Source: Fidelibacterota bacterium (GTDB lineage Bacteria; Fidelibacterota; SORT01). Taken from it: DNA of 33,372 nt. Both the position numbers and the translations under genes were made by a program. Positions 1 to 33,372 of the stretch are shown piece after piece (the stretch's first letter is position 1; every line of letters begins with the position of its first letter). The stretch spans positions 1 to 33,372 of the forward strand of contig JACZYG010000019.1 in NCBI GenBank assembly GCA_022571215.1, read 5' to 3'. The notes beneath the pieces were generated by a model, which saw only the letters and a list, made by a program, of their open reading frames with translations, was not told the DNA's origin and ran no database searches.

Positions 1-393
1 GGAGAAAATTTGATATGACAGTGAGGATTTGCGCAGTCCTGCCATCTATTGTGATTCTGACGTCTTTAGAAAATGATTATTCGATCAAGGTCCTGTCCGA
101 CCGATGCCAAGCGGGAAGCGTTGGCTGCCACAAAGATTTCCTAAAAACGTTCGTTTTTGGTACTTTGAGTAACCTTCCATTAAACCCTTCCCAAAACCTC
201 AAAATCGGTGTCAAAACCCGTCCCTAAATCAAGTTCCCAAAACCTCGAGCATTTAACGTTTTTGGGAATCTATCTCTACTAGAATAATCTCACCTTCCAT
301 CACGTAAATCCACCTGATAATACCGTATATGTATTATGTGAAGGGGATTTTCTCTTTTCATTTCAGTTACTCAATTAACTTTTAGGAGATATT
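1..393. other. Gene-poor leader upstream of the recombinase
   Basis: I see no convincing gene here. A 70-codon open frame at 15-227 has no recognisable domain and ends in low-complexity sequence, so I leave it out. The stretch holds a 13-bp direct repeat (188-200 and 234-246) and an inverted repeat (234-268), described separately. The recombinase Shine-Dalgarno sequence AGGAG lies about 10 bases before its ATG. Confidence 0.5.
188..268. repeat. Direct and inverted repeats upstream of the recombinase gene
   Basis: The 13-mer TTCCCAAAACCTC occurs at 188-200 and again at 234-246. The second copy also starts a perfect 9-bp inverted repeat: TTCCCAAAA at 234-242 and TTTTGGGAA at 260-268, with a 17-base loop. 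Resolvases of the serine family usually act on, and autoregulate from, repeated sites next to their own gene, so a res-like site or operator is possible. The hairpin could instead be a terminator of an upstream transcript, although no T-run follows it. Confidence 0.5.
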
Positions 394-939
394 ATGAAAA
401 TCGGATACGCTCGTATATCCACGCAAGATCAGAATTTCAACCTTCAGATAGATGCGCTTAAAAACGAAGGCTGCGAGAAGATCATCCGGGATACCATGTC
501 AGGAGCCAAGGAAGAGAGGGATGGCCTTAAAGAACTGTTTAAGATCATAAGAAAGGGTGACACCTTAGTAGTATGGAGACTGGATCGCCTGGGAAGGTCA
601 CTTTCGCATCTGATTGAAGTCGTCAAAGAACTGGACGATCGTAACTGCTACTTCAAGAGCATCACGGAGAATATTGACACTACCTCATCAGGTGGGAAAC
701 TCATATTCCACATCTTTGGCGCATTGGCGGAGTTTGAACGGTCTATCATTCGCGAGAGAACATTGGCTGGTCTCGCATCTGCTCGTTCAAGAGGCCAGGT
801 AGGCGGCAGACCCAAAAAGATGGATAAAAAGAAGATCGCTCTAGCGAAGTCACTGCACGATGATCCGTCAAATTCAATTGGCGATATATGTGAAGTTCTT
901 GACATCTCCAAATCCACTCTCTACCGCTATTTACAATAG
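394..939 (+). CDS. Serine recombinase, resolvase/invertase family
   Basis: A small serine recombinase of 181 residues, the usual length for Tn3-resolvase/Hin-Gin-Pin type enzymes. The N-terminal catalytic domain (about 1-135) starts MKIGYARIS, with Ser9 in the position of the nucleophile that forms the 5'-phosphoserine link to DNA. The conserved arginine-rich segment is seen as VVWRLDRLGRS (about 58-69) and the dimer helix as FGALAEFERSIIRERT. A linker rich in R/G/K leads to a C-terminal helix-turn-helix (about 145-181, ending SIGDICEVLDISKSTLYRYLQ). A Shine-Dalgarno AGGAG precedes the ATG. Together with the tRNA fragment at 1977-2029 it suggests a mobile island. Whether this enzyme moves the island or resolves or inverts a local site cannot be told from sequence; tRNA-targeting integration is more typical of tyrosine integrases, none of which is seen here. 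Confidence 0.93.
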   Translation: MKIGYARISTQDQNFNLQIDALKNEGCEKIIRDTMSGAKEERDGLKELFKIIRKGDTLVVWRLDRLGRSLSHLIEVVKELDDRNCYFKSITENIDTTSSGGKLIFHIFGALAEFERSIIRERTLAGLASARSRGQVGGRPKKMDKKKIALAKSLHDDPSNSIGDICEVLDISKSTLYRYLQ

Positions 940-1207
940 AATGATCAATTTGTTAATCGGGATAAGGTACTGGGGACCCCCAATATTATAATAGCTATCG
1001 AAGCTGCTAAGAGAGCTACTGAGCTCCTTGATAATATTTCAAATGGTACACCAGCTGAAAAAATAAAAGGAGCTTAAAAGAGAGATTACGAGGTTTCAAT
1101 TGAAGAAAGAAATCAAGAAGACAAACAGTGTAAGGAGGTGTAAGCAGATCTAATACCAGTGTGATTGCCTCCTCAAATCAATAATCGATAATAAAGAGGA
1201 GAGAATC
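940..1207 (+). other. Intergenic stretch with an open frame continuing past the recombinase stop
   Basis: After the recombinase TAG (937-939) the same frame stays open for 45 codons up to the TAA at 1075-1077. The predicted peptide contains a helical-looking stretch EAAKRATELLDNIS. No ATG, GTG or TTG start lies in this frame, so it is not called as a gene; it may be a decayed 3' extension or a chance open frame. Further on, a strong Shine-Dalgarno-like GGAGG near 1135 has no sensible start codon behind it and can pair with CCTCC near 1170, which would form a leader hairpin ahead of the next gene. Confidence 0.3.
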
Positions 1208-1792
1208 ATGGGGTACTTGGATATGTATACAGATTTGTATAGGCATTCTGATAGAATATCAAGAGGTGATGAAGATTTAAAACAAGATCTTCTCTGTTTT
1301 ACTTATACCAATTATTGTAGTAAACTTTCAAGAGGCAGAGAGCTTACAATTGGAGAGTTGGTAAATTTCATGCAGCTCAGGGCTGGCGAACTCAGACGCT
1401 GCAAGCTTCGGCATTTTGGGAATAAAGGATATAACGGAACTAAAGATGTCTATTCAAAGTTGAGATACTACAATGAAGATGTAAAATTGTTGCATCTGAA
1501 CGGATCACAAGGCACAGATGATGTATTGATGGACTCTTTCCACAGAAGAAACACTCCAATAGCTGATAACATTGCTTTTAAGATAGATTTCAAGAACTTC
1601 TTAACGGAACTATCGGAGAGAGACCGTTCGATTCTCATCAGAAGAATGGAAGGCTATCAGGTGAAGGAGCTCTCATCACTATTCAACAGTTCACCGTCTA
1701 CTATTTCCAAATGCTTAAGGAGGATAGGCAAAGAGATCACAGTTTCATTGGATATTCCAAAAGATCTGGCTATCTCCTTTGGGATTGCTTAA
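1208..1792 (+). CDS. Sigma-70 region 4-like / RNA polymerase sigma factor-related regulator
   Basis: A 194-residue protein whose C-terminal third (about 128-176) resembles sigma-70 region 4: a helix with LSERDRSILIRRMEGY, then a helix-turn-helix (VKELSSLFNSSPSTISKCLRRIGKEI) in which the second helix would contact DNA. The N-terminal part (FTYTNYCSKLSRGRELTIGELVNFM) resembles the non-canonical sigma-like proteins often found on phages and islands, rather than a full region 2. The start is supported by AAGAGGAG about 8 bases before the ATG. Its neighbours are a recombinase upstream and a tRNA fragment downstream, so it is probably island-borne and may control element genes. Product function beyond DNA binding is inferred. 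Confidence 0.6.
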   Translation: MGYLDMYTDLYRHSDRISRGDEDLKQDLLCFTYTNYCSKLSRGRELTIGELVNFMQLRAGELRRCKLRHFGNKGYNGTKDVYSKLRYYNEDVKLLHLNGSQGTDDVLMDSFHRRNTPIADNIAFKIDFKNFLTELSERDRSILIRRMEGYQVKELSSLFNSSPSTISKCLRRIGKEITVSLDIPKDLAISFGIA

Positions 1793-1827
1793 TCAATGCA
1801 AAAGAAAGCTGAGAGTGACTACATATT

Positions 1828-1861
1828 ATAGTATTTCTAGCCAAAATTAGGAAAATACTAT
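1828..1861 (+). terminator. Hairpin after the sigma-like gene, weak terminator candidate
   Basis: ATAGTATTT (1828-1836) and AAATACTAT (1853-1861) form a perfect 9-bp stem, 35 bases after the stop codon of the sigma-like gene. It is AT-rich and lacks a T-run, so it is at best a weak intrinsic terminator or a 3' stabilising structure. Confidence 0.35.
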
Positions 1862-1976
1862 GGATGCATTGTGAAACTGGATCAATTAACTTTGTGGGTA
1901 CTTTTAGGGTACTCACTAAAATCAAGAATGGCGTAACTTACTATAGTAGTGGAAGATAGAAAGAACTGTCGAACTT

Positions 1977-2029
1977 CTTAAAATCCCTCGGTCGTTTAGA
2001 CCATGCGGGTTCGAGTCCCGCCCCCGGCA
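1977..2029 (+). other. 3' fragment of tRNA-Leu(UAA), probable att site of an integrated element
   Basis: The sequence fits a class II tRNA from the anticodon loop onward. There is an anticodon loop CTTAAAA with anticodon TAA (1977-1983), and 3' anticodon stem TCCCT. A variable arm follows with stem GGTC/GACC (1990-2002). The T-arm is GCGGG-TTCGAGT-CCCGC (2005-2021), the 3' acceptor strand CCCCGGC (2022-2028), and A2029 is the leucine discriminator. The matching 5' half is missing: no GCCGGGG and no AGGGA is present upstream at the expected distance. A 3' tRNA remnant is what site-specific integration into a tRNA gene leaves at the far boundary, the complete tRNA being at the other end of the element, here presumably left of the window. 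CCA is not encoded. Confidence 0.75.
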
Positions 2030-2371
2030 CAAATTATAACGGGATGTAAGGGGACTGTCTTGTCAACCTGACGTTTTGTATTGTCTCATCATTTTAGATT
2101 GAGCCTATTATTCCGTACCGATTACCTTCTTAAGCATTTCTTTACGATATAGAACAAAGGATTATCAACACAGCTGATAAAGATTAAATAGGTCATCATT
2201 TGTCTTGCAGGATTTTACATAAAAATGTATCTTCTGGTCTCAGTTTTGTAAAACCTGCGGGCAGGAGTTAAAGAGAATTAAAAATATTTTTTAATTAAAA
2301 TTTATTCGTTGATTATATTATAAATAAACCTTTATAAAAAAGAGGACTAAAAATATGCGAGAATCAGAGTT

Positions 2372-2500
2372 ATGGTAGCAACGGGAAGAAATAGAATAGA
2401 AAGTTTTTTGAACAAACATAACCATTTTATGGAGGCTGTCAGGACTATTGTCCAAATGGTTAGTCTCGGATTTTTGGTATATTTAGCTTATTTTAAATAG
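2372..2500 (+). CDS. Doubtful small ORF with a hydrophobic C-terminus
   Basis: A 42-codon frame from ATG 2372 to TAG 2498-2500. The N-terminal half is polar and basic (MVATGRNRIESFLNKHNHF) and the C-terminal half is a possible membrane segment (IVQMVSLGFLVYLAYF). There is no clear Shine-Dalgarno, and the ORF overlaps the inverted repeat at 2420-2461, so it may be an accident of a structured region. A second in-frame ATG at 2429 would give a 23-residue single-span peptide. No homologue is recognised. Confidence 0.2.
   Translation: MVATGRNRIESFLNKHNHFMEAVRTIVQMVSLGFLVYLAYFK
2420..2461. repeat. Inverted repeat with nested hairpin
   Basis: AACCATTT (2420-2427) and AAATGGTT (2454-2461) are perfect 8-bp arms. 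Directly inside the right arm lies GGAC-TATT-GTCC (2442-2453), a second 4-bp hairpin stacked on the first. It may be a structured RNA or a protein-binding site; no known RNA family is recognised. Confidence 0.35.
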
Positions 2501-2654
2501 TCTGCCGGATTTATTAATCTTGTGAGTATCTCCAAGATTTTGAATGATAGTTTGATGGTTCTCTTCTTTCTTTTAAATTTGAAACCGAGATTTCAGATAA
2601 AACACAACGTAAATCATAAGCGTGATTGTCTACCGAGACTATGTGGAGGCCTAT

Positions 2655-2672
2655 AAAAGTGTCCTCACTTTT
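2655..2672 (+). terminator. Short perfect hairpin
   Basis: AAAAGTG (2655-2661), loop TCCT, CACTTTT (2666-2672) make a 7-bp stem ending in T's, just ahead of a TTGACA element. It may terminate transcription leaving the gene-poor region before a new promoter. The stem is weak. Confidence 0.3.
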
Positions 2673-2679
2673 AAATAGC

Positions 2680-2706
2680 TTGACAATTATAAAACGTCAC
2701 TATAGT
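2680..2706 (+). promoter_or_regulatory. Candidate promoter for the first TonB receptor operon
   Basis: TTGACA at 2680-2685 and TATAGT at 2701-2706 resemble -35 and -10 boxes, but the spacer is only 15 bases (a TAGTTT at 2703 would give 17). TTGACA also occurs upstream of the genes at 10430, 12957 and 23666. Confidence 0.3.
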
Positions 2707-2852
2707 TTGTATCAGCATCCGCTTATTTAGAGAAATTATAGCCTGGGTACCTTTATAGTAGGGAGTAACTGTTGCCTGATGATTCAATGACAGCTTATAA
2801 AACAGTCTGGAAAAGAGTTAACTATATTAAGATAACTCATGGCATGTTGAAG

Positions 2853-2869
2853 GTTTACCATGGGTAAAC
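2853..2869. promoter_or_regulatory. Palindrome upstream of the TonB receptor, operator candidate
   Basis: GTTTACC (2853-2859), spacer ATG, GGTAAAC (2863-2869) form a perfect 7-bp inverted repeat about 70 bases upstream of the receptor start and downstream of the candidate promoter. Placement suggests a repressor or antisense-type leader control. The regulator family is not identifiable from the site alone, and I do not find the site upstream of the other operons in the window. Confidence 0.35.
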
Positions 2870-2938
2870 GATTCCTATCATATCTTGATATTATTATTTA
2901 TAGGGAAGACAATATTTTCAAACGTGATGGTTTTTTAA

Positions 2939-5788
2939 ATGACTAAAAAGTTGAATCTATATCCCTTAGACAGGTACAAGTTCTTTAAAATTTTGGGAAT
3001 GTATTTCCTGATAGCCATGGCTAGTTCTTCCGCGGCGCTCGGAGGTACAACGGGAAAGATTGCGGGTCGTGTAGTCGATAAAACGACGGGTGATCCTCTC
3101 ATCGGCGCAAACGTAATTTTGGAAGGTACGATACTCGGAGCGGCGACAGATATAGAGGGAAGATACTTCATTTTGAACATACCACCGGGGACTTATTCTT
3201 TAAAAGCGAGGATGATCGGGTATAGCACCACGATCGTTTCTGATATAAGAGTTTCAGTGGATTTTACAACACGCATTAATTTTGAGATTTCCACAAGCGT
3301 TTTGGAACTCGGCGGTGTCGAAGTCATCGCGACCACACCGATAATAAAAATGGATCTGACTTCTACGAGGGCGGTCATAGGAGCTGAGGCCATTGCTCAG
3401 ATGCCGGTGGAAAGTTTTGACGAAATCTTGGAGCTGCAGGCGGGGATAATAAGGGGGAGCGACAATAAAATTCATATCCGAGGTGGCAGGGCAAGCGAGA
3501 TAATTTACTTGATAGATGGAATTCCGGTCAACGATCCATTCTCAAACGAGATCTCGGTAGAAGTGGAAAATGACGCCATTCAGGAACTCCAGGTCATAAG
3601 TGGAACTTTTAATGCCGAATACGGTCGTGCCATGTCAGGTGTGGTAGACATCGTAACCAAAGATGGCGGAAAAAAGCTCTCTGGAAATATTTCCGGCTTC
3701 TTCGGTGATTATGTAAGTTCTGATAATGAAGTATTTCAAAATATTGATGATTTAAACACTAATGATTTGACGAATATTCAAGGTACTCTCGGCGGACCGA
3801 TACCCATTCTCGGAGACAAGTGGTCTTTTTTTACCTCCGGGAGACGCTACAAAAACGAAGGTTGGCTTTATGGTCAACGACAGGTAACTCCGGGTTTTCT
3901 TGATGCCTTAAACGTATGGACAGTTGAAGAGGGTAACGGTGAATTTGTTCCTATGAACTCGTTTTTGAAGAGATCGGCTCAGGGAAAAATTACCTTTCAT
4001 CCTTCACCTAGAATAAAATTTTCTTATTCTGCGTTTTGGAATAATTTGGATAACCGGGTGTATGACCATCTGTTCAGATTCAACCCTGACGGGGACTATA
4101 AGCAGCAGAAGACCGGGCTCACGCAAATAGCCGCTCTGAACCATTCGCTTTCTTCACGAACATTCTATACTGTCAAGCTATCGTTTAACTCCTCCGACTT
4201 TAAGAGAAATGTGTTCGGCGACTCAAAAAATTCGCTTGATCCGGATTATCTGGATGTGGAAGCGTTCAAAGGGCGTTTATACGACGGCGGGACGAAACTC
4301 TGGAATTTGGATAGAACCACAACCAGTAAGAGCGTGAAATTAGATATGACAAGTCAGGTAACAAATAGTCATCAATTACAATCCGGTATTGAAGTTAGAA
4401 GTCACAATCTGAAGTTTGAGGAGTTTAAGGTATTAATAACCGCCACGACCGGTTTTTTACCGGTTGTCAGTAAAGATATACCGGGGAACGTTAACTTCAA
4501 CAAATACGAGCATTCGCCGTTGGAAGCTTCGCTGTATTTTCAGGACAAGATGGAGTTTGATGATCTGATCATCAACATAGGCATTCGAGCTGAGTATTTT
4601 GACCCGTCAGGCAGAATTCCGACAGATAATAGAGACCCTGATAACGCGAAATTCTATCACGTTATGAGTGAGGATGAGTTTATTACCCGCATTGCGGAAG
4701 GGAGCTTCGATCCCAGCGTACATACTATAATTGACAGTGTAGATATACTGAACGTCCCGTGGGTAGTCAAATATGGAGAGGCAAGCGCTTCATATAGCTA
4801 TAGCCCGAGAATTGGGCTTGCCTATCCGATAACAGACAGAAGCGTGATGCATTTCTCCTACGGACATTTTTCTCAGATACCGCCGTTTCAATTTCTGTAC
4901 CAGAACTCTGATTTCGAAGTAAGACGAGGACCGTTGAATAAGAACGAAGGCAAAGGAGTCTTCGATAGGATTTACACGCCTGATACAGAGGCAGAGGGAA
5001 ACCTGATGGGCAATGCGGCGTTAAAGTCTCAACGGACAATCAATTATGAGTTGGGAATTCAGCAGCAGATCGGCGAAGATATCGGAGTGGATATTACGGG
5101 CTTTTATAAGGATATGAGAAATCTCTTAGGAACTGAAATCATCGAAACGTATGACACGCGGTTGTACGCCAGATACGTAAACAGAGACGTAGGTAACGTC
5201 CGTGGTATTATCGTAGCACTCAATAAGAGACGATCCAACAATATTTCTTTTAGCGTTGATTATACCTTCCAGATAGCCGAGGGTAATGCGTCGGATCCCA
5301 GTGACGCTTTTCTTGATGCCGTCGGCGGTCGGGAGAGTGAGATCAGGGTAGTGCCGTTGGACTGGGACCAGACTCATACACTCAACACTAATATTACAAT
5401 AGTTTATCAGGAAAGCTGGGGAGCCAGCCTTCTTGGGAAGCTCGGTAGCGGTCTGCCGTATACATTTGAGCCTCCGCAGATAGGCGCTCAGTTTACACGC
5501 TTCGAGAACAATGAGAGAAAACCGGCCCAGATTACATTCGACCTTAGGGCTCATAAGGACTTCTTCATTGGAGGAATGCGTGGTTCATTGTTCTTTAAAG
5601 TGTTTAATCTTTTTGACCGAAGAAATGAGATAGCTGTCTACAACGATACCGGACGCGCCGGTTACACGATTCGTACTCAATTCTGGGGCGAATGGACAGA
5701 TATTGGAACAGTGGAAGATTGGGTGAACAGACCTCATTTGTATTCACAGCCAAGGAGAATTCAACTGGGATTTGGATTAGGATTTTAA
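2939..5788 (+). CDS. TonB-dependent receptor with N-terminal carboxypeptidase-regulatory-like domain (copy 1)
   Basis: An outer-membrane TonB-dependent transporter of 949 residues. A signal peptide covers about 1-36. It is followed by a carboxypeptidase-regulatory-like beta-sandwich (about 38-118; GRVVDKTTGDPLIGANVIL, GRYFILNIPPGTYSLKA), then the plug domain (about 135-245; IHIRGGRASEIIYLIDGIPV, FNAEYGRAMSGVVDIVTK). The rest is the 22-strand-type barrel, ending in phenylalanine as outer-membrane barrels do. This layout is that of SusC/RagA-like and related receptors of the FCB group. The next gene begins 2 bases after its stop, so they form one transcript. The partner is not a recognisable SusD. 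A paralogue lies at 28898-31780. The substrate is unknown. The start is the first ATG; a downstream ATG at 2999 would shorten the signal peptide. Confidence 0.93.
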   Translation: MTKKLNLYPLDRYKFFKILGMYFLIAMASSSAALGGTTGKIAGRVVDKTTGDPLIGANVILEGTILGAATDIEGRYFILNIPPGTYSLKARMIGYSTTIVSDIRVSVDFTTRINFEISTSVLELGGVEVIATTPIIKMDLTSTRAVIGAEAIAQMPVESFDEILELQAGIIRGSDNKIHIRGGRASEIIYLIDGIPVNDPFSNEISVEVENDAIQELQVISGTFNAEYGRAMSGVVDIVTKDGGKKLSGNISGFFGDYVSSDNEVFQNIDDLNTNDLTNIQGTLGGPIPILGDKWSFFTSGRRYKNEGWLYGQRQVTPGFLDALNVWTVEEGNGEFVPMNSFLKRSAQGKITFHPSPRIKFSYSAFWNNLDNRVYDHLFRFNPDGDYKQQKTGLTQIAALNHSLSSRTFYTVKLSFNSSDFKRNVFGDSKNSLDPDYLDVEAFKGRLYDGGTKLWNLDRTTTSKSVKLDMTSQVTNSHQLQSGIEVRSHNLKFEEFKVLITATTGFLPVVSKDIPGNVNFNKYEHSPLEASLYFQDKMEFDDLIINIGIRAEYFDPSGRIPTDNRDPDNAKFYHVMSEDEFITRIAEGSFDPSVHTIIDSVDILNVPWVVKYGEASASYSYSPRIGLAYPITDRSVMHFSYGHFSQIPPFQFLYQNSDFEVRRGPLNKNEGKGVFDRIYTPDTEAEGNLMGNAALKSQRTINYELGIQQQIGEDIGVDITGFYKDMRNLLGTEIIETYDTRLYARYVNRDVGNVRGIIVALNKRRSNNISFSVDYTFQIAEGNASDPSDAFLDAVGGRESEIRVVPLDWDQTHTLNTNITIVYQESWGASLLGKLGSGLPYTFEPPQIGAQFTRFENNERKPAQITFDLRAHKDFFIGGMRGSLFFKVFNLFDRRNEIAVYNDTGRAGYTIRTQFWGEWTDIGTVEDWVNRPHLYSQPRRIQLGFGLGF

Positions 5789-5790
5789 TT

Positions 5791-8700
5791 ATGCTTAGAA
5801 ATCTTATATGTTGTTATAAACCAATGAAAGTTAAGGTTTCAGGGATACTCATTATCTTCTCTGTATTCCTTTCGCAGTATGCTACCGCTTTCTCTCAGGA
5901 CCAAAAGGGAGATGTTACTTTCCGGAGAATGGGAGTGCACACTGGCAACTTAATCGCTACTATTTATTTCAATCAAGGAGATATAAGCGGGTGGGCCGGC
6001 TGGGGATATCCACCGCCGCGCATTGAGTGGCCTAAGGGAAGCGGGCACGAGTACGGCGATGAAAATAGCATTCTTGTGATAGCTGAGGTGATAGATACGC
6101 TCGGTAACATCCTTCACATTTTAAGCGAATCAAGCCTCGACGCTGACGCAACCGATATTAATCCGGAAAACGGGGAGCAGATGGGATGGGAACCAATACC
6201 GGGTTATTTTGATCCGGGACAGGATTCCCCCGCCATGAGCGACCTGCCGGGGAGCTGGCCTTCCTCCTGGCCTGACAAGCAGGATCAGGATGACCCCGGC
6301 TGGCCCGGTTCTTGGAACGGTTTTTTCGGCAGGGATGTCTTCCAGGCGGATCAGGAAAGCTACTTTGTTATGGATGATAACTTCAACGTAGAATTCGGTC
6401 AATTTGTACCGGACCCTTCAGATCTAAGCCGTAAAGGGCTTGGATTAAAAATTTCCGCAAGGGGCTTGCAGTGGGCTGACCCCTTAGCCCAGGATGCGAT
6501 GTTCTGGCTGTATGACATCACCAACGTCTCAGCCACTACTTACGATAAAATCGTATTCGGAGAGGTCTTCGACGCGCGCATGGGAGGACAGGGTGAGGAA
6601 AATGACGACCTTGCTGAATTTATCTCCGAGGGGAATATAGATATAACTTACTCATGGGATTTAGATGATATAGGGTCAGGCGGATGGTCGCCTGTAGGCT
6701 ACTTCGGATTTGCATTCCTTGAGAGTCCCGGAGTCGCCAATGATGGGATTGACAATGATGAAGATGGATTGATAGATGAGAGCCGCGACAGCGGACCCGG
6801 TACTTTGATTTTCGGTCCTATTGGAATTTACGGAGAACCGAAAGAACACTGGTCCGGCGATGAAGACGGTGATTGGATAGGGTTCAGCGATTTTAACGGC
6901 AACGGGATATTGGATCCCGGTGAACCTTTAAACGATGATTTAGGCAGGGACGGGAGAGGTCCCGATAACCCCCTTTATACCGGAAAAGATACGGGTGAAG
7001 GCGACGGAATCCCCACCGCGGGGGAACCGAATTTCGATGAGAAAGATGTTGACGAATCAGACCAGATAGGTCTCACAAGTATGGATGCTCATATCGAGAA
7101 TTCTGTTAGATTCTTAGACGATGAGTCCATGTGGCCTCTTTTATTTCCGGGGCATTTCAGTCCACCGGCGCTTCGGCCGACTAACTATGAATTCTTTTAC
7201 GGCTCTGGTTTCTTCCTGTTGGAACCGGGGAAAATCGAACGGTTTTCTCTTGCGATGGTTTTGGGAGAGGATAAAGATGATATTCTGAGAAATAAAAATA
7301 CGGTGCAGAATATATATGACGCCAACTACCGTTTCAAACAGCCGCCTCTTAAGCCGTTGGTGAGAGCATCTGTCGGCGATAAGAGAGTAACTCTTTATTG
7401 GGATTCTGTCGCTGAACGTTCAAGGGATCCGATCTATGGACTTGATTTTGAAGGATACATGATATACAAGAGTACGTGGTTCGATTTCTCTGATGCGAAT
7501 CCGATCACTGATAGTTTCGGTAATGCCGTCTTTTTTGAGCCCGTCGCTCAATTCGATATCGTGGACGGATTAGTTGGGCCGCATCCAGTCGGCATTGGTT
7601 CCGAGCCCGGCATAGATCAGCCCACAGGAGCTAACCTGAATATGGGCACCGATACCGGATTAACGCACTTTTGGGTTGACACCGATGTCATTAACGGTCA
7701 AAAGTATTTCTATGCGGTCGTGTCCTATGATAAGGGATACGATACCGATTTTTTCGCACGAGGGCTCACTGCTGATTCCTCATTGACTATAGCCTCTCCG
7801 AGTATAAGCGCTATCGACTTTAAACTGGACAGAACCGGCAATGTCATCGGCGCCGGAATAAACACAGCCGTGGTAACGCCAAATGCGCCGGTTACAGGTT
7901 ACAAGGCAGCCGAGATATCCGAATTGAACCATATTTCAGGCCCCGGTACGGGTAGCATAGCATATATGATTTTAGACCCGCTGAATATAAGGGATAACGC
8001 TGTATATAATATCGTGTTTGATGATACTTCGGCTCTCCAAATATCTTATTCCGTCTTCAATACCACCGATAACGAGCTGCTGATAGCAAATCATACGGGC
8101 ATAGACGGTGATAACAGTCCTGAATTTGAAGGAATAATGTTGACCGTAATCAACGATTCGGAGATTATCTGGGACGAGACAAATACCAGATGGATTGATG
8201 GCAACAGCAATCTCCGCCCGGATATAAGGGATATAAAGATCAATACTGCAAAATTGTTTCGCTCGCCTGCGGATTATATTATAGCTTTTGATTCAGAATT
8301 TGTTGACATGTCTACAAACGGGAAGCCGGCTAAGTTTAAGATATGGGATGTTACCTTCCCTGATAACCCGAACCGTGTCAAGTTTTGGTTCAAGGACCAG
8401 GATGGTGATGGAAACCTTACAGGCGACTTTGCCAACGATTTTATCTACCTGGAGGTGGAGGGCCCGGACGGTGGGTTAGTGCAAAGCTGGAGAGTGGCTT
8501 TTAATGAGCCGCTGGAGAGATTAGACACCACTTTTACTACGGATGGTTTGATGATTATTGATACTATCGATGTAGAGCCCATAATTCCGGGAACAGGCGA
8601 TACGCTGTTCGTCGCTATCATTAAACCGTTCAGGTCAGGTGATGTCTACGAATTTACGACAATCGGCGCGTCCGTCGACCAGGCTGTGGCAAAGACAGGG

Positions 8701-9021
8701 CTTGATAAGATCATTGTTGTACCTAATCCTTATGTCGCTTCCGCTTCCTGGGAATCCAGGTTGCCGCCCGGAATCATATCGGGTCGTGGAGAAAGGAAAA
8801 TACAATTTTCGCATCTCCCAAGAAAATGTACGATTCGTATCTACAGTGTACGTGGATATTTGGTGGACACGATTGAGCATGACCAGCCGATAAATGACGG
8901 TACAGAATTCTGGGATTTGAAAAGCAAGGACGGAATGGATATAGCCTATGGTCTATATTTTTATCACATCGAAGCGCCGGAGCTGGGTGAAAGGATGGGG
9001 AAATTCGCCGTCATTAAATGA
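5791..9021 (+). CDS. Large secreted protein with acidic Ca-binding-like motifs and C-terminal T9SS-type sorting domain (copy 1)
   Basis: A 1076-residue secreted protein of unknown function. A signal peptide follows the second possible start (ATG 5824; MKVKVSGILIIFSVFLSQYATAFSQ is its core, shown here in part). Acidic loops around residues 320-425 look like calcium sites: DGIDNDEDGLIDES, DFNGNGILDPGEP and GEGDGIPTAGEPN. A fibronectin-III-like region with YFYAVVSYDKGYDT follows. The last 100 residues form a FlgD-like/type A sorting domain (VVPNPYVAS ... YGLYFYHIEAP ... GKFAVIK). It follows the TonB receptor by 2 bases and overlaps the PorV-like gene by 4, so the three are probably one operon: receptor, surface partner, secretion helper. 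The start at 5791 is chosen because AGGA lies about 8 bases upstream. A paralogue starts at 31838. Confidence 0.82.
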   Translation: MLRNLICCYKPMKVKVSGILIIFSVFLSQYATAFSQDQKGDVTFRRMGVHTGNLIATIYFNQGDISGWAGWGYPPPRIEWPKGSGHEYGDENSILVIAEVIDTLGNILHILSESSLDADATDINPENGEQMGWEPIPGYFDPGQDSPAMSDLPGSWPSSWPDKQDQDDPGWPGSWNGFFGRDVFQADQESYFVMDDNFNVEFGQFVPDPSDLSRKGLGLKISARGLQWADPLAQDAMFWLYDITNVSATTYDKIVFGEVFDARMGGQGEENDDLAEFISEGNIDITYSWDLDDIGSGGWSPVGYFGFAFLESPGVANDGIDNDEDGLIDESRDSGPGTLIFGPIGIYGEPKEHWSGDEDGDWIGFSDFNGNGILDPGEPLNDDLGRDGRGPDNPLYTGKDTGEGDGIPTAGEPNFDEKDVDESDQIGLTSMDAHIENSVRFLDDESMWPLLFPGHFSPPALRPTNYEFFYGSGFFLLEPGKIERFSLAMVLGEDKDDILRNKNTVQNIYDANYRFKQPPLKPLVRASVGDKRVTLYWDSVAERSRDPIYGLDFEGYMIYKSTWFDFSDANPITDSFGNAVFFEPVAQFDIVDGLVGPHPVGIGSEPGIDQPTGANLNMGTDTGLTHFWVDTDVINGQKYFYAVVSYDKGYDTDFFARGLTADSSLTIASPSISAIDFKLDRTGNVIGAGINTAVVTPNAPVTGYKAAEISELNHISGPGTGSIAYMILDPLNIRDNAVYNIVFDDTSALQISYSVFNTTDNELLIANHTGIDGDNSPEFEGIMLTVINDSEIIWDETNTRWIDGNSNLRPDIRDIKINTAKLFRSPADYIIAFDSEFVDMSTNGKPAKFKIWDVTFPDNPNRVKFWFKDQDGDGNLTGDFANDFIYLEVEGPDGGLVQSWRVAFNEPLERLDTTFTTDGLMIIDTIDVEPIIPGTGDTLFVAIIKPFRSGDVYEFTTIGASVDQAVAKTGLDKIIVVPNPYVASASWESRLPPGIISGRGERKIQFSHLPRKCTIRIYSVRGYLVDTIEHDQPINDGTEFWDLKSKDGMDIAYGLYFYHIEAPELGERMGKFAVIK

Positions 9022-10133
9022 GACAAACTTGTATGAATAAATCGAAAAATGATATTGCAATGCATGCTCGACTAATAATGCCAGGCGGGAATATAAGAAC
9101 TATGATCCCGAAGGTTATCTGTCTTGCCTGGATTATAGCATTGATGGCGCCGGTTTCCGTATATAGCCAAATCACGGGAGACGTTTCAAAGGTAGGTACT
9201 GTTGCGGCGTCATTCCTTGAGATAGAAGTGGGGTCTCGCGCTGTCGGTATGGGAGGCGCATACGTGGCGGTTGCAGATGATGCTACTTCTATTTACTGGA
9301 ACCCGGCTGGTTTGGCGCATGTTCCTAAGAGCGAAGCTGTTTTGATCCATACTAACTGGCTGGTTGATACGTCGTTTGATTTTGTCGCGATAGCATTAGC
9401 ACTTGGTAATTACGGAACTTTCGGAGCGAGCATTACATCGTTGAGCACTGACGATATGGAAGTCAGAACAGTTCTGCTTCCGGAAGGTACGGGAGAACGT
9501 TTTTCTACAAGTGATATATCCGCCGGATTGTCATACGCGCTAAATTTGACAGACAGGTTCGCGATTGGCGTAAATGCCAAATATATTTCGCAAAAGGTAT
9601 GGCACATGAGCGCGACGGGATTCGCAATGGATATCGGGACTCTGTTTAAGACAAATCTCAATGGCATGATTATTGGCATGAGTATATCGAATTTTGGCAC
9701 TTCTATGAGGCTTCAAGGGAATGATATATTTGTAAATTACGATGAAGCCCCTAATTTCGGTGGAAGCAATGATCGGATTCCGGCGTTTAAGCAGACAGAA
9801 AGTTATCCACTGCCCCTTCTTCTCCGGGTGGGAGTGGCTATGGACATTATCAGCAGTGAAAGCAACGTGGTAACAGTCGCTCTGAATGCGGCTCATCCTA
9901 ACGACAACACCGAATATGTCAATATGGGTGTGGAATATACGATTGGAGACGTGGTGGCGTTGAGAATGGGATATAAGAACACGTTTTTAAGAGATTCCGA
10001 AGAGGGTATTACTGCTGGAGTGGGAACTAAACTCAATTTAGCCGGCGGCGTAGCCTTCGCGGTTGATTATGCTTACCAGGATTTCGGCAGACTGAATAAC
10101 GCTCAAATGTTTTCACTTGCGCTTGAATTTTAG
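9018..10133 (+). CDS. PorV/PorQ family outer-membrane beta-barrel protein
   Basis: A 371-residue FadL-like barrel of the PorV/PorQ family. In T9SS, PorV (LptO) accepts cargo leaving the translocon and passes it to the attachment complex at the cell surface. The family signature is clear: FLEIEVGSRAVGMGGAYVAVADDATSIYWNPAGLA (residues about 66-101, given here as a position range with key residues G, R, N-P-A-G). The C-terminus ends in LALEF. The ATG overlaps the preceding stop as ATGA, indicating translational coupling. An internal ATG at 9102 (MIPKVICLAWIIALMAP) starts a normal signal peptide, so the true start may be there. Lineages of this type carry several PorV-like paralogues, each perhaps serving particular cargo; serving the upstream sorting-domain protein is inferred. 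Confidence 0.85.
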   Translation: MRQTCMNKSKNDIAMHARLIMPGGNIRTMIPKVICLAWIIALMAPVSVYSQITGDVSKVGTVAASFLEIEVGSRAVGMGGAYVAVADDATSIYWNPAGLAHVPKSEAVLIHTNWLVDTSFDFVAIALALGNYGTFGASITSLSTDDMEVRTVLLPEGTGERFSTSDISAGLSYALNLTDRFAIGVNAKYISQKVWHMSATGFAMDIGTLFKTNLNGMIIGMSISNFGTSMRLQGNDIFVNYDEAPNFGGSNDRIPAFKQTESYPLPLLLRVGVAMDIISSESNVVTVALNAAHPNDNTEYVNMGVEYTIGDVVALRMGYKNTFLRDSEEGITAGVGTKLNLAGGVAFAVDYAYQDFGRLNNAQMFSLALEF

Positions 10134-10250
10134 TTTTATACAAACTTTTATGGGAATAGCAATGACGTTAAGAATTCTTATGTATGAGCTGCATTTTTAA
10201 ATATAAATCAGAGAACTCATTTATTCACTCCAAAAAAGAAAAAATAACAC

Positions 10251-10278
10251 TTGACAATTGAGGAATGCTAATTACATT
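10251..10278 (+). promoter_or_regulatory. Candidate sigma-70-type promoter
   Basis: TTGACA (10251-10256), a 16-base spacer and TACATT (10273-10278) lie about 150 bases ahead of the ATG at 10430, in a 296-base gap with no gene. The -35 is perfect; the -10 matches 4 of 6 bases. Confidence 0.45.
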
Positions 10279-10429
10279 GCATTGTATCAAGAGTAATATA
10301 ACCAAAAATAGACACACAATGTGGCACAATGCGCGCTAAATATCCGACCTTATTTCACAGGAATGTTTAGTGCAATAATACCAATTAACTCAGAGTTGAT
10401 TGGATATAACAATAACGGAGGTACATATT

Positions 10430-12481
10430 ATGAAGAGTAAGCTACAAAGCGTACTGGTAGTTACACTTACAGTCGTGTTTGTCGGGCTTTTTGCTTCACC
10501 ACTATACGCTCAAACCGCAAATGATACTCTTCGCTTTCAGGCGAAGAACACCGGTTTCGGTTTAACTGACATTAACAATGACAACTTGTTCGAGATCCTG
10601 ATGTTTGATGATAACACGGGGTTTGTCCGCGTGTTTCAATCCACAGGCGAGGATAAGTATGAATTTGTGAAACAGTGGCAGCCGGCACCGTTAAGACCGG
10701 ACGGCATAAAAGCAGATTTCGGTGGCGTAAAGAGTCAGATACCGGAAGCGGACTTTGACGGCGACGGTGTTAAGGAGCTCTATCTTTCCGATACGAAAGG
10801 TCACTCGTGGATTGTCACACCCAATGGGACTGTTAACACAATGTTCGACGACGTTAACTGGACAATGCTTCATGACTGGAAGCTGACAAACGTATTCAAC
10901 GAAGGCGGCGAGGCCCGCGGAAACCTCATAGGCGACGTTGACGGTGACGGCAAGCCGGACATTTATCTTGCCGGTAATAACTTCGGCTCGATTCTGGACA
11001 TGGAGTGGGACGGCGGTACTGTGGACGATTTGGGCACTGGTTTTGCTGTTACATCAATAACAAATGATGCTCCAGTCACAGGCAAGGCGCGTGTTGTGAT
11101 GGCGACTAGTGCTGATGCCGCTCTTTTCGCGGCAGGGGATAAGATTCAACTCAGCACCGGTACGGCAACAGAGGAAGATTACGTAGTGGATGCTGTGGCG
11201 GCGCCGAATGTTGACCTCACAACCGTCGTAACAACCACGGCGAACACCACGCTTAAAAAGTTTATTTATGCTGCCGATGTGACTAGCGGGGATGATTACA
11301 GTACATACGTAATCGCGATAGACAAGAACGATGATATTGAAAACGGTCGTTTTGCCCGTCCGGCCAACATACAACTGACTGATATGGACGGTGACGGACT
11401 CAAGGAGATCCTGGCGATTGTTCCATGGTCGGGCTCTAACCCAGTAGAGAACTTGTTGGGATTGTATCTATTCGAGCACCCTGATTCAATAGCCAATAAG
11501 GGCGTCAACACCGCCCTGACCAAGGTATGGCATGAGGCATCTGATGCTATTTTCGCGCGAGGCTATATTATAACGGGTGGCGGTACCTTAAGAGACGAGG
11601 TAGACATTGATAAAGACGGCTTGGGAGAGTTTTTGACGTATGAGCAAGATGGCGGTCAGCATATCGTTTATCTCTTTGAGGCTGTCGATGAAACGAGTAA
11701 TGACTACCAGATCGTCTGGCAGTATCAATTTGGCAGCAGCACCGGGCAGCTCGGCATAGCAGGAAACGAGCGTGGTATCATGGTGACGGATATAGACGGA
11801 GATGGCGATAAGGAGATTGTAGTCATCGTTGATTCGGTGCATCCTGATTCCACAGATGGTTTCGATGCGGGTCATATATTCGAGTGGGACGGTACTGGTA
11901 CTAGTAAGGCTGATCATAATGGTTTACCCTCCACGCCCACGGCGACGTTTGACCCTCCCAGAGATGCCGTTCAAAAAGTCTCGTTGGAGAATAACTCCGT
12001 GACATTCGATGTGGACAATGACGGCAGGGACGAACTTATACTGACCCATCGCGGCGGTAACGGCATATTTCTGTCAATCATAGAGCTTACCGCGACTGAA
12101 GCTGAATTAACCGCTGGAAATGTTACGATGAAAGTTGAGTTTGTCGATGAAGTCGTCTTTCTTCCGGTAGGTATAGACGATAGTCGGTTAGGTCAGACAC
12201 CCAGGGAATTCTCATTGGGCCAGAACTATCCCAACCCCTTCAACCCTTCGACCAACATCACGTATGATCTTCCTGCGTCAGTTACTGTTTCACTGAACAT
12301 ATACGATATATTAGGCAGGAATGTGATAACATTGGTCAATGAACAACAGAACGCCGGTTCGTATATTGTTGAATGGAATGGAAAGAACTCGAGCGGAATA
12401 CAGGTAACAAGCGGAATCTATTTCTACCGTTTGGAAGCGGGTAGAAACGCATTCACGAAAAAGATGTTACTGCTCAAGTAA
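10430..12481 (+). CDS. Secreted FG-GAP/VCBS repeat protein with T9SS-type C-terminal sorting domain
   Basis: A 683-residue exported protein. The start is fixed by GGAGG 8 bases before ATG 10430 and by the signal peptide (VLVVTLTVVFVGLFASPLYA). The mature part carries about seven acidic repeats of the FG-GAP/VCBS integrin-propeller type: DINNDNLFEI, DFDGDGVKELYL, DVDGDGKPDIYL, DMDGDGLKEIL, DIDKDGLGEF, DIDGDGDKEIV, DVDNDGRDELIL. These D-x-D-x-D-G loops normally bind calcium, one per blade. The last 85 residues are a type A sorting domain with NYPNPFNPST, then IYDILGR, SGIYFYRLEAG and a basic end KKMLLLK. It has its own promoter candidate and terminator, so it is probably monocistronic. Its role could be surface adhesion or binding; none is proven by the sequence. 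Confidence 0.88.
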   Translation: MKSKLQSVLVVTLTVVFVGLFASPLYAQTANDTLRFQAKNTGFGLTDINNDNLFEILMFDDNTGFVRVFQSTGEDKYEFVKQWQPAPLRPDGIKADFGGVKSQIPEADFDGDGVKELYLSDTKGHSWIVTPNGTVNTMFDDVNWTMLHDWKLTNVFNEGGEARGNLIGDVDGDGKPDIYLAGNNFGSILDMEWDGGTVDDLGTGFAVTSITNDAPVTGKARVVMATSADAALFAAGDKIQLSTGTATEEDYVVDAVAAPNVDLTTVVTTTANTTLKKFIYAADVTSGDDYSTYVIAIDKNDDIENGRFARPANIQLTDMDGDGLKEILAIVPWSGSNPVENLLGLYLFEHPDSIANKGVNTALTKVWHEASDAIFARGYIITGGGTLRDEVDIDKDGLGEFLTYEQDGGQHIVYLFEAVDETSNDYQIVWQYQFGSSTGQLGIAGNERGIMVTDIDGDGDKEIVVIVDSVHPDSTDGFDAGHIFEWDGTGTSKADHNGLPSTPTATFDPPRDAVQKVSLENNSVTFDVDNDGRDELILTHRGGNGIFLSIIELTATEAELTAGNVTMKVEFVDEVVFLPVGIDDSRLGQTPREFSLGQNYPNPFNPSTNITYDLPASVTVSLNIYDILGRNVITLVNEQQNAGSYIVEWNGKNSSGIQVTSGIYFYRLEAGRNAFTKKMLLLK

Positions 12482-12520
12482 CATAATAATCTCTCTAATA
12501 TGAGAGAAATAAGTTCACGC

Positions 12521-12553
12521 AACAAAGCCCGTCAGCTGACGGGCTTTGTTTTT
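12521..12553 (+). terminator. Strong Rho-independent terminator
   Basis: A 15-bp perfect inverted repeat, AACAAAGCCCGTCAG (12521-12535) followed at once by its complement (12536-12550), with a T-run to 12553. The A-rich left foot and T-rich right foot would make it work on both strands. It closes the propeller-protein transcript 40 bases after the stop. Confidence 0.92.
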
Positions 12554-12600
12554 CCTGTCCGACTTACCAGTTCGTCAGCCGACGGACGTGTGCCAGCGGG
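12553..12600. repeat. GC-rich short element matching the left end of the window
   Basis: TCCTGTCCGAC at 12553-12563 also occurs at 91-101, and TGCCAGCGGG at 12591-12600 closely matches TGCCAAGCGGG at 105-115. The interior differs in length by about 25 bases and contains inverted arms GTCCG (12557) and CGGAC (12583). This looks like a dispersed intergenic repeat; two partial copies are thin evidence. Confidence 0.3.
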
Positions 12601-12852
12601 GTGGTTATGGAATTACTGAAATAAGAGTTCGATTCACTGAATTATTAAGGATCGTGTTGGATTCAATTTCTTTAGGGAATCATTAATGTTACATAATAAC
12701 CGTTAACCTCCCGAAACTTTTAGGCTAAAATTCTCTTTAACGCGCGTTGGATATGCGTAAAATATATACGAAAATGGCTGTTAAAGCACAATAGTGATAA
12801 AAATCAGCGGGATTATCCTCAAAGGTTTTTACACGCTTATTGCATTTAGCTC

Positions 12853-12882
12853 TTGACACTTATCTAATTTCAAATTTATCTT
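12853..12882 (+). promoter_or_regulatory. Candidate promoter of the inositol cluster
   Basis: TTGACA (12853-12858), an 18-base spacer and TATCTT (12877-12882) stand about 75 bases before the symporter ATG. The following genes run on the same strand with short gaps, so this could drive the whole cluster. Confidence 0.4.
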
Positions 12883-12956
12883 TCCGAGAAATATTTACAC
12901 AAAGTTTCCTTAAGTAAAAGTGACAGCCGGTTAAATTTTTAAAAGGTGTGCTTGAG

Positions 12957-14540
12957 ATGAATATTGATCTACTAATGGTAATTGTCTACTTCGTGATTAT
13001 TTTCCTGATTGGAATATATAAAAGCGGTAAACAGAAAAAGGATGCCACCACTTATTTCCTGAGCGGAAGGAATCTTCGCTGGCCTGCAATAGCGATGTCC
13101 ACGATAGCAACCAACATTCAAGCAGGTCATTTTATAGGTATGGGTGGGGCTGCTTACGTTTACGGTTTGGCATGGGCAAATTTTGAGATTGACGCGGTCT
13201 TTGGTATTCTTCTCGCCGCTTTCTTTTTCGTTCCCCTCTATCTGCGTATGAAAATATTTACCATTACTCAGTTCTTTGAGGCAAAGTTCGGCAGTTTCGT
13301 AGCTCTGAGTTATTCCATCTTTTCTCTAATTCTGTTTGGAATTGTCTACATGGGGGGAGCGCTCTACTGGGGAAGCATCGCGATTAACGGTATTTTCGCG
13401 GATCAATTATCAGCGCTTCATTCGGACCCGGTGATCAGACTCTACATCATTGTCGTTTTCATGGGAGTGTTTTCATCTCTGTATGTTTATTTCGGAGGTC
13501 TCGCGGCAGTAGTCCGTACCGACATCATTCAGTTGATTACGTTGTTAGGGGGCGCATTAATAGTTCTGGTATTAGCGGTGAAAGCGATCGGCGGATTCTC
13601 TGAATTGTATAATCCTGCCAATTATCCTGATATCACAACCGGAAGGGATCATTTGATGCACCTGTTTCTGCCTATCGATCACCCGAAAGTTCCCTGGACA
13701 GCCGTATTCTTCGGCATGGCTCTCTTGCACATCCAATATTGGGGCGCAAACCAGGTGATTTTGCAAAGGTCTCTTGCCGCCCGTTCCCTGAAGGATGCTC
13801 AGATCGGTTTGATTGTCGGCGGTTTTTTAAAGTATGTTTTTGCGGCTTTGATAATCATACCTCCAATCGCTCTGGTAGGTTTTCATAAACCCCTTGCTGA
13901 TCCAGATCAGGCATACATTGTATTGGTAAACACGCTGTTGCAGCCTGGCGTTCGAGGTTTCGTGATTATGGGTCTATTCGCTTCCCTGATGAGTACGGTT
14001 GATTCCATTATAAATTCGGTCAGCACCCTTTTTACGTTTGATATTTACAAAAGACTCGTAAATAGTAACGCGTCGGATGAAAAGTTGATGCAGATAGGAA
14101 AGAATTCTATTCCGTTCATTGCCCTTTCCGGAATGATGTTCGCATTTTCATTGATTTATATAAAATATCACGGATTCAATTTCCCTCTTTCACTCTTAAC
14201 GAACGAAATATCTTACCATATAAAGGCAGGTTATACGATACTGGTATTAGCCGCGGTGTTCTGCACCAGAGCGCCGAGGAAACTTGTTGTGTACGTTTTT
14301 GTCGGTAGCGCAGTTGTATCGCTCATATTCAGATATCTCCTATTCCCGGATATGAACTGGTTAAACCGGACCGGATGGGTCATCGTATTAGGTTATTCGA
14401 TATTGGCGATCGCGTCATATATTTCTCCGGGAGAGAAGATGAAATGGAAGGATCTGTTAATTGTAGATTCAAGAAAGGTTGGGTATCTTGGCGTGGTTCT
14501 TGCCGTATCATTAGTCGTGTTGAACGTGATCTTCAGATAA
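12957..14540 (+). CDS. Sodium:solute symporter, SGLT-like; probable inositol importer
   Basis: An inner-membrane Na+-coupled transporter of the SSS (SLC5) family, 527 residues, with about 13-14 hydrophobic segments, the usual number. Typical family pieces are YFLSGRNLRWPAIAMS near residue 30, ATNIQAGHFIGMGG next to it, and GANQVILQRSLAARSLKDAQIG (residues about 263-284) in the place where sugar and inositol cotransporters have a similar QR-x-L-A motif. The ATG at 12957 is preferred over the GTG at 12948 because AAAGGTG sits 8 bases before it. It opens a cluster with IolD, IolE and IolB, so myo-inositol or a related cyclitol is the likely substrate. Specificity is inferred from context. Confidence 0.85.
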   Translation: MNIDLLMVIVYFVIIFLIGIYKSGKQKKDATTYFLSGRNLRWPAIAMSTIATNIQAGHFIGMGGAAYVYGLAWANFEIDAVFGILLAAFFFVPLYLRMKIFTITQFFEAKFGSFVALSYSIFSLILFGIVYMGGALYWGSIAINGIFADQLSALHSDPVIRLYIIVVFMGVFSSLYVYFGGLAAVVRTDIIQLITLLGGALIVLVLAVKAIGGFSELYNPANYPDITTGRDHLMHLFLPIDHPKVPWTAVFFGMALLHIQYWGANQVILQRSLAARSLKDAQIGLIVGGFLKYVFAALIIIPPIALVGFHKPLADPDQAYIVLVNTLLQPGVRGFVIMGLFASLMSTVDSIINSVSTLFTFDIYKRLVNSNASDEKLMQIGKNSIPFIALSGMMFAFSLIYIKYHGFNFPLSLLTNEISYHIKAGYTILVLAAVFCTRAPRKLVVYVFVGSAVVSLIFRYLLFPDMNWLNRTGWVIVLGYSILAIASYISPGEKMKWKDLLIVDSRKVGYLGVVLAVSLVVLNVIFR

Positions 14541-14556
14541 ACAGGGAATAATTTCA

Positions 14557-15315
14557 ATGAAAATAATATTTGCCGGAACAGGAGACGGACGGGGCATCCC
14601 CGCAATAGGCTGTGAGTGTAAACGGTGTATGATTGCAAGAAAAGAGAAAGGGAAAAACCGTCGCCGACGGGTATGCGTCATCATAAAAAATAGATCGGGA
14701 ACGATTATACTCGATACGCCGATCGACATCGGACGGATTGTGAATAAATACAAGATATTCGATATAGCCGCAATATTTCTTTCTCACAAACATTGGGATC
14801 ACATCGGAGGAATAACCGAATTCGAATGGTGGGACGCAGGAAAAATCCCCGTTTACGGGAATATGTCCGCGCTTGCAAATTTCGAAACAACTGAAAGACT
14901 GTATGACAGGTGTAAATTCCATGTCATGCATGACCGGGAATCAGTTAAAATAGGGCATATAAAATTTAAAGCTTTCAAGGTGAATCATAAAGTCCCCACC
15001 CATGGCTTGGTCATAACGGAAGATAATAAACGCATAGTACATTTTAGTGACAGCGTGGAATTATCATTAAATGATTTTGAGAAAAGACAGGTGAAAAAGG
15101 CGAACCTCGTCATATTCCATACGCCGGGCTATGACGGCGGTACAGACCACATTGACGTTGTCAGCGTAATGAAAATTGCGAAGAAACATCCGAATACCTC
15201 CTTTATTATCTCTCATATCGGGCATAATAATCTACCTCACGAAGAATTAGAGGAACATTTCGCTTCTTATAAAAATCTACGCGTCGCATATGATGGACTG
15301 GAGATTAAAATCTAA
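14557..15315 (+). CDS. PhnP-like metallo-beta-lactamase-fold cyclic phosphodiesterase
   Basis: A 252-residue metallo-hydrolase closest to PhnP, the enzyme that opens 5-phosphoribosyl 1,2-cyclic phosphate in phosphonate degradation. Shared features are GTGDGRGIPAIGCECKRC at 7-24, with Cys19, Cys21 and Cys24 for the structural zinc; the metal motif H77-K-H-W-D81-H82; NHKVPTHG near 146-153; FSDS; and a late ISHIGH histidine motif. Length equals PhnP (about 250). No other phosphonate gene is near. In an inositol cluster a natural guess is a different cyclic phosphate, such as inositol 1,2-cyclic phosphate from phosphatidylinositol breakdown, but this is speculation. It lies 16 bases after the symporter stop. 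Confidence 0.8.
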   Translation: MKIIFAGTGDGRGIPAIGCECKRCMIARKEKGKNRRRRVCVIIKNRSGTIILDTPIDIGRIVNKYKIFDIAAIFLSHKHWDHIGGITEFEWWDAGKIPVYGNMSALANFETTERLYDRCKFHVMHDRESVKIGHIKFKAFKVNHKVPTHGLVITEDNKRIVHFSDSVELSLNDFEKRQVKKANLVIFHTPGYDGGTDHIDVVSVMKIAKKHPNTSFIISHIGHNNLPHEELEEHFASYKNLRVAYDGLEIKI

Positions 15316-15417
15316 TATGCGCGACAATGTGTAAATACCCACGATCCATAATTCTTCATTTCAATCAATTAAGCGTACTAATTCTTCTTAACAAACGCAG
15401 GAGTCCCCGTTACGGTT

Positions 15418-16305
15418 ATGCATATGAACTTTGATGTCGTTATATTAGGGCATATCGCAAAAGATAAATTAATTATTGATGGGGAGGAAATAGATGCTTT
15501 GGGCGGGGCTGTTTATTATGGCGCCATGGCTTTATCAAAATTGAATTATTCCGCCGCGGTTATCACTCTTCTCGCCAAGGATGATTTCTATTACCTCGAT
15601 GTTATGAGAAAAGACGGTATTGAAGTATTTCCTCACGAAACTGAAGTGACCAGTGGAATCAAAAATACGTACTTTGGGGAAAACCATGATAAAAGAATAT
15701 GTGAACCAATTGCGTTCGCAGGCGAATTTAAAGCGGAGCATATACCGGATATCACGACCAAAATATTCCATATAGGACCAATAATGGCAGGCGAAGTATC
15801 ACTGGATTTAATCGAGCATATAACCTCTCGATTTGAAAGAGTGTCTCTCGACCTGCAAGGCGTATTACGCGTTAGAGAGGGCAAGGAATTGGTATTCGTT
15901 GATTGGCCGGATAAGGAGCGCGGATTAAAAGGGATTCATACGGTTAAAGCTGATTCCGTTGAAGCAGAAGTAATTACGGGTGAAAAGGACATCGCAAAGG
16001 CAGCTCGAATTATCGCTGAATGGGGACCCCGTGAAGTGCTCATCACCCATAAATACGGCATGTTGGTCTATGCTGAAGGCGAAGTCTATGAAGCGCCGTT
16101 CACTCCTCAATCTATAAAAGGACGTACCGGTCGCGGTGATACAGCGATGGTCTCGTATCTTGCGAGCAGATTAACAACATCGCCCGGGGAGTCGTGCAGC
16201 TTCGCCGCTGCCGTAACTTCCTTGAAGTTGGAAAAAGAGGGACCTTTTGACCGTACGTCTCCGGATGTTACGGCAAAGCTAAAAGCTGACTATTCTTTCG
16301 CATAA
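15418..16305 (+). CDS. PfkB-family sugar kinase of the inositol cluster
   Basis: A 295-residue ribokinase/PfkB-fold kinase. The N-terminal glycine motif is seen as DALGGAVYYGAMALSKL (about 27-43) and the ATP/anion-hole motif as GRTGRGDTAMVSYL (about 235-248) with Asp241 as catalytic base; Arg replaces the usual Ala of GAGD. In the Bacillus pathway the kinase IolC, also PfkB-type, phosphorylates 2-deoxy-5-keto-gluconate. This protein is shorter than IolC, and its start (GHIAKDKLIIDGEEIDALGG) recalls archaeal inositol/other sugar kinases. So it may be the IolC functional replacement or an inositol kinase. A second ATG at 15424 is equally possible as start; no strong Shine-Dalgarno is seen. It is 8 bases from the next gene. 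Confidence 0.8.
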   Translation: MHMNFDVVILGHIAKDKLIIDGEEIDALGGAVYYGAMALSKLNYSAAVITLLAKDDFYYLDVMRKDGIEVFPHETEVTSGIKNTYFGENHDKRICEPIAFAGEFKAEHIPDITTKIFHIGPIMAGEVSLDLIEHITSRFERVSLDLQGVLRVREGKELVFVDWPDKERGLKGIHTVKADSVEAEVITGEKDIAKAARIIAEWGPREVLITHKYGMLVYAEGEVYEAPFTPQSIKGRTGRGDTAMVSYLASRLTTSPGESCSFAAAVTSLKLEKEGPFDRTSPDVTAKLKADYSFA

Positions 16306-16313
16306 GAAATATC

Positions 16314-17288
16314 ATGAATGATATAACAATCGGCATCATCGGTACAGGAGCGATAGCAAGAACCCATGCCGGGATATTGCAGCGGAATGATGCCGTGAAA
16401 TTGGGTTCCGTATACGATGTCCGGAAGGACAGCGGGGAAAGATTTGCCGCAGATTTTGGAATGCAAACACTCTCCAGCGCTGAGGACGTCATAGCCGATT
16501 CTGACGCTGTATATGTTACAGTTCCCAATAAGTTCCATGTCGAAATGACACTCAAAGTATTGAGTCAGGGTAAACATGTCTTTTGTGAAAAACCGTTTGC
16601 CCTCAATCTTACCGATGCCCGGATGATAGTTGATGCGGTTGAAAAGAAAGGGGTCGTCTACCAGCTTGGATTCAGCAGGAGACTCGCTCCGGTCTACAAA
16701 AAAATGAAAGAGCTCATAACAAGCGGAGAGCTCAAGCCGAAGTCCTTTAATATAAAAATGAACCGCGGGGAGCTGCAGGTACCGCCGTGGACAAGCGATT
16801 CTAAAATCACAGGCGGATTCCTTTTTGAATCTACGCTTCATCTTATTGACATGACGCGTTACCTGTTTGGCGAGGTGAAAGAGGTCACGGCTGTCGGGTC
16901 AAAATCGGTATATCCGTGTGTGGATGATTTTTCCATGATATTCGAAATGGAAAATGGCATCCACGGCGTTTTTTCATCAAGCGCTCACACAACATGGATA
17001 TTCCCGTTTGAACGGGTGGAAATTTATGGAGATCACGCTTCGATCGTGAGTGATGAGATGGAAGCTGTTTCTTATTGTATGGACTTAAATACGCCTGTGG
17101 AAAAACTAAACTTTTCGACGCTTCCTGTTGATGAGCGTTGGGGTTTCACAGAGGAGAATGAGATATTTGTGGATAGGCTTTTAGGTCGGGACTCCGGGGA
17201 AAACGACCTTGTGGCTACGCATCTTGACGGCTATAAGAACGTTGAAATCATGGAAGATATATATGAAAAGGTGGGATTGGGCCGATGA
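16314..17288 (+). CDS. Gfo/Idh/MocA family oxidoreductase, probable inositol dehydrogenase
   Basis: A 324-residue NAD(P)-dependent dehydrogenase. The Rossmann motif GIIGTGAIARTHAG lies at 7-20, the family EKP motif as CEKPFAL at about 90-96, and a substrate-domain segment GGFLFESTLHLIDMTRYLFGEV (residues about 166-187) supplies the catalytic-site histidine. IolG, which oxidises myo-inositol to 2-keto-myo-inositol (2-inosose), belongs to this family and is similar in length (about 340). Because IolE, the enzyme that uses inosose, is encoded downstream, an inositol 2-dehydrogenase role is the best guess, but the family also includes scyllo-inositol and other sugar dehydrogenases, so no symbol is given. 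Confidence 0.82.
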   Translation: MNDITIGIIGTGAIARTHAGILQRNDAVKLGSVYDVRKDSGERFAADFGMQTLSSAEDVIADSDAVYVTVPNKFHVEMTLKVLSQGKHVFCEKPFALNLTDARMIVDAVEKKGVVYQLGFSRRLAPVYKKMKELITSGELKPKSFNIKMNRGELQVPPWTSDSKITGGFLFESTLHLIDMTRYLFGEVKEVTAVGSKSVYPCVDDFSMIFEMENGIHGVFSSSAHTTWIFPFERVEIYGDHASIVSDEMEAVSYCMDLNTPVEKLNFSTLPVDERWGFTEENEIFVDRLLGRDSGENDLVATHLDGYKNVEIMEDIYEKVGLGR

Positions 17289-17372
17289 ACATTACTGATA
17301 ATTAAATTTTTTAATTGTAATTTTAAATAAGTTGTTGAACCCAAATAAATCAGACAAGATCGAGAAAATATT

Positions 17373-19238
17373 ATGATAGAAACTATCAGGTTGACCACTG
17401 CTCAGGCAATTATTCGTTTTTTAAAGGCTCAGTGGATTGAGTTAGATGGTGATAGCCACCCGTTTTTTGCAGGAATGTGGGGAATATTCGGTCATGGAAA
17501 TGTTGCGGGTATTGGGCAGGCGCTTGAGCAGGATGGGGAGTTCACTCATTACCTTCCCCGGAATGAACAAGCGATGGTGCATATTGCCGCTGCCTTTGCC
17601 AAGCAGAATCGCCGACTGAGAGCGTTTGCCTGTACTTCTTCAGTAGGTCCGGGCGCGACCAATATGGTAACAGCAGCGGCGGGCGCTACCATCAATAGAG
17701 TTCCCGTGCTTCTGCTGCCAGGTGACACGTTCTCCAGAAGGAATGTCGGACCGGTTCTTCAACAGTTGGAGTATCCTCTCGGTCAGGACATTTCAGTCAA
17801 TGATTGCCTAAGACCCGTGAGCCGTTATTGGGACCGAATAAATCGGCCCGAGCAAATTCTTACGTCTTTTCCGGAGGCGGTACGGATTCTTACAGATCCT
17901 TCCGAGACCGGGGCGGTGACAATATCTCTACCGCAAGACGTGCAGGCAGAGGCATATGATTTTCCTGAATCGTTTTTCGAAAAGAGGATTCACTACGTTC
18001 CGAGGGCGATTCCGGATCCTACCTTGTTACTTCGCGCAATGGAGTTGATAAAGAATTCCACGAAACCCTTGATCATCGCGGGCGGCGGTATGTTATACTC
18101 CGGCGCGGAGGAAGCATTGGCGGCGTTCTGTGAATCCACCGGGATACCGGTCGGTGAAACTCAAGCGGGGAAGGGTTCTCTAAATTGGAAACATGATAAG
18201 AACCTGCAGGGAATTGGGGCTACCGGAACTTCAGCCGCCAATCGAATTGCGAAAGAGGCTGACCTCGTGATCGCCGTAGGCACCCGTCTATCAGATTTTA
18301 CCACAGCTTCAAAAACACAATTTCAGAATCCCGATGTGAAATTCATCAGTATCAACGTATCTCCGTTCGATGCGGGTAAACATTCATCACTGATGCTGGT
18401 CGGCGACGCGAAGGCGACACTGGAAAGGCTGAACCAAATGCTGGCGGAGAAAGCTTATTCCGTTTCGCAGGATTACGAAGAGACCATTGGAAAATTAATC
18501 AACGAATGGCATAAAGAGAGTGATCGAATATTCGCGCCGGGTAACGGCGGAAAGGTAAGTCAAGGTGAAATAATCGGTTTATTGAACGCGTTCATGACAG
18601 ACAAGGACAGTATAGTTTGCGCCGCGGGGAGTCTTCCGGGGGATTTGCACAAACTGTGGCGGGCGGAAAACGGTGACCAGTACCACATGGAATACGGATA
18701 TTCCTGTATGGGTTATGAAATTGCCGGTGGTTTGGGCGTGAAGTTTGCAAAAGAAGAGGGTGACGTTTTCGTTATGGTCGGAGACGGTTCTTATCTCATG
18801 ATGCATACAGAAATTGTTACTTCTCTTCAGGAAGATAAGAAGCTTATAATTATACTGGTGGATAACCATGGTTATGGAAGTATAGATGGCTTGTCAAAAA
18901 ATCTCGGCAGCCTCGGATTCGGAAATAAGTTACGCCATCGTGATCCGAAAACCGGAAAACTGACGGGCGAATCTCTTAAAATAGATTTTGTTGAGAATGC
19001 CGTCTCCCTCGGCGCGGAAGGTATTAGAGTTGGAACGGGAGAAGAGTTCAATTCCGCGCTGAAAAAAGCAAGGGAAAATGAAAAAACCACGGCAATAATC
19101 ATTGAACTCGAACCATCTGACCTCCCCGGCTACGATTCATGGTGGGACGTTCCGATAGCAGAAGTTTCAGAAATGCCGACGGTACAGGAAGCGCGAAAGG
19201 AATATGAGGAAAAAGTAAAGAAAGAACGGTATTTTTAG
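17373..19238 (+). CDS. iolD: 3D-(3,5/4)-trihydroxycyclohexane-1,2-dione acylhydrolase (decyclizing)
   Basis: A thiamine-diphosphate enzyme of 621 residues (family usual about 635) that opens the diketo-cyclitol ring to 5-deoxy-glucuronate. The N-terminal Pyr domain carries the catalytic glutamate in PRNEQAMVH (Glu65), followed by ACTSSVGPGATNMVTAAAGAT (positions about 86-106). The central domain spans about 215-345 and the C-terminal PP domain contains the Mg/ThDP motif VGDGSYLMMH (about 468-477) ending in the DN pair of LVDNHGYGS. The opening TTAQAIIRFLKAQ and the GMWGIFGHGNVAGIGQAL segment are specific to IolD rather than to acetolactate synthase. Its stop overlaps the GTG of the next gene by one base. 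An 84-base AT-rich gap with a weak palindrome (near 17300-17320) precedes it. Confidence 0.95.
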   Translation: MIETIRLTTAQAIIRFLKAQWIELDGDSHPFFAGMWGIFGHGNVAGIGQALEQDGEFTHYLPRNEQAMVHIAAAFAKQNRRLRAFACTSSVGPGATNMVTAAAGATINRVPVLLLPGDTFSRRNVGPVLQQLEYPLGQDISVNDCLRPVSRYWDRINRPEQILTSFPEAVRILTDPSETGAVTISLPQDVQAEAYDFPESFFEKRIHYVPRAIPDPTLLLRAMELIKNSTKPLIIAGGGMLYSGAEEALAAFCESTGIPVGETQAGKGSLNWKHDKNLQGIGATGTSAANRIAKEADLVIAVGTRLSDFTTASKTQFQNPDVKFISINVSPFDAGKHSSLMLVGDAKATLERLNQMLAEKAYSVSQDYEETIGKLINEWHKESDRIFAPGNGGKVSQGEIIGLLNAFMTDKDSIVCAAGSLPGDLHKLWRAENGDQYHMEYGYSCMGYEIAGGLGVKFAKEEGDVFVMVGDGSYLMMHTEIVTSLQEDKKLIIILVDNHGYGSIDGLSKNLGSLGFGNKLRHRDPKTGKLTGESLKIDFVENAVSLGAEGIRVGTGEEFNSALKKARENEKTTAIIIELEPSDLPGYDSWWDVPIAEVSEMPTVQEARKEYEEKVKKERYF

Positions 19239-20131
19239 TGAGTCAGCAAAAAGTAAAATTGGGAATCGCGCCAATCAATTGGTCTAATGATGACCTGCTT
19301 GAGCTTGGCGGTGATATTCCACTCGAAAGATGTCTATCCGAGATGCAGGAAGCGGGATATGCGGGAACAGAATTCGGAAATAAGTTTCCGACTGAATCTG
19401 CCGTCCTTAAACCGTTGCTCTCTAAATATGGATTATCATTAGCCTCTAAGTGGCATACTACTTATTTTGTTGCGAACAACGATTTGGAAGAAGAGCTGAC
19501 GAGATTAAAAGAGAGCCTGGAGTTTCTTTCAGCGATGGGAACAGATGTAATAAATATTGCGGAGTGCAGCGGAACTGTTCATGGTGATAGGAGTAAGCCG
19601 TTATCAAACAAACCGGTGTTCGATGACAGGGAATGGGACCGTCTCATTATCGGATTAAAAAAAACCGGAGAAATATGCGACAGTTATGGAATTAAGGTTG
19701 CTTACCATCACCATATGGGGACAGGTGTTCAGACTGAAGACGAGATTGACCGATTAATGTCCTCGACTGTCAATGAGAAGGTACAGCTGTGCGCGGATAC
19801 TGGTCATATGCTATTTGCGGGGTTTGACCCGCTGCCGGTTTACGAAAGATATATAGATCGTATTGCTCATATTCATTTGAAGGATATTCGCGAGAGCGTT
19901 ATGACTCTGATGTTGGATGATGACGCCTCCTTTCTGGATTCGGTTATAGAAGGAGTATTTACGGTGCCGGGAGACGGAATGATCGATTTTAAACCGGTTT
20001 TCGACGTCGTTAAAGAGTCGAACTATAATGGGTGGATGATAGTAGAAGCTGAAGGAGACCCGTCAAAATCCAACCCGCTTCAATATTCCAAAATTGCGAA
20101 ACGGTATATAAGCGGAATGATAAACATATAA
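19238..20131 (+). CDS. iolE: Myo-inosose-2 dehydratase
   Basis: A 297-residue TIM-barrel protein of the xylose-isomerase-like AP-endonuclease-2 superfamily; IolE proteins are about 298 residues. It dehydrates 2-keto-myo-inositol to the trihydroxycyclohexane-dione used by IolD. Diagnostic pieces are GIAPINWSNDD near the start, EMQEAGYAGTEFGNKFP (about 35-51), AYHHHMGTGVQT (about 154-165), CADTGHMLFAG and HIHLKDIR (metal-binding histidines and aspartate), and VPGDGMIDF. It begins with GTG, sharing one base with the iolD stop (TAGTG), so translation is coupled to iolD. Confidence 0.94.
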   Translation: MSQQKVKLGIAPINWSNDDLLELGGDIPLERCLSEMQEAGYAGTEFGNKFPTESAVLKPLLSKYGLSLASKWHTTYFVANNDLEEELTRLKESLEFLSAMGTDVINIAECSGTVHGDRSKPLSNKPVFDDREWDRLIIGLKKTGEICDSYGIKVAYHHHMGTGVQTEDEIDRLMSSTVNEKVQLCADTGHMLFAGFDPLPVYERYIDRIAHIHLKDIRESVMTLMLDDDASFLDSVIEGVFTVPGDGMIDFKPVFDVVKESNYNGWMIVEAEGDPSKSNPLQYSKIAKRYISGMINI

Positions 20132-20155
20132 ATTATAAAATTGAGAAGGCGATAA

Positions 20156-21217
20156 ATGGATAAAACAAAAATGCAGATTACCAGCGACTTCGGGAGCGAC
20201 TGGTGGAATGATTCGTGTGATCTGAAAGAATTACAAGATGCCGTTGATCAGGGCGCCGTAGGAGCCACCTCCAATCCGGTGATAATTAAGATGGTAGTTG
20301 AAAATAAGCCTGATGAGTGGCTGCCTGTCATAGACAGGCTTATATCAGATAGTCCGAATGGAACCGAAGATGATATCACGTGGGCTTTGGTAGATGATAT
20401 CGGAACTCGCGCAGCAAAAATACTCGAACCGGTCTATCATAAAACAAACGGAGAGAAGGGAAAGCTCTCACTTCAAGTGAGTCCGAAGTACTATCCGGAC
20501 CCGGAGCGAATGGTGGAACAAGCGAAGCATTTAGCCGGATTAGCGCCAAACATAGCCATTAAATGTCCGGCAATTGCTCCCGGACTCGAGGCTATCGAAG
20601 AGTTAGTAAGCCAGGGCATTACCATCAACGCCACGGTCAGTTTCTCGGTCCCTCAGGCGGTCAGATGCGCGGAGGCGGTTGAAAGGGGTTGGAAGAGAGC
20701 GGAAGAAAACGGAGTTGATACTTCCAAGCTCTCGCCCTATGTGACTATTATGGTTGGACGGATTGACGATCACCTCAGGGGGATCGCGAAAGATGAAAGT
20801 ATTACGATTGATCCTGATTACCTGGATTGGGCGGGTGTGGCAATCTTTAAAAGAGCCTACCAGATTTTTAATGAGCGTGGATACAGGAGTAAACTCCTCT
20901 CGGCGGCTTTCAGATGTCATATGCACTGGTCGGAGCTGGTGGGGGGTAACGTAGTCATCAGCATGCCGTATGAATGGTGGAATAAGTTTAACGAATCCGA
21001 TGTCGAGGTGAAGAATAGGATGGAGCAGGATGTCGATAAGAAAATCATTGATCAGCTTCAGGAGAAGTTTGTTGATTTCAGGAGGGCTTATGAGGAAGAC
21101 GGAATGAAAGTTGATGAATTCCTACAGTTCGGCCCGTCAAATCGCACTCTAAGACAATTTCTGAGTGGCTATGACGGTCTGGCTGGTATCGTACGTGAAC
21201 GGATGCTCGCTAGCTGA
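20156..21217 (+). CDS. Transaldolase-family protein in the inositol cluster
   Basis: A 353-residue TIM-barrel aldolase of the transaldolase family. Signatures: GATSNPVII (36-44, the usual G-x-T-T/S-N-P), the Schiff-base lysine context NIAIKCPAIAPGLEAIEEL with Lys136, and GITINATVSFS, the strand that follows in all transaldolases. It lies between iolE and iolB in a cluster without IolJ, the class II aldolase that normally splits the phosphorylated deoxyketogluconate into dihydroxyacetone phosphate and malonate semialdehyde. A transaldolase/FSA-like enzyme might perform that cleavage or transfer the three-carbon unit. This is inferred from position. GAGAAGG a few bases before the ATG supports the start. 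Confidence 0.85.
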   Translation: MDKTKMQITSDFGSDWWNDSCDLKELQDAVDQGAVGATSNPVIIKMVVENKPDEWLPVIDRLISDSPNGTEDDITWALVDDIGTRAAKILEPVYHKTNGEKGKLSLQVSPKYYPDPERMVEQAKHLAGLAPNIAIKCPAIAPGLEAIEELVSQGITINATVSFSVPQAVRCAEAVERGWKRAEENGVDTSKLSPYVTIMVGRIDDHLRGIAKDESITIDPDYLDWAGVAIFKRAYQIFNERGYRSKLLSAAFRCHMHWSELVGGNVVISMPYEWWNKFNESDVEVKNRMEQDVDKKIIDQLQEKFVDFRRAYEEDGMKVDEFLQFGPSNRTLRQFLSGYDGLAGIVRERMLAS

Positions 21218-21226
21218 TGGTGATGT

Positions 21227-21994
21227 ATGAGTCTGGTTAAAAAATTTAGGGATAAGAAATTTGCGGCGGGCTACAACGAATACTTGACGCCTGACGACGA
21301 TACAGGATTGAGATTTCAAATCTTGCAAATGGACGCGAATTCGGAAGAGACCATCCTGTCGAACGACTGTGAAACCGCGCTTTTGGTCATAGAAGGGAAG
21401 GGAACTTTAATCTATGGTGATCAAACAATAGAATTCGACAGGAACAACTGGATCGAGCAAAACCCTGTAGCGGCTCATTTTCCCGCGGGAGATGAAATCC
21501 GGATTATGGCAGAGAAAGCTTCCCGTTTAGCGGTGATAAGTACTTTGAACGGCTCCCGATTTGACGGTAAAATTTATCCTCCCGAAGAAGTAGACGTTGA
21601 ACGAAGAGGAGAAGACATACTTGACGGAACGTGTTATCGGTTGGTTCGTTTGGTCTTTGACAGAACGATTGCGCCGGAGAACGCGAAATTAGTTTTAGGT
21701 GAGGTACTGAATTTCCCGGGCAAGTGGAGCAGCTACCCGCCGCATCACCATGTTCAGCCGGAAATTTATTATTACGAATTCTCTCCGGATGAAGGGTATG
21801 GTCATGGCGAGCTCGGTGAGGATGTCTTCAATATCAAACATCAAGACCTGTTAAAGATAACAGATTCTAAGGATCACAGCCAGGTGTCGGCGCCGGGGTA
21901 CCATATGTATTATATCTGGGCGATCAGGCATCTCGATGATTCTCCGTATACAGGATTTGAATTCAGCAAGCCGTACGATAAGTTATTAGAGTAA
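21227..21994 (+). CDS. iolB: 5-deoxy-glucuronate isomerase
   Basis: A 255-residue double-cupin enzyme (IolB family usual about 270) that converts 5-deoxy-glucuronate to 2-deoxy-5-keto-gluconate. The C-terminal cupin carries the metal site SSYPPHHHVQPEIYYYE, with the HHH at about 173-175 and Glu a few residues later. HMYYIWAIRH near 226-235 is another conserved family segment. It begins 9 bases after the transaldolase stop. With IolE, IolD and a dehydrogenase it covers the four steps from myo-inositol to 2-deoxy-5-keto-gluconate. Confidence 0.95.
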   Translation: MSLVKKFRDKKFAAGYNEYLTPDDDTGLRFQILQMDANSEETILSNDCETALLVIEGKGTLIYGDQTIEFDRNNWIEQNPVAAHFPAGDEIRIMAEKASRLAVISTLNGSRFDGKIYPPEEVDVERRGEDILDGTCYRLVRLVFDRTIAPENAKLVLGEVLNFPGKWSSYPPHHHVQPEIYYYEFSPDEGYGHGELGEDVFNIKHQDLLKITDSKDHSQVSAPGYHMYYIWAIRHLDDSPYTGFEFSKPYDKLLE

Positions 21995-22040
21995 GTAATC
22001 CTAATATATCATTATTGGTGAGTTGGAAGGAAATTTTATC

Positions 22041-23435
22041 ATGAACTTTCCAAAATTGAGCTGCCGGAAATCGCTGGCTATGTCACTGTTCTTATTATTA
22101 ACCAGCTGCGCGAAAGAATCTGAAAAGCCGGCAAACGGCGTTATTGCGGTTGTCAACGGCGTGTCTATCACAAAAAGAGAGATGGTAAGACGAATTGAGC
22201 TTACTCCCGTGCCCGGGTTTCATCGGCATAAAGACAGGAGTAAACGTGTGCTTGACATGTTGATTGACGAAATAACATTGAGTCAATGGGCAAAAGCGCA
22301 GGGTTTCGAGGATTCACCTGAATACAAGGAAGCAATTAAATTCATAGAACAGCAAGCAATGATTCGTGAACTTTTCTTTACGGAGATACGAAGCAATGCA
22401 GTGCCGGATTCACAAAAAATCGATTTAGCGCTGAGAAAGTCAATGCTGCGTCTGACTGTTCAAACGATGGTGACAGAAAATAAAGAGATTGCCGATAAAT
22501 GGCGCAAACGCATGGACTCCGGAAAAACGTTTAAGGATTTGACAGAAGATTATAAGGGCGATCCGGCAATTAAGATTAAAGATTTGTCGCTTCACTGGGG
22601 GGACGGCTCCGTTCCTATTCAAGTAGAAAATGTCGCTTACCAGACAGCGGTAGGCGAGTCGTCAGACGTTATAAAACTAGCTAACGCCTATGCTGTTCTC
22701 TATGTTGAAAATATCGCTCAAGATGTTTTTCTGACTCCTTATGCTGTCAACATGAAACAATTGCAGATTAAGGAGGTGCTTCGAGCGAGGAAAGAAACCG
22801 TTTTGGCGAATGAATATGTATCAAGACTCATGAAACCTTTATCAGTAGAACAGATGGGTGACGGTCTCGAAGAAGTTGTAAAATTTATTAAGAAAAGAGT
22901 GGAACTGAATGAGAATAACGGGTTTCCATTGGCGCAAATTATGAACGAGGAATTGACGCTGTCCGATGACTTTGATCTTTCTTTACCTGTGATAAAGACG
23001 CCCGATTTTGTGTGGACCGGCAATGACGTAACCGTTCTACTCAGGAATTATAATTATCCGATAGATAAAAGTAGCAGCGCCTCTCTTCGCAAAACAATGA
23101 CGGAATTTTTAAAAAGCACTGTCACCGATTATTATCTCGCGGCGCGAGCCGGGCAGAACGGTTTACAGTCCGCTGAAAGAGTAACAGAGGATGTTCATAT
23201 ATGGAGCCGGTATTTTTTAAGTTTTATAGGATTAAGCGCTTTTTCCGACAGCGATTCCATCCTGAACGATAAAGAAGCGATTGTCAGGCATGTCAAGGCT
23301 CTTCGAGAGAAGGCGGCAATTGAGATCAATCACGATTTCTTGGAAAGTATTAAGCTAACGGGTATTCCCATGGTCACCGTCTGGAAGAACCGTTTTAATA
23401 AGCACTTAGCTGCCCCCCCATTGGTGAAATACTAA
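22041..23435 (+). CDS. SurA/parvulin-like peptidyl-prolyl isomerase lipoprotein
   Basis: A 464-residue predicted lipoprotein. ATG 22041 is chosen because GGAAGGAAA lies about 8 bases before it; the upstream in-frame TTG at 22023 lacks such a site. The leader ends in a lipobox LLLTSC (Cys about 25), then a SurA/PrsA-like N-terminal domain (AVVNGVSITKREMVRRIEL; VLDMLIDEITLSQWAKAQGF). A degenerate parvulin domain (about 140-230) includes WRKRMDSGKTFKDLTEDY and LHWGDGSVP. SurA-like proteins fold exported outer-membrane proteins in the periplasm. The isomerase core looks diverged, so a chaperone role without catalysis is possible. It follows iolB by about 45 bases, yet its function fits better with the surrounding exported proteins. 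Confidence 0.68.
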   Translation: MNFPKLSCRKSLAMSLFLLLTSCAKESEKPANGVIAVVNGVSITKREMVRRIELTPVPGFHRHKDRSKRVLDMLIDEITLSQWAKAQGFEDSPEYKEAIKFIEQQAMIRELFFTEIRSNAVPDSQKIDLALRKSMLRLTVQTMVTENKEIADKWRKRMDSGKTFKDLTEDYKGDPAIKIKDLSLHWGDGSVPIQVENVAYQTAVGESSDVIKLANAYAVLYVENIAQDVFLTPYAVNMKQLQIKEVLRARKETVLANEYVSRLMKPLSVEQMGDGLEEVVKFIKKRVELNENNGFPLAQIMNEELTLSDDFDLSLPVIKTPDFVWTGNDVTVLLRNYNYPIDKSSSASLRKTMTEFLKSTVTDYYLAARAGQNGLQSAERVTEDVHIWSRYFLSFIGLSAFSDSDSILNDKEAIVRHVKALREKAAIEINHDFLESIKLTGIPMVTVWKNRFNKHLAAPPLVKY

Positions 23436-23446
23436 CTGCGAATTTG

Positions 23447-23466
23447 TGACTTTTCCGTAAAGGTCA
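23447..23466 (+). terminator. Hairpin after the chaperone gene
   Basis: TGACTTTT (23447-23454), loop CCGT, AAAGGTCA (23459-23466): an 8-bp stem with one G-T pair, 11 bases after the stop codon. No T-run follows, so termination is uncertain. Confidence 0.4.
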
Positions 23467-23614
23467 ATTAGATACTGTTTGTGGTCGTTATAGGATTGAC
23501 ATACATGGCGTATCAATTGCAATCTGGATTACATATATATTTCACTATAAAATGTAATATCAATTAAGGAATATTCGTGAACGAGTTGAATTGACGGCGG
23601 TCGTGAATTTGATT

Positions 23615-23638
23615 TAAATGTAAATATGCTTACATTTA
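23615..23638. promoter_or_regulatory. Perfect 9-bp palindrome ahead of the redox operon, operator candidate
   Basis: TAAATGTAA (23615-23623), spacer ATATGC, TTACATTTA (23630-23638). It is centred about 40 bases upstream of the ATG at 23666, with TTGACA at 23496 further up. The symmetry and placement suggest a dimeric repressor site. The TGTAA-N6-TTACA core does not let me name a regulator family with confidence. Confidence 0.55.
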
Positions 23639-23665
23639 CACAAGTCTTAAAAAAAGGCGGCGTAT

Positions 23666-24484
23666 ATGAATACGAAAAAGGTTATGAAGGTTGCCTCGTC
23701 ATTATTATTGGCGCTGTTGATTTCTTCCACCGCTCATGCGCAGTATCAGGTGGGCGATGCTGTATCTGATTTCACCTTGCAAAATCACGATGGCGGCACG
23801 ATTACTCTTTTCGATTATAGCGGAGATGTTCTGCTCCTTACATTCTGGTGGTTCGCCTGTCCTCCCTGTCAGCAGGAGGCGCCGGTCATACAGACGGAAC
23901 TGTGGGAGAAGTATAAAGACAGAAATTTTCAAGTGTTATCTATCGGTTTCAGGGAAGAGCTGGACGCGGCGAATCTCTGGGTGGATCTTTATTTAATTAC
24001 GCATTTGGTCTTGATAGATGAAGGAAGCGTATTTGAAAGCTATAGCGGTTCTTCGGCATTTTCTGCCTTTCCGCTCAACGCAATCGTCGGCGCTGACGGT
24101 CGACTATTATATTCTGAAATTGCCTTTGACCTTGAGACGTTAGACGGGATTATAGAAAGTAATACCATAGTTGTGTCTGTTGATGATGAACCGGCGAATA
24201 TACCCGATAAACTAAGACTTCATCCCGCGTATCCTAATCCATTTAATCCTTCTACTACGATATCCTTCGACCTCGACGTTCGCTCGTCCCTCAGACTGAA
24301 AATCTTCGATATGCTCGGCAGGGAAGTCATCACACTTTTTCAAGGTACGCTTGATCGTGGAAATCATTCTTTCAAATGGAACGGTAGGAACAAAGACGGG
24401 AAGCAAGTATCATCGGGAGTCTATTTTTCGCAGCTCCAGGCAGGAGACTTGCTTAGGATAAGAAAGGTGACATTCATAAAATGA
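23666..24484 (+). CDS. Secreted thioredoxin-fold (TlpA/redoxin) protein with T9SS-type sorting domain
   Basis: A 272-residue exported redox protein. A signal peptide covers 1-26 (ends SSTAHAQ). The redoxin domain (about 28-165) has the active site FWWFACPPCQQEAP with Cys65 and Cys68, and the cis-proline region FSAFPLNAIVGADG. The last 85 residues are a type A sorting domain (AYPNPFNPSTTI, IFDMLGREV, SGVYFSQLQAG, RKVTFIK). TlpA-like proteins reduce or isomerise disulfides outside the cytoplasm; a sorting tail would place this one at the cell surface. The stop overlaps the next start (ATGA). Confidence 0.88.
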   Translation: MNTKKVMKVASSLLLALLISSTAHAQYQVGDAVSDFTLQNHDGGTITLFDYSGDVLLLTFWWFACPPCQQEAPVIQTELWEKYKDRNFQVLSIGFREELDAANLWVDLYLITHLVLIDEGSVFESYSGSSAFSAFPLNAIVGADGRLLYSEIAFDLETLDGIIESNTIVVSVDDEPANIPDKLRLHPAYPNPFNPSTTISFDLDVRSSLRLKIFDMLGREVITLFQGTLDRGNHSFKWNGRNKDGKQVSSGVYFSQLQAGDLLRIRKVTFIK

Positions 24485-25014
24485 CAAAGCGTTTTTACTT
24501 GATAGCCGTGGTTTTTTTACTGTTATCCGGCGCGGATAGAGCCACACCGCTAATTCTGCTACAAGGGAGTGTCCCGGGCTACAAGCTGAAGACTTTGGCA
24601 GGAAATAAAATAAGCCTAAAGGAGTATAGAGGAAGCCCTTTACTGGTCAATTTCTGGGCGACCTGGTGTGTTCCCTGCAGAAAGGAATTTCCAATTATTA
24701 AAGAGATCGAAAATAAATTCAGCAAAGATGGTCTCGTGGTTCTCGCAGTAAATGTTGATGATACCAGAACAATTTCCGGTGTCAGAGCTTTCGTATCGGC
24801 GCATTCTCTTGAATTCATAATTCCTCTGGATCCTAATAGGAAACTTTTCAATAATTTCCGCGGTTCGTCGTTGCCGTTGACGCTGCTTATAGATGCATCG
24901 GGTAATGTGGTAAGAACGTATTCGGGATTTTTAGGCCTATGGGAAGAAGATATTTACAGGCAGTTGACTGAGATGTTGACAAGCGGTTCATCTCAAAAGT
25001 CGGAAATTGAATGA
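24481..25014 (+). CDS. TlpA-like thiol-disulfide oxidoreductase
   Basis: A 177-residue exported or membrane-anchored thioredoxin-fold protein with an N-terminal hydrophobic leader (about 5-18), then GYKLKTLAGNKISLKEYRGS and active site FWATWCVPCRKEFP with Cys63 and Cys66. GSSLPLTLLIDASGNV holds the cis-proline. This is the standard TlpA/ResA arrangement with no sorting tail, so it likely acts in the periplasm. It is coupled at both ends by ATGA-type overlaps (with the gene before and after), implying fixed stoichiometry with its neighbours. Confidence 0.9.
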   Translation: MTKRFYLIAVVFLLLSGADRATPLILLQGSVPGYKLKTLAGNKISLKEYRGSPLLVNFWATWCVPCRKEFPIIKEIENKFSKDGLVVLAVNVDDTRTISGVRAFVSAHSLEFIIPLDPNRKLFNNFRGSSLPLTLLIDASGNVVRTYSGFLGLWEEDIYRQLTEMLTSGSSQKSEIE

Positions 25015-26672
25015 ATTGGCAGAAGGCAGGAGCCATTGCCGTAGCAATGGCGTTTACGTTGACGACTGCTTACTCGCAGGATATCAGTTTTTATGGGTCG
25101 AACAACGTTCGATTCGCGGACGGAACAAGACTCAACAGTCTGCAAAATCTTCAAATGTCCGGTATAGGGAATTCTTCCGGCGTCACAACGAGTTTTCTTG
25201 AAAATTGGACCGATCTGTCGGCGGTTTACAACGACTGGTTTGCCACATTCAGGTACGAGTATGATGATCCTTCCGAATACGGTCTGAATAGAAATGATAT
25301 AATCAACTGGAGTCTCTACTACGACAAAAACAACTATTCGTTGAATGCCGGAACTTTTGAAGAGCTCTTCGGTCGCGGTCTCACGTTGAATCTCTATGAG
25401 GACAGGTCGATATTTTACGATAACAGGCTTGGAAATGGAGGAAAATTCAAATATGACGGCAATTTGTTTTCCGCGACCATCTTAAAGGGGAGCAATCTTT
25501 TCTATACGACTTTGGATGAAAGTACTGCAAAACAGGACTACAATATTGTCACAGCGGCTGAAGTTACAATCTCGCCGTTAAATAATCTGAATTTAGGAGT
25601 GTCCTTAGTTAATGTTGACAGGGATACTCTTTCTCCCGACGGCTCTGTGCTTAACATAAGTAATTCAGGTTTCCGAATTAAAGGCTATGAGAGGGAAACC
25701 AGCTTCTATTCGATCTATGCTGCGTATGATGCTACAGACTGGCAATTCTATTTTGAACGCGCTGAAAACAACATAAGGTCAGACTCAGATGTTAATGGTG
25801 ACGGCTTTTATATGGCGATTGGAAAAACCGGAGGCTTCCCTAACCTACGCATGGAGTATAAGAATTTCCGGAATTTTGCAGCTGACCCGAACGAAATTGA
25901 TTCGCCTTTAGGTCCGTACCAAAACCCTCCACGGGTGCAGAGACGAAATGATTTAAGGTTGTTCGAGCTTGATCCTCATTTCGTCAGGTATAACAATGAG
26001 GTCGGATACCTTATTGAATGGCGATTGCCTTCGATTTCCGGGGAACTGCAAATACTCGCCGGCCTCGGTCATAGCAGCCTGCACGATGGGAAAAGAGTCG
26101 CCCCATCAAACGATAAACGTATGATGCCGTATAGAGAGATATTCCTCTCTCTGGAGCGGTTAGGATCTTCGAGAATTTCATACTGGCGAATCAACATCGC
26201 CGCTTCCGATGAAATCCGTTACTACTCTGAACTGTCTTCTATCGGATTGGTGCAGTTCAGGGATACAGATAAGATAGCCCTCGGATCTGAAGTGGAGTTT
26301 AAGTTCGGGAAATCGCTTTTTGACATAAAAGCGGAACTGCTCAGATTCAACGAGAGTGATATTAGAACAAACCCGATAATTTCGTTTTCCGGGAAGGACA
26401 AAGGCAACGAATACCTTTTAGCGTTCGGTTATACGCCGTCAGGCAAATTCTCTATCTCCACCGGAGTGGAATGGTCAGACATAAACGGAGACATAAGCGA
26501 CAGACCAAATGGACCCTGGTCTTTTGTTGAGGCAAAGATGGAATTTATGAGAAACCATAACGTTACTTTATGGACGGGCAAAGTTCGCGGCGGCAGACAA
26601 TGTTCAGGAGGAGTGTGCAGGTATGTTCCCGATTTTGACGGATATCGTATTTCTCTTATCAGTAGATTTTAA
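25011..26672 (+). CDS. Predicted outer-membrane beta-barrel protein (DUF6029-like)
   Basis: A 553-residue exported protein with a signal peptide (1-22, ends TTAYSQ). Alternating aromatic and polar strands (for example WSLYYDKNNYSLNAGTFEELFGRGL and YEDRSIFYDNRLGNGGKF) and a C-terminal phenylalanine (YRISLISRF) indicate a beta-barrel. It resembles the FCB-group DUF6029 proteins of unknown function. A C-terminal pair CSGGVC near residues 535-540 is notable, because cysteines are rare in barrels and the gene sits between redoxin genes; it might be a substrate or docking site for them. Its ATG overlaps the TlpA stop. Confidence 0.75.
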   Translation: MNWQKAGAIAVAMAFTLTTAYSQDISFYGSNNVRFADGTRLNSLQNLQMSGIGNSSGVTTSFLENWTDLSAVYNDWFATFRYEYDDPSEYGLNRNDIINWSLYYDKNNYSLNAGTFEELFGRGLTLNLYEDRSIFYDNRLGNGGKFKYDGNLFSATILKGSNLFYTTLDESTAKQDYNIVTAAEVTISPLNNLNLGVSLVNVDRDTLSPDGSVLNISNSGFRIKGYERETSFYSIYAAYDATDWQFYFERAENNIRSDSDVNGDGFYMAIGKTGGFPNLRMEYKNFRNFAADPNEIDSPLGPYQNPPRVQRRNDLRLFELDPHFVRYNNEVGYLIEWRLPSISGELQILAGLGHSSLHDGKRVAPSNDKRMMPYREIFLSLERLGSSRISYWRINIAASDEIRYYSELSSIGLVQFRDTDKIALGSEVEFKFGKSLFDIKAELLRFNESDIRTNPIISFSGKDKGNEYLLAFGYTPSGKFSISTGVEWSDINGDISDRPNGPWSFVEAKMEFMRNHNVTLWTGKVRGGRQCSGGVCRYVPDFDGYRISLISRF

Positions 26673-26709
26673 ACAACTAACAGCGAGGATGATTAATCAG
26701 GTGAGTAAA

Positions 26710-28743
26710 ATGGGTGAGACGATTTTGAAATATTATCATAAGACGCTTCTGATTTCTTTATATTTTATCCTGTTTCACAGCTCGGCGTTTCCCCAGGGAT
26801 TGGATAACATCGATCCGATTGGGCGTTTTACAGCGACCTGGTTCGCTGAGATGGTTGACGTGGAATTGGTAGGAGATAGAGCCTGGGTAGCGGGTGTGGG
26901 CGGTTTAGCGGCATTTAATATTAGTGATCCGGGCAATCCGGCTTTTCTTGCACGGTATACACCCTCGCCTGACTCAAACCCGTTCGGATACAGGTTTTAT
27001 CATTCAGCAATCGGCGAAAGTTTCGCTTATGCTTCCGGAAGGCTTGCCGGGATTTGGGTCATAGACATTACCAATCTAAACTTTATCATGTTCGAGAGTA
27101 TGCATAAAGCAGAAGGAGTAAGTTATGAAGGTCTATATCTTGCCGCAAACCGGCTGTATGCATGCAGACATGAAAAAGGTTTGGAGATCTTTGATTTAGT
27201 CGGTGATTTTATAATCAGTATAAGTGTATACGAAAACTTGTCCAACGCATGGTCTGTCGTAGTGGAAGAAGGGATTGCTTATGTTGCGGACGGCAGCGGA
27301 GGACTCAAGATTCTTGACGTAAACAATCCGAATAACATAACCGAGTTATCCGCAATAGCTACTACCGGATCCGCAAGAGATATTGAGTTGGTTAACGGCA
27401 TCGCTTATGTTGCCGTAGGTTCGCAGGGACTTGATATATTTGATGTTAGCAATCCGTCAAAACCAATCTTACTGAGTAACTACCAAAGCCCGTTTTTTAC
27501 AGCGGGAGTTTCGGTGGATGACGGAAAGGCATATCTTGCTGAGTGGGATATTGTTGAAGTAATAGATGTATCGAACGGGCAAGCGCCGTTTCTGTTGGGA
27601 TGGGAAGAGATGACAATGAGAGGGATGGGCATAGCTGCGCGGGACAGCATCCTTTACGTGGCAAATTGGTTAAATTTTGATGTCCTGCGTTTCGGAAATA
27701 CGCAGGAGCCGGATATCTTCCTGCCTAAGACGTTCAGTGATCTTGGCAACATACCCGTGGGAAGCAGTTCTGACGTAATTATCAGAGTACTGAATACCGG
27801 ACCTTCGGAGTTATCGGTGGATAGTGTTACCTCAAGCGAAGACTTTTTTACTATTGACCCCGATTTTTTAGTGATAGAGCCGGGAGGAGTCGCGGAAGTT
27901 AAATTGACTTTTACACCTGTAGATACTTTAAATACGCAAGCTGTCATCAGTTTTTGGTCGAACGATCCTGATGAGCCGCGCAGAACATTTGTCGCAAGGG
28001 GAAATACGAATGCCATTAGGATCGGCGACGTCGCACCGGATTTCACACTGAATGACATCGAAGGAGTGCCCCACACCCTGTCAGATTATGCCGGCAAGGT
28101 GATTGTCCTCGCGTTCTTCGCATCGTGGTGACCGGTTTGCGGTCCGGAGTTGTCGGACATAGGCGTTTCGATAGGGCAGAGGTTCGAATCAGAAGCTTTT
28201 GTTATGTTTGGCATAAACATTAGTGAAAATTTAGAACTTGTCAAAAACTTCATCGCCGCCTTCGGAATAACCTTTCCAGTGCTGATTGATCCTGACCAGG
28301 CGGTTATTAAGGATTATGTTCAGCGTGTGAGTACTTCTCCGTTTCCACTTGACTATATAATCGATCAAGAGGGGAGAGTAGTGTATCACAACACCGAATA
28401 CGACCCGAAACGAATGACGGAAATCATAACAAATCTGCTCAACCCTATCGGTGTTGAAGAGGAAGTATCTTCTACGCCGCTTTCTTTCCGGCTCAGGCAG
28501 AACTACCCAAACCCATTTAATCCGGTTACTACCATCAGTTATGTGCTGCCAACCACAAGCAAAGTGCTACTAGTTATATATAATTTGCTTGGTGAGGAGA
28601 TCGCCCGCCTCGTTGACGGGATTCAACCGGAAGGGGTTCACCAGATAACGTGGGATGCGAGCGGCGCTTCGTCGGGTATTTATTTCTATAAAATTCATGC
28701 AGGCGAGTTTATTCAGACACGGAAGATGCTGCTGTTGAAATAA
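26710..28743 (+). CDS. Candidate selenoprotein: propeller-redoxin fusion with in-frame TGA (UxxC) and T9SS-type sorting domain
   Basis: Two adjacent open frames (up to TGA 28129-28131, and from 28132) lie in the same frame and make one domain if TGA is read as an amino acid: 677 residues. Order: signal peptide (about 1-28), six or so LVIVD-type propeller repeats (about 30-325; AYVADGSGGLKILDVNNP), an Ig-like ASH/DUF1573-type domain (about 330-435), a redoxin domain (about 438-590) and a type A sorting domain (NYPNPFNPVTTI to the KMLLLK end). The TGA is codon 474 in FFASW-TGA-PVCGPEL, exactly the first cysteine of the WCxxC active site; Cys477 is the partner. TGA is an ordinary stop elsewhere in the window. 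Selenocysteine is the best reading; nonsense mutation or sequencing error are alternatives. Start chosen at ATG 26710 after AGGTGAG; ATG 26689 or GTG 26701 also fit. Confidence 0.8.
28142..28158 (+). promoter_or_regulatory. Candidate bacterial SECIS hairpin
   Basis: GTCCG (28142-28146), loop GAGTTGT (28147-28153) and CGGAC (28154-28158) make a perfect 5-bp stem beginning 10 bases after the TGA. The loop starts with G about 16 bases downstream of the TGA. Bacterial SECIS elements are small stem-loops directly after the UGA with a G at the start of the apical loop, so position and shape agree. The stem is short, and an alternative CCGG/CCGG pairing (28132-28135 with 28144-28147) competes. Confidence 0.5.
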
Positions 28744-28897
28744 TATCGACACCCATCAAATACTAGAGGTGAACAAACGAAAAAGACCGGAGCAAATTTA
28801 TCAGCGTAACTTGCCTTTTCGATTAGTGCATAAAAATCTACTTGACTATGATTGGAACTTTACTTAATTACGGATAGTGTATTTTCAAGAGAACAAT

Positions 28898-31780
28898 ATG
28901 CTATTGCCTTCTCCCTATAGCCGGGGAACTTTAACGATACTTGTATCGCTTTTTTTGCTGTCTGCCGGCAATTTTGATTCCCCATTAATTGCCGGAACCA
29001 CGGGTAAGATTTCCGGATCAATTCAGGATGTTTCTACAGGTGAGCCTCTTATAGGGGCAAACATAATTATTAATGGTACTTCATTGGGAGCAGCGGCTGA
29101 TGATAAGGGTCGGTTTGTTATCCTGAACATACCGCCAGGTGTTTATACCGTTAAAGGAACTATGATTGGTTACGGACCGATTTTATATTCAGAGGTCAGG
29201 GTGTCAGCCGACTTCACCACCAAACTTAATTTTAAATTGGAGCAAACAGGGTTAGAGCTCCGGGAAGTCACCGTTATCGCAAAAAGCGCTCTCGTAAAGA
29301 AAGACCTAACGTCTTCGCTTTCCATCGTGGGGGCAGAACAGCTGAAAGAAATGCCAGTTGAAGAATTTAAAGACATTTTAGCGCTTCAAGCGGGAATTGT
29401 TGTCGGTACGGATGGAAATATTCACATCAGGGGAGGACGGTCAAGCGAGATTGCATACTTAGTGGACGGTCTTTCCGTGACAGACCCGTATTCCGGGAAT
29501 ATATCTATTGAGATTGAGAACAATTCCATTCAAGAGTTACAGGTGATCAGCGGTCCTTTCAATGCCGAGTACGGTCAGGCCATGTCCGGGGTCATTGACG
29601 TCGTAATCAAAGAAGGGGGAAATAAACTTAGGGGCAATCTCTCATTCTATACTGGAGATTACGTAAGCGCGAACGATGGAAAGTTTATGAATATTGATGA
29701 TATAAACGGAAAGGATATATCTAACATACAACTGAGTGTTGATGGTCCGCTCAACTTTTTAGGCAATAAAATTTCATTCTTTTTAACGGGAAGATATTAT
29801 AACAACGAGGGTTGGTTATACGGACAGAGAAGATTTACGCCTTCTGATTCTTCAAATTTCGGAAATTGGAATGTGAGAACGGATGATATTGGAGCGGATT
29901 CGGTTCCGAACAGCGGAGATTTCGGTGAAGGTGACGGCAGCGCTACACCGGGAGAACCCAATGTATATGTGGAAGAGACGGGTGATGGCGCTTTTGTTGG
30001 GATGAACACATTTAAGAAGCTGAGTACGGGAGGAAAACTTACGTATCGAATTTCCCCAACGATAAGACTCTCATATGGTTTTTTAATGGACAAAGTGGAT
30101 TTTCGTGAATATTCTCACTTGTTCAAGCTTAATCCGGACGGTGATTATAAACAGTTCAACCGTGGTCATTCCCAGTCTCTGATTTTTAACCACACATTAA
30201 GCCCGAGGACATTTTACACAGTCAAAATTGCCAATACGTTTTTTGATTACAAAAGGTACGTATTTGAAGATCCGCTTGATTCCGGATATGTAGACCCTAA
30301 AAGATTGAAGAATAACGCCAATAATGCGTTTAGGACGGGTGGAACAGAGATGTGGCATATCAAGCGAAACACCGAATCATTTCAAGGGAAGATAGATTTT
30401 ACCAGTCAGATCAGTAACTCACAATTACTGAAAAGTGGTCTCGAGTTCAGATCGCATACATTATTTTACCACGAGTTCGAGATAATTGCCAAAAGAAATG
30501 ATGCGAACATCGAAATTAGGCCTTTTGAACCATCCATTCCGATTTCTGAGTCAATTATAAATAATCGTTACCGACACAAACCTGTTGAGGCGGCGGCATA
30601 CATCCAGGACAAAATGGAATTCGATAATTTAATTATCAATATAGGGTTAAGATATGATTATTTTAACTCATCCGCAAAAGCTCCAATAGACTTGAGAGAC
30701 CCCGACAATGCAAGGTATTACAATGTGTTTTCATCCCGCGATGACGTCAATATACTGGTGAGAGAAAAAGAATATGTACCGGAATTAGGCGAGATCACGG
30801 ATACGGTCAACGTCCGTGGAACCAAATGGGTGAATAACTACAGAAACGCCCGAGCTGTGCAATCTCTAAGTCCCAGAATTGGCGTCTCTTACCCGATAAC
30901 CGACAGGGGTGTTATACATTTTTCATATGGACATTTTTCCCAGATCCCGACCTTCGAGCACCTATATATCAACTCTGAATTTGAGGTCTTCAGCGGAAGC
31001 TTATCTTCTACGATGGGTAACGCCGAGCTTCAGCCACAGCGGACCGTTATCTATGAAGTTGGACTTCAGCAGCAGCTCTCGGATAATATTGGTATTGACA
31101 TAACCGGTTTTTATAAAGATATGGAACATCTCTTGGGAATGGAAATTATCACTACCTATACTCAGGATTTCTATGCTCGTTTCATCAATCGGGATTACGG
31201 AAATGTCGGAGGTATAACCTTAGCTCTGGAGAAAAGGAGGTCGGGCTACCTCTCCGCATCAGTTGACTATACTTTTCAATTAGCCGAAGGAAATTCTTCG
31301 GATCCTATGCAGGTGTTCAACGATGCTAAAAGCAACAAGGAGAGTGAGATTCAAGTAATCAGGTTGAACTGGGATCAAACACACACACTGAATTTTAACA
31401 TTACTCTAAGTCAACCCGGCAGCTGGGGATGGAGTCTTGTAGGAAGATTGGGCAGCGGGTTTCCTTATACTCCCAGGCTTCAGAATGCGGCTTCGTCTTT
31501 TGAGAACAGCGAAAGAAAGCCGGCGCAATATACATTCGATCTTAAAATGCATAAGGAACTGAATGTCATAGGCGCGAAATATTCTGTTTTTGTCAAGGTG
31601 TTCAATCTTTTAGATCGTAAAAACGAAGTATTCGTATATTCTGACACAGGAAGAGCCAGCTATACTATTCGACCGCGGACAAGCGTAAAGGGTGTCAACA
31701 CTCTGGATGATTTTAGGAACAGACCTAATTTCTATTCCGAGCCAAGACGAATAATAATCGGCGCCTCTATTGGCTTTTGA
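28898..31780 (+). CDS. TonB-dependent receptor with carboxypeptidase-regulatory-like domain (copy 2)
   Basis: A 960-residue outer-membrane receptor, clearly paralogous to the one at 2939: the same signal peptide, GTTGKISG opening, beta-sandwich (EPLIGANIII, ILNIPPGVYTVKG), plug (IHIRGGRSSEIAYLVDGLSV, FNAEYGQAMSGVIDVV) and barrel ending in GASIGF. It differs by an acidic insertion in one predicted loop (about residues 327-358, with GEGDGSATPGEPN) that is absent from copy 1 and resembles a motif in the secreted partner proteins. ATG 28898 is preferred over the upstream GTG 28877, with weak AAGAGA before it. A second partner gene follows after 57 bases. Substrate unknown. Confidence 0.93.
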   Translation: MLLPSPYSRGTLTILVSLFLLSAGNFDSPLIAGTTGKISGSIQDVSTGEPLIGANIIINGTSLGAAADDKGRFVILNIPPGVYTVKGTMIGYGPILYSEVRVSADFTTKLNFKLEQTGLELREVTVIAKSALVKKDLTSSLSIVGAEQLKEMPVEEFKDILALQAGIVVGTDGNIHIRGGRSSEIAYLVDGLSVTDPYSGNISIEIENNSIQELQVISGPFNAEYGQAMSGVIDVVIKEGGNKLRGNLSFYTGDYVSANDGKFMNIDDINGKDISNIQLSVDGPLNFLGNKISFFLTGRYYNNEGWLYGQRRFTPSDSSNFGNWNVRTDDIGADSVPNSGDFGEGDGSATPGEPNVYVEETGDGAFVGMNTFKKLSTGGKLTYRISPTIRLSYGFLMDKVDFREYSHLFKLNPDGDYKQFNRGHSQSLIFNHTLSPRTFYTVKIANTFFDYKRYVFEDPLDSGYVDPKRLKNNANNAFRTGGTEMWHIKRNTESFQGKIDFTSQISNSQLLKSGLEFRSHTLFYHEFEIIAKRNDANIEIRPFEPSIPISESIINNRYRHKPVEAAAYIQDKMEFDNLIINIGLRYDYFNSSAKAPIDLRDPDNARYYNVFSSRDDVNILVREKEYVPELGEITDTVNVRGTKWVNNYRNARAVQSLSPRIGVSYPITDRGVIHFSYGHFSQIPTFEHLYINSEFEVFSGSLSSTMGNAELQPQRTVIYEVGLQQQLSDNIGIDITGFYKDMEHLLGMEIITTYTQDFYARFINRDYGNVGGITLALEKRRSGYLSASVDYTFQLAEGNSSDPMQVFNDAKSNKESEIQVIRLNWDQTHTLNFNITLSQPGSWGWSLVGRLGSGFPYTPRLQNAASSFENSERKPAQYTFDLKMHKELNVIGAKYSVFVKVFNLLDRKNEVFVYSDTGRASYTIRPRTSVKGVNTLDDFRNRPNFYSEPRRIIIGASIGF

Positions 31781-31837
31781 GATTGAATTGAAATCTTTGG
31801 CGATGGAAAAATACGATAACATCATGAGGTGTTTTGT

Positions 31838-33372
31838 TTGAGGAGTTTGTCCGTTGTAATATTGTTTATCATCCTCTCTGTCAATACCGCCAATTCTCAG
31901 GAGCTTCGCGGAGATCCGGCGTGGAAAAAGCAAGGGATTATGGACGGAAATCTTGTGCGGACGATTTTTCTAAATCACGGTGAAGTAGCTCTATGGCCCT
32001 TTCAACCTTCCGGTGAATGGCCCAAGGGTAGCGGTCATTCATATATCGACGGCGTAGCTCCGTGGGTATCCGCAGAAGTGGTGGATATTCATGGCGAGAC
32101 AGTTCATCCTTTAGAAACCAATTACAGGGAATTTGTCGATACCGACCCTATAACGGGGAAGGTGTGGGGTTTCCAACCCATACCTGGATACGTGAATCTT
32201 AATCAGGATTCACCCGCCATGAGCAACGACCCATTATCCTGGCCCAGACGCTGGCCCGACCAGCCGGATTGGTTCGACCCTGAGACTTTGGAACCATTCT
32301 GGAATGGTTTTTTCGGAATGGGTGTCACGAATGCCGACTTGGAAACATATTTTGTGATGGATGATGCCTCCGATAAGGAGTATGATTTTTTCCCCGATCC
32401 CGACGACCCTACCCGAGGCGGTCTGGGACTTCGGGTAGAAGTGAGAGGGTTTCAGTGGTCATCCGTTCTTGCCGAAGATGTCATATTCTGGTTATATGAC
32501 ATAAAAAATGATGCCGCCACCGATTATGAGAAGGCTTTATTCGGGATGTACATCGATTTTGGGATCGGCGGCACAGCAGATTCAGATGACGATCAGGGTG
32601 AATTCGATCCGATATTAGATATAACGTTTGCCTGGGACGGTGATGGTCTCGGAGATACAGACTGGAGCCCGGTCGGCGTGGCAGGTTATGCCTTTCTCGA
32701 GAGTCCGGGAATGGGAGACGTGTTTCTTTATGACGAGTTCGGTGACCTTATAGAGACGATACCGGGAGACGGCATAGACAATGATGAAGACGGCCTTATA
32801 GATGAAAGCAGAAGCAGTCCGCAAGGTGATTTCGTTTTCGGTTCCGTCGGAATCTATAATGACGGTAAGCCCAAATGGCACTGGGAAGGTGATGAGGATG
32901 GAGATTGGGACGGTTTTACCGATGCAAATGGAAACGGAGTATGGGATGAAGGAGAACCTTTAAATGATGATCTCGGCGCTGACGGTATCGGACCGCTTGA
33001 CGAACAGTATTCGGGTCCCGATATCGGAGAGGGTGATGGATTCCCGACCGATGGCGAGCCCGAGTATAATGCGACTGACAAGGATGAGTCCGACCAGATC
33101 GGTTTATCCGCCGTTAAATTATTTAATCTTCATCAGTTCGACCTGAACATGGATGAACAAATATGGAATATCATGGCGTTTGGCACATTGGACCCTCAGG
33201 AATTGGATGTAAATTTAGGGGCGTTATATTCGTCTGGTCCCTTTCCTTTGAAAGTCGGACAGACAGAGCGTTTTTCAATGGCTCTGCTTTTCGGTGAAGA
33301 CAAGGCGGACATTTTAAGAACAAAGCAAACCGTTCAAAAAATTTATAACGCCGACTATAACTTCTCCAAGCC
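31838..33372 (+). CDS. Large secreted partner protein (copy 2), truncated by the window end
   Basis: An open frame running off the window, 511 codons visible. It begins with TTG 31838, 6 bases after a good GAGGTG Shine-Dalgarno; there is no upstream ATG in frame. The signal peptide reads RSLSVVILFIILSVNTANSQ. The rest parallels the protein at 5791: WPKGSGHSY against WPKGSGHEY, WNGFFG, TYFVMDD, FWLYDI, DGIDNDEDGLIDES, a D-x-N-G-N-G-x-W-D-E-G-E-P loop, and GEGDGFPTDGEP. Acidic loops suggest calcium binding. A sorting domain is expected beyond the window end but is not seen. It pairs with the receptor directly upstream, as copy 1 does. Confidence 0.85.
   Translation, partial: MRSLSVVILFIILSVNTANSQELRGDPAWKKQGIMDGNLVRTIFLNHGEVALWPFQPSGEWPKGSGHSYIDGVAPWVSAEVVDIHGETVHPLETNYREFVDTDPITGKVWGFQPIPGYVNLNQDSPAMSNDPLSWPRRWPDQPDWFDPETLEPFWNGFFGMGVTNADLETYFVMDDASDKEYDFFPDPDDPTRGGLGLRVEVRGFQWSSVLAEDVIFWLYDIKNDAATDYEKALFGMYIDFGIGGTADSDDDQGEFDPILDITFAWDGDGLGDTDWSPVGVAGYAFLESPGMGDVFLYDEFGDLIETIPGDGIDNDEDGLIDESRSSPQGDFVFGSVGIYNDGKPKWHWEGDEDGDWDGFTDANGNGVWDEGEPLNDDLGADGIGPLDEQYSGPDIGEGDGFPTDGEPEYNATDKDESDQIGLSAVKLFNLHQFDLNMDEQIWNIMAFGTLDPQELDVNLGALYSSGPFPLKVGQTERFSMALLFGEDKADILRTKQTVQKIYNADYNFSK

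Follow-up and report, generated by a model that had tools for sequence, protein, structure and literature searches.

A transaldolase-fold protein of bacterial inositol gene clusters as a candidate replacement for both IolC and IolJ

The stretch of DNA analysed here (the window) is one entire contig of 33 kb (C31; 33,372 nucleotides) from a 2.56-Mb genome that is 97% complete and whose closest named relatives are Candidatus Neomarinimicrobiota. The region from 12948 to 21994 holds eight co-directional open reading frames (ORFs) whose intergenic gaps do not exceed about 103 nt (Table 1). Profile scores bore out the symporter, dehydrogenase, IolE, IolD, and IolB listed in an initial annotation of this DNA; IolD and IolE exceed curated cut-offs, while the dehydrogenase and IolB score under their equivalog cut-offs and are assigned at family level. 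The position of the symporter gene is also kept in loci L046 to L048 and L051. The hydrolase at 14557, whose closest solved structure is PhnP (3g1p), is a cluster member that the initial annotation had not listed.

Table 1. Genes of the inositol cluster in the window, with supporting scores
Feature	Position	Strand	Evidence
SSS-family Na+/solute symporter, probable inositol importer	12948..14540	+	PF00474 181 bits; TIGR00813 240 bits, above cut-off
PhnP-like metallo-beta-lactamase-fold hydrolase	14557..15315	+	TIGR03307 PhnP 100 bits (cut-off 272)
TM0415-like PfkB kinase, predicted pyrophosphate-dependent inositol kinase	15418..16305	+	phmmer E 1.5e-47 to 1vk4/TM0415, 278 aa
IolG-like Gfo/Idh/MocA dehydrogenase (inositol to 2-keto-inositol)	16314..17288	+	TIGR04380 155 bits, top family, below cut-off 355
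iolD, trihydroxycyclohexane-1,2-dione hydrolase	17373..19238	+	TIGR04377 903 bits (cut-off 715)
iolE, inosose dehydratase	19238..20131	+	TIGR04379 401 bits (cut-off 290)
Transaldolase-fold protein (TAL), 353 aa, proposed 5-keto-2-deoxygluconate aldolase/transaldolase	20156..21217	+	PF00923 152 bits
iolB-like (KduI/IolB), 5-deoxyglucuronate isomerase	21227..21994	+	PF04962 145 bits; TIGR04378 85 bits (cut-off 205)

The PfkB kinase at 15418 had initially been thought to carry the pathway to phosphorylated deoxyketogluconate, a claim that did not hold. Against the IolC model TIGR04382 the protein scored 19.5 bits (cut-off, 300), BLAST found no similarity to Priestia IolC, and the nearest solved relative, matched over the whole length, is TM0415; an assignment as IolC was therefore ruled out. 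TM0415 of Thermotoga maritima is a pyrophosphate (PPi)-dependent myo-inositol 1-kinase whose product is inositol 1-phosphate (PMC5931981). The kinase at 15418 shares with it the RXGRGD motif (RTGRGD at residue 236, also present in 6/6 homologous clusters), the inositol-contacting Asp, Asn, Gln, and Arg residues and, according to the TM0415 alignment and the published residue list, four of the five donor-signature residues exactly, with Leu in place of Met266. Its sequence thus predicts a PPi-dependent inositol kinase of the TM0415 type. The setting is different, as the window cluster has IolD, IolE, and IolB, unlike the Thermotoga pathway. Since the clustered kinase is not IolC, no visible gene of the cluster makes phosphorylated deoxyketogluconate.

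In the genome search suggested with the initial annotation, no gene of the host scored above the TIGR04382 cut-off; other PfkB kinases are present, and the top match considered as a hidden IolC, a 61-bit ribokinase-like gene adjoining an MtnA-like gene, was rejected. IolJ, already reported missing from the cluster, was not found in the genome either: its single class II aldolase (PF01116; 450 aa, family scores of 46 to 58 bits) has no meaningful similarity to true IolJ. DUF2090, which is presumed to act as the aldolase domain in Rhizobium-type IolC, was found in none of 36 genomes (the host and 35 others, nearly all TAL carriers). A malonate-semialdehyde-type dehydrogenase of the MMSDH/IolA type (547 bits, above cut-off) is encoded outside the cluster in the same genome. 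Its gene adjoins a nitrilase/ureidopropionase-like gene.

TAL, encoded between iolE and iolB, belongs to the TAL_FSA superfamily, its PF00923 score lying well above the cut-off of 27 bits. The AlphaFold model (pLDDT 96) matched transaldolases in Foldseek with TM scores of 0.83 to 0.85 at about 22% identity. As initially annotated, Lys136 is intact; it falls on the lysine that forms the Schiff base in solved transaldolases and is present in 104/104 subfamily members. Based on sequence alignment and the known residues of TalB, we mapped D19, N40, K136, N158, T160, R202, and R253 of TAL to D17, N35, K132, N154, T156, R181, and R228 of TalB, all of which are kept; N158 is conserved in all but two of the 104 members. 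Other TalB residues are replaced: Glu96, Phe178, and Ser226 became Gln107, Met199, and Ala251, fixed in 104/104 members, and Ser176 became Thr197, nearly fixed across the subfamily. Two proteins of the same phylum that fall outside this signature (L031 and L032) have Glu and Phe at the Glu96 and Phe178 positions.

The common fold and the Schiff-base lysine would be expected if TAL were an ordinary pentose-phosphate transaldolase that sits in the cluster by chance. We consider this very improbable, because the genome encodes another TAL_FSA protein (217 aa, 215 bits), because two catalytic positions are changed and fixed in the subfamily (transaldolases of EC 2.2.1.2 have the catalytic Glu96 and Phe178, TAL has Q107 and M199), and because TAL missed all NCBIfam transaldolase equivalog cut-offs (best score, 123 bits; cut-off, 367). 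Overall, the EC 2.2.1.2 enzymes of Corynebacterium (3r5e), Neisseria (3clm), and Escherichia coli (TalB) share with TAL the fold and the active-site Lys, Asp, Asn, Thr, and Arg, and differ from it by the Gln107, Met199, Ala251, and Thr197 substitutions and by the low identity. A quick tree, which has several long branches and whose fine branching we did not rely on, placed the TAL subfamily apart from ordinary transaldolases, with iol-linked members on both main branches.

TAL also differs from fructose-6-phosphate aldolase (FSA), which has Gln59 and Tyr131 in about 220 aa; TAL has the Gln but a Met for the Tyr, and is longer, having the length of the Corynebacterium and Neisseria transaldolases. 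Gln at the Glu96 position is shared with FSA and with the engineered TalB E96Q/F178Y (4rz6), E96Q variants of TalB being among the solved structures (4rz5 and 4rz6), and the dihydroxyacetone (DHA) chemistry of these enzymes is what we propose for TAL as well. As in FSA, this Gln may favour DHA release over transfer. The Met at position 178 (Tyr in FSA and in the TalB variant) is unlike both known enzyme types, so that TAL may be either an aldolase or a transaldolase. The phosphate site of TalB consists of two Args and one Ser (PMC3962226). TAL keeps both Args and has Ala instead of the Ser, as would suit a substrate with an anionic tail, for instance a carboxylate.

Within its own phylum, TAL was found in 15 of 245 genomes, including the host, with orthologues 58 to 91% identical. 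The order IolD-IolE-TAL-IolB is constant across the phylum where contigs allow, except in G194, whose locus is split into KIN-IDH-IolD-IolE and TAL-IolB, about 17 kb apart (KIN, TM0415-like kinase). Scanning about 85,000 species genomes gave 283 encoded relatives, of which the best 80 belong to Neomarinimicrobiota, SAR324, Pseudomonadota, Lentisphaerota/Verrucomicrobiota, Acidobacteriota, Chloroflexota, Spirochaetota, Myxococcota, Bdellovibrionota, Elusimicrobiota, and Actinomycetota. The subfamily recurs beside iolD, iolE, iolB, iolG, or iolA in about ten phyla with shuffled gene orders, which argues against simple hitchhiking. We retained 58 iol-linked TAL loci, defined as non-duplicate loci with a clear iolD, iolB, or iolE; IolB is encoded in 50, IolD in 49, IolE in 46, and IolA in 21 of them. 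Recurring neighbour families that had first been unassigned were tested and are LacI regulators, ABC-transporter parts, permeases, inositol monophosphatase, and phosphatases.

A comparison with loci lacking TAL revealed a pattern of replacement. IolC occurs in 2/58 TAL-iol loci and in 10/11 iolD loci without TAL, the latter taken from plasmids (Fisher p about 2e-9; p values here and below are descriptive rather than strict tests, given the kinship among genomes and the incompleteness of metagenome-assembled genomes). No IolJ homologue was found in any of the 58 loci. Both TAL loci with IolC, from an Actinomycetota genome (L093) and a Clavibacter plasmid (L140), also carry a DeoC-like aldolase. 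At the level of whole genomes, IolC scored above cut-off in 4 of 67, 65 of which carry TAL; in one of these four (G084), it is a fragment on a small contig, 66% identical to Rhizobium IolC, and may represent contamination.

An IolD-seeded search, which removes the bias of starting from TAL, found IolD in 8 of 388 Verrucomicrobiota genomes; TAL is in the operon in 8/8 and IolC in 0/8, and the five newly found loci have TAL beside IolA. In the 245 genomes of the phylum of the host, 14 have both IolD and TAL, 2 only IolD, 1 only TAL, and 228 neither, the exceptions including contig ends (G108, G136) and G192, which is related to G194, the genome with the split locus. Among 23 IolD-positive Spirochaetota genomes, 7 have TAL only, 5 IolC only, 1 both, and 10 neither, so that mutual exclusion is weak and non-significant in this phylum (p 0.37). 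The co-occurrence survey called for initially, of this subfamily with iolD, iolE, and iolB lacking iolJ, was positive across many phyla.

We also considered that TAL has a side role, e.g., in the handling of dihydroxyacetone or sugar phosphates near inositol, and that the cleavage is carried out by an enzyme elsewhere that has gone unrecognised. Such a role would account for the few genomes in which TAL coexists with IolC or with an entire classical operon (L140, L093, SAR324 G245, and the spirochaetes G278 and G1053), for some Spirochaetota iol clusters without TAL, IolC, and IolJ, and for members away from iol genes, 19 of which lie on longer contigs with no iolD, iolB, or iolE within about 10 kb. 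Several of the iol-remote members are nevertheless beside IolA-like genes (L076, L110, L111, and L135). No dihydroxyacetone kinase was seen among the neighbours tested in loci without iol genes. We judge a side role to be unlikely, as TAL is the only aldolase-type gene recurring in the clusters, often adjoining IolA, and was present in every IolD-positive Verrucomicrobiota genome found.

The initial annotation had proposed that TAL may be a non-homologous substitute at the cleavage step. If TAL took over from IolJ alone, it would cleave 5-keto-2-deoxygluconate (DKG)-6-phosphate, made by either an unlinked sugar kinase or the PfkB kinase of the cluster. The replacement as such is well supported by the multi-phylum co-occurrence and by the absence of iolJ and DUF2090; the phosphorylated substrate is not, given that the kinase is not IolC. 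A PfkB kinase in the cluster and further ones in the genome could serve such a route. However, the clustered kinase resembles TM0415, with the pyrophosphate motif and the inositol-contact residues conserved, most TAL loci outside the phylum lack it (KIN occurs in 4 of the 58 iol-linked loci), and the neighbours of TAL include no widely recurring second kinase or other aldolase family. The donor end in transaldolase-fold enzymes is normally an unphosphorylated CH2OH, and we know of no enzyme of this fold with dihydroxyacetone phosphate as donor, which also counts against a phosphorylated substrate. We therefore regard a replacement of IolJ alone as quite unlikely. The direction of the earlier idea was right, and its scope was too modest, with two enzymes probably replaced rather than one.

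From the observed gene place, subfamily, fold, conserved residues, iol co-occurrence, and absence of IolC, IolJ, and DUF2090, we infer a substrate, products, and an exact chemistry for TAL. The enzyme probably cleaves unphosphorylated DKG, replacing both IolC and IolJ. The fact that the clustered kinase is not IolC and that TAL genomes are generally without IolC and IolJ makes an unphosphorylated substrate more likely, and a cleavage that needs no phosphorylation would explain why the two enzymes are missing together. In ketose numbering, the established structure of DKG reads CH2OH-CO-CHOH-CHOH-CH2-COOH; its C3 and C4 have the D-threo configuration of fructose-6-phosphate, and the transaldolase fold naturally uses DHA as its donor unit. 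TAL would accept the product of IolB, DKG (5-dehydro-2-deoxy-D-gluconate), as such and break its C3-C4 bond by retro-aldol cleavage via a Schiff base formed at Lys136; Asp19 would act as the base, and Arg202 and Arg253 would hold the DKG carboxylate. The predicted products are malonate semialdehyde, which would then be oxidised by the MMSDH/IolA-type dehydrogenase, and a Lys-bound DHA unit, which would be either released or handed to glyceraldehyde-3-phosphate to give fructose-6-phosphate. Met199 counts against this reading, since known enzymes have Phe or Tyr at this position of the proton relay. A more specific version, which we advance tentatively as a possibility, is a kinase-free inositol route in about ten phyla in which TAL moves DHA from DKG to glyceraldehyde-3-phosphate, giving fructose-6-phosphate and malonate semialdehyde.

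A precedent for the proposed chemistry is known from sulfoglycolysis. In the sulfo-TAL pathway, SqvA transfers DHA from sulfofructose, an unphosphorylated, anion-tailed ketose, to glyceraldehyde-3-phosphate (PMC12890257). SqvA (SF-TAL; PDB 8bc2 to 8bc4) resembles TAL in its transaldolase fold and, on the side proposed for TAL, in the unphosphorylated ketose with an anionic end and the DHA unit; it differs in subfamily (about 218 versus 353 aa, with weak similarity), in its sulfonate-ended substrate, and in its gene cluster. By analogy, the TAL route would be the inositol counterpart of sulfo-TAL. Compared to the classical pathway, which uses IolC and IolJ in Bacillus and an IolC-DUF2090 fusion in the Rhizobium type, the TAL route shares the IolG, IolE, IolD, and IolB steps and is predicted to yield the same malonate semialdehyde for IolA; it differs by lacking IolC, IolJ, and DUF2090 and by the proposed cleavage of the unphosphorylated acid by a transaldolase fold. 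We found no description of such a route in the openly readable literature on inositol or DKG with transaldolase, aldolase, or TM0415.

Inositol breakdown probably has a widespread variant in which a single transaldolase-fold enzyme takes the place of two steps. Several inositol users have been reported to miss iolJ, with the suggestion that an as yet unannotated aldolase may replace it (PMC6741124). TAL is a widely distributed candidate for this gap, and it is predicted to remove the need for IolC too. The signature K136, Q107, M199, and A251 could be used to re-annotate genomes whose inositol pathway is currently scored as incomplete and, if our reading is true, TAL would be a natural enzyme joining the DHA-dependent aldolases that are wanted in biocatalysis. 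In several Neomarinimicrobiota, a phytase-like gene and a large ORF of TonB-receptor size precede the iol/TAL block, which ties it to phytate use.

We found a large ORF of TonB-receptor size and a phytase-like gene ahead of the IolD-IolE-TAL-IolB block in L058, L059, L054, and L072, TAL being the transaldolase-fold subfamily protein; the phytase-like gene was identified as such in L058 and L059. In addition, a PhoD-like phosphatase follows the block in L055 and L059. The block with its phytase-like, TonB-receptor-sized, and PhoD-like neighbors is likely to represent a phytate utilization cluster.

Within the window, the TM0415-like kinase, a predicted PPi-dependent inositol kinase, is adjoined by a PhnP-like hydrolase. 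It is pure speculation on our part that the two could act together in salvaging cyclic inositol phosphate, with the kinase working in reverse so that pyrophosphate would be recovered. Directly after iolB lies a lipoprotein-like protein with weak PPIC/rotamase similarity, which keeps this position in seven related genomes (34 to 71% identity). Proteins on either side of the cluster carry C-terminal sorting domains of the NYPNPFNPST type.

Coordinates of the features discussed
Feature	Sequence	Position	Length
Proteins with sorting domains	window	10400-12481, 23666-24484	
PhnP-like hydrolase and TM0415-like kinase	window	14557-16305	
Lipoprotein-like protein	window	22023-23435	470 aa
Sister transaldolase	L143	7872-9092	

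Four Spirochaetota loci (L220, L223, L228, and L229) harbor iolG-B-D-E operons followed by type II GAPDH-like and PGK-like genes, both recognized by eye. IolC, IolJ, and TAL are all absent from these operons, which possibly represent a third variant, one with no recognized gene for the cleavage step.

Transaldolase relatives also occur in other settings. The sister transaldolase on a Shinella plasmid (L143) shares the Gln, Thr, and Met of the TAL signature and retains the Ser, and its cluster also encodes acetoin-dehydrogenase-like subunits, a class II aldolase, and triose-phosphate isomerase. In the Chloroflexota loci L103 and L094, the TAL subfamily members are not near iol genes and are divergent to a 600-aa protein, which in L103 harbors a PEP-utilizing mobile domain.
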